Shown: positions 1 to 64,000 of the stretch, piece after piece
Position numbering within the stretch: position 1 is the first letter of the stretch
Layout of the letters: each line of letters starts with the position of its first letter
DNA from: Spirochaetia bacterium
Lineage (GTDB): Bacteria; Spirochaetota; Spirochaetia; Treponematales; Rectinemataceae
Length of the DNA: 64,000 nucleotides
Assembly (NCBI GenBank): GCA_029975555.1
Contig: JARKOY010000109.1
Location: 124,001 to 188,000 of the forward strand
Reading direction: 5' to 3'
Notes under the pieces: generated by a model
Databases searched by the model: none
The model's input: the letters and a program-made list of their open reading frames with translations, nothing else
What the model was told of the DNA's origin: nothing
Made by a program: the position numbers and the translations under genes

Positions 1-555
1 GCTCGTCTGCTGCTCGATGTGGCGCAGCGCTTTCAAAATTGGAGGCGCGAGGATGGAAGCGACGATGATCTTTGCGATATCGCCGGGAATGAAGGGAACA
101 AGACCCATGGCGAGGGCCTTCGTCCAGTCCACGCCGAGAACTGCCTTCAGCCTGGCCACGCCGAACACGTAGACGACGGCCATGCCGACGACCCCTGCCA
201 TCACATTGAAATACCACCGCTGCTTGCCAAGTCTTGAGAGAAGGCCGAAGGCGACCACTCCCGGCATGAAGCCGAAGAGATACCCGCCGGTCGGCCCCGC
301 AAACTTAACTAGTCCGCCCGTACCGCCCGAGAATACGGGCAAACCCGCGGCTCCCAAGATCAAATAGAAGACGACCGAGGCGAGCCCCCACCATGGCCCG
401 AGGATGAATCCTGCGAGAAGGATGAACATGTTCTGAAGCACGATCGGCACCGGTGTTCCCGGAATCGGAATTGCGATGTAGGCGCCGATGGAAATCAGGG
501 CAGCGAAGAGGCACGCCATAATTGCACGGGTGAGTTTGGAATCAATGTTCTCCAT
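1..555 (-). CDS. bioY: Biotin transporter BioY (3' part outside window)
   Basis: The frame from ATG at 555 is open for 185 codons to the left edge, so the C-terminus is missing. BioY is the substrate-binding membrane component (S component) of biotin uptake. The translation has several hydrophobic segments. It also carries the family's conserved blocks: IPIPGTPVPIVLQN near residues 27-40, GGTGGLVKFAGPTGGYLFG near 76-94, and MGLVPFIPGDIAK near 150-162. The gene is divergent from the feature at 616-798. Whether bioM/bioN follow it cannot be seen. The identification is secure because these loop motifs are characteristic of the family. Confidence 0.93.
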   Translation of the reverse strand, partial: MENIDSKLTRAIMACLFAALISIGAYIAIPIPGTPVPIVLQNMFILLAGFILGPWWGLASVVFYLILGAAGLPVFSGGTGGLVKFAGPTGGYLFGFMPGVVAFGLLSRLGKQRWYFNVMAGVVGMAVVYVFGVARLKAVLGVDWTKALAMGLVPFIPGDIAKIIVASILAPPILKALRHIEQQTS

Positions 556-615
556 AGGCCGGACTATGGCTCAAATGTGGAATATTGGTCAAGAGCAGCG
601 CCCTGTGGATGGCTA

Positions 616-644
616 TTGACATAATTATGCAGTTGGAGTAAAAA
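616..644 (+). promoter_or_regulatory. Sigma70-type promoter for a short structured transcript
   Basis: Perfect -35 TTGACA at 616-621, 17-base spacer, -10 TAAAAA (4/6) at 639-644. The predicted start is about 651. It points into the structured, terminator-ended stretch 651-798 rather than directly at a start codon. Confidence 0.6.
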
Positions 645-650
645 AATATG

Positions 651-798
651 TATGGTGCGAGCAGTATTCGGCAATAACGGCAATCTCCTCAACAATAACG
701 CCGCTTTCGGAGCGGGGCCGGAGCCGAATATATAGGCGCGCATTCGTGGCGCTGACAGATAAGGCCGGTCCCGTAGGGGGCCGGCCTTTTTGTTTTTG
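651..798 (+). ncRNA. Candidate structured small RNA or leader RNA
   Basis: No coding frame fits this stretch, but it has a promoter upstream and a strong terminator at the end. An outer stem pairs 665-672 (TATTCGGC) with 723-730 (GCCGAATA). It encloses one small hairpin (678-681 with 700-703) and an overlapping alternative one (701-705 with 711-715). The terminator is AAGGCCGG (761-768) with CCGGCCTT (781-788), followed by TTTTGTTTTT. It could be a free RNA of about 145 nt or an attenuator leader for the aminoacyl-tRNA-synthetase-like gene at 963. I do not recognise a known family (not T-box, 6S, SRP or tmRNA by motif). Confidence 0.5.
761..798 (+). terminator. Rho-independent terminator
   Basis: 8-bp perfect GC-rich stem (761-768 / 781-788), further closable by the CCC/GGG inside the loop, followed by a T-rich tract interrupted by one G. 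It lies 165 bases upstream of the next start codon, so it either ends a small RNA or acts as an attenuator. Confidence 0.8.
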
Positions 799-962
799 TC
801 GCCACCGAAGGCGCGAGCTTTTCGTTATGGAGGTGAGGGGGATGACAGCGCGAGTCTGCGTCCCCAGTGGTAATGGGGCTTTGTTCTGGTAGTCCGGCAC
901 GCAGGGGCAGCGTTGCTGTCGCGGTGCTGGAGATCGAACAACCCTTTCCGCTGGAGTACACT

Positions 963-2207
963 ATGAAATCATGTGATGCGGTGGATGTCGCGGGCACCAC
1001 GATAGGCGATTCCTTGGAATTTTTTCAGACAAAGCTTGCGGGTCAGGGCGTGTCGTTCAGCCAATACCTGCTCGATTCCTACGTAAAGAAGTGGACGGGC
1101 GAGCAATTGGCGCATGCGCTCAAGGTCAGGACGGCCCTCGTGCTCGGCCTTCAAGAGTTTCTGGTCTCGAGGGGTATCATCAACATCGACAGGGTCTCGC
1201 TCTCTCCCGTCACCGATCCTCTCTGCCACAGCGTCGAGCATGTGCCTGTGATCCTCTTTCAGAACACGCCGTACCGCACGACGCATTCGATGATCTATTC
1301 GAAGATGCTCGCGTGCATAAGTCCTCATGTGCCCGGCGTCTACATCGATTCGCCGAACATCAGGCTCGAACTGCCCTCCGATACGCCGAGGCACAAATAT
1401 CTGATCGATTTTTCGCAGATGGATATCGAGCTCAAGCGTACGCAGCAATTGAGCGAGGAAGACTACTTCGATAGACCGCAAGAGACGGCGGCCGCGCTGG
1501 CGCAGGAGCGGGACCGCGCCCTCGACTTCTTCGAGGATGTGATCATCTACAGCGTAAAGAAAATCCTCGCGCTCGCAGGCGACAGTCTGACCGCCCTCGG
1601 CGTGACGCTGGCGGTACCGCAGAAGCCCTTTCCACGTTTCTATAAGGATGAAGAGGATGGCCACGATGGTCCGTCCTTCGAAAAGCGTCTGGGAAAGAAG
1701 GCGGGCGTGCAGTTCTTCTGGGTGCTGGGGCTTTTGAGGGAGAACTACGATCTCGTCTATCCCTATCTGTCGAGAGACGGCGCAAGGCCAGCGAGAGAGA
1801 GCATTTCTTCCCGTCAGGTGTTCAACTACGACCTGTGCGCAGCTCCACTCTACACCGACGGTACCTTGGGCGACGCGTACGAGGTCCTCTCGGGAGGCTT
1901 GCGCGAGTGGGTGTACGATGCGATCGTGGCGCGGCTCCTCGACAACGGCATTCTGCGCGAGGCTCCCCAGTTTGACGAAAAAGGAAACCTTCTGAACATG
2001 GCCGCGCTCGAGGGCTATGGTCCTTTCATTGCGGTCGCGCACATGCGCAATGAGCAAGGGCAGGGCCTCTTCCCCCAGGTGTTCGGGGGCGGGCTCGGCA
2101 TCGAGCGCACGCTCTTTGCCCTGCTCCACGGTCCTCGGGTGAAGGACATCGACGAGGTGACCTGTTTCGGAAAGAACCCCGACAAGCCCCTGCCGTTTTT
2201 GTTTTGA
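963..2207 (+). CDS. Class II aminoacyl-tRNA-synthetase-like protein (AsnRS/AspRS core, no anticodon domain)
   Basis: 414 residues from ATG at 963, chosen because GGAG lies seven bases upstream; the frame is open further 5' but has no better start. Class II motif 2 is visible (IRLE near residue 132, then RH...DFSQMDIELKRT). So is motif 3 (FGGGLGIERTLFALL near 380-394). The order and wording resemble the asparaginyl/aspartyl synthetase core. The roughly 100-residue N-terminal OB-fold anticodon-binding domain of AsnRS is absent. Such free-standing cores may act as tRNA-independent enzymes, as the archaeal AsnRS-derived asparagine synthetase does; asparagine synthesis is therefore a hypothesis only. 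The gene stands alone behind a long structured leader (651-962). Confidence 0.7.
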   Translation: MKSCDAVDVAGTTIGDSLEFFQTKLAGQGVSFSQYLLDSYVKKWTGEQLAHALKVRTALVLGLQEFLVSRGIINIDRVSLSPVTDPLCHSVEHVPVILFQNTPYRTTHSMIYSKMLACISPHVPGVYIDSPNIRLELPSDTPRHKYLIDFSQMDIELKRTQQLSEEDYFDRPQETAAALAQERDRALDFFEDVIIYSVKKILALAGDSLTALGVTLAVPQKPFPRFYKDEEDGHDGPSFEKRLGKKAGVQFFWVLGLLRENYDLVYPYLSRDGARPARESISSRQVFNYDLCAAPLYTDGTLGDAYEVLSGGLREWVYDAIVARLLDNGILREAPQFDEKGNLLNMAALEGYGPFIAVAHMRNEQGQGLFPQVFGGGLGIERTLFALLHGPRVKDIDEVTCFGKNPDKPLPFLF

Positions 2208-2217
2208 GGAAAAGTTG

Positions 2218-2242
2218 GGCGCGCACCGCAGGGATGCGCGCC
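2218..2242. terminator. Terminator-like hairpin between convergent genes
   Basis: GGCGCGCA (2218-2225) pairs perfectly with TGCGCGCC (2235-2242). There is no T-tract, so a rho-independent role is uncertain. The rest of the gap to 2348 holds another long-range pair, CGGACTC (2251-2257) with GAGTCCG (2300-2306). No gene is visible there. Confidence 0.35.
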
Positions 2243-2348
2243 GGAGGAGTCGGACTCATGTCTGTCCACGCGGGTCCACAGGTGGCGAGGCGGTGCCCCG
2301 AGTCCGGCACTGGGGCCTGCGGGCGCCGTCGCGCAGCTCCCAGGGAGT

Positions 2349-3584
2349 TCAGTCCCAGTCCAGAAGGCGGCGCTGGCCCTGGAGAGCGCGGAGCTCCGTC
2401 AGGTCCTGGGAAAATTCCAGGGTGCCTGCATACTCGCCCTTTTCGTCGTAGAGGGCGTGGTACTCGATGAGGATGAATTTTCCGCCCATGTCGAGCCAGA
2501 ACCGCGCGGAGCTCCTCTCTTTTCTACGGAATGCGTCGAGGATGCGGTTCACCGTGGCCACGGATTTCTGAGGGTGGCAGTTCTGGACCGCCCTGCCGAT
2601 GACCCCGGGGCTGCGCGGGAATATGCGGTGCGGCGAGTCCGAGTAGTACACTACCCTGTCCTGAGCGTCGACGATGCTGATGTCGACCGGCATGGCGGTG
2701 AGCGCGGTCGAAAGGAGGCCCCTCGGCACTGAGCCCGTCGCGAGCTCGACGGGCTTGGAAACCTCTGGCTGCGCCGGTGCGACTGAAGCGGCCGACAAAA
2801 CGGGCCGAGATTTCGCCTTCACGGCGCCCGCCAGGACGAGCTCTGGATCGTACACGGCGCCGGGCCTTGTCCACGCAAACCCTATGGCCTCTTCTCCGAT
2901 GCGGATTTGAGCCCACTCTTCGTCACCAAGTCGTCGTACGGCCTCCGGAATGAGGATGTGCTCCTCCATAAAGATCATGCGGCCGATCTTCACGACAAGG
3001 GAGTGGAGGCTTCCGATCGCGGATTTGTCGTTCCGCCCGAGCTTCTCCCGCGCCTCCTTGAAGAGTGCGCGGATTTCGTCGTGCTTGCCCCACATGACGC
3101 GCGATGGCCCGGTGAATGCCTTTTTTTCGAGATAGGGGAAGAGCTGGTTCTCCTTGCGCGTGTAGTGCACGAGGATGTTCGAAAGGTCCTCGAGCGCGGC
3201 GAGGACCCTTTTCTGCGATCCGAGGCCGAATCTCCAGGAGAGGACGGCTTTTTTGAGTGCGCGGGTCTTCGCGCGGGCGATGTTGTTCTCCTCGAGCATG
3301 GTCTGCACGGGGTGCCCCGGAACCTTGCTCGAAATTTTCCCCTTGTCCAGCGAGGCCTGAAAGACTTCCACGTGCACCTCGCAGAGGCGCTGGATCTCTT
3401 CGACCGGCATGCCGTTGTCGATGAGCGCCTGCTCCATCTCCGCCACTTCCGCGGCGCTGACGCCCTGGATGAGGGCGCCGAAATCCTTCTTCACTTCGGT
3501 GACGGGCGCGCCCCGGTGGAGCTTCAGAATAATCGCTTTCAGTTTTTCCTGTTTTTCAGTATCTATCGCAAAATGTTCGCTCAT
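2349..3584 (-). CDS. DUF438 / hemerythrin / PAS domain protein
   Basis: 411 residues; ATG at 3584 preceded by AAAGGAG. The N-terminal ~75 residues are DUF438-like (short helices, PVTEVKKDF). The middle (about 90-240) is a hemerythrin HHE-like helical bundle, with ILVHYTRKENQLFPYLE and MWGKHDEIR near 135-170 and MEEHILIPEAV near 205. These supply His and Glu ligands for a di-iron site. The C-terminal ~110 residues form a PAS-like domain (DAQDRVVYYSD ... ILIEYHALYDEKGEYAG). This architecture is known in anaerobes and is associated with oxygen or NO sensing, or with protection or repair of iron centres. A CRP/FNR-type palindrome lies at the ideal activator position upstream (3634-3649). Confidence 0.88.
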   Translation of the reverse strand: MSEHFAIDTEKQEKLKAIILKLHRGAPVTEVKKDFGALIQGVSAAEVAEMEQALIDNGMPVEEIQRLCEVHVEVFQASLDKGKISSKVPGHPVQTMLEENNIARAKTRALKKAVLSWRFGLGSQKRVLAALEDLSNILVHYTRKENQLFPYLEKKAFTGPSRVMWGKHDEIRALFKEAREKLGRNDKSAIGSLHSLVVKIGRMIFMEEHILIPEAVRRLGDEEWAQIRIGEEAIGFAWTRPGAVYDPELVLAGAVKAKSRPVLSAASVAPAQPEVSKPVELATGSVPRGLLSTALTAMPVDISIVDAQDRVVYYSDSPHRIFPRSPGVIGRAVQNCHPQKSVATVNRILDAFRRKERSSARFWLDMGGKFILIEYHALYDEKGEYAGTLEFSQDLTELRALQGQRRLLDWD

Positions 3585-3606
3585 GGTCCACTCCTTTGCT
3601 ACCTTG

Positions 3607-3612
3607 AATGTA
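3607..3612 (-). promoter_or_regulatory. -10 element for the DUF438 gene
   Basis: Reading the minus strand, TACATT occupies 3612-3607, giving a start near 3600 and a 15-base leader. No good -35 is present; instead the palindrome at 3634-3649 occupies that place, as expected for an activator-dependent promoter. Confidence 0.5.
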
Positions 3613-3633
3613 GTACAGAAGAGGACCTGAGGC

Positions 3634-3649
3634 TGTAACCGATGTTACA
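3634..3649. promoter_or_regulatory. CRP/FNR-type operator
   Basis: Perfect inverted repeat TGTAAC-CGAT-GTTACA. Its centre lies 41.5 bases upstream of the start predicted from the -10 at 3607-3612, the class II activation position for CRP/FNR-family regulators. It lies between the DUF438 gene start and the end of the CDF gene, so it can only serve the DUF438 gene as an upstream site. Confidence 0.6.
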
Positions 3650-3669
3650 TCTTGCGCCTATTTATGATT

Positions 3670-4590
3670 TTAGCGTCTTACGTCGCGCGCGGTGAGCCCG
3701 AACTTTTCGTCCTCAACATTTTCCAATGGCTCGATGTGGACAATGACGTCGTACACGTCGGGGAGCGATTCCTTAATGACCTTTTCCACGTTTAGGGCGA
3801 TTTTGTGGGATTCATAGACGGTCATCGCGGGATCGACTTCTATATCGAGGTCGATGATGAGCATTGAGCCGATCCTCCGGAGCCTCACTCTGTGGGGGTT
3901 GACGACCGAGGGCACTCTGGCGATCGCTGCAAAGATTTCCATGTAGGGTTCGCGGCTGTTCGTGCCGTCCATGAGTTCGGTGTTGGCTTCCATGAAGATT
4001 TCTACCGCGTTTTTCAGAATCCACAGGGCAACGAGCGCGCCCAGAATTTCGTCCATCACCGCAAGGCCCGTGAGGTATGTAAGGCTGAGTCCGACAAGGA
4101 CGGCCGCCGAAGTGACCACGTCTCCCCGCATGTTTTTGGCGTTTGCGATGAGCATGGACGAACCACTTTTCTTGCCGAAATGGAACTGGCTCCAGGAGAG
4201 GGCAAGCTTGCCTCCTATCGAGGCGATTGTCACCCATATTGCCATTGTCGAGGGGAGCTCTTCGGGGACACCAGAAAAGATTCCGCCTATAGCCTTGAAA
4301 AGAATCTGCGCTCCTGCGAAAAAGAGAATGAATGAAATGATCGCCGTCACCACTGTCTCGATCCGGCCATGGCCGTAGGGGTGTTCCTGATCTCCGGGTT
4401 TTGAGGTGATTTTCGAGGCGAGGAGCGTCATCGCAGCGATGAGGACGTCGGTGGCGGAATCGATGCCGTCAGAGAGCACGGCCAGGCTGGTGGATAGAAT
4501 GCCAATAAAGATCTTTGAAAAAGCCAGGATGAGATTTCCACCGAAGGCGATCCAGCTCGCTTTCTGAATTATGGTCGTTCGGTTTTCCAC
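3670..4590 (-). CDS. Cation diffusion facilitator (CDF) metal exporter
   Basis: 306 residues from GTG at 4590, with GGGGG just upstream. About six membrane segments fill residues 10-205, followed by a cytoplasmic C-terminal domain (RVPSVVNPHRVRLRRIG, DLDIEVDPAM, IVHIEP) typical of CDF dimers. EHPYGHGRIE near residue 69 is the family signature. The transport site in TM2 is D44-xxx-D48 rather than HxxxD, and TM5 has N-xxx-D (NMRGDVVTS). A His-free site argues for Fe2+ or Mn2+ rather than Zn2+; this is inferred from known CDF subgroups. It starts 26 bases after the flavoprotein gene and is probably co-transcribed. Confidence 0.92.
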   Translation of the reverse strand: MENRTTIIQKASWIAFGGNLILAFSKIFIGILSTSLAVLSDGIDSATDVLIAAMTLLASKITSKPGDQEHPYGHGRIETVVTAIISFILFFAGAQILFKAIGGIFSGVPEELPSTMAIWVTIASIGGKLALSWSQFHFGKKSGSSMLIANAKNMRGDVVTSAAVLVGLSLTYLTGLAVMDEILGALVALWILKNAVEIFMEANTELMDGTNSREPYMEIFAAIARVPSVVNPHRVRLRRIGSMLIIDLDIEVDPAMTVYESHKIALNVEKVIKESLPDVYDVIVHIEPLENVEDEKFGLTARDVRR

Positions 4591-4616
4591 ATCAACCCCC
4601 TGCTATTCCTATATTC

Positions 4617-5897
4617 CTATGAGGATTTCAAAATGCCGTCCGCAACCCTCAGCCCCGAGGCCCACGCCGCCGTAATGCCGCGGCTCGTGCCCGCTCCGTC
4701 GCCGGCAAAATAGATGCCGGGCAGCACCTGAAAGTATTCGTCGATGAATGCGGGCCGATTCGCGTAGAGTTTTATTTCGGGGTAGTACATGATGGTCGAA
4801 GGGTGCATCACGCCCGGCACCACGGTATCGAGCAGTTTCAAGGCATTCCAGATGGCGCGCATGGTCTTGGCCGGGATGCAGAGGCTGATGTCGCCGGTGG
4901 TGCAGCTCGGAAGGGTCGGCTGAAAGTCGTACAGGTCGCCCGTAAAGGAATCGGCGAAGGATCGTTTGCCGAGGCGAAAATCGCCGATGCGCTGCATGAT
5001 CGGCCTTCCGCCGCCTAAGAGCGCCGCCAGGCGCCCCAGCATTTGGGCGTACTGTTGCCCTGATGCGAGCGGCTGCGTCAGGGTCACTGTCTTCAGGATC
5101 GCAAAATTCACAAGGCCGTTGGGAGCATGCCGTTCGGACCACGCGTGCCCGTTCACGGAATACCAGTATCCTGTCTTTTCGTCGCCGTACCGCTCTTGGA
5201 CGACGTGGGCCGAGCGCGAGTTCGTGCAGAATGTACGCGTCTTTTTGGGAAAGAGGAATTTCGGGTCATAGTAGTCGCGCACGATGGGGTAGTGCTCTTC
5301 GCGGGTCTCTATGCGGATGCCGATGTCGACGATGTTGTCGTGGTAGTCGACACCCAGCGCCTCCATGAGGCGCTGGAGGAAGGCGAAGCCTCCCCGCCCC
5401 GGCGCGACGACGAGGGCGCCGTACTGGAGCGTGCGCTTGTCGGTTATTACAGTCTTCGAGGCCTGTTCAACGCCGAGCATCTCTTCGCCGAGGCTGATTT
5501 CGGCGCCCATCTCCGTGAGCCTTGCGGTCAGCTCCTTGATGAGCCTGAGGCCCCCATCGGTGCCGAGGTGCGACTGGCGTACGTCGAGGAGCTTCACTCC
5601 TATCTTCTCCGCACGCCTTGCATAGACATCGATGTTCTGCTTCTTCATGATGGTCGGCTGCAAGAAATCCTCGACGCGCTTCAGGTAGAAGTTGCCGCGC
5701 TCCTCATCCCAGCACTCGAGAGGAAAACCGATCGGCCAGGTAAAATTCATTTTGCAGTCGTTGCGGAGCCCTCCCGAGGACACCTGACCCTTGTCGAGCA
5801 GCACGATGCGCAAGGATGGTTTTACCTTAAGAAGTTCAAAGGCTGCGCCGAGACCGGCCGGGCCTGTCCCGACGATGACGACATCAAAGCGTTCCAT
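4617..5897 (-). CDS. FAD-dependent dehydrogenase (COG2509-like)
   Basis: 426 residues from ATG at 5897, preceded by GGAGGAG at an eight-base spacing. A Rossmann FAD motif opens the protein (DVVIVGTGPAGLGAAFELL, residues 4-22). A second FAD-contact block closes it (GIYFAGDGAGTSRGITAAWASG near 398-419). The middle contains DTHDN-like strands and a characteristic CTNSRSAHVV stretch. It belongs with the uncharacterised FAD-dependent dehydrogenases once grouped as COG2509. The substrate is unknown. It is the first gene of a two-gene unit with the CDF exporter. Confidence 0.85.
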   Translation of the reverse strand: MERFDVVIVGTGPAGLGAAFELLKVKPSLRIVLLDKGQVSSGGLRNDCKMNFTWPIGFPLECWDEERGNFYLKRVEDFLQPTIMKKQNIDVYARRAEKIGVKLLDVRQSHLGTDGGLRLIKELTARLTEMGAEISLGEEMLGVEQASKTVITDKRTLQYGALVVAPGRGGFAFLQRLMEALGVDYHDNIVDIGIRIETREEHYPIVRDYYDPKFLFPKKTRTFCTNSRSAHVVQERYGDEKTGYWYSVNGHAWSERHAPNGLVNFAILKTVTLTQPLASGQQYAQMLGRLAALLGGGRPIMQRIGDFRLGKRSFADSFTGDLYDFQPTLPSCTTGDISLCIPAKTMRAIWNALKLLDTVVPGVMHPSTIMYYPEIKLYANRPAFIDEYFQVLPGIYFAGDGAGTSRGITAAWASGLRVADGILKSS

Positions 5898-6009
5898 GCA
5901 GGTGTCTCCTCCAAGGCCTGCGCGCAAAGAACTCGCGTCGGATTCTGTGCAAATCAGGCACTCATTAAATCATGCCATGCTTTTCTATGCAACTCAGATG
6001 CGAAATACA

Positions 6010-6038
6010 TTGACAGAACGCAACTTGCATTCTACCAT
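6010..6038 (+). promoter_or_regulatory. Promoter of the liv operon
   Basis: Perfect TTGACA at 6010-6015, 17-base spacer, TACCAT (4/6) at 6033-6038. The start near 6045 gives a 40-base leader ending in the strong ribosome site TAGGAGG before ATG 6085. Confidence 0.65.
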
Positions 6039-6084
6039 CTAAAAAGTCCTATCAATATTTGAAATGGACACATAGGAGGTATTC

Positions 6085-7236
6085 ATGAAGAAAGCAGTAG
6101 GAATTGTGCTGCTCGCTTTTGGGATCGCCGCACTGTTCATCGCGTGTGGTCCAGCGGCTCCCAAGACCGTCAAATTCGGCGTATTCGAGCCGTTGACAGG
6201 TGCCAACGCCGGCGGCGGCGCGCTCGAAGTGGAGGGCATCAAGCTCGCCAACGAACTGTATCCTACCGTGAAGGTCGGCGATAAAGAATACAAGATCGAG
6301 CTTGTGATCGCCGACAACAAGTCCGACAAAGTCGAGGCGGCCAATGCCGCACAGCGCCTGGTCGACAAGGACAAAGTCAATGTGGTGCTCGGCTCGTGGG
6401 GATCTTCCCTCTCTATGGCCGCAGGCCCCATCGTCAAGAATGCGAAGGTGTCGGCCATCGGCCTTTCGTGCACCAACCCCCTCGTCACAAAAGACAACGA
6501 GTATTACTTCCGCGTCTGTTTCATCGATCCTTTCCAGGGAACGGTCATGGCGAACTACGCGTTCAAGAATCTGAGCGCCAAAAAGGCGGTCATCATCCGC
6601 GAAGTGTCGAACGACTATTCCGTGGGACTTGCGAAATTCTTCGCCGACGCGTTTAAGAAGCTCACCGGCGACGAGAACGCGATCCTCGCCGAGCTCAACT
6701 ACAACACCGGCGACACCGACTTCTCCGCACAGCTGACCGAAGTGAAGAAGTTCAAACCCGACGTCATCTTCGCGCCGGGCAACTACACCGAAAGTGCCCT
6801 CATCATCAAGCAGGCCAAGGAGCTCGGCATCAAGACACCCTTCCTCGGCGGCGACACCTGGGAGACGCCTGAGTTCATCGACGTCGGCAAACAGGCCGTC
6901 GAAGGGGTTGTGTTCTCGACCTTCTTTGCGACCGAGACCCCGATCACCGACACCTCCAAAGTCTTCCTCGACGCATATCGCAAGAAATACAACAAGGAGC
7001 CGGCTGCGGTTACCGCCCTCGGCTTCGACGGCTACCTCGTGGCCCTCGACGCCATCCAGCGCGCCGGCAGCCTCGACAAGGAGAAGGTCCGCGCCGCAAT
7101 CGCAGCCACCAAGGACTATCCCGGCGCCACCGGCATGATCACCCTCAATGAGGATGGAGACGCCGTCAAGAGCGCGGTCATCAAAACAGTCAAGGACGGC
7201 AAGTTCGTCTACATGGCGACGGTCGAGCCTTATTGA
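6085..7236 (+). CDS. livK: Branched-chain amino-acid ABC transporter, substrate-binding lipoprotein
   Basis: 383 residues. The N-terminus is a lipoprotein signal: basic start, hydrophobic stretch, then LFIAC with the lipidated Cys at residue 21. The mature part is a type I periplasmic binding protein of the LivK/ANF-receptor family. Visible blocks are KFGVFEPLTGANAGGG, VVLGSWGSSLSMAAGPIVKNAKV, FRVCFIDPFQGTVMANYA and GFDGYLVALDAIQRAGS. It captures leucine, isoleucine, valine or similar amino acids and delivers them to LivHM. As first gene of the operon it is separated from livH by a hairpin (7253-7294) that probably raises its mRNA level. Exact ligand specificity cannot be read. Confidence 0.93.
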   Translation: MKKAVGIVLLAFGIAALFIACGPAAPKTVKFGVFEPLTGANAGGGALEVEGIKLANELYPTVKVGDKEYKIELVIADNKSDKVEAANAAQRLVDKDKVNVVLGSWGSSLSMAAGPIVKNAKVSAIGLSCTNPLVTKDNEYYFRVCFIDPFQGTVMANYAFKNLSAKKAVIIREVSNDYSVGLAKFFADAFKKLTGDENAILAELNYNTGDTDFSAQLTEVKKFKPDVIFAPGNYTESALIIKQAKELGIKTPFLGGDTWETPEFIDVGKQAVEGVVFSTFFATETPITDTSKVFLDAYRKKYNKEPAAVTALGFDGYLVALDAIQRAGSLDKEKVRAAIAATKDYPGATGMITLNEDGDAVKSAVIKTVKDGKFVYMATVEPY

Positions 7237-7252
7237 TGATGTAACGATGTTT

Positions 7253-7294
7253 GTGGAGGGTTTGTCCTGTTGATCAGGGCGCGAACCCCTCCAC
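7253..7294 (+). promoter_or_regulatory. Intercistronic hairpin between livK and livH
   Basis: GTGGAGGG (7253-7260) pairs perfectly with CCCTCCAC (7287-7294), with an inner CCTG/CAGG stem. There is no T-tract, so it is more likely an mRNA-stabilising or partial-termination element giving excess binding protein over permease. Confidence 0.6.
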
Positions 7295-7391
7295 ACCATT
7301 GAAGGTCAGGACCAGGAGCGGACAGCCATCGAACGGTATTGAACAGCACACGTCCGAGCGCATCCGCTCCTTTTCTGTAATTAGAGGCAGC

Positions 7392-8285
7392 ATGACACTT
7401 TCACTGTTGTTTCAGCACATTGTCAATGCATTGTCGCTCGGGAGCCTCTACGCACTCATCGCGATCGGGTACACGATGGTGTACGGCATTCTGAGGCTCA
7501 TCAATTTCGCACACGGCGACGTTTTTATGCTCGGCGCGTACGTGGCGTTTTACGGGATCACGCTCGTATCCTTGCCGTGGTGGGCAGCGCTGCTCGTGGC
7601 GATTGTGTTCACTGCCCTCTTCGGCATTGGGCTCGAGCGGGTGGCATACCGGCCGCTGCGCGATTCGCCCCGCATCTCCATCATGATCAGCGCAATCGGT
7701 GCATCCTTCCTCCTGGAGAGTCTTGGCGTTTTGATCTTTGGAGGAAGACCGAAGGGGATGCCGGTACCCGAGGTCCTCTCGAACGTCATCCATTTCGGTC
7801 CAGTCTCCATGATCGTCATCAGCCTCATCATCCCTCTGTTTACCTTTGCGCTTCTTGCCGTGCTGCTGTGGATCGTGCACAAGACCAAGACCGGCATGGC
7901 CATGCGCGCCGTAGCCACCGACATCGAGGCGGCACGCCTCATGGCGGTCGACGTCAATAAGATTGTCTCCTTTACCTTCGGCGTAGGCTCGCTCCTCGCC
8001 GCATTCGGCGGGATCATGTGGTCGTTCAAATACCCGCAGCTCAACCCCCTCATGGGCGTGATGCCAGGCCTGAAGTGCTTCATCGCCGCGGTCATCGGCG
8101 GCATAGGGAGCATCGGCGGCGCGGTGCTGGGGGGCTTTCTGCTCGGCATCATCGAAATCATGACGGTGGCGTTTCTGCCCACGCTGTCGGGCTACCGCGA
8201 CGCCTTCGCCTTCATTCTGCTGATCGTCGTCTTGCTCGTAAAACCGACCGGGCTTTTGGGCAAGCGCCAGGCCGAGAAGGTGTGA
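7392..8285 (+). CDS. livH: Branched-chain amino-acid ABC transporter permease LivH
   Basis: 297 residues from ATG at 7392, chosen because AGAGG lies just upstream and because the protein then starts with MTLSLLFQHIVNALSLGSLY, the usual LivH opening. Eight or so membrane helices are visible. The block ALIAIGYTMVYGILRLINFAHGD (about 21-43) is diagnostic, and the EAA-like loop region AARLMAVDVNKI lies near 183-194. It pairs with LivM to form the translocation path. It ends two bases before livM. Confidence 0.94.
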   Translation: MTLSLLFQHIVNALSLGSLYALIAIGYTMVYGILRLINFAHGDVFMLGAYVAFYGITLVSLPWWAALLVAIVFTALFGIGLERVAYRPLRDSPRISIMISAIGASFLLESLGVLIFGGRPKGMPVPEVLSNVIHFGPVSMIVISLIIPLFTFALLAVLLWIVHKTKTGMAMRAVATDIEAARLMAVDVNKIVSFTFGVGSLLAAFGGIMWSFKYPQLNPLMGVMPGLKCFIAAVIGGIGSIGGAVLGGFLLGIIEIMTVAFLPTLSGYRDAFAFILLIVVLLVKPTGLLGKRQAEKV

Positions 8286-8287
8286 GT

Positions 8288-9370
8288 ATGAATGCAATTC
8301 GACAGAAAAAGACAATTGCGCTTTCCCGGAGGAGACTCTATTCGGTCATCGCGGTGGTGGCGTTCATCGCCCTCGCCTTCATCGCGGACAGGTTCTTCGA
8401 TGCGTTTACGCTCCGCGTGTTCAACCTGTGCGCGATCTACATCGTGCTCGCGCTTTCGCTCAATCTGTTGAACGGGTTCACGGGGCTCTTTTCGTTGGGG
8501 CACGCAGGGTTCATGGCGGTGGGCGCCTACGTGAGCGCGCTTCTCACCATGTCTGCCCAGCTCAAAGAGATGAACTACTTCCTCGTGCCGATTGTGCCCT
8601 GGCTCCACCACGTCTCGATTCCATTTCTGCCTGCGCTGATCGTCGCGGGGCTCGCCTCTGCCCTCGTGGGTTTCTTGATCGGCGCTCCGGTGCTGCGCCT
8701 CAGGGACGACTACTTGGCGATCGCCACGCTCGGCTTCGGAGAGATCATTCGGGTGCTCATCACCAATGCGCAGGCCATCACCAACGGGGCACAGGGGCTG
8801 AAAGGCCTGCCGCGGTTTTCGACGACGTTCGCGGTGTGGGCGGTGGCGGGCCTCGTGATTCTGTTCATGGTGCTCCTCATGCGCTCGAGCTACGGACGAG
8901 CCATGAAGGCGGTTCGAGACGACGAGCTTGCGGCCGAGGCCATGGGCATCAACGTGTTCCGCGTCAAGGTCACCTCGTTTACGGTTTCGAGCTTCTTGGC
9001 GGGTGTCGGCGGCGCGCTTCTCGGCCACATGATCACGACCATCGACCCGAAGATGTTCACGTTTACGCTGACGTTCAACATCTTGCTCATCGTCGTGCTC
9101 GGCGGTATCGGCTCGATCTCGGGTTCCGTGATCTCCGCGGTGGTGGTGACGGTGCTGATGGAGGCGCTGCGCTTCCTCGACGAACCCATGAACCTCGTCG
9201 TCTTCAAGACGCAGGGCATGCCGGGGTTGCGCATGGTCGTGTTCTCGATCCTCCTCATGGTCATGATCATCTATCGTCAGAGAGGGCTCATGGGCAATGC
9301 GGAATTCAGCTGGGACACGCTGCAGGGGCTCTTCGTGAAGAAAGGCCGAAAGGGAGGCGACCATGTCTGA
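8288..9370 (+). CDS. livM: Branched-chain amino-acid ABC transporter permease LivM
   Basis: 360 residues from ATG at 8288. A charged N-terminus (RQKKTIALSRRR) leads into about ten membrane helices. The LivM signature LALSLNLLNGFTGLFSLGHAGFMAVGAY lies near residues 54-81. The cytoplasmic coupling loop RAMKAVRDDELAAEAMGINVFRVKV near 205-229 contacts the ATPases. Its last eight bases overlap the start of livG, indicating translational coupling. Confidence 0.94.
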   Translation: MNAIRQKKTIALSRRRLYSVIAVVAFIALAFIADRFFDAFTLRVFNLCAIYIVLALSLNLLNGFTGLFSLGHAGFMAVGAYVSALLTMSAQLKEMNYFLVPIVPWLHHVSIPFLPALIVAGLASALVGFLIGAPVLRLRDDYLAIATLGFGEIIRVLITNAQAITNGAQGLKGLPRFSTTFAVWAVAGLVILFMVLLMRSSYGRAMKAVRDDELAAEAMGINVFRVKVTSFTVSSFLAGVGGALLGHMITTIDPKMFTFTLTFNILLIVVLGGIGSISGSVISAVVVTVLMEALRFLDEPMNLVVFKTQGMPGLRMVVFSILLMVMIIYRQRGLMGNAEFSWDTLQGLFVKKGRKGGDHV

Positions 9371-10142
9371 ACGGAATTCGGACCTCATGCTGAGCACCGT
9401 GCACCTCACCATGCGATTCGGCGGCCTTACCGCGGTGAGCGATTTCAACCTCGAAATCCATAAAAACGAAATCGTGGGCCTCATAGGCCCGAACGGGGCG
9501 GGCAAGACCACGGCGTTCAACGTCATCACGGGCATGTACCGGCCCAGCGAAGGCAAGGTCTTCTTCATGGGCAGGGACATCACCGGCCTCAAGCCGCACA
9601 GCATCACCGCCCTCGGCGTCGCGCGGACCTTTCAGAATATCAGGCTTTTTAGGGAGATGACGGTGCTCGAGAACGTGCTCGTCGCCTGTCACATGAGCAT
9701 CGACACCGGCCTGTTCGGCGCCACGCTCCACCTGCCCGGCTACCGGGCCCGCGAGGCCGAGGCCAGGAGATTCTCCATGGAGTTGCTCGAGCAGGTTGGC
9801 CTTGCGCACCTGGCTTACGAAAAAGGCACGAGCCTGCCCTACGGCCAGCAGCGGCGGCTCGAGATCGTGCGCGCGCTGGCCACCAGGCCTAAGATCTTGC
9901 TCCTCGACGAGCCTGCGGCCGGCATGAATCCCCAGGAGTCGTTCGAGCTTATGGACTTCATCCGCAGAATCCGCGACGAGTTCGATCTGACGATCTTTCT
10001 GATCGAGCACCACATGCAGGTCGTGATGGGCGTGTGCGAGCGCATGTATGTTCTGGACTACGGCGTGACGATCGCGCACGGGGACCCTGCCTCCATTCAG
10101 AAAAATCCGAAGGTCATCGAAGCATATCTGGGGGTGGATTGA
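9363..10142 (+). CDS. livG: Branched-chain amino-acid ABC transporter ATPase LivG
   Basis: 259 residues; ATG at 9363 preceded by GGAGGCGACC. Walker A is GPNGAGKTT (near 41-49). The signature motif is LPYGQQRRLEIVRAL, with the Tyr-Gly variant usual in LivG. Walker B is ILLLDEPAAGMNP. The H-loop is FLIEHHMQVVM. It couples ATP hydrolysis to transport through LivM/LivH together with LivF. The final A of its stop codon is the first base of livF. Confidence 0.95.
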   Translation: MSERNSDLMLSTVHLTMRFGGLTAVSDFNLEIHKNEIVGLIGPNGAGKTTAFNVITGMYRPSEGKVFFMGRDITGLKPHSITALGVARTFQNIRLFREMTVLENVLVACHMSIDTGLFGATLHLPGYRAREAEARRFSMELLEQVGLAHLAYEKGTSLPYGQQRRLEIVRALATRPKILLLDEPAAGMNPQESFELMDFIRRIRDEFDLTIFLIEHHMQVVMGVCERMYVLDYGVTIAHGDPASIQKNPKVIEAYLGVD

Positions 10143-10852
10143 TGCTGAAGATACAGAGTTTGTCGGTGCACTACGGCGGTATCCACGCGCTCCAGGGGAT
10201 CGATCTCAGCGTGCCCGAGGGGAAGATCGTCACCCTCATCGGCGCGAACGGGGCGGGCAAGAGTACCACGCTGCGCAGCATCGTGGGGCTCGTGAAACCG
10301 ACGAGCGGCAAGGTGCTCCTGCGCGAGACATTGATATCCGGCAGGGCAACCCAGGAGATCGTGCAGATGGGAGTGGTCCTTGTCCCTGAAGGCCGGCGCA
10401 TTTTTCCGAACCTCACGGTCGAAGAGAATCTCCTGCTCGGCGCCTACGCGCGGAGCGACAAGGAAGGCGTCCTTGCGGACCTCGCACACGTGTACGACCT
10501 TTTCCCGCGGCTCAAGGAGCGCCGCGCGCAGAAGGGCGGCACGCTCTCCGGCGGCGAGCAGCAGATGCTCGCGGTGGGCCGCGGGCTCATGTCCAGGCCG
10601 AAGCTTCTCATGATGGACGAGCCTTCGCTGGGACTCGCGCCGCTCGTCGTGAAGATGATCTTCGAGATAATCAAGCAGATCAATGCGGAGGGCACTACGG
10701 TGCTGCTCGTCGAGCAGAACGCGAAGGCGGCCCTGGAGGTCGCGGACTACGGCTATGTTCTCGAGACGGGGCGCATCACGCTTCACGGCAAGGGACGAGA
10801 CCTGCTTCTGGACGACCGCGTGCGCAAGGCGTATTTAGGCGAGGTTCAATAG
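10142..10852 (+). CDS. livF: Branched-chain amino-acid ABC transporter ATPase LivF
   Basis: 236 residues from ATG at 10142, overlapping the livG stop by one base (TGATG). Walker A is GANGAGKST (about 36-44), the signature is LSGGEQQMLAVGRGLM, Walker B is LLMMDEPSLGLAP, and the switch region is VLLVEQNAKAAL. These match LivF rather than LivG. Last gene of the five-gene transporter operon; the next gene is convergent 20 bases away and no clear terminator lies between them. Confidence 0.95.
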   Translation: MLKIQSLSVHYGGIHALQGIDLSVPEGKIVTLIGANGAGKSTTLRSIVGLVKPTSGKVLLRETLISGRATQEIVQMGVVLVPEGRRIFPNLTVEENLLLGAYARSDKEGVLADLAHVYDLFPRLKERRAQKGGTLSGGEQQMLAVGRGLMSRPKLLMMDEPSLGLAPLVVKMIFEIIKQINAEGTTVLLVEQNAKAALEVADYGYVLETGRITLHGKGRDLLLDDRVRKAYLGEVQ

Positions 10853-10872
10853 GATTCTGGAGATGCGCTTCC

Positions 10873-12363
10873 TCAGGAGTGTCTCAGCCGCCCTACCATG
10901 ACGAGTCTGCTTGTATTGCGGAGCACGCCGAAGAGCAGTGCCGTCATCAGCATCGAGGCGATGCCAGGCTCGAAGGCGATGATCTCCTGGTAAGAAACGG
11001 CCCTTCCCACGAGCGCGCCTATGACGAACGGCGCAAGCACCACGACGACGATCCGAACGACGAGGCCTATGATCGTTCTCACGAGGGCGAACCGGGCGTA
11101 GAACTGCGACATGCTCGTTTCCCGATACTTCACCAGATCGCGCGCCCACGAGTAGGACGACTGTATCTGTAAGAGGATGCTCAAAAGATAAATGACAAAG
11201 ATGATCCCCGCCACGATCTCTGCCCGCTGCGTCGGGAATGGCCTTCTGCTCTCGCCGTTGAAGAGAATCTGTTCAGCGCATGAGACGAGCATCGGCAAAA
11301 GGAAATTGGAGATGATGATGCCGTTCTGGGAGCAAAGGATCACGATCGCGGCGTTGCGTTCGGGATAGATGACGATGCGCGAGGAATAGCCTCGAATAGA
11401 GCCTCCTTGAAAGATATAGCGGCCTTCTTTGCTGTTGAGGATACGCCAGCCGAAGCCTGTGTCGCCGTCTTTGTAGAGGGGTTGGTAGAGCCGCGGCGTC
11501 TGGGAAGATGTAAGACCGGGAATCCACTCTCCGCGCTCCGGCGATACGATGAATTTCAGAAATTTGGCCATGTCCTCGCTTGTGGTGACGATGCCGTCGG
11601 AGGGCGCCGCATCGTAGGGGACTTGTTCGAGGTAGGGAAAGGTGAGGCCGAAGAATGAGCCTGAGCCGACGGCAATGTGTTCGAGCGATGTCGGCTTTGC
11701 CGTGGTTAGGTACATGCCGAGCGGTATGGTGATCATCGATTCGAGTAACTCGGAGAATGTCTTGTTCGATTCCTTTTCGAGTATTGCTCCGACGATGCGG
11801 TACGACAGGCGGCTGCGCGTATAGTTCTCCGTGGGGAAATGGGACCTTAAGAACAACTCCGGATCGGGCAAGCCAGCCTCGAGGCCGGTGGCCTCAGGGT
11901 CGTAGTTCGGAAGATCCTTCTCGGGGAACGCCACGCGGTGCGCGGCGAGCTGACGGAGAGTCAGCGGCATATCGAGCGAGGCGGCGCCGGACCTCCTTGC
12001 CTTGAGCGAGGCGAGCTCTGGTATGAACTGCGCGATGGGTACGTCGAGCGATATCTTTTTTTGATTGACGAATTGACAGAGCAGAGTCCCCGTGAGTATC
12101 TCCGACGCCGGACCGAGGTAGAGCGGCGTCGAACGTTCGAGGGCCTTTCGCTGGCCGTCGAAGCCGTAGGCCTTGTTGAACACGATTTCGCCGTTCTTGA
12201 TGATCGCGATTTCGTATCCCGCGATTCCCTGGCGCCCCCGCTCGTGTGCGAACAGCGAGTCGAAATCCTTGTAGCGTTCCGGTCCCAGATCGGGAAGGTA
12301 GAGCGCGGCGAGGACGATGACGATCACGAGCAGCCAGGGGACAATGAGCCGTACGAATTTCAT
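10873..12363 (-). CDS. Serine-hydrolase (class C beta-lactamase fold) membrane pseudoenzyme
   Basis: 496 residues. An N-terminal membrane anchor (residues 5-23) is followed by an extracytoplasmic beta-lactamase/PBP-like domain (about 30-345) and three C-terminal membrane helices (about 380-490). The fold is recognisable from YEIAIIKNGEIVFNKAYG, the segment ending FVNQKKISLDVPIAQFIPE, and GYSSRIVIYPERNAAIVILC. The catalytic SxxK motif reads P85-A-S-E88. The YxN motif is replaced in the RLSYRIVGAILE region, and the KTG box reads QGG. All three active-site motifs are thus lost, so hydrolysis is unlikely; a binding or sensory role is inferred. It is convergent with livF. The -10-like GATAAT ends five bases before the start codon. 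Confidence 0.8.
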   Translation of the reverse strand: MKFVRLIVPWLLVIVIVLAALYLPDLGPERYKDFDSLFAHERGRQGIAGYEIAIIKNGEIVFNKAYGFDGQRKALERSTPLYLGPASEILTGTLLCQFVNQKKISLDVPIAQFIPELASLKARRSGAASLDMPLTLRQLAAHRVAFPEKDLPNYDPEATGLEAGLPDPELFLRSHFPTENYTRSRLSYRIVGAILEKESNKTFSELLESMITIPLGMYLTTAKPTSLEHIAVGSGSFFGLTFPYLEQVPYDAAPSDGIVTTSEDMAKFLKFIVSPERGEWIPGLTSSQTPRLYQPLYKDGDTGFGWRILNSKEGRYIFQGGSIRGYSSRIVIYPERNAAIVILCSQNGIIISNFLLPMLVSCAEQILFNGESRRPFPTQRAEIVAGIIFVIYLLSILLQIQSSYSWARDLVKYRETSMSQFYARFALVRTIIGLVVRIVVVVLAPFVIGALVGRAVSYQEIIAFEPGIASMLMTALLFGVLRNTSRLVMVGRLRHS

Positions 12364-12501
12364 CGATCATTATCCTACCAAGCGCAGGAAGATGGGGCAA
12401 CAGAGCCGGCCCAGGTGTGAAACCTGCCTGCCGCGGCCGCCACACGGCGAGCAGCCCCCTTGCGCAGGCATAAAAGTCTATGCTAGGGTCTTATTCACCG
12501 A

Positions 12502-12680
12502 TGGAGGAGCGATCCCCATGAGTACGGGCTTGAGGCAAAGAGAGCCAGTGAAAGCGCCGGAAAGGGGAGGACCGCCGAAGGGACAGTATCTTTCTCTTGG
12601 GGCTGTCCTTGGACGTCCGGGCTAATACCCGGCGGCTGTCGCGGAAACTACATCGTTCCGCGGAGCGCCTGACGTATGCC
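12502..12680 (+). ncRNA. Lysine riboswitch aptamer
   Basis: The stretch follows the lysine (L-box) aptamer in order. It starts with GGAGGAGCG and AGTA near 12503-12533. Next come GAAAGGGGAGGACCGCCGAAG at about 12561-12582 and a GGACAG/CTGTCC stem. A GCCGGG-type arm then leads to GGCTGTCGCGGAAAC, and GCGGAGCGC closes the aptamer. The core CGCCGAAG and CTGTCGC elements are the family's conserved bases. The P1 stem is not obvious by eye. It precedes asd-lysC-dapB-dapA-dapD, exactly the regulon expected, with a start-site-masking hairpin downstream (12769-12798). Confidence 0.88.
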
Positions 12681-12685
12681 TTTCG

Positions 12686-12741
12686 CCGTAGAAAGAGCTG
12701 TAGCCACCCGCTTTTTAAGCGGAAAGCTTTCCTTTCTACGG
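12686..12741 (+). promoter_or_regulatory. Expression-platform hairpin of the lysine riboswitch
   Basis: CCGTAGAAAG (12686-12695) pairs with CTTTCTACGG (12732-12741), enclosing CCGCTT/AAGCGG (12708-12713 / 12717-12722). No T-tract follows, so it is not a classical terminator. TAGCC at 12701-12705 can alternatively pair with GGCTA at 12760-12764, a possible switch. Confidence 0.55.
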
Positions 12742-12768
12742 GTTTCAATACTCCAGAAAGGCTATCGT

Positions 12769-12798
12769 GGACCTCCACCGGCTGGGTATGGAGGTACC
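12769..12798 (+). promoter_or_regulatory. Ribosome-site-masking hairpin before asd
   Basis: ACCTCCA (12771-12777) pairs with TGGAGGT (12789-12795), which contains the asd ribosome-binding site; GG/CC extends the stem past a bulge. This suggests the riboswitch acts at translation initiation: lysine-bound RNA hides GGAGG. Confidence 0.65.
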
Positions 12799-13908
12799 AT
12801 GAACGACAATCGAATCCATTCGACGTTTTCTCCAAAAAAGAAGATACCGGTCACTATTTTGGGCGCGACCGGCGTGGTGGGCCAGCGCTTTCTCCGCAGA
12901 ATCGCCGATCATCCCTGGTTCTATCCGGCCTTTCTTGCGGCGAGCGACCGCTCTGCCGGCAAGAAATACTCACAGGCCTGCCAATGGCACCTTTCGGGGC
13001 TCCCCTATGCAGGGTACGGCGAGGCGACGGTGGCCCCCTGTACTCCGGAGGCGGCTTTTGCTCCCATCGTGTTTTCGGCCCTCGATGCAGGCCCCGCGCG
13101 GGACATAGAGCCGCTGTTCGCCGCTGCGGGCGCCTATGTGTTTTCGAACGCGAGCGCCTTCAGAATGGAAGAGGATGTGCCGCTCCTCATCCCTGAGCTG
13201 AATCCGGAGCACTTTGCGCTCTTGCCTGTCCAGCAGGCGAGGCGGGGCTGGCGAGGGGCGATCGTGACCAATCCGAACTGTACCACGGTCATGCTCGCTG
13301 CCCCTCTGGCGGCGCTTCACGCGCGCTTCGGCGTGGATGCGGTCATGGTGACGAGTATGCAGGCAATAAGCGGCGCCGGATATCCGGGTGTGCCTGCGCT
13401 CGACATCGTCGGCAATGTGATCCCTTACATCCGCAACGAGGAATCGAAGGTCGAATCGGAATCCAACAAGATTCTGGGAACATTGGTCCGAAGCGGAAGC
13501 GCCGCGTCGGTGATACCGGCGCCCTTTGTCGTCTCCGCGACCTGTACGCGCGTGCCGGTGGTCGAAGGACACACCCTCTCCATTTCCGTGCGCCTAAAGA
13601 CAAAGGCCAGTCTTGAGGACGTTGCCGCCGCCTTCCGCGCCTTCGAACCTCGGATTGCTTCGTATGGCCTTCCGAGCGCTCCGTCGCAGTTCCTCGCGCT
13701 CCTCGATGCCGAGGACCGCCCGCAGCCGCGCAAAGACGTGGAGGAGGACGGAGGCATGCGCATCACGGTGGGAAGGCTCCGCACCTGTCCCATCCTCGAC
13801 TTCAAGTTCGTCTCGCTGGGGCACAACACCGAACGAGGTGCGGCGGGAGCCTCGGTGCTCAATGCCGAGACGGCGCTGGCTATGGGGTTTGTGCCCGGCG
13901 TCATGTGA
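12799..13908 (+). CDS. asd: Aspartate-semialdehyde dehydrogenase (archaeal/fungal type)
   Basis: 369 residues from ATG at 12799, five bases after GGAGG; the frame runs further upstream but through riboswitch RNA. The enzyme reduces aspartyl phosphate to aspartate semialdehyde with NADPH. Visible are the nucleotide-binding ILGATGVVGQRFL (near residue 18), the catalytic Cys in VTNPNCTTVMLAAPL (near 157), SGAGYPGV (near 191) and the substrate-binding His in VVEGHTLSISVRLK (near 258). The wording fits the archaeal/yeast subclass more than the E. coli one. First gene of the lysine-riboswitch operon, 12 bases before lysC. Confidence 0.94.
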   Translation: MNDNRIHSTFSPKKKIPVTILGATGVVGQRFLRRIADHPWFYPAFLAASDRSAGKKYSQACQWHLSGLPYAGYGEATVAPCTPEAAFAPIVFSALDAGPARDIEPLFAAAGAYVFSNASAFRMEEDVPLLIPELNPEHFALLPVQQARRGWRGAIVTNPNCTTVMLAAPLAALHARFGVDAVMVTSMQAISGAGYPGVPALDIVGNVIPYIRNEESKVESESNKILGTLVRSGSAASVIPAPFVVSATCTRVPVVEGHTLSISVRLKTKASLEDVAAAFRAFEPRIASYGLPSAPSQFLALLDAEDRPQPRKDVEEDGGMRITVGRLRTCPILDFKFVSLGHNTERGAAGASVLNAETALAMGFVPGVM

Positions 13909-13920
13909 GGAGGTACCCCA

Positions 13921-15264
13921 ATGACCACATTGGTGATGAAGTTCGGCGGCACCTCGGTCGGAAACGCGGCGCGGATACGGGAAGTCGCCCAGATCGTGGC
14001 ATCCCGCCAGGGCGCCAAGCGCGTCGTAGTGGTCTCCGCAATGGCGGGCGTGACGAATTCGCTCTTCGAGATGGCAGAGTCCGCCCGCACCCACAATCTC
14101 GACAAGGCTATACAGCTCCTGAGCAAGGTTGAACAGACTCACCTCGAGGCTGCCCGCTCACTTGAGATTGCGACGCCCGAATGCATCGGCAACATCAAAG
14201 AGATCGTCGAAAGTCTTCAGCGACGCATGCAGGGCATCGATCTGTTGGGGGAGCTGAGCCAGCGCACCATGGATGAGATTGCCTCGGCAGGAGAGCGCCT
14301 GTCTTCCATTCTCGTGGCGGGCTTCATGGGCTGCCCCCTCGTCGACGCGCGCACCATCATCCGCACGGACAGCCATTTTGGGAGCGCGCGTCCGAAGCTC
14401 GCGGCCATAAAGAAATTCGTGGCCCTGAACCTCGTTCCCCTTCTGGACTCCTACGATGTAGTTGTCACGCAGGGCTACATTGGGTCCGACGACGCGAATG
14501 ATACGACGACGCTCGGACGAGGAGGCAGCGACTACTCCGCGGGCCTCTTGGGTGCCGCGCTCCAAGCCAGCGAGATCGAGATATGGACCGACGTGGAGGG
14601 CATCATGACGGCGGATCCCCGCGTCGTCCCCTCCGCCCGGACCGTCGAGATTCTGAGCTACGAGGAGGCGGCTGAGCTGGCCTCGTATGGCGCGAAGGTG
14701 CTGCACCCCGCGACGGTGCGGCCGGCCCTCGATGCGGGAGTCCCCGTGACTATCCGGAGCACCTTCAAGCCCAGCGGCATGTTCTCCACGATAAGTCCCG
14801 GAGAGTCGAGCGGCCGGCCATGTGTCGCGATCGCGATGCGTCGGAACGTCGTGATCTTGTCGGTGACCCAGGAATCGATGACGGATCAGGCGGGTTTTCT
14901 GGCAAGGCTCTTCGACGTGTTCGGTCGGCGGGGCATTTCGGTCGACCTCGTGTCGACGTCGGAGATATCTGTCTCCGTATCCTTGGACAAGAGTGCACCG
15001 CTGGATGCATTGACGCAGGAGTTGGAAAAGCTGGGCAAGGTGTCGATTGCCCACGATCGGGCCGTGATCGCCGTGGTCGGGGACCTTCTGCGAAAGACGC
15101 CTGAAGTGCTGCACACGACATTTACGGCGATTCACGGCATTCCCGTGGACCTCATCAGCATGGGGGCGAACGCGATCAATCTCAGCCTCATCGTGCAGGA
15201 ACAGGATGCAGAGCGCGCCATGCGCAATCTCCACGCCGCATTTTTTGAAGGAGGAACCCAGTGA
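13921..15264 (+). CDS. lysC: Aspartate kinase
   Basis: 447 residues; GAGGAGG precedes the start. It phosphorylates aspartate, the first step of the lysine/threonine/methionine branch. The kinase opening MKFGGTSVGN (residues 5-14) and TTLGRGGSDYSAGLLGAALQASEIEIWTDVEGIMTADPR (about 195-233) are diagnostic. The C-terminal third holds two ACT domains (VVILSVTQESMTDQAGFLARLFDVFGRRGISVDLVSTSE and the stretch ending ISMGANAINLSLIV), the usual site of lysine feedback. The stop overlaps the GTG of dapB by four bases. Confidence 0.95.
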   Translation: MTTLVMKFGGTSVGNAARIREVAQIVASRQGAKRVVVVSAMAGVTNSLFEMAESARTHNLDKAIQLLSKVEQTHLEAARSLEIATPECIGNIKEIVESLQRRMQGIDLLGELSQRTMDEIASAGERLSSILVAGFMGCPLVDARTIIRTDSHFGSARPKLAAIKKFVALNLVPLLDSYDVVVTQGYIGSDDANDTTTLGRGGSDYSAGLLGAALQASEIEIWTDVEGIMTADPRVVPSARTVEILSYEEAAELASYGAKVLHPATVRPALDAGVPVTIRSTFKPSGMFSTISPGESSGRPCVAIAMRRNVVILSVTQESMTDQAGFLARLFDVFGRRGISVDLVSTSEISVSVSLDKSAPLDALTQELEKLGKVSIAHDRAVIAVVGDLLRKTPEVLHTTFTAIHGIPVDLISMGANAINLSLIVQEQDAERAMRNLHAAFFEGGTQ

Positions 15265-16043
15265 ACCTACGCATAGGTCTCTTTGGAGCAGGAAAACTCG
15301 CCAACGCCATCGCCGAGGAGGCGCGCGATCTGAACGCGAAGGCGGCACGGTCTGCGGAGGCGTCGCAATTTTCGATAGCTTGGATGGTGGACAAGGGAGA
15401 CACGATCCCCCCGGACAGAGTCGACGTGGCGATCGACGCCAGTGTGCCCGACGCGGTGGAGGCACACCTCGCGTGGGCGATAGAGACGTCGACTCCGCTC
15501 CTCATCGCGGCGACGGGCTGGGATATCCCTGACATGAAGGCGCGCGTCGGCACGAGGACCGCGGTGCTCGTGAGCCCCAATTTTTCTTTTGCGGTGACGT
15601 TCATGCGGAGAATCGCGGTGCAGCTCGCCCGGTTTGCCGACTGGTACGGCGAGGGCGACCTCGCCGTGTTCGAACAGCACCATTCCGCAAAAAAGGATGC
15701 CCCGAGCGGAACCGCAAAGGCGCTCGCCCAGGCCGTTGTCTCAGCTTCGAAGCGCTATACCGGTTGGAATGCCTCCGGCTGGGATGCATGGGACCCGTCG
15801 AAGGTGGCCATCGCCTCTCTCCGTGCAGGGAGCGAATCCGGCGTCCACGAAGTTCTGTTCGATGCGCCGCACGAGCAGCTTTCGATCGTTCACCGCGCGA
15901 GGGACAGAAGGGTGTTCGCCTCCGGCGCGCTTAAGGCGGCGCAGTGGATTATCGGTCGAAAAGGGCTCTTCGGCATGGACGATGTGCTGGAGAGCATGCT
16001 TGTCGATGAGAACCTTGGTTCTAAGGAGGCACGAGGAAGATGA
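15261..16043 (+). CDS. dapB: 4-hydroxy-tetrahydrodipicolinate reductase
   Basis: 260 residues from GTG at 15261 with GAAGGAGG upstream and a four-base overlap with lysC. The NAD(P)-binding loop is GLFGAGKLANAI. The active-site block EQHHSAKKDAPSGTAKALA (about residues 138-156) holds the catalytic His and Lys, and SLRAGSESGVHEVLF near 193 is the conserved tetramer region. The N-terminal domain is compact compared with E. coli DapB (273 residues). It makes tetrahydrodipicolinate for DapD. It ends in ATGA shared with dapA. Confidence 0.93.
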   Translation: MNLRIGLFGAGKLANAIAEEARDLNAKAARSAEASQFSIAWMVDKGDTIPPDRVDVAIDASVPDAVEAHLAWAIETSTPLLIAATGWDIPDMKARVGTRTAVLVSPNFSFAVTFMRRIAVQLARFADWYGEGDLAVFEQHHSAKKDAPSGTAKALAQAVVSASKRYTGWNASGWDAWDPSKVAIASLRAGSESGVHEVLFDAPHEQLSIVHRARDRRVFASGALKAAQWIIGRKGLFGMDDVLESMLVDENLGSKEARGR

Positions 16044-17026
16044 AGAGTATTCAAGGTTTAGGCGTCGCGATTGCGACGCCCTTCGACGAGGCGTTCAACG
16101 TCGATTATGCGGGCTTCGAACGGCTTTTGGATTTTCTGTGCGGGCGCGATTTCGAGGCCTCGGTGGGGGAGTACGCCCACCGCGCATTTCCCGACGAGGC
16201 GACGAGGGGCCGCTTCAGGACTTTTTGGGAGAGAGAGTCGGGGGGCACGGATTTCGTAGTCGTCCTCGGTTCGACTGGGGAGGGCGCGACGGTGGAGCCA
16301 GAAGAGCGCCGCGAGCTGATCCGCAGGGCGGTTGCGCGCGGGCTCGGCATCCCGGTCGTGGTCGGAACCGGTTCCAACTCGACGAAGGCGGCGGTCCGCA
16401 TGACCGAGGAAGCGGTCGATCTCGGCGCCGACGCAGTCTTGGCCGTGGTGCCTTACTACAACAAGCCCACGCCCGACGGACTTTTTGCGCACTTTGAGGC
16501 AGTTGCCCGCGCGGCGCGCGGCAGACCGGTGATCGTCTACAACGTGCCCGGCAGAACAGGACTCAACCTTGCGCCACCGGTACTGAATAGGCTGTGGAGC
16601 ATCGAGAACATCACTGCAGTCAAGGAATCCTCGGGAAACCTCAGTCAGATAGGCGAGATATGTCGCACACTGCCCGAGGGGAAGACCGTGCTGTCGGGCG
16701 ACGACGGACTTGCGCTTCCTGCCATCGCCGTGGGCGCTGAGGGCTTGGTCAGTGTGGCCGCGAATGTGCTGCCGCGGCGCTTGAAGGCGCTCGTCGATGC
16801 CGCGCGCGCGGGACGCCGCCAGGACGCGAAGGCGCTGCACGCGGAGCTTTTGCCGTTTATGGGGGCGCTTTTTTTGGAGTCGAACCCGATTCCGCTCAAG
16901 GCAGCGCTTGCGATGGCGGGGCTCTGCGGGGGGGCGCTGAGGTTGCCGCTTGTGCCGGCGGGGCAGGGGACGAGGGAGGTGCTGGGGGGGGTGCTGGCGG
17001 GGTTCGGCGCGCGGGTGGTGGCATGA
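16040..17026 (+). CDS. dapA: 4-hydroxy-tetrahydrodipicolinate synthase with an N-terminal-region insertion
   Basis: 328 residues, about 35 longer than usual. It condenses pyruvate with aspartate semialdehyde. The Schiff-base Lys lies in ITAVKESSG (near 195), the Tyr in VVPYYNKPTPDGLF (near 151) and the pyruvate-binding loop is LGSTGEGAT (GS-T instead of the usual GT-T). The extra residues, about 34-67 (CGRDFEASVGEY...RESGG), lie between the first helix and second strand of the barrel. Overlaps dapB and dapD by four bases each, so the block is tightly coupled. Confidence 0.92.
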   Translation: MKSIQGLGVAIATPFDEAFNVDYAGFERLLDFLCGRDFEASVGEYAHRAFPDEATRGRFRTFWERESGGTDFVVVLGSTGEGATVEPEERRELIRRAVARGLGIPVVVGTGSNSTKAAVRMTEEAVDLGADAVLAVVPYYNKPTPDGLFAHFEAVARAARGRPVIVYNVPGRTGLNLAPPVLNRLWSIENITAVKESSGNLSQIGEICRTLPEGKTVLSGDDGLALPAIAVGAEGLVSVAANVLPRRLKALVDAARAGRRQDAKALHAELLPFMGALFLESNPIPLKAALAMAGLCGGALRLPLVPAGQGTREVLGGVLAGFGARVVA

Positions 17027-17829
17027 CGTCATTCGCCGATCAACTCGAAACTCTGTTTGTTGAAAAGGGGCGTTTCGATGAGGACGAGTGGTTTCTTTTC
17101 CTCGAAGCGCTCGAGAATGGAGATATCCGCGTCGTCGAACAGGATGCATGCGGATCGTGGCGTGTACACGCCTGGGTAAAGCAGGCGATCCTTTCGGGCT
17201 TCAAGAGAGGCGGGCTCTCCGAATGGCCCTGGCCTGCTGCAGGTTTTTTCGATCGGCCGGCCTTTCCTCCGAGACACTTCAGCGCCGACGAGGGCGTCCG
17301 CATGGTGCCGGGCGGTAGTTCGGTGCGGCGGGGTGCGTACGTCGCCTCCGGAGTCGTGATCATGCCCCCCTCGTACATCAACGTCGGTGCCTTTGTGGAC
17401 GAGGGGACCATGGTGGACAGTCACGTGCTCGTCGGTTCCTGCGCGCGCATTGGCAAGGCTGTGCACCTGTCCGCGGGAGTGCAGATCGGCGGCGTGCTCG
17501 AGCCTCCCCAGGCGAGTCCCGTCATCATCGAAGACGGGGCCTTTGTCGGCGGCATGTGCGGCCTTTTCGAAGGCATCGTCGTGAGGAAGAGGGCCGTGCT
17601 CGCGCCGGGAGTCATCGTCACCAGGGGCACCAGAATATTCGATCTCGTGCATGAGCGGGAGCTCTTCGGAGAGGTACCGGAGAACGCGGTGGTGGTGCCC
17701 GGCACACGACCTGCGCACGGCGAGTATGCCGAGCGTGCACGTATTTCGCTTTCGGCGCCTTGTATTGTAAAATACCGCGACGACAAGACCGAGAGCGCCG
17801 TGGCGCTGGAGTCGGCGCTGCGGGGATAG
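17023..17829 (+). CDS. dapD: Tetrahydrodipicolinate N-succinyltransferase
   Basis: 268 residues from ATG overlapping the dapA stop. It succinylates tetrahydrodipicolinate, showing that this organism uses the acylated DAP route. The left-handed beta-helix hexapeptide repeats run from about residue 100 to 215 (VRRGAYVASGVVIMPPSYINVGAFVDEG, GGVLEPPQASPVIIEDGAFVGGMCGLFEGIVV), with the conserved GTRIFDLVHER afterwards. Length fits the family (about 274). The later genes dapC, dapE and dapF are not in this operon. Confidence 0.95.
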   Translation: MTSFADQLETLFVEKGRFDEDEWFLFLEALENGDIRVVEQDACGSWRVHAWVKQAILSGFKRGGLSEWPWPAAGFFDRPAFPPRHFSADEGVRMVPGGSSVRRGAYVASGVVIMPPSYINVGAFVDEGTMVDSHVLVGSCARIGKAVHLSAGVQIGGVLEPPQASPVIIEDGAFVGGMCGLFEGIVVRKRAVLAPGVIVTRGTRIFDLVHERELFGEVPENAVVVPGTRPAHGEYAERARISLSAPCIVKYRDDKTESAVALESALRG

Positions 17830-17840
17830 GCGGAGGAATC

Positions 17841-18650
17841 ATGCGGTACAAACTTGGCATCATCGGCGCGGGAAAAATCGGGGAAGCAATCCTTGCCGGT
17901 TCATTGGCGAAGGGCTTACTCTCGCCTTCAGAGGTGATTCTCTCCGTACGGACAGAGCAGCACAGGCAGAGGCTCGAAGATACATACCATGTCACGGCGG
18001 TCCTGCGCAACCGCGACGTTGCGAAGCAGTCCGAAATCATTCTCATCGCGGTGAAACCGCGGACCATTTTCGATGTACTCCAAGAAGTCGCCGATGTGAT
18101 CTCCGACGAGAGCGTGGTGGTTTCGACCGCCGCAGGCGTCACCCTCGAATCGATGCAGACGAAGCTCGCGCGTAAAATCGCACTCATCCGGGCCATGCCG
18201 AACCTCGGCGTCTCGGTGGGAGAGGGCATGACGGCCCTCGCTCCTGCCCGCTTCACCGAAGAGGAAAAGGTGCAGAAGGCGAAGCGCCTTTTCGAGTCGG
18301 TCGGCAGGGCGCTCGTGCTCGATGAGCAGTATATGGACGCGGTGACCGGGCTCTCCGGTTCTGGACCGGCCTATGTGTACCTCATCATCGAGTCCCTGGC
18401 CGACGGCGGGGTAAAAATGGGGTTGCCGCGCGAAGTCTCCATTGAGTTGGCCGCGCAGACGGTGTTGGGAGCGGCGAAGACCGTTCTCGTCACGGGCGAG
18501 CACCCGGCCAAGTTGAAGGATCAGGTCACGACGCCGGCCGGCTCGACCATCGATGGGCTCATGGAGCTCGAGGATGGCGGCCTGCGCGTCACGCTCATCA
18601 AGGCAGTGGTCAAGGCGAGCGAACGGGCGCACCAGCTTCTGCACAAGTAG
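17841..18650 (+). CDS. proC: Pyrroline-5-carboxylate reductase
   Basis: 269 residues from ATG at 17841, with GGAGG six bases ahead and 11 bases after dapD. It makes proline with NAD(P)H. N-terminal Rossmann motif GIIGAGKIGEAILAGSL; IALIRAMPNLGVSVGEGMTAL near 118-138; C-terminal signature KDQVTTPAGSTIDGLMELEDGGLR near 225-248. The spacing suggests it is read with the lysine operon, which would place proline synthesis partly under lysine control. Only eight bases separate its stop from the end of a convergent gene. Confidence 0.95.
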   Translation: MRYKLGIIGAGKIGEAILAGSLAKGLLSPSEVILSVRTEQHRQRLEDTYHVTAVLRNRDVAKQSEIILIAVKPRTIFDVLQEVADVISDESVVVSTAAGVTLESMQTKLARKIALIRAMPNLGVSVGEGMTALAPARFTEEEKVQKAKRLFESVGRALVLDEQYMDAVTGLSGSGPAYVYLIIESLADGGVKMGLPREVSIELAAQTVLGAAKTVLVTGEHPAKLKDQVTTPAGSTIDGLMELEDGGLRVTLIKAVVKASERAHQLLHK

Positions 18651-18658
18651 GGAAGGGC

Positions 18659-19810
18659 CTATTCCCTGCTCAGAAGATACGAAATGAGCCCCCTCAGCTT
18701 CTCTGGAATGCTGAGCGTCGTGCCGGGCCTCAGGTTTTTCGGGGCATATGCCGCCAGCAATTTCTGCGCAAAGAGTTGGGCGTCGCGGAGCATTTGCCCG
18801 GAAGTGACGTTTTCCGTCTTTTGAATGACCGCAAGGACGCGCTTCTGCCTTCCCTGGGAGATCAGATTGAGCAGGCGCTCGTGCGCGATCGCCTCCAGAC
18901 ACCGCAACAGGGAAGCGATTTCGCCATCGCTCATCGACGAAAGGGTCGATTTCAGTATCTTTGCCTCTGCCTCCATGACGATATTCGTCGTGGTGTGCAT
19001 CAGCTCCGGATCGGGCAGGTTGGGTTCCTCAAATGCTTCTTCTCCCACGCCGGCCTCTTCCTCCTGGGCCGTGGGCTCTGTCTCTTCCTGCGTGAATAGA
19101 TCCACAAAGGCCTGTTGTGCGGTGCTGATTTCGTCGGAGACGAGCCTTTTGCGCGCGGAGAGTATCATCTGGGTCAGGATGAGGGCGCCGATCGGCCCCA
19201 CGAGGGTGAGTATCTTTTCAATATAGTAGACCGAACACCCTGCAAACGCCGATGCCGAAAGCGGCATTCCCGCAATCCGGATTGTACGCTGGAGCCTTGC
19301 GGGCTCCTTGAGCGCTTCTTCGATGCTGTCGGTGAGGTCGCCCGGCACGATATATTCCTCCAGCGTGCTGCTGGAAGCCCTCGCCCGCTCCTGGAGCCAG
19401 CGGAGTTCCTCCTCTGCTGTCTCCAGGCCGAAGTACGAGGACATGATCAGAAATGCGATATAAGGATGAATGCCGCGCGCGATCGCCTCGGTCCCCGCGA
19501 GCCACAGGAGCACTTCCGGCTTGTTGCTGCGCTGCCCGGTGGAAAGCAGCCCTGAGCGCAAGAACGCATCGTGGATGGCCTCAGGCTCGGTTTCGCTGGC
19601 AAGGAGGAGATATGCCAGCTTCGTGGCTTTACGGCGCGACTGCTGGGATTGTGTAAAGAGCGTCTTACGGTCTTCGGCGGTACTCTCGATGACGTCCAGA
19701 AACTGATGCACTGCTGATACCGCCTGATCTTTTTTCCGCCGGCCAAGTTCGCCCGTCTGCGCGGGGCTACCCCAGTGAACATACATCTGGGCAAGACGTT
19801 CAATCAGCAT
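18659..19810 (-). CDS. Conserved hypothetical protein, helical with a central hydrophobic hairpin
   Basis: 383 residues. I do not recognise the family. The N-terminal half is helical and charged. A hydrophobic hairpin-like stretch lies around residues 183-222 (MPLSASAFAGCSVYYIEKIL, GPIGALILTQMIL). An acidic, low-complexity linker (ETEPTAQEEEAGVGEEAFEEP) follows near 250-270, then a helical C-terminus with SMSDGEIASLLRCLEAI. It starts 11 bases inside the end of the 155-residue gene at 19800, so the two are translated together and probably work together, possibly at the membrane. A distant link to MotA/ExbB- or FliG-like proteins crossed my mind but is not supported by a motif. Confidence 0.7.
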   Translation of the reverse strand: MLIERLAQMYVHWGSPAQTGELGRRKKDQAVSAVHQFLDVIESTAEDRKTLFTQSQQSRRKATKLAYLLLASETEPEAIHDAFLRSGLLSTGQRSNKPEVLLWLAGTEAIARGIHPYIAFLIMSSYFGLETAEEELRWLQERARASSSTLEEYIVPGDLTDSIEEALKEPARLQRTIRIAGMPLSASAFAGCSVYYIEKILTLVGPIGALILTQMILSARKRLVSDEISTAQQAFVDLFTQEETEPTAQEEEAGVGEEAFEEPNLPDPELMHTTTNIVMEAEAKILKSTLSSMSDGEIASLLRCLEAIAHERLLNLISQGRQKRVLAVIQKTENVTSGQMLRDAQLFAQKLLAAYAPKNLRPGTTLSIPEKLRGLISYLLSRE

Positions 19811-20267
19811 GGTCGGATTTCCTCTTGCTCATCACCGCAAGGGCCCTGTCGATGCCGCAGTATGGCAGAAGCTTGCGGAGCATCGTGTCTTCGTCTTCGC
19901 CGTTTGCGATGGAGAGAATGGCTTCAGCCGCCACGCACTGCCGCAAAAAGTCGATGCCCTTCAGGTCGCTGACATAGAGGAGCACGCTCAGAATCTCCTC
20001 GAGAATTTCGCCCGCAAGTCCTTCGCTTACAAGGAGAAGGCCGTATCGGAGAAAAGCGTCTTTCTCAGAGTCAAATTGATGTGCCGTCGGATGGATGCCC
20101 GTTTGGCCCAAGGACCTCGACACCTCGAGCAGGTGATCTATATAAGGCGGCAGCGTTTCCATCTCTTGGCGAGTGCAGGCTATTTTGGCAGCCAGGTCGG
20201 CATTCCAGTAAATCATTGCCCATAGTATAGCGCATACAACCACGGCAAAGAAAAGGGGCGCGCCCAC
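19800..20267 (-). CDS. Small membrane-anchored hypothetical protein
   Basis: 155 residues if started at GTG 20267, which has AGAGGTGGAGC immediately upstream; the frame is open further but that part is antisense to the Nif3-like gene and lacks a ribosome site. An N-terminal membrane segment (about residues 4-22, APLFFAVVVCAILWAMIYW) is followed by a helical domain with repeated LL/IL pairs (SEGLAGEILEEILSVLLYVSDL). Function unknown. Its end overlaps the start of the 383-residue partner. The start codon is the least certain point. Confidence 0.6.
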   Translation of the reverse strand: MGAPLFFAVVVCAILWAMIYWNADLAAKIACTRQEMETLPPYIDHLLEVSRSLGQTGIHPTAHQFDSEKDAFLRYGLLLVSEGLAGEILEEILSVLLYVSDLKGIDFLRQCVAAEAILSIANGEDEDTMLRKLLPYCGIDRALAVMSKRKSDHAD

Positions 20268-20403
20268 GCTCCACCTCTGTGGAGCCGGCTTAGTAATATA
20301 TTGCACAATATCGTAGAATTTGACATAATCTGTGAAATCTGAGCAAGAATAACAGAATCTCGCAAGGTTTTCATAATTTTTCATAAAAAAGTAGGCAAAA
20401 ATA

Positions 20404-20432
20404 TTGACGTTTTTTTTAAAGCGTGATATATT
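20404..20432 (+). promoter_or_regulatory. Strong promoter upstream of a short terminated transcript
   Basis: TTGACG (5/6) at 20404-20409, 17-base spacer dominated by T and A, TATATT (5/6) at 20427-20432. The start near 20439 lies about 50 bases before a perfect terminator and over 100 bases before the Nif3-like gene. Confidence 0.65.
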
Positions 20433-20438
20433 GTATTC

Positions 20439-20531
20439 GAAAGCAATAAGCGAGTGTCGGTGGCGAAACGACATTATATAGCTTTTGGGCCCTTCATGGT
20501 CTGCCTCCTTCCATGAAGGGTTCTTTTTTTC
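20439..20531 (+). ncRNA. Candidate ~90-nt small RNA or attenuated leader
   Basis: The stretch from the predicted start to the terminator T-tract has no usable reading frame. It includes GTGTCGGTGGCGAAACGACAT, which can fold as TGTCG/CGACA around 20455-20474, and ends in a 10-bp terminator. The Nif3-like gene downstream has its own -10 (20532-20537), so this RNA may be independent. Confidence 0.45.
20490..20531 (+). terminator. Rho-independent terminator
   Basis: CCCTTCATGG (20490-20499) pairs perfectly with CCATGAAGGG (20511-20520), followed by TTCTTTTTTTC. The loop GCCTCCTT is pyrimidine-rich. Confidence 0.85.
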
Positions 20532-20537
20532 TATACT
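20509..20537 (+). promoter_or_regulatory. Predicted leaderless promoter of the Nif3-like gene
   Basis: TATACT (5/6) at 20532-20537 is followed by exactly six bases and then ATG 20544, so the start codon coincides with +1. The -35 at 17 bases is weak (TTCCAT, 20509-20514) and overlaps the terminator stem. No ribosome site is present. Confidence 0.5.
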
Positions 20538-20543
20538 GCTCCC

Positions 20544-21308
20544 ATGAATATCGTCGATTTTGACCTGTGGGCCCGGTCCTTCCTTGAAATTGATCAGTTG
20601 CGGCAGATTGATGATTCTCTCAATGGAATTCAAGTCGCGTGCAGCGACTCGAAGCCGATAAAGAAAATGGCGGCAGCGGTGGATGCCTGTGCGGAAAGCA
20701 TTCGCCGGGCGCACGATGCCGGGGCCGACATGCTCTTTGTCCACCACGGGATGTTCTGGGGGAAGCCCGAGCCGATATCCGGTGCGCTCCGCAGTCGGCT
20801 CAAGATGCTCCTCGATTTCGACATGGCACTCTATGCATGCCACCTGCCGCTCGACCGTCATCCGGAAGTGGGGAACAATGCGCGCATTGCGGATATCCTC
20901 GGGCTGACAGAACGGAAACCTTTCGGCATCTATCACGGCATCAGCATCGGGTGGTCCGGCAATCTGCCGAAACCGTCCACACTCGACGAAATCCTGGCGA
21001 AGATTCTTCCCGATCGTTCGGCGCCAAAGTCGGTCATCGCGGCGGGCCCCCGGGAGATTAAAACCGTGGCAATAGTCTCAGGCGGAGCACCATTCGAGGC
21101 GCTCGAGGCGCTGGCGGTGGGCATCGATCTCTACATCACCGGTGAACCTTCCCACTCTATCTATCACTATATGCTCGAGGGCGGCATGAATTTCGTCGCC
21201 GCAGGGCACTATGCCACCGAAACCTGGGGTGTCAAGGCCGTGGCGGAAAAGGCGCGGGCCGAGCTCGGCCTGGAGACGTTCTTTATCGATGTGCCCACCG
21301 GATTATGA
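20544..21308 (+). CDS. Nif3-like dinuclear-metal-centre protein
   Basis: 254 residues. Family proteins form hexamers with two metal ions at the pore; the enzymatic role remains unsettled in general (sometimes named GTP cyclohydrolase 1 type 2 homologue). Metal ligands are visible in DMLFVHHGMFWG (near residue 60), in YACHLPLDRHPEVGNNARIA (near 100) and in the C-terminal GHYATETWGVKAVAE (near 222). Length fits the compact form without the PII-like insertion. It is followed one base later by lspA. No ribosome site; a -10 box six bases upstream suggests a leaderless message. Confidence 0.9.
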   Translation: MNIVDFDLWARSFLEIDQLRQIDDSLNGIQVACSDSKPIKKMAAAVDACAESIRRAHDAGADMLFVHHGMFWGKPEPISGALRSRLKMLLDFDMALYACHLPLDRHPEVGNNARIADILGLTERKPFGIYHGISIGWSGNLPKPSTLDEILAKILPDRSAPKSVIAAGPREIKTVAIVSGGAPFEALEALAVGIDLYITGEPSHSIYHYMLEGGMNFVAAGHYATETWGVKAVAEKARAELGLETFFIDVPTGL

Positions 21309-21309
21309 C

Positions 21310-21858
21310 ATGAATAAACGACAGTTCTGGGTTCCTCTCGCCGCTGCGGTCGCCATCATCGCTGTGGATCAGATCGTCAAGGCGCTTGTGGTTGCCCACA
21401 TTCCCGAGGGGAGGATATCTTTCCGGATTTTCGGGGATTTTATCTGGATTGTCCACGCGCGCAACATGGGAGCCGCCTTTTCTCTCGGCGCTTCTTCCGC
21501 GCCGCTTCTGCGCGTTTTGTTTTTTATTGTGTTTCCGACCGTGGTGCTGATCGGTGTGATGGTCTATTATGTTCGCGGACGGGGGTTGACCTCGCTTTTG
21601 CGCTGGGCGATGGGGCTCGTCCTCGGAGGCGGCATCGGGAACCTGATCGACAGGATTTTTAGGCCCGAAGGAGTGGTGGATTTTATTTCGGTGAACATGT
21701 ACGGTCTTTTTGGCATGGAACGGTTTGCGACCTTCAATGTCGCCGATTCCGCCATCACGATCGGCGAAATACTGCTGGTCATCGGGCTTCTGATTGCCGA
21801 ATTCCGAAAGCCAAGGCCGGTAGCCAGCACTCACGAAGGAGGAAAAGATCAAGAATGA
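21310..21858 (+). CDS. lspA: Lipoprotein signal peptidase (signal peptidase II)
   Basis: 182 residues from ATG at 21310. It cleaves the signal peptide of lipid-modified prolipoproteins in the inner membrane. Four membrane helices; the first reads VPLAAAVAIIAVDQIVKALVV. The catalytic Asp pair is seen in GGGIGNLIDRIFRPEGVVDFI (near 109-129) and FNVADSAITIGEILLV (near 144-159). NMGAAFSLG is the conserved loop. Substrates in this window include the LivK lipoprotein. Confidence 0.94.
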   Translation: MNKRQFWVPLAAAVAIIAVDQIVKALVVAHIPEGRISFRIFGDFIWIVHARNMGAAFSLGASSAPLLRVLFFIVFPTVVLIGVMVYYVRGRGLTSLLRWAMGLVLGGGIGNLIDRIFRPEGVVDFISVNMYGLFGMERFATFNVADSAITIGEILLVIGLLIAEFRKPRPVASTHEGGKDQE

Positions 21859-22130
21859 ACAAGACACCGGTCAACAAAGGTAAGATCGCACTCTTTGTGC
21901 TCGGGGCAACTGTCGCGAACCTTGCGCTCATGGTCGTCTGCTTCGTGCTCCTCATGGCCCTGTATTCGGCCTTGCTCTCAAAAATCCTTCCCCCCGAAGC
22001 CCTCGTCTGGGCCATTGCCGTGGCATTCCTTCTCGCCCTCGTCATATCGACCCTCGTGTACAGGCGCCTGCTCAAGTTTTTAAGGGCGCGCTATCATCTC
22101 GATGAATATCTGGGGTTGGGTAAGAAATAG
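21855..22130 (+). CDS. Small two-helix membrane protein linked to lspA
   Basis: 91 residues, overlapping the lspA stop by four bases (ATGA) with AAGGAGG upstream. Two hydrophobic segments (about residues 11-39 and 48-66) are followed by a basic C-terminus (YRRLLKFLRARYHLDEYLGLGKK). Function unknown. The overlap suggests the protein accompanies signal peptidase II, perhaps as a partner or regulator; that is inference from position only. Confidence 0.75.
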   Translation: MNKTPVNKGKIALFVLGATVANLALMVVCFVLLMALYSALLSKILPPEALVWAIAVAFLLALVISTLVYRRLLKFLRARYHLDEYLGLGKK

Positions 22131-22211
22131 GGAAGGAGGAGCATCCTGCTCCGTGTCACGATAAAAGTCATGTTGAATATTGAAACTCTATTTTGCTCTT
22201 GGCGGTGATAC

Positions 22212-22247
22212 TGCTTGCACCTTGCGCTGTAGGGGCAAGCAATTTTT
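22212..22247 (+). terminator. Terminator of the Nif3-lspA operon
   Basis: TGCTTGC (22212-22218) pairs with GCAAGCA (22235-22241), followed by ATTTTTATATA. It ends the unit 20544-22130. The remaining gap to 22607 has no recognisable gene (see 22338-22607). Confidence 0.65.
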
Positions 22248-22337
22248 ATATACAAAAAACAGTGAAAAGCCGCCCGGAAAGTAAGTGTTTCTCCCGATTT
22301 TGAAAGCTATCTCCGCCCTCAGCATTCGCTTCGCTCT

Positions 22338-22607
22338 ATGGTCGATACCGCGCTAACGGAGCAGAAGCTTATGGAGGAAGTGGGGTCGCTTTTTGAGGCC
22401 ATATTATCGCGGCAGGAGTGGGAGCGACTGCCGGCCTTTTCTGCGCTTATGCCTGTTACCGCGTATATATCCTATGGAGTGAACTACCCAGGAAAGGATG
22501 CTGAGGGCATGATCCGCCATTGCATCGAGGCGCTCCCGCCTTTCCTTTACCATTTTCCATTTCCATGCGATAATGGGGGCCCACAGGTATCGAGGAGGAG
22601 ACTGGGT
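22338..22607 (+). other. Gene-free stretch upstream of DUF1015, open reading frame without support
   Basis: The DUF1015 frame stays open for 90 codons here, but the translation resembles nothing, has no ribosome site at its ATG, and the DUF1015 family begins at the internal Met at 22608. GATAAT near 22568 could be a -10 box for the gene, without a convincing -35. Confidence 0.4.
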
Positions 22608-23978
22608 ATGGCGAGCGCGCACGCAAGGCTTGAGCGGATAGGTATCTCTGTGCCCGAGCTGTATCTGCCGGGCGCAGGCATCGATTATCGGAAATGGGCC
22701 GTGGTCGCCTGCGATCAATATTCTTCGGAGCGAGAGTATTGGGAGGAGCTTGACCGCGAGGTGGACGGCGCTCCCTCGACGCTCAGGCTCATCTTCCCCG
22801 AATGCTACCTCGAGGACGGCGATAAGGATGCGCGTATCGCTGCAATTCAAAAGACGATGTGGGACTATCTCGAGAAGGGGATTCTTGTTCAGAAAGGGCA
22901 GGGCTTTATGCTCGTCGAGCGGACAACCCCCTTTGAGAAGAAGCCTCGGCTCGGGCTCGTCGTCGCCGTGGACCTCGAACGCTATCAGTACGGAAAAGAT
23001 TCAAAGAGCCTCATTCGTCCCACCGAAGGCACGATCGTCGAGCGCCTACCGCCGCGCATGGCCATCCGTCGGGGAGCACCCCTAGAATTGCCGCACATTA
23101 TGATCCTCATCGATGATCCTGCAAGGACGGTCATTGAGCCTCTGTATCAGAAGCGGCAGTATTTCGAGCGGGTCTACGATTTCGACCTCCTTAAGAATTC
23201 CGGCCACGTGCGCGGATGGTTCATAAATGAAGAGCCTGCGTTCGAACAGATCGCAGAGGCCCTTGAGAGGCTCGGGGATCCCGAGGCCTTCAGGGCGAAG
23301 TACGGCGAGGATGAGGTGTTGCTCTTCGCGGTGGGCGACGGGAACCATTCGCTTGCGACCGCCAAGGCAATCTGGGAAGAGACAAAGGCCTCCTATGCGG
23401 GGAGGCCTGGAGGAGAGGCGATGCTCGCCTCGCACCCGGCGCGCTATGCGCTTGTGGAACTTGTCAACCTCTACGACGAGGGCTTGCCCTTTCATCCTAT
23501 CCACCGCGTGCTCTTCAATATTGAGGCACAGGATTTTCTCCGCACCCCGGCCGAGGCTGGCGCGGAAATCCAGTATGTTTCCGATGCGGCGCAGGCTTTT
23601 GCCATGGTCGATGCCACGGGCGCGGGGGAGGCGGCCTCCGGCGTGCACAGGTTCGCCTTCGTCACCGAGAATCGTGCTGGAGTGATCACGTTTAGGGAGC
23701 CGAAGGCGCGGCTCGCTGTGGCGACAATACAGGAATACATCGATGCGTATCGGAAAGGCCACCCCGACGTGGGCATCGATTATATTCACGGCACTGCGAG
23801 CACCGAAGCGCTCGGGCGCAGGAAGGGCAACCTCGGGCTCTATCTGCCTCCGGTAGACAAGGCTTCGTTTTTCAGCGTCGTCGTTCACGACGGGGTCATG
23901 CCGCGCAAGACCTTTTCCATGGGAGAGGCGCCGGAGAAGCGCTTTTATATCGAGGCGCGGAAGATCGTCAGGGAGTAG
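22608..23978 (+). CDS. DUF1015 protein, probable serine-metabolism enzyme
   Basis: 456 residues from ATG at 22608 (GGAGGAG upstream; typical family start ARLERIGISVPELYLPG). The conserved block LLFAVGDGNHSLATAKAIWEE near residues 240-260 resembles the DGHHR-type signature of ParB-fold enzymes, to which the serine kinases SerK and SbnI belong. The C-terminal GIDYIHGTASTEALG and VHDGVMPRKTFSMGEAPEKRFYIEARKI are also family-conserved. It is followed by serA and serC, an arrangement known in other anaerobes. A role at the phosphoserine-serine step is inferred, since no serB is nearby. Confidence 0.85.
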   Translation: MASAHARLERIGISVPELYLPGAGIDYRKWAVVACDQYSSEREYWEELDREVDGAPSTLRLIFPECYLEDGDKDARIAAIQKTMWDYLEKGILVQKGQGFMLVERTTPFEKKPRLGLVVAVDLERYQYGKDSKSLIRPTEGTIVERLPPRMAIRRGAPLELPHIMILIDDPARTVIEPLYQKRQYFERVYDFDLLKNSGHVRGWFINEEPAFEQIAEALERLGDPEAFRAKYGEDEVLLFAVGDGNHSLATAKAIWEETKASYAGRPGGEAMLASHPARYALVELVNLYDEGLPFHPIHRVLFNIEAQDFLRTPAEAGAEIQYVSDAAQAFAMVDATGAGEAASGVHRFAFVTENRAGVITFREPKARLAVATIQEYIDAYRKGHPDVGIDYIHGTASTEALGRRKGNLGLYLPPVDKASFFSVVVHDGVMPRKTFSMGEAPEKRFYIEARKIVRE

Positions 23979-24062
23979 AGGTGGGGCCGTGTCGCCGGCG
24001 GTGCGCGCCGTCCGATGCGCCCCCACAGCACGGTTTCAAAGCTGTTCCGAATAGCAAAATTA

Positions 24063-24071
24063 TGGTATCAT
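24063..24071 (+). promoter_or_regulatory. Extended -10 promoter of serA-serC
   Basis: TGG-TATCAT at 24063-24071 forms an extended -10 (TGnTATAAT-like); the -35 region is poor. The start would be near 24078, leaving a 32-base leader with AAAGGAGGAGG before ATG 24110. Confidence 0.45.
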
Positions 24072-24109
24072 TATTTGAACCAAGATCAATATAAAAGGAG
24101 GAGGAACCG

Positions 24110-24982
24110 ATGCTTCTGTTGCTTGCGGACGCTTTTGCGCCGGACTTGCCTGGGCGGCTCGCCGAATTCGGCGAGGTGACGACGGACATGTCGCGGCTTG
24201 GCGACGCCGAGGTGCTCATTGTGCGGTCGAAGACGAAGGTCGACAAGGCAATGATCGATGCGGCGCCCAAGTGTAGGTACATTATCCGAGGCGGCGTGGG
24301 GGTCGATACGATCGATGTCGAATACGCGAAATCGAAGGGCATCGCTGTCGACAACACGCCGGAAGCATCGAGCATCGCCGTGGCCGAGCTCGCCTTCGCC
24401 CTCATGATTGCGATGCCAAACCACCTCGTGCGGGCCGATGTCTCGATGAAAGAGGGCAAGTGGCTCAAAAAGGAGCTCGAGCGGACCGAGCTGTACGGAA
24501 AGACGCTCGGCCTTGTCGGCATAGGGCGGATCGGCCGCGAGCTCGCGGTGCGGGCGAAGGCCTTCGGCATGCGGGTCATCGCCTACGACAAGTACGTGGC
24601 GAGCTCCGATGTCGCGACGCTCGTCAGCCTCGACGAGCTCTACGCGCAGGCCGACTACATCAGCCTCCACACACCCCTCACCGACGAGACCCGCGGCATG
24701 ATCAACGCCGCCGCCATCGCCACAATGAAAAAGGGAGTCTTCCTCATCAACACCTGCCGCGGCCAGGTCGTCGTCGAGCAGGACATCGCCGATGCCCTCA
24801 AGTCCGGGAAGATGGCGGGCTACGCCACCGACGTCTACACCAAAGAGCCGCCCGAAGGCTCTCCGCTTCTCGGGGCCCCGAACGTTCTTTTGACGCCGCA
24901 CCTCGGCGCCTCTACCGAGGAGAACCTGCTCAGGCTGGGCGATTCCATTGTCGCTCGGCTCAGAAAGTATACGGGCAAATAG
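24110..24982 (+). CDS. serA: D-3-phosphoglycerate dehydrogenase, short form
   Basis: 290 residues. It oxidises 3-phosphoglycerate to phosphohydroxypyruvate. The nucleotide motif is GLVGIGRIGRELAVRAKAFGMRVIAYD (near 131-157). The catalytic Arg lies in INTCRGQVVVE (near 217), the Glu in VYTKEPPEGSPL (near 246) and the His in LTPHLGASTEEN (near 264). It ends right after the catalytic domain, so the C-terminal ACT or ASB regulatory domains of longer SerA proteins are absent and serine feedback at this enzyme is unlikely. The neighbouring serC makes the phosphoglycerate dehydrogenase reading much more likely than another 2-hydroxyacid dehydrogenase. Confidence 0.88.
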   Translation: MLLLLADAFAPDLPGRLAEFGEVTTDMSRLGDAEVLIVRSKTKVDKAMIDAAPKCRYIIRGGVGVDTIDVEYAKSKGIAVDNTPEASSIAVAELAFALMIAMPNHLVRADVSMKEGKWLKKELERTELYGKTLGLVGIGRIGRELAVRAKAFGMRVIAYDKYVASSDVATLVSLDELYAQADYISLHTPLTDETRGMINAAAIATMKKGVFLINTCRGQVVVEQDIADALKSGKMAGYATDVYTKEPPEGSPLLGAPNVLLTPHLGASTEENLLRLGDSIVARLRKYTGK

Positions 24983-25049
24983 ACCGCGCCGGGCACGCCC
25001 GCCCGATGCGACGCATTCGCGCGTAGCGATGAAACAAGGAGAAACCACT

Positions 25050-26147
25050 ATGAAACGGGTGATCAATTTCAACGCGGGCCCTGCGGCCATCCCGATGGAA
25101 GTGCTCCAGAAGGCCCAGGAAGAGATGCTCGACTGGAACGGCACCGGCATGTCCGTCATGGAGGTGTCGCACCGCTCGAAAGAATACGAGGCGATGCACA
25201 ACGAGGCCCAGGATTTGTTCCGGAAGCTCGCCGGCATGGGCCCCGAGTGGAAAATCCTTTTCCTCACCGGTGGTGCGTCGACCCAGTTTTTCATGCTCCC
25301 CATGAACTATCTCGTCGACGGCCGCAAAGCGGCGTATATCGTCACCGGCCACTGGAGTAAAGCCGCAGTCAAGGAGGCGAAGCGTTTCGGCTCGGTCGAT
25401 GTCATCACCACCGAAAACCCCGACGGAACATTTACGCGGATTCCGAGGCAGGAAGAGCTCACCATCGACCCCGCGGCCACCTATGTGCACATGACGAGCA
25501 ACAATACAATCTTCGGATCGCAGTGGCATTACTGGCCCGATGTCGGCAAGGTTCCCCTCGTCTGCGACATGTCGAGCGACATATTCTCCCGCCCCTTCCC
25601 CGTGGAGAAGTTTTCCCTCATCTATGCTGGCGCACAGAAGAACCTCGGCCCCTCCGGTGTCACCCTCGTCGCTATCCGCGAAGATTTCTACGACCTCGCC
25701 CAGGAACAGGCGAAGCTGCCCACCATGCTCTCGTACCGGACCCACGCCGAGAACAATTCGCTCTACAACACGCCGCCGTGCTTCTCGATCTACATTCTCA
25801 ACCTCACGCTGAAGTGGCTGCTCAACACCATAGGCGGCCTCGAGAACATGCAGAAGATCAACCTCGAAAAGGCCCGTATCCTCTACGAGGCCATCGATGC
25901 CTCTGAAGGCTTCTACCGTGGCCCGGTGGAGAAGGATTCGCGCTCGCAGATGAACGTGGTCTTCCGCCTCGCGACGCCTGAGATGGAGGAGGCCTTCGTG
26001 AAGGAGGCAAAGGCAGCAGGCATCGTCGGCGTCAAGGGCCACCGCTCGACCGGCGGCATCCGCTTCTCGATCTACAACGCCAACCTCGTCGAAAACGTGA
26101 AAAAGGCCGCCGACTTCATGGAGGACTTCCGAAGGAAGCATCGCTGA
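25050..26147 (+). CDS. serC: Phosphoserine aminotransferase
   Basis: 365 residues from ATG at 25050 (AAGGAG seven bases upstream). Class V PLP aminotransferase: FNAGPAAIPMEVLQKAQEE opening, MSVMEVSHRSKEYEA near 31-45, the PLP Lys in SLIYAGAQKNLGPSGVTLV near residue 198, and the C-terminal KGHRSTGGIRFSIYNAN. It converts phosphohydroxypyruvate to phosphoserine using glutamate. The 67-base gap from serA and lack of a terminator indicate one transcript, closed by the large hairpin at 26174-26207. Confidence 0.95.
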   Translation: MKRVINFNAGPAAIPMEVLQKAQEEMLDWNGTGMSVMEVSHRSKEYEAMHNEAQDLFRKLAGMGPEWKILFLTGGASTQFFMLPMNYLVDGRKAAYIVTGHWSKAAVKEAKRFGSVDVITTENPDGTFTRIPRQEELTIDPAATYVHMTSNNTIFGSQWHYWPDVGKVPLVCDMSSDIFSRPFPVEKFSLIYAGAQKNLGPSGVTLVAIREDFYDLAQEQAKLPTMLSYRTHAENNSLYNTPPCFSIYILNLTLKWLLNTIGGLENMQKINLEKARILYEAIDASEGFYRGPVEKDSRSQMNVVFRLATPEMEEAFVKEAKAAGIVGVKGHRSTGGIRFSIYNANLVENVKKAADFMEDFRRKHR

Positions 26148-26173
26148 GCGAAAGACGGATTTTTCACTGACGC

Positions 26174-26207
26174 GAGGTGCCGCCCGAGCGTGCTCGGGCG
26201 GCACCTC
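26174..26207 (+). terminator. Long perfect hairpin ending the serine operon
   Basis: A 16-bp perfect stem pairs 26174-26189 with 26192-26207 around a nominal two-base centre (GT). Only TT follows it, so it is T-poor. It may work on both strands or serve as an mRNA 3' end. Confidence 0.6.
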
Positions 26208-26309
26208 TTCCATCATTCCAAACGTTACAACATGACAAGGCACGCTGAGTGCTCAAGGGGTATACGACACATTTGTGCCAAGGGCTACGAGGGTTTGGGA
26301 ACTATTCTC

Positions 26310-26338
26310 TTGCGGCATCTCTCCAGGTCTGCTAAAAT
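26310..26338 (+). promoter_or_regulatory. Promoter of the 921-residue membrane protein gene
   Basis: TTGCGG (4/6) at 26310-26315, 17-base spacer, TAAAAT (5/6) at 26333-26338. The start is near 26345, with a 36-base leader containing AAAGGA. Confidence 0.55.
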
Positions 26339-26380
26339 TTCATTTTTATATATTTTCTGAAAGGACGATCGAACTACGCT

Positions 26381-29146
26381 ATGGCGAGAACCAGGCTGCA
26401 GAAGCTGTATTATAAATGTATCTCATCGCTGAGCTTCTCCGCCGAGCTGCGAAAGATGCGCCGCGAGCTCAACGCGAAGATCGATCAGCCCGAGAGCATC
26501 GAGCCTCCTCCTCCCTTTCATCCCCAGGCGGCGAATCGTTGGTTCAAGCGCCGCAGGATCACTATTGGGGAATCGTACCTCATGGTGGTGCGAGACCTCG
26601 ATTCGCGTCATTCGAGCGCGCGGCTCGACGCACTGCGCAGAATGGCCGATGTCGCATTTCGTTCGAGCAACATCGATTATCCGCTCAACACCGCGCGCGT
26701 GCAGTGTGCGCTCGTCAAAGAAGTCGTCAAGCACCGGTCGAACAAGCGCCGCCAGCTCGAACTGCTCTACGATTTTTCGGTGTCGACGCGCGGACAACAT
26801 CAGGTAATCCGCAAACTCTGTGACGAGCTCAACATCATCGAACTGCCCGAAAGGGGCGTCCGGATTGGGGATCTCGGCTATGGCTGGGACGGGCAGGTCC
26901 ACGATACGGCGACCTCCGGAAGGAAGAATCCTACCCAGCTCATCATCGACGCATTCATCAAGGGCATCTCATCGCTCACGGTGGCCTATGGCTCGGTCTC
27001 CGACAGGGAGATGATGGAGGAGGCGCTTGAGGCGGGCAACATCCTGGGGCTGCGCGTGAACATCGGCTTCGAGTTCAGCGTGAAGATCGATGGGCTCAGA
27101 TACCATTTCATGGCTCAGCTGCCTCATTGCAGCACGAGAGAGGAATTGCGCGCTTTCTTCGAGGCTCATGCGGCCGACCTCGGCCCCTTTTTCCAGGGCC
27201 TGGATACGAACAGGGAACACAGGCTCATCGCCGTGCAGCGCCTCCTCGACGCATTCAACCAGAATATTCTGTTGAAGATAAACGAAGGCTTCGAGGGCAA
27301 GCCCGAATACTGCCTTGCGCCATTTTCGCTGGAAGAGCTCCTCGCGACCATACCGAATATAAAAATTACTCCTCTGCACCTGGCCGAGTTCATGTATCTG
27401 CGGTATCGGCCCGTGTTGCAGAGGAGAGTGTGGTACTTCAAGGTTTTGAGGGAAAAAGCCCGTCGGGAATTCAAGGATGCACGAAAAGTTCTGAACGGTG
27501 CCGGAGACGAGGCCGAGGCGAAAGCCCTGAAGGCCGACATTGAAGCGAAGTATGCCGAACTCAGGGATGAATTGAGGGCGCTTTCTCCTGATACGATTCT
27601 CTCTCGATACTTCGAAGATCCTCACGCTATCTCCTATCCGACGGTCTTTGAGGACCTTGCATCGCTCAGCGAGCTTCTCCACGGTGCGGGCTGCACCATT
27701 ACGTTTATTCAGCCTCTCGAGCATGGGCTCGAACATGCGGCGGCGGTGCTCGGTCGGTGCGGGGGCTATCTCGACCGAGTGGAAATCTACAACACGCAGG
27801 ACTGCATAAACCGCGTGCCTGAGGAGGTCGACGCGTTCGCCCGTCTCGTCAACGAACGCAACAGGCGCGCGGCGATCGAGCATACAAAAATGCTGCAGCC
27901 CGTGTGCGGCAGCGATTCGACGGGGAGGAATCCGAAAATTCCCGGCATGGGCTTTATTTTTGAGGATCAGATCACTGGCAAGCTGCGGCAGCGCTATATC
28001 AGGCGGCATGTTGTCCTCTCCCCCCTCGTGTCGGCCATGGTGAGGGCCGGCGGCGCCCCCGTAGATGAAGAGGCCATTCAGAAGCATGCTGTCCCGCGCA
28101 TTGTGAGCATGGGGAAGATCTCGAGCGGCGATGGATATACCAGCACGAGCGACGATGAGAAAATCGGGCCCTTGCGCGCGTGGCGCTACTTCAATCCGAC
28201 GTTCAAAAATCTCATCCGCACATTGGTGGGCTTATGCATCGCCACTCCGTTTATCGGTCTTGGCTATGCCTTCCTGTGGCTCGGCATAACGGCATTCCGC
28301 AACAGCGTCGCCGACCTTATCTCCTATCGTGGCCCTCGGCTCAGCCAGTGGAGGCTCAAGAGCATCAATTTCGACAACGTGGCGCAGTCGTTGTTCTGGA
28401 CAGGGCTGTCCGTGCCGATATTGGGGTTTGTAAAATCGAGCTTCGATGGTCTGTGGCCATGGAGCCACAGCGATTTTCTGTATTACTTTATCAATTTTTT
28501 CTTCATATCGTTTGTCAACGGGCTTTACCTCGTCGCCCACAACACGCTCCGAGGATTCGACAAAAGCGTCATCAGGGCCAATTTTTTCAGAAATGTCATA
28601 GCATGGCCCCTGGCCACCGTGTTTTCCCCTGTCGGCAACCTGCTCTCGATTCCCGTTATCGTCCAGTCGAAGATTTGGGGCGACGTCGTGGGCGGGTTCA
28701 TCGAGGGTGGAAACAAGTACCGCAAGGTCCTGCGCCAGAGGCAAAAAGTACTGGAAGAGATCATTCCCGCCATTGTGCACTCGAAGGGCAATATCCAGTA
28801 TATCGCCATGCTCGATCTTCTGTATCTGTTCTCGCAGGAACCTAGGGCGAAGAGCACCATCAAGGCCGTGCTGAGTCCCTATGTGGTTTTCACGCGCAGA
28901 CTCCGAAAAAATTCTTCGCTCAGGCTGAATCTGCTCGTCGAGTTGCATCGGACGATGTGCGAAGAGCGCCTTTGGACCGAGCTTGTCGACTATATTGTGG
29001 CGACTTGCGACGAAGAGATGGCTGACGACCTCGTGGACCTGGTCGTCGACGAGCTGCCGGACCTGCAGGACTGGCTCGGACAACTCATCGAGAAATACAA
29101 GAGGGAGACCCCCATCATATCGAAGCTGATGAAAGGCAAAGACTAG
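26381..29146 (+). CDS. Large membrane protein with a degenerate PHP-like domain
   Basis: 921 residues; not a family I can name. Residues about 155-245 (VHDTATSGRKNPTQLIIDAF, GNILGLRVNIGFEFSV) and about 440-560 (CTITFIQPLEHGLEHAA, YLDRVEIYNTQDCINR, CGSDSTGRNPKIPGMGFIF) follow the course of a PHP phosphoesterase domain. Several metal-binding His positions are changed, for example IQP where AHP is usual and GSDST where GSDAH is usual. Between them lies a helical insert. Residues about 610-770 hold four or five membrane helices; a cytoplasmic helical tail (770-921) follows. The gene has its own promoter and terminator. An inactive or altered phosphoesterase coupled to the membrane is one reading. 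Confidence 0.6.
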   Translation: MARTRLQKLYYKCISSLSFSAELRKMRRELNAKIDQPESIEPPPPFHPQAANRWFKRRRITIGESYLMVVRDLDSRHSSARLDALRRMADVAFRSSNIDYPLNTARVQCALVKEVVKHRSNKRRQLELLYDFSVSTRGQHQVIRKLCDELNIIELPERGVRIGDLGYGWDGQVHDTATSGRKNPTQLIIDAFIKGISSLTVAYGSVSDREMMEEALEAGNILGLRVNIGFEFSVKIDGLRYHFMAQLPHCSTREELRAFFEAHAADLGPFFQGLDTNREHRLIAVQRLLDAFNQNILLKINEGFEGKPEYCLAPFSLEELLATIPNIKITPLHLAEFMYLRYRPVLQRRVWYFKVLREKARREFKDARKVLNGAGDEAEAKALKADIEAKYAELRDELRALSPDTILSRYFEDPHAISYPTVFEDLASLSELLHGAGCTITFIQPLEHGLEHAAAVLGRCGGYLDRVEIYNTQDCINRVPEEVDAFARLVNERNRRAAIEHTKMLQPVCGSDSTGRNPKIPGMGFIFEDQITGKLRQRYIRRHVVLSPLVSAMVRAGGAPVDEEAIQKHAVPRIVSMGKISSGDGYTSTSDDEKIGPLRAWRYFNPTFKNLIRTLVGLCIATPFIGLGYAFLWLGITAFRNSVADLISYRGPRLSQWRLKSINFDNVAQSLFWTGLSVPILGFVKSSFDGLWPWSHSDFLYYFINFFFISFVNGLYLVAHNTLRGFDKSVIRANFFRNVIAWPLATVFSPVGNLLSIPVIVQSKIWGDVVGGFIEGGNKYRKVLRQRQKVLEEIIPAIVHSKGNIQYIAMLDLLYLFSQEPRAKSTIKAVLSPYVVFTRRLRKNSSLRLNLLVELHRTMCEERLWTELVDYIVATCDEEMADDLVDLVVDELPDLQDWLGQLIEKYKRETPIISKLMKGKD

Positions 29147-29234
29147 AAAGGTTAAGAAGGAGAAAGGGTACATGAGCCCCAGGGTCCCCGGGCCACCTGG
29201 ATTAGGACCGTGTCACTCCTGGTGTCAGACCTCA

Positions 29235-29302
29235 TGAGCCCCCGCGCCCCCGGGCCCGGGCCGCCCCTCTGCAGGCCGCGGTGTGCCGGGGGCTCACTTT
29301 TT
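29235..29302 (+). terminator. GC-rich terminator after the 921-residue protein gene
   Basis: TGAGCCCCCG (29235-29244) pairs with CGGGGGCTCA (29287-29296), followed by CTTTTTC. The 42-base loop is almost pure G/C. A near copy of its left arm, ATGAGCCCC...CCCCGGGCC, lies about 60 bases upstream near 29172-29194. Confidence 0.6.
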
Positions 29303-29316
29303 CTCCAAAACGGCCG

Positions 29317-30423
29317 TCAGAACGGCAGCTCGATGTCGAGCTTGCAGCGCTCTTTTACTTCCTGGAAAGCTTTTTTGAGGGGTGGGTTGAAGGGCACGCC
29401 CTTGTCTTTGCGGTACAGCCAAACCTCGTGTTCCTTTTCTCCTGGCGTCCAGATGCGCGTGGCGCCGGGGGCTTTCTTGGAGGCTCGTATCTGGCGGCAT
29501 ATTTCTCCGACCTGGTGCTTGAAGTCCTCGAGGTCGCAGAAAGCGCGTATGTTGATGGCGAGGAAGCTGTGCCCGAGTTCGATGGGTTTCTTCTTGCCGT
29601 CGGGGCCGATGTCGGCGAGGGCTTTCATGAAGTTCGCCTGTGACAGGGCGCTCGAGAGCAGCTCGACGACCATCGCGTAGCCGTAGCCCTTGTAGCCGGC
29701 GAGGTCTTCGCCCACGCCGCCGACGGGGGTCAAGGCGGCCTTGTCCTGCGTCAGGTCGATGAGGACCTGGTGGGTGTCGTGGCGGTATTTTCCGTCTTCG
29801 CCGATGACCCAGCCGTCAGGGAGATCTTTGCCGAGCCTGTCGTACAGCTCTATCTTTCCGCGCTGCGTCGTCGAGGTCGCACAGTCGAGCATGAAGGGGA
29901 AGTCTTCGTCCGAAGGCATGCCCCAGGTCATAGGATTGGTCCCGAGCATAGGTTCGACGCCCCATGTCGGCGCGATGGCGGGCCTGGCGTTGGTGGTCGT
30001 CATGCCGATCATGCCCCGCTCCACCGCCATGCGGGCATAGTAGAATGCGGCGCCGTAGTGGGTCGAATTGCGGCAGACCGTCATGCCGATGCCATATTTT
30101 TCCGCCTTTTCGATGGCCATCTCCATGGCCCTCTTGGCGATGTAGTGCCCCATGCCGTTGTGTCCGTCGATGACTGCGGTAGTCGGAGTCTCCCGTACAA
30201 CCTCGAAGGTCGTCTTCGGATTGAGGATGCCAGCCCAAATCCTATCGAGGTAGATCGGTTTGTATCTTCCGACGCCGTGCGAGTCCACGCCGCGTTTGTC
30301 CGCCGATATAAGGACATCGGCGCAGACCGCCGCAACGTCCGGCTCGACCCCGACCGCCTCGAATCCGGCTCTCATGAACGCTTCGACTTCATCGAATTTC
30401 CACCATGTCACGTCGTTATCCAT
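29317..30423 (-). CDS. Ldh-family (malate/L-lactate/ureidoglycolate) NAD(P)-dependent dehydrogenase
   Basis: 368 residues; ATG at 30423. This is the type II malate/lactate dehydrogenase family, unrelated to Rossmann-type LDH. Conserved parts include SADKRGVDSHGVGRYKPIYLDRI (about 42-64), the catalytic-His region CRNSTHYGAAFYYARMA (near 119-135), GTNPMTWGMPSDEDFPFMLDCATS (near 163-186) and GYKGYGYAMVVELLSSAL (near 251-268). It oxidises a 2-hydroxy acid or reduces a 2-oxo acid; the substrate cannot be told from sequence. It sits after the trx gene but behind trx's terminator, so it probably has its own promoter in the 66-base gap. Confidence 0.9.
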   Translation of the reverse strand: MDNDVTWWKFDEVEAFMRAGFEAVGVEPDVAAVCADVLISADKRGVDSHGVGRYKPIYLDRIWAGILNPKTTFEVVRETPTTAVIDGHNGMGHYIAKRAMEMAIEKAEKYGIGMTVCRNSTHYGAAFYYARMAVERGMIGMTTTNARPAIAPTWGVEPMLGTNPMTWGMPSDEDFPFMLDCATSTTQRGKIELYDRLGKDLPDGWVIGEDGKYRHDTHQVLIDLTQDKAALTPVGGVGEDLAGYKGYGYAMVVELLSSALSQANFMKALADIGPDGKKKPIELGHSFLAINIRAFCDLEDFKHQVGEICRQIRASKKAPGATRIWTPGEKEHEVWLYRKDKGVPFNPPLKKAFQEVKERCKLDIELPF

Positions 30424-30489
30424 TGCTTACTCCTTCAATGTATTCATGACAACGGTATCAATCATAAATCCGAATCAGCCCGCTTGACA

Positions 30490-30534
30490 ATGAGAAAAAA
30501 AGCGGGCGCTCGGAGGAGGGGAAAGAGCACCCGC
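30490..30534 (-). terminator. Terminator of trx
   Basis: On the minus strand GCGGGTGCTC pairs with GAGCGCCCGC (30534-30525 / 30511-30502, one G-T wobble), followed by seven T. Located 26 bases after the thioredoxin stop. Confidence 0.82.
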
Positions 30535-30559
30535 GGGGTCACCGACGATTGAAATTCTT

Positions 30560-30922
30560 TTATGCGGCTTCTACGCCGAGCACGTCCTTGATGGCCTCCA
30601 CGATGGTCGCCTTCGGAAGTGCGCCCACCGCCATCTGAGGCTGGCCGTTGAGGGGAATGAACAAGATCGAGGGAATGCTCTGGATGCCGAAGGCTCCTGC
30701 AAGCTCCTGCTCCTCGTCGGTGTTGACTTTGTACACCACGAGTTTGCCTGCGTACTCCTCGGCAATCTTTTCGAGCACGGGGCCCACCATGCGGCACGGA
30801 CCGCACCACGGGGCCCAGAAGTCGATGATGGCGGGCAGTTCGCCGCTATACTTCCAGTCTTTTTCTTTTTCATAGTTGAAGACCTTTTCCAGAAAGGTCT
30901 CTTTTGTCAGGTTTTCAGTCAC
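30560..30922 (-). CDS. trx: Thioredoxin
   Basis: 120 residues from GTG at 30922, preferred because AAGGAG stands six bases ahead; the in-frame ATG at 30928 directly abuts that site and is less likely. The thioredoxin active site IIDFWAPWCGPCRMVGPVLEKIA and the cis-Pro region GIQSIPSILFI are intact. It reduces protein disulphides in the cytoplasm. The N-terminal part is about ten residues longer than E. coli TrxA (KVFNYEKEKDWKYSGELP). Monocistronic, with an AT-rich upstream region (30923-30960) and a strong terminator. Confidence 0.94.
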   Translation of the reverse strand: MTENLTKETFLEKVFNYEKEKDWKYSGELPAIIDFWAPWCGPCRMVGPVLEKIAEEYAGKLVVYKVNTDEEQELAGAFGIQSIPSILFIPLNGQPQMAVGALPKATIVEAIKDVLGVEAA

Positions 30923-31052
30923 ATGCATCTCCTTATATATAACAATCTATATATAAAAACGTCTTTCGGCAAGGGGGTGCCCTCACAACGTCGAAGCACC
31001 TTGTGCTCCGCGCACGCTTGTTCCGGCGTTTGTTCTCCGGAGCAGGAATCGG

Positions 31053-31061
31053 TGGTACAAT
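31053..31061 (+). promoter_or_regulatory. Extended -10 promoter of hutU
   Basis: TGG-TACAAT (TGn plus 5/6) at 31053-31061, with no good -35. The start near 31068 gives a 29-base leader ending in GGAGG. Confidence 0.5.
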
Positions 31062-31096
31062 CTTTACTATAAAGATACGCATTCGGAGGTACCTCT

Positions 31097-33103
31097 ATGA
31101 AGGCAGCGCCATATACTATTTCACTCGATATCGACGAATTCCCTCCTGATCCCGTGTTCGAGGCGGGGATCAGAAGGGCTCCGCGCCGAGAAGCGGTCTT
31201 GAGCCCTGCCCAGGAGCGGCGCGCGCTCAAGAATGCGCTGCGCTATATTCCGGCCCGATGGCACGAAAGACTTGCGCCCGAATTCTTGCAGGAACTGAGA
31301 GAGCGCGGACGCATTTACGGCTACCGTTTCAGGCCACAGGGACCCATCCGCGGGCTCCCCATCGATCAGTATCCCGGCCGCTGCGTCGAAGGCCGCGCCT
31401 TCCGGGTGATGATCGACAACAACCTCGATTTCGACGTGGCGCTCTATCCCTACGAGCTCGTGACCTACGGCGAGACGGGCCAGGTGTGTCAGAACTGGAT
31501 GCAGTATCGCCTCATCTGCAGGTACCTTGAAATCCTCGACGAAAACGGGACGCTCGTCGTGGAATCGGGGCATCCGCTCGGCATCTTCGCGAGCCATCCC
31601 TATGCGCCGCGCGCAATCGTCACCAACGGGCTCATGGTCGGTATGTTCGACAATCCGAAGGACTTCAACATCGCCGCGGCGATGGGCGTGGCGAACTACG
31701 GGCAGATGACCGCGGGCGGGTGGATGTACATCGGGCCACAGGGCATTGTGCACGGCACGTACAACACGCTCCTCAACGCGGGTAGGCTCAAGCTCGGCGT
31801 GCCGAAGGACGGAAATCTGGCAGGCAAACTCTTTGTCTCTTCGGGGCTCGGCGGCATGTCGGGGGCTCAGGGCAAGGCCGCAGTGATCGCGGGGGCCGCA
31901 TCGATCATCGCGGAGGTGGATCGCTCCCGCATCGAGACGAGGCTGTCCCAGGGATGGGTCTCCTGTGAAACCGCGTCGCTCGAAGAGGCCGTGGCCCTCG
32001 CGCTCGCCGCGCGCGACAGGGCAGAGCCGATTGCCGTCGCCTACCACGGCAATGTCGTGGACCTGCTCGAATACCTGGATGCCAGGAACGTGAGAGTCGA
32101 CCTCCTCTCCGACCAGACGAGCTGCCATGTGCCCTACGACGGAGGCTACTGCCCTGCGGGCATCAGCTTTGAGGAACGCACGCGGCTTTTGGCCGAGGAC
32201 AGGGCGTATTTCCGTGTCCTCGTCGACGCCTCGCTCAGGCGGCACTATGAGGTGATCATGCGGCTCGTGCGCAAAGGTGCGTACTTCTTCGACTACGGAA
32301 ACTCGTTTCTAAAGGCGGTCTTCGATGCCGGCGTCAAGGAAATTGCGAAGAATGGCGTGGACGACAAGGATGGCTTTGTTCTGCCGAGCTATGTCGAGGA
32401 CATTCTGGGGCCGGAGCTCTTCGATTATGGCTACGGGCCCTTCCGCTGGGTGTGCCTGTCAGGGAAAAAGGAAGACCTCCGTAAGACCGACCAGGCGGCC
32501 ATGGAGTGCATCGACCCGAACCGTCGCGGCCAGGATAGGGACAACTACATCTGGATCCGTGACGCCGAGAAGCACAACCTCGTCGTGGGGACTCAGGCGC
32601 GCATTCTCTATCAGGATGCCTTCGGCCGCATGAAGATCGCGCTCAGATTCAACGACATGGTCCGCAGAGGCGAGATCGGCCCGGTGATGCTCGGACGCGA
32701 CCACCACGACACGGGCGGCACCGACAGCCCCTTCCGCGAGACGAGCAACATCAAAGATGGCTCCAACGTGATGGCCGACATGGCGACGCAGTGCTTTGCA
32801 GGGAACGCAGCGCGGGGCATGAGCCTGGTGGCGCTGCACAACGGGGGTGGCGTCGGCGTCGGCAAGGCCATCAACGGCGGCTTCGGCCTCGTCCTCGACG
32901 GATCGGAAAGAGTCGACACCATCATTCGGATGGCGCTCTGCTGGGACGTGATGGGCGGTGTGGCGAGGCGCTCGTGGGCGCTGAATCCGCACGCGATGGA
33001 TGTGGTCGAGGAATTCAACCGAGAGCACGCGGAGTACGGCACGGTCACGATGCCGCACGTGGTCGATGAGGGCCTGCTCGACAAGGTGCTGGGAGCGCGC
33101 TGA
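31097..33103 (+). CDS. hutU: Urocanate hydratase, long form
   Basis: 668 residues; CGGAGG precedes ATG 31097. It hydrates urocanate to imidazolonepropionate in histidine breakdown. NAD-binding region FVSSGLGGMSGAQGKAAVIAGA (near 249-270). The urocanase block DHHDTGGTDSPFRETSNIKDGSN (near 535-557) continues to CFAGNAARGMSLVALHNGGGVGVGKAINGG. The length and divergence match the ~670-residue type found in some anaerobes rather than the ~560-residue Pseudomonas type. No hutH, hutI or ftcD is adjacent, so the pathway genes are scattered or it stands alone. Confidence 0.93.
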   Translation: MKAAPYTISLDIDEFPPDPVFEAGIRRAPRREAVLSPAQERRALKNALRYIPARWHERLAPEFLQELRERGRIYGYRFRPQGPIRGLPIDQYPGRCVEGRAFRVMIDNNLDFDVALYPYELVTYGETGQVCQNWMQYRLICRYLEILDENGTLVVESGHPLGIFASHPYAPRAIVTNGLMVGMFDNPKDFNIAAAMGVANYGQMTAGGWMYIGPQGIVHGTYNTLLNAGRLKLGVPKDGNLAGKLFVSSGLGGMSGAQGKAAVIAGAASIIAEVDRSRIETRLSQGWVSCETASLEEAVALALAARDRAEPIAVAYHGNVVDLLEYLDARNVRVDLLSDQTSCHVPYDGGYCPAGISFEERTRLLAEDRAYFRVLVDASLRRHYEVIMRLVRKGAYFFDYGNSFLKAVFDAGVKEIAKNGVDDKDGFVLPSYVEDILGPELFDYGYGPFRWVCLSGKKEDLRKTDQAAMECIDPNRRGQDRDNYIWIRDAEKHNLVVGTQARILYQDAFGRMKIALRFNDMVRRGEIGPVMLGRDHHDTGGTDSPFRETSNIKDGSNVMADMATQCFAGNAARGMSLVALHNGGGVGVGKAINGGFGLVLDGSERVDTIIRMALCWDVMGGVARRSWALNPHAMDVVEEFNREHAEYGTVTMPHVVDEGLLDKVLGAR

Positions 33104-33132
33104 AAGAGGCGGGCTCGCCTATGCGGGCTCTC

Positions 33133-35520
33133 CTATGGCGCCGCTTCGCCAAGCCGAACAATGAGGCGGTCGATGGCCGCCTGCATCGATTCCATCTCGA
33201 TGCGGACGGAGCGGATGGCCTCATTGTCCTCGATGCGCCCCTGGACGGCAGTCTGCTCCGCCTCGTTGCGGAAGGTGGATTTGCGGAAAGGGTTCTCCCA
33301 ATCTTTTGCCCGAGATGCGTAGGCTCTCCGGGCGATCTCGGATGCGAGGTCCCGGGCCTTTGTGAGCTGTGCGACGAGGGCCGCTTTCGAGAGGGACGGC
33401 CAAGGTTGCGCAGGTCCTGTCCCACGGATGTTTTGGGGGAAACTTGCGGCGATCGCAGCGGCGCTTTCGGGGTCGAGGCTCAGGTAGCTCAGAATGCCCC
33501 AGGCAAACGCGCGCGCATCCTCTTCGTATTCCACGGAGGAGAGTTCGCGGTAAGCGGCGTGGACCTCTTCCCAGCGTTGCATATGGCCTTCCTCGATGCG
33601 CGCCAGAAGGCGTTCCAGCTTGGTATGACGCACCAAAAACCCTCCCAGATTTTCCCACTGCATCTCCATGGCATCCTCGCGTTCGTAACGTGCGCGCGCC
33701 TTTTCGAACAGGTTCGCAGACCCTACTTGATTCCTGCTCAAATCCTCGAGTCCGATCAAGAGCGTCTCGACGGCGAACCAGAGCAACATCTCTCGGTAGG
33801 AACGCCATGCCTTGCAAGGCTTTATAATCACCGCGGGCCGCGCGGAATTTTCAATCCCCTTGACCTGCACCTCGAAGGGCAGAGGATCGTGCGAAGTGGC
33901 GAGGATGTGGGCACCAAGCGTCTGGATTTTCTCTGCGCTTTGCTCGGGCCCTGCCCTGATTTCGTCCATCAGGGCGAAGGCCCGTTCGCCCACCACGCTG
34001 CGACTGGCCTCATCGTCGGCCGGCAATGCCGTCGCCACTTCGCCCGTCGCGCGCTCCAAAATTGCGAGGCCTTCGAATATCTCGGCCATCGTGTCGGGCG
34101 CGAAGGGCGAGTAGATGAACCGAATGCGTCGGTCGACCCTCTTGTCCCGGTCCTTGAACTTTTTTTCGTTGCGCATGAGCGCGTAGGTGTTCGAGTACCA
34201 CCACCACCCTGGCGCCAAAATCAACCTTCCTTCGGTTTCGTCGTTGTCCACAAGGCAGAAGGGAAATCGTATGTCGAGCTCGTGTTTGTAGTCGCTCTTG
34301 GAGAGCAGGCAGAACGAGGCGAAGCGCGACGAATGCTTGACCGATGTGCAGAGGCCCGGCCAAAACCCCCGGCCAGCCTCGATTTCGCCGTCGGGCGCCC
34401 GTGAATTGTGGTTCGAACCTATGGTCGCGCCCGCGGCCAGATTGGATTGGCCCTTGATGAGGCTTGCGATCAGAAAGCTCGTGTTGTGGTGCTGCTCGTG
34501 CGCGGGGAAAATGAGGTTGTTGAGAATTTCGCAGCATGAAACCGTACTGTTCTCTCCGAGCACCGAGTGGATGAGCCTCGCGCCGTATTTCAGCGCCGAA
34601 TTGTCGCACATGACGAAGCGCACTGCCTTGCAGCCATAGAATACGCGACAGCCGTAGCCGAGAATGCCGTTGACCAGCTCCACGCCTTCGCCGATCTGGG
34701 TGGGCGCCTCTGCGCTCGAATTGATGGTGAGATTTTTCAGCTTGTTCGAGCCTTTAATGTAGGCGCTTTCGCCGATATACGTGTCCTTTATGATGCGATT
34801 GTGCTTCAACACGCTGTTGCGGCCTATGACGCCGTATCTGCCGAGCCTGTGGTCGAACTGCGCATCGGTCATCCGCGCAAACTGCGCCATCAGGGCTTTC
34901 CTGTCGCGGAATTTGGCCCAGAGCCAGGCATCGCCAGGAAGCATGCCGTTGAAGGGGTAAATCCAGCGGCCGCCATTTTCGTTCATCACATCGAGCGTGA
35001 TCCGCACCGATTCGTCTTCGCTCTCCATGACAATGCCGTTGCCGAATTTTGCGTGGTTGGAGACTTGAATTTCCGCGTTGTTGATGAGAATGCAGTGGTC
35101 GTCGATGATGTAGTGGGAGAGGTAAGTGCAGTTCGATATCACGCAGTTGTCTCCGATGTCGCAGGCGATGACCTGCGAGTTGAAGATGCCTGCCTCCATC
35201 GAGATGTCGTGGTGCTCCAGCGTGACGTGTTCCAGGCGTGAGATGCGAATGAGCCCGAAGAAGAGATTGTTGCGCAGGAGTTCGGGGCAGAAGGGGTCTC
35301 TGACGAGCAGAAGCGACCAGTCGTTGCAGGTGTTGTTGTTTCTCACCAACACTTCTAGTTCGTGGGCGGACAAAGGCCGAAACGATGAGGGCTCTTTGCC
35401 CAGACTCCGCAGCTGTTCGTCGCGGATGCGGTACTCGTGTTCGCCCGTGCGGAGATACTCCGGCGGAATGAACCCCTCTCCGACCTTTGTTCTCATGGAA
35501 ATTCTGATCTCGTTTGCCAT
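33133..35520 (-). CDS. DUF4954 protein with left-handed beta-helix
   Basis: 795 residues from ATG at 35520. The N-terminal third carries hexapeptide-type repeats of a left-handed beta-helix (CVISNCTYLSHYIIDDHCIL, VIGRNSVLKHNRIIKDTYIG, YIKGSNKLKNLTI, GILGYGCRVFYGCKAVRFVM), the fold of acyl- and nucleotidyltransferases. The middle holds the conserved GATIGSNHNSRAPDGEIEAGRGFWPG. The C-terminal ~300 residues are helical. The biochemical role is unknown; a sugar-nucleotide or acyl transfer function is conceivable from the fold. A TTGCGC-17-CATACT promoter ends six bases before the start codon. Convergent with hutU, divergent from the gene at 35661. Confidence 0.85.
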   Translation of the reverse strand: MANEIRISMRTKVGEGFIPPEYLRTGEHEYRIRDEQLRSLGKEPSSFRPLSAHELEVLVRNNNTCNDWSLLLVRDPFCPELLRNNLFFGLIRISRLEHVTLEHHDISMEAGIFNSQVIACDIGDNCVISNCTYLSHYIIDDHCILINNAEIQVSNHAKFGNGIVMESEDESVRITLDVMNENGGRWIYPFNGMLPGDAWLWAKFRDRKALMAQFARMTDAQFDHRLGRYGVIGRNSVLKHNRIIKDTYIGESAYIKGSNKLKNLTINSSAEAPTQIGEGVELVNGILGYGCRVFYGCKAVRFVMCDNSALKYGARLIHSVLGENSTVSCCEILNNLIFPAHEQHHNTSFLIASLIKGQSNLAAGATIGSNHNSRAPDGEIEAGRGFWPGLCTSVKHSSRFASFCLLSKSDYKHELDIRFPFCLVDNDETEGRLILAPGWWWYSNTYALMRNEKKFKDRDKRVDRRIRFIYSPFAPDTMAEIFEGLAILERATGEVATALPADDEASRSVVGERAFALMDEIRAGPEQSAEKIQTLGAHILATSHDPLPFEVQVKGIENSARPAVIIKPCKAWRSYREMLLWFAVETLLIGLEDLSRNQVGSANLFEKARARYEREDAMEMQWENLGGFLVRHTKLERLLARIEEGHMQRWEEVHAAYRELSSVEYEEDARAFAWGILSYLSLDPESAAAIAASFPQNIRGTGPAQPWPSLSKAALVAQLTKARDLASEIARRAYASRAKDWENPFRKSTFRNEAEQTAVQGRIEDNEAIRSVRIEMESMQAAIDRLIVRLGEAAP

Positions 35521-35526
35521 ACCGCA

Positions 35527-35555
35527 AGTATGAAATATTCCTATGGGCCGCGCAA
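35527..35555 (-). promoter_or_regulatory. Predicted leaderless promoter of the DUF4954 gene
   Basis: Minus strand: TTGCGC (35555-35550), 17-base spacer, CATACT (35532-35527), then six bases and ATG at 35520. The start codon falls on +1 and no ribosome site is present. Confidence 0.55.
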
Positions 35556-35660
35556 CAGGTGGCCTCACAACAGCTTCGGCGGGAACCCCTTGACCATTTT
35601 CCGGCTTTTCGCCATGGTATTGACATGGATTTTGTCGATTCCGCCAGAGTGGATACTCTC

Positions 35661-36209
35661 ATGACCGAATCCGAGAAGAAGGTATTCGAACTTTTTGAAA
35701 CGATGGTGAAATCCACAGGGCAGGAACGATCAAAATCGGCCGTGGCGCTCGCCAATCTTCTCGGAAACCCCGGAGAGTTCAGTTTCTACATCGACTGCAC
35801 CGAAGACCAGCGCCTCATCCGGGTCTTCCACCTTCTGCGCGTATTCCGAGAAAACATGACGCTCCTCATCAACAAGACCTGGGCCGATGGGATGGAGCAC
35901 CTCATGCAGGAACAGCTGCTCGGCGATCTTGCCAGGTTCATCGAGGAATACCGAGATGGCCGCATCGTTTCGGCGTTCCGGTCCTTCGTGGGAATATCGA
36001 GGCAGATCCCTTCCCTGTTGTTTGGTTCGCTGGGCAAGGCGAATGATTTCCTCGAGTATGCGTTCCGCATCGACCCGAAGTTCGGCCTTTTCTTCTGGTA
36101 CATCGGCGAAATCGATCTTCAGCTCAGAAATATCGAGAACATTCCCGAACACCGCGAGCTCTTCGACCTCGAGGTGCTGATCGGAGCCTTCGTGCTCTCA
36201 TGTTTCTGA
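35661..36209 (+). CDS. Hypothetical soluble helical protein
   Basis: 182 residues from ATG at 35661 (MTESEKKVFELFETMVKSTG); the frame is open upstream but that part has low plausibility and overlaps the DUF4954 promoter. No signal peptide or membrane segment. It contains alternating acidic and hydrophobic helices (GFLFFWYIGEIDLQL-like near 150). No known family recognised. Neighbours: divergent from DUF4954, convergent with EF-G 25 bases away. The start codon is moderately certain; GAGTGG upstream is a weak ribosome site. Confidence 0.6.
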   Translation: MTESEKKVFELFETMVKSTGQERSKSAVALANLLGNPGEFSFYIDCTEDQRLIRVFHLLRVFRENMTLLINKTWADGMEHLMQEQLLGDLARFIEEYRDGRIVSAFRSFVGISRQIPSLLFGSLGKANDFLEYAFRIDPKFGLFFWYIGEIDLQLRNIENIPEHRELFDLEVLIGAFVLSCF

Positions 36210-36234
36210 GTGCACCTTCAGACTAAAGGCCACA

Positions 36235-38259
36235 CTAACCGCGCTTCGGCTCGAAGTGGCTGAATTCCATGCTGAATGAGGCCCGTCCCTGGCTCACCGA
36301 CCGCAGACTCGTGGTAAAACCGAACATCGTGGCGAGGGGCGCTTGAGCGTGGATGACTTCTGAGACACTCTTCGTCTCCGAGCCCTGGATGAGCCCGCCC
36401 CGCTGAGACACCAGACTCATCACGTCGCCCACGAACTCCTTCGGCGCCAGGATGTCCACCTTCATGATCGGCTCCAGCAGCACAGGCCCTGCGGCCCTGC
36501 ACGCGGCGTCGTAGGCCATGTTGGCGCAGGCCTCAAAGGCGAAGGCGGTCGATGAGAGCTCGCTGTAGTCGATGTCGACGAGGGACACGCCTATGTCGAC
36601 CGCAGGGTAGCCGTACTGGATGCCCGACGAGAATGCCGACACGATGCCGCGCTCGATGGCCTCGAATATCTCTTCAGGGACATCGTGTGCGCGCAGGGCC
36701 TTTTTGTATTGATTGCCCGAGCCGCGGGGCAGCGGCTCGACCTCGATGGTGAGGCCTGCGGTATTCTCCTTGCCGGCGATGACTTTGTGAAACTTCTCGG
36801 TGTGCCTGACCTTCGTGCTGATCGACTCGCGGTAGGTGACCTGTGGGTTGCCGATTTTTGCCTGGACCTTAAATTCGCGGACGACTCGTGTCACGAGGAC
36901 GTCGAGGTGCAGCTCTCCCATGCCGCGGATGATGATCTGGCCCGTCTCTTCGTCCTCGTGGACGGCGAAGGTTGGGTCCTCGCGCGCCAGAATTTCGAGC
37001 GCTTCCTTCAGCTTGTCGCGGTCTGAAAGGGTCTTTGGCTCGATCGCCACGGAGATGACCGGCTCGGGGAAGTGCATCTTTTCGAGGAGAACAGGGTATC
37101 CCTCCGTACCGAGCGTATCGCCGGTCTGGGCGAGTTTGAGCCCCACGAACACAGCGATGTCCCCTGCGCTCACCGAGTCGATGGGCTCGCTCTTGTTCGC
37201 GTGCATGCGCAGAAGCCTCGTGACGCGCTCGCGCTTTTTCTTGGATGTGTTATAGACCGTCGAGGCGCTGTGGAGGGACCCTGAATACATGCGGACATAA
37301 CAGAGGGCACCCGCTTCGCGATCGTACTGGACCTTGAATACAAGCCCAAGAGGATAGCCGTTCGTCTGACAGGGAATTTCTACGTCCTCTTCTTTTTTTG
37401 TATGAAAGGCCCTGATTGCCCCCACTTCGTCGGGTGCCGGCAAATAGTCCACGATTGCGTCGAGGAGAGGTTGGACGCCCATATTCCTGCGCGAGGCCCC
37501 TGCAAAGACCGGCACGAGATGCCGCGCGATACAGGCTTTCCGGATTTCAGCCCTGAGCGTCTCTTTGGGAATAGGAGAGCCTTCGAGGTAGAGACTGGTG
37601 ATGATGTCGGACTGGGCAGAGACGGCATCGATGAGGTTTTCGTGCCAGCGGCGGGCCGTCTCCATTCTCTCGTCTGCCACGGGAGACTTCGTCATCTCCG
37701 AGCCATCTTCATTCCAGCGGATTTCTTCCATGTCGATGAGGTCGATGACGCCTTCGAAGGTGTTTTCCCTGCCTATGGGGATATTGAGCGGCACCGGGTT
37801 CGCGCCCAGTTTGACGCGCATGTCCTGCAGCACAGCCTCGAAGTCGGCTCCGAGTCTGTCCATCTTGTTGACATAGGCGATCCGCGGCACATGGTATCGG
37901 TCCGCCTGGTGCCATACAGTCTCGGACTGAGGCTCCACGCCGCCTACGGCGCAGAACACCGCAATCGCTCCGTCGAGCACGCGGAGGGAGCGCTCGACTT
38001 CTGCGGTAAAGTCGACGTGGCCCGGCGTATCGATGATGTTGATCTGGTGGTTTCGCCAGAAGGTGGTCGTCGCCGCGCTCTGGATGGTGATGCCCCGTTC
38101 CTGCTCCTGGTCCATCCAGTCCATCGTCGCCTCGCCGTCGTCGACTTCGCCGATTTTATACGTCTTTCCGGAATAATACAGGATGCGCTCGGTCGTGGTC
38201 GTCTTGCCGGCGTCGATGTGCGCCATGATGCCGATATTGCGTATTCTTTCCAAACTCAT
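36235..38259 (-). CDS. fusA: Translation elongation factor G
   Basis: 674 residues; GGAG precedes ATG 38259. GTPase that moves tRNA and mRNA through the ribosome. G1 [19 protein letters not shown], switch [21 protein letters not shown]3 [17 protein letters not shown]4 [12 protein letters not shown]. Domain IV (about 465-590, [41 protein letters not shown]) and domain V follow. At 674 residues it is about 20 shorter than the usual 690-700. The gene stands alone, away from any ribosomal-protein operon, so it could be one of the paralogous EF-Gs spirochaetes often carry. Confidence 0.92.
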
Positions 38260-38332
38260 TGATTGCTCCGAAGTACATGCAAGGATTGAAAATCCTTAAA
38301 AAGGAGGCGTGCCCTGAGATCGGGCCTTAAAA

Positions 38333-38361
38333 AATATATAGGAAAAACGTATAAAATACAA
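38333..38361 (-). promoter_or_regulatory. Promoter of fusA
   Basis: Minus strand TTGTAT (4/6, 38361-38356), 17-base spacer, TATATT (5/6, 38338-38333). The leader of about 66 bases contains AAGGATT-TTC-AATCCTT, a short perfect hairpin (38281-38297). Confidence 0.6.
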
Positions 38362-38508
38362 CACAAGAGGCAAGCCCCCGCAGACAGGGGCGAGGGCGCC
38401 ATGGACGCACCGTGCCTCGACATGGCGCCGCACGCGGGATACGAGCACGCAGTACATACGCACCCTATCTCCTTGCACAGAAGCGCCATTCGAGCATATA
38501 AGGATACT

Positions 38509-40569
38509 GTGAAAAGGATTGAATTACTTGCGCCCGCCGGTTCTCCTGAGGCCTTCGATGCGGCGATCGGAGAAGGTGCCGACGCCGTCTACCTAGGTCT
38601 GCGCTCTTTCAATGCGCGCATGCGCACGACGAATTTCGCGTTCAACCAGTTCGAGGCCGCAGTCTACGCCTGTCACGAGCGTGGGCGCAGGGTCTATGTC
38701 ACCGTCAACACCGTATTCGAGGATCGCGAAGCGGATCGACTCTACCAGCTGCTCGAGTACCTCGCGTCTATAGGTCCCGACGGCGTCATTGTCCAGGATG
38801 CAGGCGTCGCCAAGATGGTCCGCGATTATTTTCCTTCGCTCCCGCTGCACGGCTCCACCCAGATGAATGTCGCCTCGGCGGCGGGATGCAATCAGTTGTC
38901 GCGGGCCGGATTCAAGAGGGCGGTCCTCGCCCGCGAACTTTCGCTGCAGGAAATTGCACAGATACGTCAGTATACGAGTCTGGAACTCGAGGTCTTCGTG
39001 CACGGGGCGCTCTGTGTGAGCGCCTCGGGGCTCTGTCTGTTCTCGAGCTACCTTGGCGGGAAGAGCGCGAATCGGGGCATGTGTACGCAGGCATGCAGGC
39101 GCCTCTACGAGGGCGAGACGGGGCAGGGCTATTATTTTTCTCCCGACGATCTGCAGCTGATCGAATATCTGCCTGCGCTCATCGACGCCGGTGTCAACGC
39201 CTTCAAGATCGAAGGCCGAATGAAGTCGGCCGAATATGTCGGTACGGTCGTCTCGGCATACCGCTACCTGATAGACAACTGCGAGATAGACCGGGAGCGG
39301 GCGGTCCTCAAGGCCAAGGCCATGCTCCAGGCCGATTTTGCCCGACGCAAAACGAGCTTTTACATCACTGGCTCGGCGGACGACTACATCCATCCCGACC
39401 AATCCGGGGGCACGGGCATTCTCCTCGGCAGGATCCGCGATGCCCGGACCATCGATGGCAGACGCTGGGCCCTCATGAACACCTACGAGGGCCTCACTGA
39501 GCGCGATTCCGTGCGCATCCACCGCAGGGACGACTCGGGTCGCATCACCACCAAAATTCAGGCCATACAGTACGGCGTGGACGGCATGCTGCTCCAGCTC
39601 GACGGCGAGTGGCGCCAGAACGATGAGGTGTATCTCATCCAGACCGCCAGCATGACGCGGCGGTACAGGTCGATTCTTCCCAAGAATCTCGACCGCTTCC
39701 ACAAGTTTCCGAGCACCCACCGCGCACCGAGGCCTCTATTGCCGCATCTGGACGGCAAAAAGCTCGATGCGGCATTCGAGCCCGGCACTTATGTCCTTGC
39801 AGGGAGAGTCGCCGATCTGCACGCGGTCCTCACGTTCCGGCCCAAAAAGGCCATGATCCTCTTCAATAAGCTCAATGCCGAAACCATGCGCCGCGAGGAA
39901 AGAAACCTTCCCTTTAAACGCGACAGGCTCATCCTCTGGCTCGATCCGTACTTTGCCGAGTCCGATGCGACCTGGCTTCAGACCGAACTCGAATACTGGA
40001 TAGACAAGGGCGTCTGTCTCGTCGTCGTCAACAACCAGGCACATTTTACGCTGCTCCGCGGAAAGGACGTGACGCTGATCGCAGGCCCCTGGCTCTACAC
40101 CTTCAACCCCTGGGCGATTTGGTATTATCTCGAACAGGGGGCCAAGGCCTTCATTCCGCCGTATGAGATTTCGCGGCAGACACTCTATCGGCTCACCGAA
40201 CATCTGCCCGCGCAATTTTTTGTTCCCATCGTGTTCGCGTACCCCGATTTGTTTAGGATCAGGGCCGATCTGTCGCGCGTCTACGGGCAGTCGCATTTTT
40301 TGGACCGCGAGGGCAACTCCTTTACGCTCGTAGGGAGGCGAGATTATTCGACGGTGATCCCCGACAAGCCCTTCTCGCTCATCGACCTTGTGCCGAACCT
40401 CAAAAAACAAGGGTTCTCGCGCTTTGTCCTCGATCTTTCGAACGCCGAACCGGCCCGCGGGCTCTATCGGGACATTGCCCGCGCGGTCGACCAGGGTAAA
40501 CCCCTCAGCAACACCTCGCGTTTTAACTGGAAGGACGGCTTCTGGAACGAAGAGACAGCGCAGCGATGA
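38509..40569 (+). CDS. Peptidase U32 family protein (RlhA/YdcP-like)
   Basis: 686 residues from GTG at 38509, preceded by AAGGA; the frame is open 36 codons further but without a ribosome site. The U32 signature EVFVHGALCVSASGLCLFSSYLGG (about 161-184) and the downstream Cys pair NRGMCTQACRRLY are present. So are ELLAPAGSPEAFDAAIGEGADAVYLGL at the start and FKIEGRMKSAEYVG near 237-250. Family members of this length, with the extended C-terminus, include the enzyme that hydroxylates 23S rRNA C2501. RNA hydroxylation is therefore more likely than proteolysis, by family knowledge only. Confidence 0.88.
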   Translation: MKRIELLAPAGSPEAFDAAIGEGADAVYLGLRSFNARMRTTNFAFNQFEAAVYACHERGRRVYVTVNTVFEDREADRLYQLLEYLASIGPDGVIVQDAGVAKMVRDYFPSLPLHGSTQMNVASAAGCNQLSRAGFKRAVLARELSLQEIAQIRQYTSLELEVFVHGALCVSASGLCLFSSYLGGKSANRGMCTQACRRLYEGETGQGYYFSPDDLQLIEYLPALIDAGVNAFKIEGRMKSAEYVGTVVSAYRYLIDNCEIDRERAVLKAKAMLQADFARRKTSFYITGSADDYIHPDQSGGTGILLGRIRDARTIDGRRWALMNTYEGLTERDSVRIHRRDDSGRITTKIQAIQYGVDGMLLQLDGEWRQNDEVYLIQTASMTRRYRSILPKNLDRFHKFPSTHRAPRPLLPHLDGKKLDAAFEPGTYVLAGRVADLHAVLTFRPKKAMILFNKLNAETMRREERNLPFKRDRLILWLDPYFAESDATWLQTELEYWIDKGVCLVVVNNQAHFTLLRGKDVTLIAGPWLYTFNPWAIWYYLEQGAKAFIPPYEISRQTLYRLTEHLPAQFFVPIVFAYPDLFRIRADLSRVYGQSHFLDREGNSFTLVGRRDYSTVIPDKPFSLIDLVPNLKKQGFSRFVLDLSNAEPARGLYRDIARAVDQGKPLSNTSRFNWKDGFWNEETAQR

Positions 40570-40593
40570 CGCTGCACAATGTGTGCATATTTC

Positions 40594-40622
40594 TTGACGG
40601 CTGGTCCGCCTGCGTATACAGT
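40594..40622 (+). promoter_or_regulatory. Promoter of the IclR regulator gene
   Basis: TTGACG (5/6) at 40594-40599, 17-base spacer, TACAGT (4/6) at 40617-40622. The start is near 40629, inside the palindrome described next. Confidence 0.55.
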
Positions 40623-40625
40623 TGT

Positions 40626-40648
40626 AAAATGAAATATCGTTTCATTTT
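40626..40648. promoter_or_regulatory. Palindromic operator, probable IclR autoregulation site
   Basis: Perfect 9-bp inverted repeat AAAATGAAA-TATCG-TTTCATTTT covering the predicted transcription start, well placed to repress the gene. Confidence 0.65.
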
Positions 40649-40714
40649 ATGCTCTTGTACAGTAAAGAACCGTGGACGTGAGGACGCTGTGCAATGCATC
40701 AGGAGTAAAAGATC

Positions 40715-41497
40715 ATGAGTGAATCAGCCGGTAAGGCCCTGGATATTCTGTTTTACCTCGCAAACGTCGGGGAAGGCGTTTCTCTTGCAAGGCTTTCCAA
40801 AGAGACGGGAATGAACAAGGCGACAGCCCTTCGCTACCTGAATGTGCTCGAATCGAGGGGTGTGGTGGAACGTTGCATGGCCGGGTGGACCCTGGGCCTT
40901 TCGCTCTTCGAACTGGGCAGCAAGGTGCCCGTCCGCCAGCTTGTTGCGGAGAAGGTCCGTCCCATCATCGAAAGGCTTGCCCGCGAAACCGGTGAGTCTG
41001 TAAACCTCGCCTACCTTGCCGGCGATACTGCGATCTATCTCGATCGTGCAGAGGCGAACCGCAGCCTGCGCATGCGCTCGATGCCAGGGGACAGGCTGCC
41101 GCTCTATTGCACCGGCGTGGGGAAGGCCATTCTCTCCCAGCTCAGCGAAGAGAGAATCCGCGCCATTCTTGGGCCAGGACCTTTGGTGAAGATCACTGAA
41201 TCTACGTACACCGATCCTGAGGACATCATTGCCGAGGCAAACCGGGCCCGCGAATTGGGGTATGGCGTCGACAGGGAGGAGTTCGAAGTGGGCCTCACGT
41301 GCTACGCGATGCCCCTCAGGCTGCCCGGATCTGACTTCGTCGGCGCGATAAGCATTTCTGGCCCCACCGCCCGCATGAAGAATCCTGAGGTGCGCGATCG
41401 TTTTCTTGCGCTCCTCTCACAGGCGGTTCGAGACTCCACGGATGTCCTCTCTTCTTCCCATCATTTTGAGACTACGTTCAAGAAGCCAGAGGGCTGA
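40715..41497 (+). CDS. IclR-family transcriptional regulator
   Basis: 260 residues. An N-terminal winged helix-turn-helix (GKALDILFYLANVGEGVSLARLSKETGMNKATALRYLNVLES, about 6-48) precedes a small-molecule-binding GAF-like domain. The latter has the family landmarks RMRSMPGDRLPLYCTGVGKAIL (near 111-132) and RARELGYGVDREEFEVGLTCYAMPL (near 178-202). IclR regulators sense organic or aromatic acids. The gene controls at least itself, through the palindrome at 40626-40648. No obvious catabolic operon adjoins; the nearby genes at 38.5 and 41.5 kb are housekeeping, so the target regulon is elsewhere. GGAG precedes the start. Confidence 0.93.
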   Translation: MSESAGKALDILFYLANVGEGVSLARLSKETGMNKATALRYLNVLESRGVVERCMAGWTLGLSLFELGSKVPVRQLVAEKVRPIIERLARETGESVNLAYLAGDTAIYLDRAEANRSLRMRSMPGDRLPLYCTGVGKAILSQLSEERIRAILGPGPLVKITESTYTDPEDIIAEANRARELGYGVDREEFEVGLTCYAMPLRLPGSDFVGAISISGPTARMKNPEVRDRFLALLSQAVRDSTDVLSSSHHFETTFKKPEG

Positions 41498-41550
41498 GAT
41501 CCTTCGCCCTCTGGCGCGGAAGGCGTCCGGGACACGCCGCAGATGCGGTG

Positions 41551-41964
41551 TTAGAACACCGCCGCACTCTCTTCGTTTTGTGGAGACGCTTCGCTTCCCT
41601 CGTCGAGCTTCGATGGAGCGTCGCGAGTTGCCTTGTTCAAGGGCTTGAACTCGACGTGCTCGGCGACGATTTTCACCCGTGCGTGCGTTTTCCCCTCGGT
41701 ATCGGTCCAGCGATCTTGCTTCAGCCTGCCGACCACTCTGACGCCGCGCCCTTTCTTGAGGTTCTGGGCGCACGCCGCACCGAGCCTCGCCCACGCCTCG
41801 ATGTCGAAATATGAGACTTCGTTTTCATACTTCTGATCTCCGACCTTGTAGGTGCGATTTGTGGCAAGCGTAAAATCGCAGACCTGGTTTCCGGACGGCG
41901 TCGATCGGATGTTCGGGTCCCGCACCAGATTCCCTTCCACCAAAATGCTGTTCAAGTGATTCAT
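41551..41964 (-). CDS. ssb: Single-stranded DNA-binding protein
   Basis: 137 residues from ATG at 41964, five bases after AAGGAGG; longer open frame upstream ignored. OB-fold: MNHLNSILVEGNLVRDPNIRSTPSGNQVCDFTLATNRTY, YFDIEAWARLGAACAQNLKKGRGVRVVGRLKQDRW, ending near residue 110. The tail is short and ends ESAAVF, not the acidic DDDIPF-type tip that recruits partner proteins. It may be a secondary SSB or use an altered tip. Its stop codon lies inside a perfect hairpin GCGGTGTT-AG-AACACCGC (41545-41562). Divergent from purB. Confidence 0.9.
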   Translation of the reverse strand: MNHLNSILVEGNLVRDPNIRSTPSGNQVCDFTLATNRTYKVGDQKYENEVSYFDIEAWARLGAACAQNLKKGRGVRVVGRLKQDRWTDTEGKTHARVKIVAEHVEFKPLNKATRDAPSKLDEGSEASPQNEESAAVF

Positions 41965-42074
41965 ACGACCTCCTTGGGCTGTTGTGTGCGCTGCTGTCGC
42001 GGCCGCGTCCTTGAGCGCTCGCATGAGTAATTCGCCTGGAATCTTCATTTCTGATTCAATTTTGGGACTATAGA

Positions 42075-42083
42075 TGGTATTAT
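42075..42083 (+). promoter_or_regulatory. Predicted leaderless promoter of purB
   Basis: Extended -10 TGG-TATTAT at 42075-42083; six bases later is ATG 42090, so +1 coincides with the start codon. No ribosome site exists between them. The -35 at 17 bases is poor (TTCAAT). Confidence 0.55.
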
Positions 42084-42089
42084 GTACGC

Positions 42090-43487
42090 ATGAACAGTTT
42101 CGAACAGTTTCAGTCGCCTTTTTCCTGGCGCTATGGTTCCAAAGAGATGCGCGCCATATGGAGCGAGCGCAATAAGCGTCGGCTCTGGCGTCGGATATGG
42201 ATATCGCTCGCAAAAGCAGAATCCAGGTATGGGCTTGTCACGTCCGACCAGATCGCGGAACTCGAGGCTCATGCCCAGGACATCGATTTCAAGAAAGCCG
42301 AGGAGCTCGAGGCCTCGATCCGCCACGATCTCATGGCGGAGTTGCGCACCTATGCATCCCAGTGTCCTAAGGCGGGTGGTATCATCCACCTCGGTGCGAC
42401 CTCCATGGACATCGAAGACAATGCCGATGTCCTGAGGATGCGCGACAGCCTTCGCCTTTTAAAGAAGAGGCTCGCAGGACTTCTCGCCGCCCTGGCCGAA
42501 AGAATCGAGCGCTACGCGGCGACACCGGCGATGGCCTTCACGCACCTTCAGCCCGCAGAGCCCACGACGCTCGGCTACCGCTTCGCCTTTTACGCCCAGG
42601 ACCTCGCGGACAGCTATGAACGCCTGTCGGCGATGATCGGAGCGCTCAAAGGCAAGGGATTCAAGGGCGCAGTGGGTACTTCCGCTTCGTATGCCGAACT
42701 TCTGGGGGCAGACAAGCTGGAAGATTTTGAGCGCGCACTCTCCGAAGCGCTGGAGCTTCCCTTCTTTGAGGTCGCCACGCAGACCTATCCCCGCCTTCAG
42801 GATTACAGGGTGTTGGCGCTTCTCGCCGAGCTCGCGGCGGTTCTGCACAAGATGGCCTTCGATTTTCGCATTCTGCAGATGCCTCTTCTCGGCGAACTCT
42901 CCGAGCCCTTCGGCGCGCATCAGATCGGCTCTTCCGCGATGCCCTTCAAGCGCAATCCGATCGAATGCGAAAAAATCGACTCGCTCGCCAGGCTCATCGC
43001 CTCTTATCCTGGCGTGGCATGGGACGATGCTGCCCTATCAGGCCTCGAGCGCACCCTCGACGATTCGGCCAATAGGCGAGTCATTCTGCCTGAAGCCTTC
43101 CTTGCCGCGGACGAGCTGTTGATCACCATGCGCAAGGTTGTGGAGGGCCAGGCGATCGATGAGCAGGCCATCCGACGCACCGTAGAAACCTATGCTCCTT
43201 TTGCCGCGACGGAGCGGGTGCTCATGGCGCTCGGCAAAGGTGGAACGGACCGCCAAAAGGCGCACGAGCGGCTGCGCGACCTGGCGATGCTCGCATGGAC
43301 CGCGGTCCGCGACGGAAAGCCCAATCCACTCAAGTCATTGGTGCAATCCGACGAATTTTTTGCCTCGAGGCTGTCTTCCGATGCTATCGAAACGCTCTTT
43401 GATGTCGATACTTATATAGGGGCAGCAGAAAGACGAGCGCGGGCGACCGCAGCGCGGTGCCTCCAGCTCGCCTTAGATGAACTTTGA
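42090..43487 (+). CDS. purB: Adenylosuccinate lyase
   Basis: 465 residues. It splits SAICAR and adenylosuccinate in purine synthesis. Fumarase-superfamily blocks: IIHLGATSMDIEDNADVL (about 96-113), AFTHLQPAEPTTLGYRF (near 150-166, with the catalytic His), and the signature GSSAMPFKRNPIECEKI (near 282-298). Wording is closer to the eukaryote-like subgroup (long N-terminal helices, MDIEDNADVLRMRDSL) than to the E. coli type. It lies downstream of a predicted leaderless promoter and stands 49 bases ahead of the ExbB gene. Confidence 0.95.
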   Translation: MNSFEQFQSPFSWRYGSKEMRAIWSERNKRRLWRRIWISLAKAESRYGLVTSDQIAELEAHAQDIDFKKAEELEASIRHDLMAELRTYASQCPKAGGIIHLGATSMDIEDNADVLRMRDSLRLLKKRLAGLLAALAERIERYAATPAMAFTHLQPAEPTTLGYRFAFYAQDLADSYERLSAMIGALKGKGFKGAVGTSASYAELLGADKLEDFERALSEALELPFFEVATQTYPRLQDYRVLALLAELAAVLHKMAFDFRILQMPLLGELSEPFGAHQIGSSAMPFKRNPIECEKIDSLARLIASYPGVAWDDAALSGLERTLDDSANRRVILPEAFLAADELLITMRKVVEGQAIDEQAIRRTVETYAPFAATERVLMALGKGGTDRQKAHERLRDLAMLAWTAVRDGKPNPLKSLVQSDEFFASRLSSDAIETLFDVDTYIGAAERRARATAARCLQLALDEL

Positions 43488-43536
43488 ATTGAGCGATATA
43501 TTTTTTAAGTGCTGACACGTATACCAAGGAGTGGAC

Positions 43537-44190
43537 ATGGTAGATTTCATCGTCAAAGGAGGACTAGTCCTCTGGGTCATCATGGCGCTCTCGGTGGTGG
43601 CGCTTGCGATCATCATCGAGCGTCTGTTGTATTTCCGCCGCATTTCGATCGATGAGGAAAAGCTTTTCCTCCGCATCAAGACGAGTCTGATGGAGGGTCA
43701 TTACTCCGAGGCCATGGCGATCTGCGACCAGAATGTGTCGCCATTTTCGACCTTGCTCAAAGTGGGCATCGAGAATAGAAATCAGCCCGAATACATGCAG
43801 AGGGAGCTCCTCAAGGACGCCGCGTCGCTGGAGGCGGTGAGCCTCGAGCGAGGGCTTACGGCCCTCGGTACGATTTCCAATGTTTCGACCTTGCTCGGTC
43901 TTCTTGGAACCGTCACCGGCACCATGAAGGCCTTCGGCGTGCTCGGCAAGTTCGGGGCAGTGAGCGATCCTGCCGCGCTGGCAAGCGGTGTATCGGAGGC
44001 GCTCATCACCACCGTCGGTGGCCTCGTCGTGGCAATTCCGATTATACTTGTCTACAATTACTTTTCCTCGAAGGTGAACCTCATTCTCACCCGTCTCGAA
44101 ACGCAGGTGAACAGTCTCGTGAACCTCATTTCCAGCTACAGCGGCAAAGAGAGCGGCAAAGATGAGGACAAGCCCTCGAAGGAGGCATGA
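43537..44190 (+). CDS. exbB: MotA/TolQ/ExbB proton-channel protein
   Basis: 217 residues from ATG 43537 (AAGGAG upstream). Three membrane segments: residues 9-28 (LVLWVIMALSVVALAIIIERL), about 112-134 and about 152-176 (ISNVSTLLGLLGTVTGTMKAF; ALITTVGGLVVAIPIILVYNYF). GLLGTVTGTM is the conserved channel helix. With ExbD it turns the proton gradient into motion of TonB. Four-base overlap with exbD. Confidence 0.92.
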   Translation: MVDFIVKGGLVLWVIMALSVVALAIIIERLLYFRRISIDEEKLFLRIKTSLMEGHYSEAMAICDQNVSPFSTLLKVGIENRNQPEYMQRELLKDAASLEAVSLERGLTALGTISNVSTLLGLLGTVTGTMKAFGVLGKFGAVSDPAALASGVSEALITTVGGLVVAIPIILVYNYFSSKVNLILTRLETQVNSLVNLISSYSGKESGKDEDKPSKEA

Positions 44191-44606
44191 TGGTCGGCAA
44201 TCGGAAGATTTCCCCGAAGATAAGTTTCGATCTGACGCCGCTGATCGATATTATTCTTCAGCTCGTGATCTTCTTCATGATCACCACGACATTCAAGACT
44301 TCGCCTGGCATCGTACTGCAGCTGCCTGCCTCCCAGACGGCACAATCCGTCGCCACGCCCGAACTGAGGGTGGTCGTCGTGTCACAGAACGAGATATACG
44401 TCGATAAGACTAAGACGGACCTTGCAGGCCTCGAGCCGATTTTGCGCAAGCGCGTGAGCGGTTCCGACGCCAAGCAGATTCGCGCGGTGCTCGAAGGGCA
44501 GGCCGGTGCCGAATATCAGCTGATCATCTCCGTACTCGACGCGTTGCGGCTGAACGGCATCGAGAATGTCGGCCTCATTACCCGGAAAAACAAGGTGGTG
44601 CAATGA
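44187..44606 (+). CDS. exbD: ExbD/TolR-family protein
   Basis: 139 residues. One membrane helix near residues 17-37 (LTPLIDIILQLVIFFMITTTF); its Asp in PLIDIILQLV is the conserved proton-binding residue. The periplasmic domain follows (LRVVVVSQNEIYVDKTKTDLAGLEPIL). Overlaps exbB and tonB by four bases each, so the three are translated as one unit. Confidence 0.92.
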   Translation: MMVGNRKISPKISFDLTPLIDIILQLVIFFMITTTFKTSPGIVLQLPASQTAQSVATPELRVVVVSQNEIYVDKTKTDLAGLEPILRKRVSGSDAKQIRAVLEGQAGAEYQLIISVLDALRLNGIENVGLITRKNKVVQ

Positions 44607-45655
44607 GGGGATCCCTCACCTACGCCGAGCGCGAACAGCGGAAAAGGACCATGCTCGCCTATGTCCTTGCGCTCGGAATATACGGCATGCTTTTCGGTGC
44701 CGCCTTTCTCTTCGACCTCTTTAAACCCCAGAACCTGGATTTCAGCAACAAGACCCTGATCGTCAACATTCAAGGGCCGGTTGCCAACGATGTGGGCAGA
44801 GGTTCTCCGGTGGAAATGAAGGCGCCTGAAGTGGCCGCAGAGAAACCTGCTCCCCCGCCTCAGCCCGCGCCCAAACAGAAGGCGCAGACAGCAGCGAAGT
44901 CGGCTTCTCCAGGACCATCCGTCGCGCCTTCCACGCAACCCGCCCCGTCTTCTGTGCCGGTGCCAGAACAGGCGGCGCCCACCGCGCTGCCCTCTACCTC
45001 TGCGCCACAGGAGCCCGCCGCTCCATGGACCCCTGGCGAACGGGGACCTGGGTCCCGCGTGAGCTCGAGCGAATCCTCGGTCTTGTCCCCGGGGGAAGGG
45101 CAAGTGCCCTGGGGCACGGGCGAGGCCGTGCGCATCACGAAGGCCGAGAAGGGGAACACCGTGGAAACGACGCTCGGCGGCTCCTCCGAAACGGTCGGAC
45201 AGGGCCTCTATGTGCCGATCTACTTGAGCATGCCTCTGCCGTCCGTTGTCTCCGCAGAACTCTTCAACGCCATCCCCGATGAGGTGATTCCGCCGAACAC
45301 TTTGGTGTCCTCTGCCGAATCGCGCAAACGGGCTTTTCTCAACTATTATACCAAAAGCGGCAACGCGTACCGCCTCTCGAATCCCGTTCCTCTCGAAGTG
45401 CGGGAAAAACTCTGGGAGATGCTCGAAGACGCAGGTTACAAGGTGGAACAGGCAGACTACAAGGCCGGCCGCACGCTGAATCCCGTCGTGATAGGGTTCT
45501 CGGTCACCAAGGACCGACAGCTGCGAGGCGTCGAACTGCTGCAGTCCTCCGGAGATCCCGACATCGACGCGGCCGTGCTCTACGGCTTTAAGCGGGCATC
45601 CTTCTGGAACAAGACCGGAGAGACTATTCAAGGGCGCTTTGTGTATCGCTTCTGA
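44603..45655 (+). CDS. tonB: TonB-like energy transducer
   Basis: 350 residues. A cytoplasmic N-terminus (ERE-QRKR) and a membrane helix (about 18-38) are followed by a Pro/Ala/Ser-rich periplasm-spanning linker (about 75-170). The C-terminal domain (about 245-350: NPVVIGFSVTKDRQLRGVELLQSSGDPDIDAAVLYGFKRASFW) shows the TonB pattern of a strand, then SSG-x-LD-type motif, then helix. It carries energy from ExbBD to outer-membrane receptors. No TonB-dependent receptor gene lies in the window. Confidence 0.85.
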   Translation: MRGSLTYAEREQRKRTMLAYVLALGIYGMLFGAAFLFDLFKPQNLDFSNKTLIVNIQGPVANDVGRGSPVEMKAPEVAAEKPAPPPQPAPKQKAQTAAKSASPGPSVAPSTQPAPSSVPVPEQAAPTALPSTSAPQEPAAPWTPGERGPGSRVSSSESSVLSPGEGQVPWGTGEAVRITKAEKGNTVETTLGGSSETVGQGLYVPIYLSMPLPSVVSAELFNAIPDEVIPPNTLVSSAESRKRAFLNYYTKSGNAYRLSNPVPLEVREKLWEMLEDAGYKVEQADYKAGRTLNPVVIGFSVTKDRQLRGVELLQSSGDPDIDAAVLYGFKRASFWNKTGETIQGRFVYRF

Positions 45656-45692
45656 GCTTGCAGGCTAGCCTTGCTGGCCGCCGCGTGTGCGT

Positions 45693-46799
45693 CTACGATT
45701 TGTCTTTTTTCTTGTCGGCCTCTTCTTGAAGCTTTTTAAAGTATGTCGTATCCAGTCCAGCCGCAAAGAATACATCGACTACATCGGGCGCGAACTGCGT
45801 GCCGCGCATCCTGTGGATTTCCTGGACAACTTCGCCGAAGCTGAGCGCAGTGCGGTAGGCGCGCGAGGTGGCCATCGCATCGAAGGTGTCCGCGAGCGCG
45901 ATGATCCTCGCAAGGTGGTCGATGTGTTCTCCCTCGACTCGGTCGGGGTAGCCCTTGCCGTCCCAGCGCTCGTGGTGGTGGCGGACCGCGGCCGCCGCCC
46001 TTTTGAAGAATTCTACGGTTGAAAGAATTTGTGCGCCGATGATGGGGTGCATGCGGATGATGTGGCGTTCTTTCTCGTCGAGAGGCCCTTCCTTGTTGAG
46101 GATGCTGTCGGGGATACCGATTTTCCCAATGTCGTGGAGGAGGGCAGCGTACTCCAGCTGTTCGATCTCCTCGTCGGGAAGGCGCATGGTTTTCCCGATG
46201 AGGGAGCTCAGCCAGCGGACGCGTTCGCAGTGGCCTTGGGTATAGCGGTCTTTGGCCTCGATGGTTTCGGCAAGGGCGTAGGCGGTCTGCAAGTTTATTT
46301 TCTTCAGTTTTTTATACACATCGCCAAGTTCCTGGTAGCTCGATTCCACCTGTTTTTCGAGCTCGAGGCGGCGCTGTGCCATTTTCCGTTCTTCTTCTGC
46401 CTTCATCTCCATGATGTCGCGGTAGGAGAAGGCTTTTTCAAGGGCCTCTCGTATCTTCTCGAGAGAACTCGGCTTGACCAGGTAATCGAAGGCTCCGGCT
46501 TTCATGGCTGCAAGGCCGGTCTCGAGATCGCCAAAGGCAGTGAGCATTATGACAGGCACGGTGGGAAGAAGCGCCCGTATCTTGGGCAGCGCCGCCAGCC
46601 CCGACATGATCGGCATGCGAATGTCGAGCAAGATAGCGTCGGGAGCGACGTCGCCGCTCTCGAGCAGGTCGAGCGCCTCACGGCCATTTTTTGCGATCGC
46701 ACACTTGTGGTCCATCTTCTGCATGCTTAAGGAGAGCACTTTTTGCATCGACACATCATCTTCGACCACAAGCACAGTTCGTTTTCGATCAGTATCCAT
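45693..46799 (-). CDS. Response regulator with HD-GYP phosphodiesterase domain
   Basis: 368 residues. REC domain 1-125 with acidic pair E13-D14, phospho-acceptor D59 (LLDIRMPIMSG) and Lys in FDYLVKPSSLEKI. A coiled linker (about 135-175) leads to the HD-GYP domain: LEYAALLHDIGKIGIPDSILNKEG, IIRMHPIIGAQIL, VRHHHERWDGKGYPDRVEGEHI. HD and GYP motifs are intact, so it should hydrolyse cyclic di-GMP when phosphorylated. It follows the methyltransferase gene by 20 bases and lies next to a divergent sensor kinase, a plausible cognate partner. Confidence 0.93.
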   Translation of the reverse strand: MDTDRKRTVLVVEDDVSMQKVLSLSMQKMDHKCAIAKNGREALDLLESGDVAPDAILLDIRMPIMSGLAALPKIRALLPTVPVIMLTAFGDLETGLAAMKAGAFDYLVKPSSLEKIREALEKAFSYRDIMEMKAEEERKMAQRRLELEKQVESSYQELGDVYKKLKKINLQTAYALAETIEAKDRYTQGHCERVRWLSSLIGKTMRLPDEEIEQLEYAALLHDIGKIGIPDSILNKEGPLDEKERHIIRMHPIIGAQILSTVEFFKRAAAAVRHHHERWDGKGYPDRVEGEHIDHLARIIALADTFDAMATSRAYRTALSFGEVVQEIHRMRGTQFAPDVVDVFFAAGLDTTYFKKLQEEADKKKDKS

Positions 46800-46819
46800 T
46801 CAATTTCCAGCCACACCGG

Positions 46820-47371
46820 TCATCGGCGCTGTTTCTTGAAGCGTGGCACAAGAAAAGGCACCTTCTTTGCATATTCGCGGTAGTCCACAAACTGCGTGGG
46901 AAAAGTATACTGATCTTGTAATAAAATGAGAAGTAGATTCATGGCATTCGCAGTCGAAAAACCGATCAAAACAAGAGAATTGTTGGACCAGAGGCCAAAT
47001 CCCACCGAGAAGAGCAAGAAACACCAGAATCCCGGATGCCTGCACCGACCGTAACTCCCGTGCGCATAGACGTGGCCGGCCGCCACTTTATATCTTTTTA
47101 CGCCGAGCGGAATTTCCAAAAATACAGTCCACACCAACATCCCTCCGCCTGCGATGGCCAGCCCAAGGCAGACCATGCGCACAGCTTCCGGCACCTGCAT
47201 GGTCTGTTCGCCTCCGACAAGTGCACACAGCATCCCCAGGGCAATGAGCGCGTACCCAAAAACCTGGAGGGCCACGGATGCTGGTCTTTTGGTGCTCGCG
47301 GACCACAACTCCGCGAGCACGAGGAGTATAAAACCGAAGAAAATAGAGATAATGGATACCATTCTACGCAC
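46820..47371 (-). CDS. Isoprenylcysteine methyltransferase (ICMT)-like membrane methyltransferase
   Basis: 183 residues, four to five membrane helices. The C-terminal catalytic region is recognisable: AGHVYAHGSYGRCRHPGFWCFLLFSVGFGLW with the RHP motif that binds S-adenosylmethionine, then DQYTFPTQFVDYREYAKKVPFLVPRF, the usual ICMT/PEMT ending. Bacterial members methylate lipids or small carboxylic acids; the substrate here is unknown. Co-transcribed with the HD-GYP regulator downstream, and divergent from the sensor-kinase-acyltransferase gene across only 59 bases. Confidence 0.85.
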   Translation of the reverse strand: MRRMVSIISIFFGFILLVLAELWSASTKRPASVALQVFGYALIALGMLCALVGGEQTMQVPEAVRMVCLGLAIAGGGMLVWTVFLEIPLGVKRYKVAAGHVYAHGSYGRCRHPGFWCFLLFSVGFGLWSNNSLVLIGFSTANAMNLLLILLQDQYTFPTQFVDYREYAKKVPFLVPRFKKQRR

Positions 47372-47430
47372 TACTATGCTATAGTATTCACTAATTTTCT
47401 ATACATCGCGTATTGGACGGGAGCACCTCG

Positions 47431-50400
47431 ATGATATTGGATGTTTCGTCGCTCATTCCTGCGTTGTCGTTTTGCATCTATATACCCTTTATCATTTTTG
47501 GTCTGGCCAACAAAAAGGAACGCGTCAACCTCTCCTTTCTCCAATATATGGGGCTCATGGCGCTTTGGAGCTTCGGCTCCTTCATGATGCACGCCAACAC
47601 GGGTCTTTTTACCCCGCTCGTATGGAACAGAGTTATGCTCGTGGGTCTGCTCAGTAGCCCGATTACGGTTTTTGCGACGCTCATCCATTTTGCCAGAACA
47701 GAGAAGAACCGATACAGGTATTTTCTGTATCTAGGATATGGAATCGACGTTCTGCTTCTCTATCTGAACCTCTCCGGTTCAATCGTCACGTATGCAGGCT
47801 TCGAAGGGAACGAATTCCGTTATACGCTTGGTCCAGGCTCGCTCATCGCGTATTCGCTCTCGTACTTTTATCTCTTTCTCGCCATAATCTTTGTGCTGCG
47901 TGAGCTGCGGAACAGTAAGGACAAATTTTTGAAACGGTCCCTGCGGCTCGTCGTCGCGGGGGTCGTCGTCATGCTGCTAGGGATCGCCAGCAACCTCTAT
48001 GCCCCGCTCGGCCGGTATCCTATCGATCTGTTTGCCGCCACGATAAATGCGGTGATCGTCTTCTTCAGTGTCTATAAATATAGGCTCGTTCACTATTCGG
48101 CCATCGTGCTCAATGTCTTTCTTACGATCCTGGTCGCCTTCGCTTCTGGCATCATCTACATGTTCTTCTTCATACCGGTCTTTGGGCTCGACCGGGTGAT
48201 ACCCTTCTCCGAGCTGATTCTGTTGGCGCTCTCTCTGGGAATCGTGTCGTCGCTCTTCCTGTCGCCGCTGCGCACCGCCACACAGGCCTTGCTCGAAAGA
48301 ATATATGGTGGAAAAAGTTTTTTGTATTATCAAGAATTGCGTAAATTTTCCGCCGACCTCACTTCCATCGTAAGCCTTGAAGATCTTGCAAAACTGACGG
48401 TCGACAATGTCCACTCGACATTTAAGCTTGACTGGGCTTTTGTGCTGATAAACGACTACAATGCAAGGAACTTCCGAATCGTGGCCTCTAAAGGGCTCGC
48501 CTTCGCGGAGGGTGCGGAACCGGAATCGAAAGACTATGTCATTGTCCCGAGGACAGATCAGTTCATTCAATCGTACCAAATGCGCACCATTCAGCATGCT
48601 CCTCAGCAGAGCATCTCGATCAGACTCACCAAGGGCGATGCGCATGAGACGGTGTCCGCAAGCCTCGTGCTCCCTTTGAAATTCAAGGAGAGACTGAATG
48701 GATTCATCGTGTTGGGCCCACGGATCGAGAAGGATTATTACAATCAGTACGACCTAGAAATACTGCAGTTCCTCACGGACCAGGCCTCCGTTGCCGTGGA
48801 GAACGCGATCAGTTTCGAACGCCTGCGCCAGCAGCAGAAGCGTCTTCAGGAGACGAACGAGGAGCTTACGCTGAGCAGAAACAAGCTCGAAGCTTTTTTC
48901 GACGGCATCGCCACGCCGATTTCGATTCAGGACATCAATTACAACATTGTCACGGCGAACTACGCGGCGCAGCGATATTTCGAAAAATCGCAGGAGGAGC
49001 TGATCGGCTCGAAGTGTTATAAGGTGTATTTCAACCGCGACCGTCCCTGTGCCGAGTGTCTTGCCCAAGACTGCCTCCACACGAAGCTGCCCTTCAGCTC
49101 AGAGAAGCAGGACGACCGCACGCAGCTCACCTTCGCGCTCAATTTTTATTCGATCCCCACGCCGCAGGGCTCTATGGGTTCCTTCATAGAGTTCTTCCAG
49201 GACATCACGAAGCAGAAGAGCCTGCAGGAAGAGCTCATTCAGTCGGAGAAATTGGCGGGGATCGGGACGCTGGTGTCGGGAATAGCCCACGAAATCAACA
49301 ACCCGCTCGGGGGAATCCTCGGCACCGCCGACCTCATGCTGCCCGAAACGGCGGAAGGCAGTCCCTTGCGCGAATACACGCAGGACATCATCCGCTATGC
49401 CCAGAGCGCGGCGGACGTCATCAAGGACCTCATGGTCTATTCGAGGAAGACCAGGACCAGCGTGGAGATGCTCAACATCGTCACCATCCTTGAGAATTCT
49501 CTGAAGATGGCCATGCGCGGCATCGATTTCGGGACGATTGTGGTGAGGAAATCCTATGATGCTGTTCCCGAAGTTCTTGCGAATCCGACCGAACTTCAGC
49601 AGGTGTTTCTGAATCTCATCGTGAATGCCGTCCAGGCCATGAACAGCGATGGCATCCTGACGCTCTCCTGCAGGCAGGAAGACGAAGACGTCGCCGTGAC
49701 GGTCCAGGACACCGGCAGGGGAATCGAGAAAGAGAATCTCGACAAGGTGTTCAATCCATTCTTCACCACAAAAGAGGCCGGCGCCGGCACAGGCCTTGGC
49801 TTGAGCATTGCCCATCATATCGTCACCAAATATGGTGGGCGCATCCTGCTCGACAGTGAGGAAGGGAGGGGGACGACGTTTACCGTCATCCTCCCCGCCG
49901 CCAACGAGGATAGGGACAGGGTCCGCCTCGTGCACGCCAAGGAACTCCGCCAATTCGAAGACAGTTTTTATCTGCAGCGCAAAGTGCTGGTGGGAGAAAA
50001 GGGCTATCAGGAGGAGACGATCCGCCGCAAGTCCGATGAACTCGCTTTCCACATCTTGGCGTATAAAGGCCTGCAGCCGATCGGGACGGTATCCTTGCAC
50101 TTGAGCGAGGAAGAAACGCATGTGCCGATCGAAGAGAATTTCGACATTTCACGGTATCTCGACGGAAGCCTCTATGCCGAGATCGACAGGCTCGCCGTCT
50201 CGAAGGAGGAGCGCGGCAGCCTGATTCCCTTCAGCATCATGGCGCTCGCCTATCTCTATGCGCGCGGACGCGGGGCCAAGAAGATATTCCTCGACGTATT
50301 TGCCGACGAGACGAAGCTCATCAAGATGTACGAAAAGCTCGGTTTCGAGATCATCGGCAGCTACAGCAAGCCATTGCCGTGCACAGTCATGATGATGGAC

Positions 50401-50589
50401 CATGTGTCCAAATACGAGCAGGAAGTGTCGCGCATGGAACACTTTGTAAAGCCGTTCTTTTCGAGGCTTATCCCCAAGATCGATTTTTCGGGCGAAGACC
50501 TGCACTATGTGATGAGGGCCATCAATGAGATAAAGGCGAAATTCCCCAAGGAATGCGCGGAGCAGGAGTCGCTGGGCGAGACGATGTGA
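47431..50589 (+). CDS. Sensor histidine kinase fused to a C-terminal GNAT (FeeM-like) acyltransferase domain
   Basis: 1052 residues from ATG at 47431 (GGGAGC upstream; an in-frame TTG lies six codons earlier). Residues 1-285 hold seven to eight membrane helices of the 7TM sensor type. A GAF domain spans about 300-460. A PAS domain spans about 480-595 and contains a Cys cluster ([24 protein letters not shown]). The kinase core follows: H620 in [13 protein letters not shown]-box [10 protein letters not shown], and G boxes DTGRGI and [13 protein letters not shown]. After about 825 comes a GNAT-fold domain ([53 protein letters not shown]). It resembles N-acyl amino acid synthases. A ~60-residue tail ends the protein. 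No linker to a receiver domain is seen. Confidence 0.88.
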
Positions 50590-50618
50590 TCCAAGGGCCC
50601 TGACCTTGGTGCCCGGCA

Positions 50619-50647
50619 TGGACAGCGCAAAGACATCGGCATACAAT
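50619..50647 (+). promoter_or_regulatory. Promoter of the lipid kinase gene
   Basis: TGGACA (5/6) at 50619-50624, 17-base spacer, TACAAT (5/6) at 50642-50647. The start at about 50654 leaves only four bases before ATG 50658, so the message is nearly leaderless. Confidence 0.6.
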
Positions 50648-50657
50648 TACTCTTCGT

Positions 50658-51719
50658 ATGAAACCAGATGACTTGGTCGAAGGGCTCAACGCGATACTCG
50701 CCCACTCGCCCGTGTTCCACGATAAGTCGCTCATCGTCGATGTGATCGCGAATCCCAAGGCCGGCGGATTTAGTCGTATCCACCACTCTAAAAAACGTTT
50801 CAATGAGCTCAAGGAAATAGTCAAACGCGCCGTCAGCCTGCCGAAGCGCGCCTCTCCGTTCAGCCTGAAGCTGCACCTCACCGAGCGCTGTGGTCACGCC
50901 GCCGCCATTGTCCAGCGCATTCTCGACCATTCTCCCTCGAACGGCAAAGATTCATACCACCTCATCATGACGGCGGGGGGCGACGGCACGAGTCTGGAGA
51001 CTGCAGAGCGGCTCAGCAAGCTCCCTGAATCCGAGAAGGACCGCTTCGGGATCGTGCGGCTACCCTTCGGCACAGGCAACGATGGCTCCGAAGGCAGAAC
51101 CCTGATCGTCGCACTGGAAAGATTGCTTGGCCCCGCGAGGTTCGAGCGCAGGCCGGCGCTGTGCGTGACCCCAAATGAAGAGGGCGGGGCACTGCCGCGC
51201 TATTCGTTCAATATTGCGAGCATCGGCCTCGATGCCTATGTCGCCGATATGACGAATCGGCTCAAGCGCGCCTTTCCAGGAGATTCCTACAAGTTTTGGG
51301 TCAACGTCGGCACGCTCTTTTACGACCGCCTCTACAATGTCGTCGAAATGGGACTCAAGGCCTGGGACAAAGAAAAACTGCTGTTCGATTCGAAATGCCC
51401 GCGCCTCTTGGTCGCCATGGGAGCCTCGGGCAACCGGCAGTACGGCTCAAACAAGAAGATTCTTCCGACCGAGGACAACTGCGTGGCGGTGGCGCAGACG
51501 AGTCTGTTCAGAAAACTCGTGCTGAAAGGCCCCATCGAACATGGGCGCCACGAGAATATCCCTGAGCTGGTGCATTTTACTGCCGACAAGCTTTTGATCG
51601 AATACAGCGAGCGCGTTCCTCTGCAGTGCGACGGGGAAACGGAGATACTCGCCAAGTGCGATTTTCCGCTCACCATAGAGCGGATTTACGACGCGTACAA
51701 TGTGCTGGTGCCTGCCTGA
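50658..51719 (+). CDS. Diacylglycerol-kinase-family lipid kinase
   Basis: 353 residues. The catalytic domain has VDVIANPKAGGFSR at the start, the nucleotide loop LIMTAGGDGTSLE (near 108-120) and RFGIVRLPFGTGNDGSEG (near 134-151). It ends with a beta-sandwich, where VPLQCDGETEI matches the usual DGE element. Family members phosphorylate diacylglycerol, sphingoid bases or similar lipids. About 50 residues longer than YegS-type proteins at the N-terminus. It directly follows the kinase-acyltransferase gene but has its own promoter. Confidence 0.88.
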   Translation: MKPDDLVEGLNAILAHSPVFHDKSLIVDVIANPKAGGFSRIHHSKKRFNELKEIVKRAVSLPKRASPFSLKLHLTERCGHAAAIVQRILDHSPSNGKDSYHLIMTAGGDGTSLETAERLSKLPESEKDRFGIVRLPFGTGNDGSEGRTLIVALERLLGPARFERRPALCVTPNEEGGALPRYSFNIASIGLDAYVADMTNRLKRAFPGDSYKFWVNVGTLFYDRLYNVVEMGLKAWDKEKLLFDSKCPRLLVAMGASGNRQYGSNKKILPTEDNCVAVAQTSLFRKLVLKGPIEHGRHENIPELVHFTADKLLIEYSERVPLQCDGETEILAKCDFPLTIERIYDAYNVLVPA

Positions 51720-51722
51720 TCT

Positions 51723-51863
51723 TCATTTCACCCCGTCGTTGCAGACCTCGTCATCCTCGTCGGGCCGGGTCGATTCAGAGGATTGAGGCCTCACGCAGGG
51801 GTCCAGATCGGCCTGCGGCTTTTGCTCCGGTTTTTTCTTCGTCTTCTCTGTGGTTTTCTTCAT
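51723..51863 (-). CDS. Small charged protein, 46 residues
   Basis: Reads MKKTTEKTKKKPEQKPQADL... then an acidic end (RPDEDDEVCNDGVK). A ribosome site GGAGG lies eight bases before ATG 51863 and a good promoter further up, so it is probably expressed despite its size. Lysine-rich N-terminus, Asp/Glu-rich C-terminus, two Cys. No known family. Confidence 0.6.
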   Translation of the reverse strand: MKKTTEKTKKKPEQKPQADLDPCVRPQSSESTRPDEDDEVCNDGVK

Positions 51864-51895
51864 CTCTTTGCCTCCGAACAACATTCGACGTTCTC

Positions 51896-51924
51896 AATGT
51901 AATGAGAGAATGTGGCCAAAGCAA
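51896..51924 (-). promoter_or_regulatory. Promoter of the 46-residue protein gene
   Basis: Minus strand TTGCTT (51924-51919), 17-base spacer, TACATT (51901-51896). The start near 51889 gives a leader of about 26 bases. Confidence 0.55.
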
Positions 51925-51964
51925 GAAAAGATCAGGTGGGTTTTGAATACATCGTGGAGGGCCT

Positions 51965-52522
51965 TCAGCCGCCGGCAAGAGGGTAGCGCTGCAGCAGCGT
52001 ATAGACGGCACCGGAGGGCGTGAGCCTGGACCGCATGAGCTCGAAGGCGCCTATGGAGAAGTTGAGGCTCGGCGGCGCCGGAAGGGATGAGGGCTCCGGC
52101 AGAAAGGGGGCTTTCAGCCGTGCGAGGGTGAGGTGGGCCTTCCATGGCCGGGACTCCGTTTCGGCGCCGATGGCGGAAGCGGTGGCGCGCATGCTGCGCA
52201 CGAGGTTCGCCAGCGCCTCGGAGGGCTGGATGTCTGCGGCAATATAGAGCACCCGAGGGCTCTTCATGGAAGGCAGCACAGAGAGCCTTCCTGTGGCAAG
52301 GTGCAGCACGGGGCATGGCCGGGCGGCTTCTTCCAGGAGGACTTGGAGCCTCGCTGCGACCTGCTCCTCGACTTCTCCGAAAAAATGCAGTGTCACATGA
52401 AGGTTCTCCTGCGGAACCCATGACGGCTGTGCGCGGACCAATGCCGGTACAAGGGAGCGTGCATAATCGGCGATATGCCCTTGGGCATCGGCAGGGAAGG
52501 GCAGACAGGTAAAGAGGCGCAT
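51965..52522 (-). CDS. thpR: RNA 2',3'-cyclic phosphodiesterase
   Basis: 185 residues. 2H phosphoesterase: both HxTx motifs are present, ENLHVTLHFFGEVEEQ (near residue 42) and KAHLTLARLKAPF (near 127). It opens 2',3'-cyclic phosphates on RNA ends; the older name is 2'-5' RNA ligase. Last gene of the ispH-udk-msrA-thpR run, seven bases after msrA. Confidence 0.92.
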   Translation of the reverse strand: MRLFTCLPFPADAQGHIADYARSLVPALVRAQPSWVPQENLHVTLHFFGEVEEQVAARLQVLLEEAARPCPVLHLATGRLSVLPSMKSPRVLYIAADIQPSEALANLVRSMRATASAIGAETESRPWKAHLTLARLKAPFLPEPSSLPAPPSLNFSIGAFELMRSRLTPSGAVYTLLQRYPLAGG

Positions 52523-52529
52523 AGCGTGC

Positions 52530-53048
52530 TTATGTCCACGTGGCGAGTTTGGGCGCTATGACGAAGCGGCAGTACGGCGCGTCGGGGTTGTGGGCGTAAT
52601 AGTCCTGGTGCCAGGATTCCGCGGGCCAGAACATGCCTGCTGGCTCGATCGAGGTGACGATGGGGCTCGTGAAGGCCTGCTGTGCGGCACTCTTTGACTG
52701 CAGGGCTATCTCTCGCTGAGATTCATTGAGGTAAAAGATCGCCGAACGATACTGTTCACCGATGTCGGCGCCTTGCCGATTCAGCGTCGTCGGATCGTGG
52801 AATTTCCAGAAGTATTCGAGGATTTCTCGGTACGAAATGCGCGATGGATCGAAGGTCACTTCCACGGTTTCGGCGTGGCCGGTGGTATTCTGGCAGACCT
52901 GTTCGTAACGTGGATTCGGCACGGTGCCTCCACAGTATCCTGATTGTACCTCTACCACGCCGGGGACGCGCTTGAAAAGGGCTTCCATGCACCAAAAGCA
53001 TCCTCCCGCCAAAAGAGCCTTTTCAAGGTTGGTTGTGTGCCCGTTCAT
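52530..53048 (-). CDS. msrA: Peptide-methionine (S)-S-oxide reductase
   Basis: 172 residues from ATG 53048 (TAGAGGAT upstream; an in-frame ATG at 53063 is possible). The catalytic Cys is in [37 protein letters not shown] and [26 protein letters not shown] are family blocks. It repairs oxidised methionine. No MsrB domain is fused. The start overlaps the udk 3' end by 26 bases. Confidence 0.94.
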
Positions 53049-53697
53049 ATAATCCTCTACCATTGGACCTTTCCTGCCCTTCCGCAGGGTGTATGATCGA
53101 ATTTATGAAGGAAATGAGGACATCGAGGGCGCGCTCATTGAAGCCACCCTCGGGAATAATGATATCGGCGTACGCTTTTGTTGGTTCGACGAATTCGTAG
53201 TGGCCGGGACGGACGACGGTCAGATACTGTTCGACCACAGAGTCCACGGTGCGTCCCCGCTCCTTGATGTCCCTGACAAGGCGCCGGATGAACCTGATGT
53301 CGTCCGGCGTATCGACGAAAATCTTAAGATCGATGAGATCGCGCACCTCTTTGTTGGCGAAGATCATGATGCCCTCGAAAATGACGATTTTCGAAGGCTG
53401 GATATGGATGGTCTGCCCCGTGCGCCTGTTCTGCACGAAGTCATAGATAGGCATATCGATCGGCCTACCCTGTTTGAGGGCGGTCAGATGTGCGATGAGC
53501 AGCTCATTGTCGAACGCATCCGGATGGTCGAAGTTGAAGGCCGTAATGTTGCGGTTGTTGACGAATTCCGCCGATTTGTAATAGTTGTCCTGAGGCAGAA
53601 AGACAAAGTCGCTGACCACTTCGGATATCTTTTGGACGATGGTGGTCTTGCCGGAACCCGAGCCGCCGGATATGCCGATTACGGTGACTGGAAACAT
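53023..53697 (-). CDS. udk: Uridine kinase
   Basis: 224 residues. P-loop [17 protein letters not shown] (residues 8-24), [10 protein letters not shown] with the base-binding region, [13 protein letters not shown] near 53, [18 protein letters not shown] near 104 and [30 protein letters not shown] near 144. Salvages uridine and cytidine by phosphorylation. The last ~20 residues ([19 protein letters not shown]) extend past the family core and overlap msrA. Confidence 0.93.
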
Positions 53698-53760
53698 AGG
53701 GATATCATTGTGCGGGTCCGCCGCGATTGCATTTCGTGCATGAGACGCATGGTTCTGCCT

Positions 53761-54636
53761 TCACACCATGGTTAAAAGTGCTTTTTGTATTTCATCGACG
53801 ATGAAATCGGGGGTGGATGCCCCCGCCGTAATTCCGATGCGTTCGAATGGTATCATTTCCGCCCTGAGTTCGCCAGCTGTTTCGATGTGCCAGGCGGGCT
53901 TTCCGCAATCGACCGCGCTTGCATACAAGCGCTTTGTGTTCTCCGAATTTTTGCCTCCCACGATGAGCAGGGCATCGACCTGGGCACAGAGATCGACGAG
54001 GGCTTTCTGGCGTTCCTGCGTCGCGGGGCATATGGTCTTCTCTGCCGTCATGGTTTTGACCCTGGCCTGAAAGATTTCGATGACGGCGTCGTAGTCTTCT
54101 TGGCGAATCGTCGTCTGCGCAATGAGGGCGCAGGGGATGTCCTTCAGCTCCTTCGCCATGTGAAGCGCCGTCTCGGGGGTTTCGACGACGAGTGCATTTG
54201 ACGTGTGCCCCAAAATACCTTCGATTTCGCCGTGGCGTGGGTCTCCGACAAGCACTACCTGCCAGCCCTGTTGTTCGTAGCGACGCGCAAGTCGCTGGCT
54301 CCTTATGACGCGCGGACAGGTGGCATCGACGACGCGTGCCCCGAGTTCCTCCATGCGGGACAGCGCCGCACGCGAAGCACCGTGCGCCCGTATGACGACC
54401 ACGGCATTTTTCAAATCCGGCAATTCTCCTCTGCCGGCCTCGATCGCCTTGGCGTCGAGCACGTGGACGCCGAGCGCCTCAAGGTCAGCCACCGCTTGAG
54501 GGTTATGGATGAGAGGTCCATAGGTGTAGACACGCCGTCCGGTCCTGGCCGCGTCTCGGGCTGCCTCGCGCGCAAGCTCGTCCGCGCGGCGCACGCCCAT
54601 ACACATGCCCAGTACCCGCGCCCTGATGATCTGCAT
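53761..54636 (-). CDS. ispH: 4-hydroxy-3-methylbut-2-enyl diphosphate reductase
   Basis: 291 residues from ATG 54636, where the family start MQIIRARVLGMCMGVRRA begins. Last step of the non-mevalonate isoprenoid pathway; a [4Fe-4S] enzyme. The three cluster Cys are in LGMCMGV, VDATCPRVI and KTICPATQERQKAL. IVGGKNSENTKRLY and TAGASTPDFIVDEI complete the active site. The -10 TATTAT ends six bases before the start codon with no ribosome site, predicting a leaderless message. Confidence 0.95.
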   Translation of the reverse strand: MQIIRARVLGMCMGVRRADELAREAARDAARTGRRVYTYGPLIHNPQAVADLEALGVHVLDAKAIEAGRGELPDLKNAVVVIRAHGASRAALSRMEELGARVVDATCPRVIRSQRLARRYEQQGWQVVLVGDPRHGEIEGILGHTSNALVVETPETALHMAKELKDIPCALIAQTTIRQEDYDAVIEIFQARVKTMTAEKTICPATQERQKALVDLCAQVDALLIVGGKNSENTKRLYASAVDCGKPAWHIETAGELRAEMIPFERIGITAGASTPDFIVDEIQKALLTMV

Positions 54637-54642
54637 GGTGTC

Positions 54643-54651
54643 ATAATAGCA
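54643..54651 (-). promoter_or_regulatory. Predicted leaderless promoter of ispH
   Basis: Minus strand TGC-TATTAT (54651-54643), then GACACC and ATG 54636. This is the same layout as purB: extended -10, six bases, start codon. Confidence 0.55.
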
Positions 54652-54747
54652 GATTCTCAGGACTGCTTCCACTCATGCCGTGGTGATGTACCTCAAAAAG
54701 TAAAAAGGCGGTCTTCATGACAGCGTAATGCCCCCTCGAATCGCACG

Positions 54748-54775
54748 TTGCGAATTTTTCAAAAGGTGCTATACT
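54748..54775 (+). promoter_or_regulatory. Promoter of arcC
   Basis: TTGCGA (4/6) at 54748-54753, 16-base spacer, TATACT (5/6) at 54770-54775. The leader ends with AAAAAGGAGA before ATG 54816. Confidence 0.6.
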
Positions 54776-54815
54776 ACTAATTCTGCAATTTGCCATCTTT
54801 GAAAAAGGAGATTTC

Positions 54816-55760
54816 ATGGCAGCGCGCAAGACCATCGTCGTGGCCCTTGGTGGGAATGCAATCATCGAAGAGGGCACAGAGGGGACTATCGAAGAGCAGT
54901 TCGAAAATACCCGCAAGAGCATGAAAGCCATTGTCGGCATGATCGCTGAGGGCCATAAGGTCGTGTTGACGCACGGGAACGGACCGCAGGCCGGGGTTCA
55001 TCTCATCCGCAACGAGGCTGCCTCTGGTCAGGTGCCTCCTTCTCCCCTCAATGTGATTGTCGCCGACACTCAGGGGTCCATGGGATATATGATCGCGCAG
55101 AGCCTCGCCAACGCACTTCTTGCGGAAGGTATCAAAAAAGACGTCGTGACTGTCGTGACGCAGGTCGAGGTTGATCCGAACGATCCCTCGATGCAGAATC
55201 CGTCAAAGTACGTCGGCCCCTTCTATAAGGCTGAGCAGGTCGAGAAGCTGCGCGATCGTGGCTGGGTCATCAAGGAAGATCCCATGCGCGGCTATCGCAG
55301 GGTCGTTCCGAGCCCGAAACCGCTCGATGTAGTGGAGAAGGACATCATCAAGGACCTCATCGACGACGGAAAGATTGTGATCGCGGTGGGAGGAGGAGGC
55401 ATTCCTGTCAAGCGCGATGCCGACGGCATGCTCTCCGGCGTCGACGCGGTGATCGACAAGGATCGCGCATCGGCGCTGCTCGCCAATCTTATCGATGCGG
55501 ATGAACTCATCATCCTCACGGGTGTCGACAAGGTAGCCATCAATTTCCGCAAGCCCGACCAGCAGCTCTTCGATCGCCTCACCGTCGAGGAATGCGAAAA
55601 ATATCTGGCCGAGGGGCAGTTCCCCAAAGGTTCCATGGGGCCGAAGATCGAGGCTGCCTGCGATTTTATCCGCCGCGGCGGGGCGAGAGTGATCATCACC
55701 TCGCTGGAAAACGCCACGGCGGCCGTGGATGGCAGGGCCGGTACGGTCATCACTGCATAG
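54816..55760 (+). CDS. arcC: Carbamate kinase
   Basis: 314 residues. ALGGNAIIEEGTEGTIEEQFEN opening, VVLTHGNGPQAGVHLIRNEAA (near 48-68), VVPSPKPLDVVEKDIIKDLID (near 163-183), VGGGGIPVKRDADGMLSGVDAVIDKDRASALLA (near 192-224) and FPKGSMGPKIEAACDFI (near 269-285) identify the enzyme. It makes ATP and carbamate from carbamoyl phosphate. No arcA or arcB is adjacent, so the carbamoyl phosphate source is elsewhere. Yields substrate-level ATP in fermentative cells. Confidence 0.95.
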   Translation: MAARKTIVVALGGNAIIEEGTEGTIEEQFENTRKSMKAIVGMIAEGHKVVLTHGNGPQAGVHLIRNEAASGQVPPSPLNVIVADTQGSMGYMIAQSLANALLAEGIKKDVVTVVTQVEVDPNDPSMQNPSKYVGPFYKAEQVEKLRDRGWVIKEDPMRGYRRVVPSPKPLDVVEKDIIKDLIDDGKIVIAVGGGGIPVKRDADGMLSGVDAVIDKDRASALLANLIDADELIILTGVDKVAINFRKPDQQLFDRLTVEECEKYLAEGQFPKGSMGPKIEAACDFIRRGGARVIITSLENATAAVDGRAGTVITA

Positions 55761-55766
55761 CGTAAC

Positions 55767-55796
55767 TTGACCACAGAAGGCCCTCCATGCTAGTTT
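55767..55796 (+). promoter_or_regulatory. Possible promoter of yajC-secDF
   Basis: TTGACC (5/6) at 55767-55772, 18-base spacer, TAGTTT (4/6) at 55791-55796. It starts right after the arcC stop; read-through from arcC is also possible. Confidence 0.4.
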
Positions 55797-55827
55797 TTGT
55801 GGAATTCTTTTTTGATAAGGAAGATAT

Positions 55828-56214
55828 ATGAACGGTATCCAGAATAGCCTGACGCTGCTCCAGACGACGGCGTCCAACCCGACGGGATCGCTCGTCTCCA
55901 CCATCGTGACCTTCGGTCTTGTCTTCGTGATCTTCTACTTCTTGATCATTCGGCCGCAGAACAAGAAACAGAAGCAGATGCAGCAGATGATTGCGGGCGT
56001 CAAGAAGGGCGACAAGATCGTCACCATCGGTGGAATTCACGGCGTCGTGGCTTCGGTGAAGGAGTCCACGGTCCTCGTGAAAGTCGACGATGGAACCAGG
56101 ATTGAATTTTCGAAGTCGGCGATTGCCTCGGTCAGTCCCGCCAAAGCAGAAGAGAAGGCAGAGGCGGCAGACGACACCGACGCCAAGCCTGCAGAAAAGA
56201 CCGAAGACAAATAG
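55828..56214 (+). CDS. yajC: Preprotein translocase subunit YajC
   Basis: 128 residues. One membrane helix (about 22-43, TIVTFGLVFVIFYFLIIRPQNKKQKQMQQM) with the typical RPQNKKQK follow-up, then the GDKIVTIGGIHGVVASVKESTVLVKVDDG domain. The Ala/Glu-rich tail (KAEEKAEAADDTDAKPAEKTEDK) is longer than in E. coli. Works with SecD and SecF encoded next; a hairpin TATGCCG/CGGCATA (56224-56230 / 56251-56257) lies before secD. Confidence 0.94.
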   Translation: MNGIQNSLTLLQTTASNPTGSLVSTIVTFGLVFVIFYFLIIRPQNKKQKQMQQMIAGVKKGDKIVTIGGIHGVVASVKESTVLVKVDDGTRIEFSKSAIASVSPAKAEEKAEAADDTDAKPAEKTEDK

Positions 56215-56307
56215 ACTGCCCGATATGCCGGCCCCCGCGCTCAGGCAGGTCGGCATACCGCATTTCTCCGCACTCTAACACCCATGAGAAGATTGGAGTA
56301 AACCGGT

Positions 56308-58044
56308 ATGAGCAAATTCCGTCGCTTATTGATCGTCGTTGCAGTGCTCGCCGTGGCCTTCATGTTCCTTTTTCCCACCATTCAGTGGTATTTTTTGACG
56401 CCGAAAGAGGATCAAGCCATCGCAGTAGGTTCTCGGGAGCAGATTCGGGAATATTCTCGGCGCATGACCTATCTCATCATCACTGACCTTAAAAAGAAGG
56501 CCAACGATAAGGACACCTCAGACCTTTCGGGCCAAAAGACGTACAGCGTTGCGATCGAATCGGCAAAAAAGGCCTATTCGCTCACGAAAAAGCCTGCCCC
56601 CAAGAACTGGGATGCCGTCGCGATCCTCTCGGGGTTCTCGAGTGAGCGAGCCATGTTCGACAGCATCGAGTCCCGATACAGAGAGCACGTGCTTAAGCTT
56701 AAAAATGTACACGCCAATGCGGTGCAGCTCGGCCTCGATCTGGCCGGCGGCATGAGTGCGGTCATCCAGGCCGACTTGCCGGGCTTGTCTGAAAAAGTGG
56801 GTCACGACCTCTCGCAGGCCGAGAAGGAAGACGCGATGAAGCGGGCCGTCGAGATACTCAATTCGCGCATCGACAAGTTCGGCCTCACGGAACCGGTGAT
56901 ACGGCGTCAGGGCGAAGATCAGATCTACATCGAGATTCCGGGGACTCCTGATCCGGAGCGCATCAACTCCATCATCATGGGCAAGGGAAATCTTGCCTTC
57001 TATATCGTCGACTCCGAGGCTTCCGCCGCGGTGAATTCGTATCTCTCGACAAACCCCGTGGGCATCGACGAGCAGACGATGACGGTGGACAAGCCGGGCC
57101 TTGTGCCGGAAGGCGAAATAGTGCGTAAGGTCTACAAGAAAGACAGCTACGGACTCGATGAGTTTACCGGCGAATATCTGGTGCTTCAGGGCAAGCCAGG
57201 GCTCGACGGCAGCCATATTCAGAGCGCGACGGTCTCGACCGACTCCATCACCGGAAAACCCGAGACGAACTTCGTGCTCGACAAAGAAGGCGGAGATATT
57301 TTCTATGCATTGACGAGCGCCAATGTCGGCAAGACCATGGCAGTGGTGCTGGACGACCGGGTGAAGTCCTATGCGCGCATTCAGGAACCGATCCGCGAGT
57401 CGGTGCGCATCACCGGTTTCAGCGCAGATGAGGCCGAATCGCTCGCACTGCTCCTCAGGACCGCCGCGCTTCCCATAAGCCTGTCCGTGGTGAGCCAACA
57501 GGCGATTGGGGCCTCGCTCGGCGAGGATGCCATCGGACAGGGGAAAATGGCCATTATCGTCGGCATTTTGTCGATCTTCGTCTTTATGTTTGCATACTAC
57601 AAGTGGGCGGGCGTCAACGCCACAATCGCACAGGTGTTGAACCTCTACCTCATGCTGTCGGTGCTGACTGCGTTCAAGCTCACGCTCACTCTTCCATCCA
57701 TCGCAGGCTTCGTGCTGACCACGGGCATGGCGGTTGACGCGAACGTCATTATCTTCGAGCGCATCAAGGAAGAGCTCAGGGCGGGCAAGACCCGCGCCGC
57801 AGCCATCCATGCGGGGTTTGACAAGGCATTCTGGGCGGTCATGGACTCGAACATCACGACCATCATCGCAGCGCTCTTCATGGCGCAGCTCGGTACCGGG
57901 CCGATCCAAGGCTTCGCCATCTCTCTCGCCATCGGTAACATGACGAGCCTGTTCACCTCGCTCTTCGTGTCGCGGCTCATCTTTGATTTCGAGACTGATG
58001 TGCTTAAGGCCACACACGTGTCCATCAGCTGGAGGGTCCGATAA
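56308..58044 (+). CDS. secD: Protein-export membrane protein SecD
   Basis: 578 residues. First helix near 7-27; large periplasmic part including GLDLAGGMSAVIQADLP (near 146), ILNSRIDKFGLTEPVIRRQGEDQIYIEIPGTPDPER (near 193-228) and a second periplasmic stretch with LDDRVKSYARIQEPI. Then five membrane helices with GMAVDANVIIFERIKEELRAGK (near 473-494). It uses the proton motive force to help proteins leave SecYEG. TAATG overlap couples it to secF. Confidence 0.95.
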   Translation: MSKFRRLLIVVAVLAVAFMFLFPTIQWYFLTPKEDQAIAVGSREQIREYSRRMTYLIITDLKKKANDKDTSDLSGQKTYSVAIESAKKAYSLTKKPAPKNWDAVAILSGFSSERAMFDSIESRYREHVLKLKNVHANAVQLGLDLAGGMSAVIQADLPGLSEKVGHDLSQAEKEDAMKRAVEILNSRIDKFGLTEPVIRRQGEDQIYIEIPGTPDPERINSIIMGKGNLAFYIVDSEASAAVNSYLSTNPVGIDEQTMTVDKPGLVPEGEIVRKVYKKDSYGLDEFTGEYLVLQGKPGLDGSHIQSATVSTDSITGKPETNFVLDKEGGDIFYALTSANVGKTMAVVLDDRVKSYARIQEPIRESVRITGFSADEAESLALLLRTAALPISLSVVSQQAIGASLGEDAIGQGKMAIIVGILSIFVFMFAYYKWAGVNATIAQVLNLYLMLSVLTAFKLTLTLPSIAGFVLTTGMAVDANVIIFERIKEELRAGKTRAAAIHAGFDKAFWAVMDSNITTIIAALFMAQLGTGPIQGFAISLAIGNMTSLFTSLFVSRLIFDFETDVLKATHVSISWRVR

Positions 58045-59306
58045 TGAAACGCATCATCCGATTCAGCAAATTCTTTGTGCCCGCGGTCGTCGTGAGCTCA
58101 GCCATCATCGTGCTGGGGCTCATCGGATACTTCACGAAAGGCTTCAATCTCGGCGTGGATTTTCAGGCCGGCATCAATGAGACGATCCAGCTTGCATTGC
58201 CTGCGGGCCAGGTTTCCTTTACTGGGAAGGGCAATGCGGAGCTCACTATAAGCGAAAGCCAGCTGACCTTGGTCTTTTCGGGCGCCGAAGCACAAAAGAG
58301 AACCGTGACCCTGGACTACAAGGCCTATCCGACGATCGGGGACATCGTGGCGGCGCTCGAAAAGGAGCCGGAAATCAAGGTGACCACGACCGAAGGGAGC
58401 GAAACCATTCCGTCTTCTTCTCTCGTTCCGACCTATCAGGGCAATTCGCTTCTGAGCCAAAACCCGGTCAATCTGTACCGTACTCCTGTGAACGAAGGGG
58501 AGCGGTACGCTTCGATCGAGACTGTGCGCGCGGCACTGACGCCGCTCGGCGAGGTCTCGGTCCAGACGATCAATCCCGCATCGCTGCAGCGCTACCTCGT
58601 GCGCGTCCGCGATGACGGCAAAGATCCGCAGTTCACCACCACTGTTTCGCAGACCATCCGTCAACTCATCGAAGACAAGGTAGGCAAGGACAGGGTGGTG
58701 ATGGTCAAGACCGACTACGTTGGTCCTCGCTATTCTCAGACGCTCGGCACGCAGTCGGCGTGGCTGGTGGCCTTGACGCTCTTGCTCATCCTCATCTATT
58801 CGGCGATCCGCTTCAAGATTCAGTACGCGATTGGGGCGGTGATCGCGATCATGCACGACGCCCTCGTCATGGTGGCCTTCATTGTCTGGACGCGGATGGA
58901 GTTCAATACGAATACCATCGCGGCAATCCTGACTATTTTGGGCTATTCGATCAACGACACCATCGTGCAGTTCGACCGCGTCCGCGAAGAGCGGAAAATG
59001 CATCCTTCGGATAAGTTCGTGGATGTGCTCGACATGGCATTGACGCTGACCTTGGGGCGTTCCATCATCACGACGCTCACGACCATGCTTGCGGTCCTCG
59101 CGCTCTTCTTCTTCACCACGGGGAACATCAAGGACTTCTCGCTGGCGCTCTTGGTCGGCATGACGAGCGGTGTCTACTCTACGATTTTCATTGCGAGCGC
59201 CTTCGTCCTCATGTGGGAAAACATCACGGCGAAAAAGGAGTCAGGGCGTGCCCAAGAGACCTCCAAAGAGGCGAAGCCCAAGGCTGCTGTTCCTGCCAAG
59301 AGTTGA
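58044..59306 (+). CDS. secF: Protein-export membrane protein SecF
   Basis: 420 residues, starting on the last base of the secD stop. GYFTKGFNLGVDFQAGINETIQL (near 28-50) opens the periplasmic domain. That domain is larger than in E. coli (residues 45-235). Membrane helices from about 236 carry AVIAIMHDALVMVAFIVWTRMEFNTNTIAAILTILGYSINDTIVQFDRVREE. The short charged tail (RAQETSKEAKPKAAVPAKS) is cytoplasmic. Confidence 0.94.
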   Translation: MKRIIRFSKFFVPAVVVSSAIIVLGLIGYFTKGFNLGVDFQAGINETIQLALPAGQVSFTGKGNAELTISESQLTLVFSGAEAQKRTVTLDYKAYPTIGDIVAALEKEPEIKVTTTEGSETIPSSSLVPTYQGNSLLSQNPVNLYRTPVNEGERYASIETVRAALTPLGEVSVQTINPASLQRYLVRVRDDGKDPQFTTTVSQTIRQLIEDKVGKDRVVMVKTDYVGPRYSQTLGTQSAWLVALTLLLILIYSAIRFKIQYAIGAVIAIMHDALVMVAFIVWTRMEFNTNTIAAILTILGYSINDTIVQFDRVREERKMHPSDKFVDVLDMALTLTLGRSIITTLTTMLAVLALFFFTTGNIKDFSLALLVGMTSGVYSTIFIASAFVLMWENITAKKESGRAQETSKEAKPKAAVPAKS

Positions 59307-59312
59307 CGATTG

Positions 59313-59341
59313 TTGACAAAAACGGGGTGCTTCGATACTAT
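59313..59341 (+). promoter_or_regulatory. Promoter of tRNA-Cys
   Basis: TTGACA at 59313-59318, 17-base spacer, TACTAT at 59336-59341; start about 59348, six bases before the tRNA. Confidence 0.65.
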
Positions 59342-59353
59342 GTGCCCCGCAAC

Positions 59354-59425
59354 GGCGCCGTACCCAAGAGGTAAGGGAGAGGTCTGCAAAACCTTTATGC
59401 ATCGGTTCGATTCCGATCGGCGCCT
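59354..59425 (+). tRNA. tRNA-Cys (GCA)
   Basis: Acceptor stem GGCGCCG (59354-59360) pairs with CGGCGCC (59418-59424), then discriminator T at 59425, as expected for cysteine. The anticodon loop reads CTGCAAA, giving anticodon GCA. The T arm is ATCGG-TTCGATT-CCGAT. CCA is not encoded. A terminator follows directly. Confidence 0.95.
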
Positions 59426-59437
59426 TGGTCTTTTCCG

Positions 59438-59464
59438 AGCCGCCCCTGATAGGGCGGCTTTTTT
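59438..59464 (+). terminator. Terminator of tRNA-Cys
   Basis: AGCCGCCC (59438-59445) pairs with GGGCGGCT (59452-59459), followed by TTTTTG. Confidence 0.88.
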
Positions 59465-59507
59465 GTGCGTTGAGAATGATTTTATAGCCATAACTCCTCA
59501 TTTTGAC

Positions 59508-59535
59508 TTGACAAGAGTGGAACCCACACTATAAT
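59508..59535 (+). promoter_or_regulatory. Full-consensus promoter of the first secreted protein
   Basis: TTGACA at 59508-59513, 16-base spacer, TATAAT at 59530-59535: all twelve consensus bases. It is the strongest promoter I find in the window. The leader is about 39 bases with GAAGGAGA before ATG 59581. Confidence 0.85.
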
Positions 59536-59580
59536 TAAGACAAAATTATGTTTGGGCGCTATGCCCGAAGGAGAAAGTGC

Positions 59581-60030
59581 ATGAAAAAGTTTGTGCTCCT
59601 GGTTCTGGCAGCACTGTGCGTTGCTGTGCCAGTCTTCGCAGCCACTGAGGTTTCCACAATCCTGCAGGCCACGGTAGGTGCTTCCCTCAGCATCACGACG
59701 ACGATTCCGGGGACAAAGGCCTTGGATCCGACCCAGACTTCTGCGACGCTCGGCAATGTCACCATCTCTTCGAACGTGTCGAACTGGAAGATCGTCTTCC
59801 ATTCGGCCAATGGTGGCAAGATGGTCTATTCGACGAACAACTATCCCTATCTTCTCAACTTCGGTTCACTGACGGGGATCGACCTTTCGACTGACTATGA
59901 GATCATTAAGACCGCGCCCCAGACTGCGACGACGACGAGCGTCTCCGTGACCTATCAGACCGCTGCCGAACTTGGACTTCCGGCGGGGACCTATGAGGAT
60001 ACCCTGACCATCTCCCTGGTCGCGCTCTGA
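59581..60030 (+). CDS. Secreted beta-rich protein, paralogue A
   Basis: 149 residues from ATG 59581. Sec signal MKKFVLLVLAALCVAVPVFA, cleavage near residue 21. The mature part is Thr/Ser-rich and beta-patterned. LGNVTISSNVSNWKIVFHSA, PYLLNFGSL and LPAGTYEDTLTISLVAL parallel the 160-residue protein at 61903. The closing AGTY-x-D-x-(I/L)T(I/V)(S/T)LV resembles the last strands of spore-coat-U, pilin-subunit and WxL-type domains. Function unknown; the full-consensus promoter and own terminator suggest high expression of a surface or periplasmic structural protein. Confidence 0.85.
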   Translation: MKKFVLLVLAALCVAVPVFAATEVSTILQATVGASLSITTTIPGTKALDPTQTSATLGNVTISSNVSNWKIVFHSANGGKMVYSTNNYPYLLNFGSLTGIDLSTDYEIIKTAPQTATTTSVSVTYQTAAELGLPAGTYEDTLTISLVAL

Positions 60031-60053
60031 GATCGAACACCAGACCACCGCGA

Positions 60054-60092
60054 GAAAGGCTGCCCACAGATGTCGGGCGGCCTTTCTTTTTT
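60054..60092 (+). terminator. Terminator after secreted protein A
   Basis: GAAAGGCtGCCC (60054-60065) pairs with GGGCgGCCTTTC (60075-60086), one T-G wobble, followed by TTTTTTC. Confidence 0.88.
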
Positions 60093-60153
60093 CTGTGCCG
60101 ACGCACTGATGGCGCGACGATTCGTGTTCATGATATGCTTCTTCAATTGAAAT

Positions 60154-61752
60154 ATGAACGCTATTCATCGTCCGAAAAGGAAAAGGGCGAAGGTGTCGCC
60201 GATCCTCGTCGCACTTCTGCTCTGCGCGTTGGCGGTGTTCTCTTTCGTCATGCTCCGAGAAGGAGCGTACCGCTCGGAGTCGGCGCTGCTCAAGGCCAGC
60301 TCGGAGAAAATAGCCTCGCAGATTGCCGCACGGCTGCAGAGAATGCTCGCTGTAGGCGAACAGTTCAAGACGATGCTCCTCTCCGATGCAGGCAAAGACT
60401 ACGCAAGCATTAGGGCGATTGCCGAGGAAAGCATCGCCAGTGTTCCATATATCGATTCCATAACGATCGCTCCCGGTGCGATCGTCAGATATTCGTTTCC
60501 GGAAGAGAGGGGTTCCTCGTCGATAGGTCACGATTTGCTCGACAACCCCGAGAGGATGCAGGCGCTCGTCGAGGCGGTGCGCAAAAAGCAGGCGGTGCTG
60601 CAGGGGCCCTCTGTCTCGGCAGAGGGTAAGAACCTGGCATTTTTGCGCATCCCTATCCTGGACAAGACTGACTTGTGGGGTTTTGTGAGCATAGGGTTCG
60701 ATGCTGACAGACTGCTGTCGGAGTTCGATCTTCCCTCGGAATTCCCGGGGCTGTCTATCGCGCTGGTTTCCTCCGGCACAGATGATCGAGGCACACGAGT
60801 TTTTTGGGGCGACCAGCGTGCCCTCCATGGATACGCTGCCCCGGTGAAAGATGTTCCATGGGCTGTCTACACTGCGTCGGCCTATCCGATGGTGCGGGTC
60901 GTGTGGTGGGGATTCGGTATGCTGGCGCTGAACATGGTGAGTCTCGGACTCTTTGTGCTGGGCACGATGCGGCGGCAAAGAGAACCAGTGCAGGAAGCAC
61001 AGAAGAGAGGAAGCGTCGGTTCTGAAGGGGGGACAGTTGAGGCTCGGGCGAAGGCCGTCGGTGTCGAAGAGGGCAGAACTGTGTCTCCAGAAAAGATAGA
61101 CCGCCCCAAGACACCGTTTGTGGTGGCCCCCTTCGTGCCGGAGTCGGGCATACAAGAGCCGTCGACGGGGGTTTCCGCACAGGAGCCGGCTGCACAGAAG
61201 CCGGAGCCCGGCGTAAAAAAAACTGCCGACGGTGGGGCCTCGACCACAGAATCGCCGACGCTGGTGCCTGCGGCGGTGGTGCCGGGCCCCGCTGAAGCGC
61301 AAAAGACCACGGTCGAGGGCCCTGAGGCCCCCATTTCGGTCCTTGTCGTCGACGACAGCGAGGTCAACCGCGAGCTTCTCCTCAGGATGCTGGCGCTGAA
61401 AGGCTACGATGCCCAGGCAGTGTCCAGCGGGCCGCATGCGCTGGAAGCCCTCAAGGAGCGCAGGTTCGATCTTCTTCTCATCGACTGCATCATGCCTGAG
61501 ATGGATGGCTATGCGCTGGCGTCGGCCGTGCGGGCCAGTGGCATCGATCGGCCATCCCCGTTGGCCGGCCTGTTCGGACAGGACCACAGCGCCATTCATG
61601 GAAAACCTGCCCTGCTCGCCATGAGCCCGCGGCACGACCCTGAAGAAGTCAAAAGATGCAGCGACGCCGGTTTCGACGCGTTGCTCATAAAACCCTTTAC
61701 GATGACCTCGCTCGACCAGAAAATTCGGGAGACGCTGCGCCGTGAAGCATAA
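60154..61752 (+). CDS. Membrane sensor with extracytoplasmic domain and C-terminal receiver, no kinase
   Basis: 532 residues. Membrane helix 15-35, an extracytoplasmic domain 36-247 of the dCACHE/CHASE kind (SVPYIDSITIAPGAIVRYSFP, ERGSSSIGHDLLDNPERMQALV, FLRIPILDKTDLWGFVSIGFDADRLL), second helix 248-270. A Pro/Ala/Glu-rich linker spans about 273-393. Then a receiver domain: VLVVDDSEVNRE (D400, D401), phospho-acceptor D444 in LLIDCIMPEMDG, K513 in LLIKPF. No HisKA, HATPase, GGDEF or EAL domain is present. The REC domain has an extra loop near 468-488. It lies between two genes for paralogous secreted proteins. No clear ribosome site precedes ATG 60154; TGA-TATGCT at 60131-60139 could be its -10. 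Confidence 0.85.
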   Translation: MNAIHRPKRKRAKVSPILVALLLCALAVFSFVMLREGAYRSESALLKASSEKIASQIAARLQRMLAVGEQFKTMLLSDAGKDYASIRAIAEESIASVPYIDSITIAPGAIVRYSFPEERGSSSIGHDLLDNPERMQALVEAVRKKQAVLQGPSVSAEGKNLAFLRIPILDKTDLWGFVSIGFDADRLLSEFDLPSEFPGLSIALVSSGTDDRGTRVFWGDQRALHGYAAPVKDVPWAVYTASAYPMVRVVWWGFGMLALNMVSLGLFVLGTMRRQREPVQEAQKRGSVGSEGGTVEARAKAVGVEEGRTVSPEKIDRPKTPFVVAPFVPESGIQEPSTGVSAQEPAAQKPEPGVKKTADGGASTTESPTLVPAAVVPGPAEAQKTTVEGPEAPISVLVVDDSEVNRELLLRMLALKGYDAQAVSSGPHALEALKERRFDLLLIDCIMPEMDGYALASAVRASGIDRPSPLAGLFGQDHSAIHGKPALLAMSPRHDPEEVKRCSDAGFDALLIKPFTMTSLDQKIRETLRREA

Positions 61753-61779
61753 ATCCCTCGCCCGAGATGCTTTTTGTAT

Positions 61780-61808
61780 TTGACTTTTTTATGAAATGTC
61801 GATAATAA
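61780..61808 (+). promoter_or_regulatory. Promoter of the second secreted protein
   Basis: TTGACT (5/6) at 61780-61785 with TAATAA at 61803-61808 (17-base spacer) or GATAAT at 61801-61806 (15). The leader is about 90 bases long. Confidence 0.5.
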
Positions 61809-61902
61809 TATTAGTAAAGTGTGTGGCGGAATCCGTTGGAGGAAACCACAGAAACACAAAATGTATCTGCGGGACATCGATCCTGCAGGCAGGAGATTCA
61901 AA

Positions 61903-62385
61903 ATGAAAAAGTTTGCGTTGGTGGCTCTGTTAGTGGCGGTGGCGTTTGGTTCGGCGTTCGCGGCGGTTGGAACTTCTCCGTCGGGCACCGTCAAGATCAG
62001 CGGAAGTATCGCTGAGACGTTTTCGTTGACCCTCCCTGGGGAATACCAGAATGGAGTGATCAACAACGATGCGGATACTACCTGGCAGATCGGTGATGTG
62101 AAGGTGGTCAGCAACCTGAAGAATTGGACTCTCAAGCTTGAGAGTGCCAACGCTGGGAAGCTGGTGAACACTGCTGATGTGAACGAGAAGATCGCCTACA
62201 AAGTGTCTGTGGGCAGCTTGTTCACGGATGCAGATCTGAGTTCTGCTCAGACGAGCCCAGCGCAGGGCAGAACCGCGAAGGCGGGGAACGCCTATGCGAT
62301 GACCGTCAAGGTTCTCAGCTCTGCCAATTTCTATCAGGCCGGGACCTACACCGACATCATTACGGTGACGCTCGTCCATCCGTAA
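61903..62385 (+). CDS. Secreted beta-rich protein, paralogue B
   Basis: 160 residues from ATG 61903 (AGGAGA seven bases upstream). Sec signal MKKFALVALLVAVAFGSAFA. The mature part, SGTVKISGSIAETFSLTLPG ... IGDVKVVSNLKNWTLKLESA ... YKVSVGSLF ... YQAGTYTDIITVTLVHP, aligns strand by strand with paralogue A. It is therefore a duplicate with about ten extra residues. Probably assembled or displayed outside the inner membrane. Own promoter and terminator; separated from A only by the sensor-receiver gene. Confidence 0.85.
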   Translation: MKKFALVALLVAVAFGSAFAAVGTSPSGTVKISGSIAETFSLTLPGEYQNGVINNDADTTWQIGDVKVVSNLKNWTLKLESANAGKLVNTADVNEKIAYKVSVGSLFTDADLSSAQTSPAQGRTAKAGNAYAMTVKVLSSANFYQAGTYTDIITVTLVHP

Positions 62386-62407
62386 CCTTCACGACAGGGT
62401 GACGACA

Positions 62408-62448
62408 GAAAGGCCGTCCGGATACGTCCGGATGGCCTTTCATTTTTT
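62408..62448 (+). terminator. Terminator after secreted protein B
   Basis: GAAAGGCC...TCCGGA (62408-62422) pairs with TCCGGATGGCCTTTC (62427-62441), followed by ATTTTTT. Same GAAAGGC/GCCTTTC arms as the terminator after paralogue A. Confidence 0.88.
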
Positions 62449-62496
62449 ATGTGGGCCATCCTTGTTCGTGGGCGCACATTTGTATATTTTTGAAGC

Positions 62497-63129
62497 ATGG
62501 ATCACAATTCAGTGCTGAGGCGCCCGCTGCGCTTCCGTTTTTTCAATGCGACCCTCTATCTGATCGCGGCGAATGTGCTCATCTTCGCGCTTGGCTATGT
62601 GTGGCCGATGCTTACCTACGTACTCGCCCTCAATCCGCAGGCGGTGATGGCGGGCTGGATCTGGCAGGTGTTCACCTACATGTTCGCGCACGCGAATCTG
62701 ACCCACCTTTTCGTGAACATGCTCGGACTTTTCTTTTTTGGGCGGCCTGTGGAACGCACCCTCGGCAGCTCGGAGTTTTTGCTCTATTATCTTCTCTCCG
62801 GCATCTTCGCAGGCATTGCGTCGTTCGCGATTTATGCGCTTTCGGGCGCATGGAACACCATGTTGCTCGGCGCCTCTGGGGCCATCTTCGCGCTGCTTCT
62901 GGCCTTCGCCGTCCTCTATCCGAGGGCGATGGTGTATCTCTACGGCATTATTCCCATCCGCGCGCCGGTGATGGTCATCGGTTACACCGCAATAGAGATT
63001 CTCTCGTCCTTTCTAGGGGCCGCGAGCTCGGTGGCGCACTTGACGCACCTTGCAGGCTTCGTGGCCGGAGCGGCGTATTTCCCCGTCCGCCTGGGGGTGA
63101 ACCCCTTCAGAAGGCTCCGGGAGCGCTGA
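62497..63129 (+). CDS. Rhomboid-family intramembrane serine protease
   Basis: 210 residues, six membrane helices. HANLTHLFVNMLGLFFFG (about 66-84) is the rhomboid HxxxN region. The catalytic Ser is in MLLGASGAIFALLLAF (near 125-140) and the His in SVAHLTHLAGFVAGA (near 176-190), forming the dyad. Short N-terminus, no extra domain. Cleaves membrane-spanning substrates, unknown here. TGTATATTTT lies just upstream, so the leader is very short. Confidence 0.92.
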   Translation: MDHNSVLRRPLRFRFFNATLYLIAANVLIFALGYVWPMLTYVLALNPQAVMAGWIWQVFTYMFAHANLTHLFVNMLGLFFFGRPVERTLGSSEFLLYYLLSGIFAGIASFAIYALSGAWNTMLLGASGAIFALLLAFAVLYPRAMVYLYGIIPIRAPVMVIGYTAIEILSSFLGAASSVAHLTHLAGFVAGAAYFPVRLGVNPFRRLRER

Positions 63130-63201
63130 GGCTTGCATGCTCGCCAGCTTCGCTGGAAGATGGACCGAGGGGCTGACGGTCCAGGTATTTTTAGGTGTTT
63201 T

Positions 63202-64000
63202 TTAGCCGAGGCGGCGGGTTTCGGCCTCGCGGTGCATGGCCTCGAGCAGATCCATGATCGTATCGACGATGGCCTGCTTTTTGTCGTCGCGGAAGTGCAG
63301 GTCGTATTTTACGGATTCAAGGAATTCGGCGCTGTCGTGGACAGGGCTCACGCTGTAGATCACGCGGTCTGGCTGCAAGATATCTTCTTCCATGGCGCCC
63401 GAAGGGTTGAGCCTCAGAATGTTGCCGTTGACGGATATGAGGCAGAATTTTGAAAACGACTTGATGTACGAGGCGATTTCGCGCACTCCACGTTTGGACG
63501 AGGGGTCCCACGGGCGATACCTGGTCCCCGCAGGAAAGACGAGGACTATTTTCCCGCTCGTTTTGGCGGCGCTCAGCGCCTTCATCGCCGCGTGGTTGAT
63601 CGAGATGCTGCGCTTCATCTCCTGATACAGTTCTTTGGGGTCCTTGAATTTTTCCTTTATGATCTGCAGGGAGCGCGAAGGGTAAATGACGATGCGCGTA
63701 TACGCGCGTGCGAAGGCGTGGACGGCTGGGTTCTCTTCGTTGAGCTTGATCCCTGCGATGGCCACAATGCTGGACGCGATCGACTCGCCTGCAGGCCCCA
63801 GTTTCCTCAGCAAATAGTGGAAGACCGGCAAGTCGAAGTTCGAATAGTGTTCCATAAGGATGAGGGTCGATTCCCCCTTCTTTGCATAACCGTAGAGCGA
63901 CTCGAGGTTTTCGAACCCTTCTATCGCCGATGAGGCGTCGAGATAATCGCGGATGATGGTGTCGATGTAGGGCAGGATCGATGAAATGCCTTCCTGGTAT
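63202..64000 (-). CDS. Glycerolipid acyltransferase (PlsB/PlsC type), 5' end outside window
   Basis: The frame is open from the right edge to a TAA at 63202, at least 266 codons; the Met at 63855 is internal, because the HX4D motif (HYSNFD in MEHYSNFDLP) begins just there and upstream codons (DTIIRDYLDASSAIEG) continue in frame. Other family parts are VFPAGTRYRPWDP (FPEGTR motif) near the middle and IYPSRSLQIIKEKF. It transfers an acyl chain to glycerol-3-phosphate or lysophosphatidate. Exact acceptor not decidable without the N-terminus. Confidence 0.85.
   Translation of the reverse strand, partial: YQEGISSILPYIDTIIRDYLDASSAIEGFENLESLYGYAKKGESTLILMEHYSNFDLPVFHYLLRKLGPAGESIASSIVAIAGIKLNEENPAVHAFARAYTRIVIYPSRSLQIIKEKFKDPKELYQEMKRSISINHAAMKALSAAKTSGKIVLVFPAGTRYRPWDPSSKRGVREIASYIKSFSKFCLISVNGNILRLNPSGAMEEDILQPDRVIYSVSPVHDSAEFLESVKYDLHFRDDKKQAIVDTIMDLLEAMHREAETRRLG

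Follow-up and report, generated by a model that had tools for sequence, protein, structure and literature searches.

In Xanthomonas, the histidine kinase RpfC is paired with RpfG and acts as the sensor of a fatty acid signal (PMC5391125, PMC3609779), and DSF has been found to bind RpfC directly and to activate it (PMC5391125). In Methanosaeta harundinacea, the histidine kinase FilI was reported to make carboxyl-acyl homoserine lactones (PMC3991700). In Ralstonia, the signal sensed by the histidine kinase PhcS is a fatty acyl methyl ester produced by the methyltransferase PhcB (PMC8578825). FeeM is a free-standing acyl-ACP enzyme that makes N-acyl amino acids (PMC9654057). The N-acyl alanine methyl esters of Roseovarius, N-acylated and carboxyl-methylated amino acids reported to have no role in AHL signalling, provide a chemical precedent for an N-acyl methyl ester, and the source names no methyltransferase for them (PMC11580390).

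The present study concerns a histidine kinase gene within a 64,000-nucleotide stretch of DNA (the window) from a spirochaete with an assembly of 3.27 Mb. Of the named species among the orthologues, Rectinema subterraneum (Spirochaetota, Treponematales) is its nearest relative. The four genes of the preliminary description were found at the positions given there, and their open reading frames and the 59-bp divergent gap were confirmed (Table 1). The HD-GYP gene starts 20 bases past the ICMT-like gene. An ordinary-looking ExbB-ExbD-TonB-like operon (window 43531-45655, +) adjoins the HD-GYP gene across much of the Rectinema family.

Table 1. Features of the kinase locus in the window and of the G004 kinase.
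Feature	Position	Strand	Remarks
Histidine kinase with C-terminal FeeM-type acyltransferase domain	47431..50589	+	1052 aa from ATG 47431
FeeM-type C-terminal domain, residues 831-1052	49921..50586	+	Pfam FeeM PF21926, AlphaFold model
ICMT-fold five-helix membrane protein, probable SAM methyltransferase	46820..47371	-	183 aa, GTG start; motif and fold
REC-HD-GYP response regulator	45693..46799	-	368 aa; Response_reg and HD_5 (Pfam)
Divergent intergenic region, kinase versus ICMT-like gene	47372..47430	.	59 bp
DAGK/YegS-type lipid kinase, lineage-specific neighbour, not core	50658..51719	+	DAGK_cat 35.7 bits
G004 kinase fusion with eroded F-box and G2 box	L149:7666-10791	-	Fast-evolving genome

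Pfam analysis of the kinase identified HisKA_7TM (residues 14-220), GAF (316-456), PAS (PAS_4, 485-596), HisKA (613-674) and HATPase_c (718-824) domains followed by FeeM (867-977), all above the gathering score, which bears out the domain order and the C-terminal acyltransferase domain read earlier from the protein. The assigned start codon agrees with the aligned orthologue starts, and hydropathy suggests that the stretch from the 7TM region to the GAF domain contains additional membrane segments. The H-box, N-box, G1 and G2 motifs are present in the window kinase ([32 protein letters not shown]) and are decayed in L149 only. A link of the kinase to PrsK and exosortases was rejected, since the N-terminal region searched alone gave no PrsK match.

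The kinase-acyltransferase fusion is old and real. It was found in eight other members of the genus (one copy interrupted by a contig end), in further genera of the family and, at 57% identity, in another family of the order, and a scan of species genomes found further Spirochaetales that carry it at 52-54% identity. A profile of the C-terminal domain detected the fusion in families f13, f20 and f38, always as an open frame of approximately 1035-1060 residues, and the f13 proteins are 41% identical to the window kinase across the whole length. Because more than 20 genomes show this one single frame, spanning Rectinema and four or more further families of spirochaetes, the fusion is not a chance or assembly join, and an annotation or assembly artefact was rejected as its source. 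Among 296 genomes sampled from the phylum with the domain profile, every strong match (E < 1e-60) was fused, the remaining matches were weak and covered part of the domain, and neither a split version nor a strong free-standing copy was found. Confinement to this one contig, or division into two genes in relatives, had been named beforehand as grounds for abandoning the idea; neither was observed.

Outside the spirochaetes, the only full-strength match was L048 (9807-12359, +), labelled Solidesulfovibrio, in which an unrelated N-terminal frame is joined near the H-box to a near-copy of the spirochaete sequence L041; it was rejected as a case of wider spread and appears to be a chimeric contig. 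A match on an Alloyangia plasmid (H3), running past its kinase, was also rejected, as the annotated kinase gene stops before the extra stretch, and the plasmids and phages searched for the C-terminal domain gave weak GNAT matches only. For phyla sampled around four genomes from outside the spirochaetes, no match at E <= 1e-9 was obtained in 297, 247, 249 and 247 genomes; two of the samples share most listed genomes and none contains a positive control, so that absence from other phyla is suggestive only. The profile used did detect the domain in the spirochaete sample.

Concerning the identity of the C-terminal domain, FeeM (PF21926) scored 39.2 bits for the full protein and 42.8 bits for the domain against a cut-off of 27, and it matched 15 of 15 orthologous domains. 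Acetyltransf_1 was also above threshold (37-41 bits against 20.7), its scores falling little short of those for FeeM, and both matches lie within residues 865-977; for LuxI (PF00765, Autoind_synth), Pfam listed no match to the window protein at E <= 1. The top structural match of the AlphaFold model (mean pLDDT 83.3) was FeeM (2g0b; Z 17.6, 2.5 A over 164 residues), with which the small acetyl-CoA GNATs SACOL1063 (5jph, Z 17.0) and YjcF (1q2y, Z 16.6) tie, and owing to this tie the structure by itself does not tell FeeM-type enzymes apart from those using acetyl-CoA. Other GNATs and AHL synthases followed (Z 14.6-15.0, the AHL synthases over 160-188 residues), and judging from the model the AHL synthases resemble the domain in fold only. 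In a PDB sequence search with the domain, the nearest solved sequences were SACOL1063 and YjcF, and FeeM itself was missing from the matches.

The sequence of the acyl-donor loop is more discriminating. The acetyl-CoA pyrophosphate loop RxxGxG/A is absent in every orthologue examined, with no GxG, and the position is occupied by R-G-S-L/I-I/V-P or variants such as RGSLIPF, RRGIIPL and RNSLVSL, whereas the closest GNATs keep R-x-x-G-x-G after strand 4 (HRGQGMG in SACOL1063, HRSAGVG in YjcF). Free spirochaete FeeM relatives have R-x-S at the loop, likewise without GxG. Its absence from every orthologue examined favours a FeeM/LuxI-like acyl donor over acetyl-CoA. The earlier FeeM-type assignment is supported by the Pfam matches and has FeeM as the top structural match, though GNATs tie with it.

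The domain signature consists of QRK(V/I)LVGEKGYxE (849-861), E917xxR920, R928, D955, F957, K969 and GF 971-972. Residues invariant down to 41% identity include D844, QRK 849-851, LVGEKGY 853-859, E861, D869, H874, P883, GT 885-886, E917, R920, R928, D955, F957, D959, K969 and GF 971-972. Mean pairwise identity was 69.6% for the acyltransferase domain core, compared with 65.7% for HATPase and 49.8% for GAF, and the membrane part of the kinase is far less conserved than this core. That the core is as conserved as the kinase was counted in favour of the explanation proposed below.

Other FeeM-family proteins were observed in spirochaetes. In L151 (4-1992, -) and L155 (4-1992, -), FeeM, cNMP_binding and SAM methyltransferase domains lie on one chain, with a divergent neighbour resembling a class III adenylate cyclase in L151 and a phosphatase-type regulator in L155. 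These proteins share with the kinase fusion a FeeM domain joined to a signalling module, a methylation link and the phylum, but they have a cyclic-nucleotide domain, a soluble methyltransferase, an adenylate-cyclase-like neighbour and no kinase. FeeM-family acyltransferases of another spirochaete family (L154:1453-2307, +; L157:1450-2283, +; L159:1345-2919, +) adjoin receiver-domain and kinase-like genes, and L159 also has a weak V4R match.

Neighbours of the kinase were counted in 25 loci with enough upstream sequence. The REC-HD-GYP gene is divergent to the kinase in 23 of the 25, and the ICMT-like gene is placed between the two in 21. Since the remaining neighbours differ beyond the Rectinema family, this adjacency is not mere background synteny, and the expected conservation of both neighbours, whose failure would have spoken against the preliminary description, was borne out. 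In 16 orthologues of the HD-GYP regulator, D59, T87, K109, H222, D223, H275, H276, E277, G281, G283, Y284 and P285 are invariant, and the regulator has the phospho-acceptor Asp, the HD pair and the HHExxDGxGYP motif of RpfG-like proteins. The genome has nine GGDEF matches, which indicates that c-di-GMP can be made; together with the invariant catalytic and receiver residues, this makes the suggested c-di-GMP output plausible and indeed likely. In L036 (6325-7341, -), the HD-GYP frame seems out of register near the C-terminus (338 aa, unrelated tail), which appears to be a frameshift or sequencing error.

The ICMT-like protein is conserved in an alignment of 20 orthologues, with RHPG 111-114, D153, F157, F161, Y167 and PFL 172-174 invariant, and it has the ICMT-type RHP motif and C-terminal Y..Y...VP..P region. 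Its model (pLDDT 90.1) gave Ma-ICMT (4a2n) as the best Foldseek match (E 0.039), and a second aligner gave Z 10.7 for 4a2n (3.4 A, 143 residues) and 11.5 for delta14-sterol reductase, a related fold. The window protein is below every curated family cut-off searched (NF040696, 16.4 bits versus 160), the ICMT Pfam match is weak and found in 11 of the 20 members (best E 9e-4), and the LmtA lipid A methyltransferase is also weakly matched by members. The methyltransferase identity proposed earlier is based on motif and fold, not on family scores; it is the likeliest reading, and methylation of carboxyl groups by this protein is a guess.

At three loci in families f20 and f38, the kinase and HD-GYP genes are present with an intact acyltransferase and no ICMT gene between them; in the kinase tree, these loci group together (support 86/84). 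Since f13, the most divergent lineage, has all three genes, this tree, rooted at its midpoint only, suggests that the ICMT-like gene was present early and then lost. As this clade keeps the kinase and HD-GYP protein without it, methylation would be optional, and an indispensable role of the ICMT-like enzyme is not supported; its absence beside an intact acyltransferase was counted against our explanation. The lipid kinase lies downstream in nine of the 25 loci, all in the Rectinema family, and on this ground its earlier inclusion in the system was withdrawn.

Two genomes that have lost partners provide ready natural comparisons. G005 (L032) has lost HD-GYP and kept ICMT with intact kinase motifs, and this retention after HD-GYP loss was counted against our explanation. 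G004 (L149) has lost both HD-GYP and ICMT, no HD-GYP orthologue was found elsewhere in this genome (the best matches being other HD-GYP proteins), and the kinase frame is intact at 1069 aa. Here the kinase motifs have decayed along with the loss of the partners: the F-box FNPFFTTK has become VNDFLTVE, the G2 box GAGTGLGLS has become SSVSGMGLS, and Ser replaces the first Asn of the N-box. Divergence of HisKA is exceptional in this kinase: the dN is 0.279 for HisKA versus 0.088 for PAS, compared with 0.111 versus 0.150 between the window and L040, and the G004 kinase branch is 0.65 versus 0.03-0.08 for relatives. The G004 protein retains the acyltransferase signature ([14 protein letters not shown]), with P933 changed to Ser and Y967 to Phe. 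These sequences may be read as loss of the phosphorelay after partner loss, with weaker decay of the acyltransferase, in one fast-evolving MAG; part of the effect reflects the fast genome, because the flanking genes are also more diverged (purB 73% versus 86-89% in other relatives). HD-GYP as the cognate output fits the disappearance of the ATP-binding motifs together with HD-GYP and ICMT while the acyltransferase signature is largely kept.

Based on this evidence, we propose a two-component system with a second enzyme in its sensor, comprising an HD-GYP output, a FeeM-type acyltransferase in cis and optional methylation, to which we assign a probability of roughly 0.4. The 7TM(+2)-GAF-PAS kinase would phosphorylate the divergently encoded REC-HD-GYP protein, a step that we regard as highly probable, and the phosphorylated regulator would lower c-di-GMP. 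The C-terminal domain would be an N-acyltransferase of the FeeM/LuxI branch that takes a fatty acyl group, most likely from acyl-ACP and not from acetyl-CoA, and transfers it, at the inner face of the membrane, to an amino acid or a comparable amine; for FeeM-type acyltransfer by this domain, we judge the odds slightly better than even. Where present, the ICMT-fold protein would probably methylate this product, or a related lipophilic one, at its carboxyl group. The occurrence of FeeM and SAM methyltransferase domains on one chain elsewhere in the phylum was counted in favour of this proposal, and the small-GNAT structural tie, the closer GNAT sequences and the missing PF00765 match were counted against the proposal. 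It is doubtful that the kinase reads the acyl product of its own domain as a signal. A kinase that carries its own synthase, with an N-acyl messenger (optionally methyl-esterified), 7TM sensing and c-di-GMP breakdown, is plausible, unproven and rather unlikely.

Alternatively, the domain might be noncatalytic and bind acyl-ACP or acyl-CoA as a lipid-status sensor that reports fatty acid supply, with c-di-GMP following lipid metabolism. Its position directly after the ATPase domain would lend itself to allosteric control, no unfused form of it accompanies the orthologues, and in G004 Tyr967 and Pro933 are replaced with the N-terminal signature kept. However, the catalysis-type residues E917, R920, R928, D955 and, outside G004, Y967 show little or no variation even in homologues at 41% identity, and such conservation of charged and polar residues exceeds the usual need of pure binding. 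We consider this explanation improbable. We hold it equally improbable that the domain supplies the membrane with an N-acyl amino acid or aminolipid, with the ICMT-like protein modifying a lipid, the kinase only tuning synthesis and no signal involved; FeeM-type enzymes do yield N-acyl amino acids (PMC9654057), and the lipid kinase on the Rectinema side and the weak LmtA matches agree with this, but the fusion often occurs without the lipid kinase (present in 9 of 25 loci), and the neighbour found most regularly is a c-di-GMP phosphodiesterase.

An ordinary GNAT acetyltransferase, acting on a protein such as the regulator or on a small amine, would account for the near-equal Acetyltransf_1 score and for SACOL1063 and YjcF being the closest solved sequences and tying in structure. 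Against this, the RxxGxG loop retained by those GNATs is gone in every orthologue examined, and we regard it as the least probable of the alternatives.

To our knowledge, no acyl-signal system is known in Spirochaetota, and a self-made signal, if true, would mean cell-density or lipid-supply signalling in the phylum. If active, the domain would place synthesis and perception of a lipid-derived cue on one chain with a connection to c-di-GMP; in the role of a lipid-status sensor, it would still link c-di-GMP to the supply of fatty acids in environmental spirochaetes. In the open literature, with most subscription journals outside the search, no description was found of a histidine kinase that carries a recognisable N-acyltransferase domain within the same polypeptide.

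Compared with described systems, the locus resembles RpfC/RpfG/RpfF of Xanthomonas in having a membrane histidine kinase and a REC-HD-GYP regulator and, possibly, in a lipid-derived signal from a linked synthase. RpfF is a separate crotonase-fold enzyme, whereas the candidate synthase here is FeeM-type and fused, and the kinase is without a receiver domain. The C-terminal domain falls in the Pfam family of FeeM and has FeeM as its top structural match, tied with small GNATs, but FeeM is free-standing, and the Ser of the E-I-S-R motif in some spirochaete FeeM relatives is Asp in the kinase-fused domain. PhcB/PhcS similarly combine a methyltransferase-made acyl signal with a sensing histidine kinase, as the ICMT-like gene and kinase might, but they have no acyltransferase fusion and their output is PhcA, not HD-GYP. 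FilI/FilR likewise involve a kinase reported as the maker of an acyl signal with cognate regulators; however, FilI is CHASE4-HAMP-PAS-GAF-HisKA-HATPase by Pfam with neither FeeM nor LuxI among the domains listed, it works with one REC-ArsR-like and one REC-only regulator, and its products barely affected the kinase. None of the RpfC/RpfG, FilI and PhcB precedents has the anatomy of this locus.
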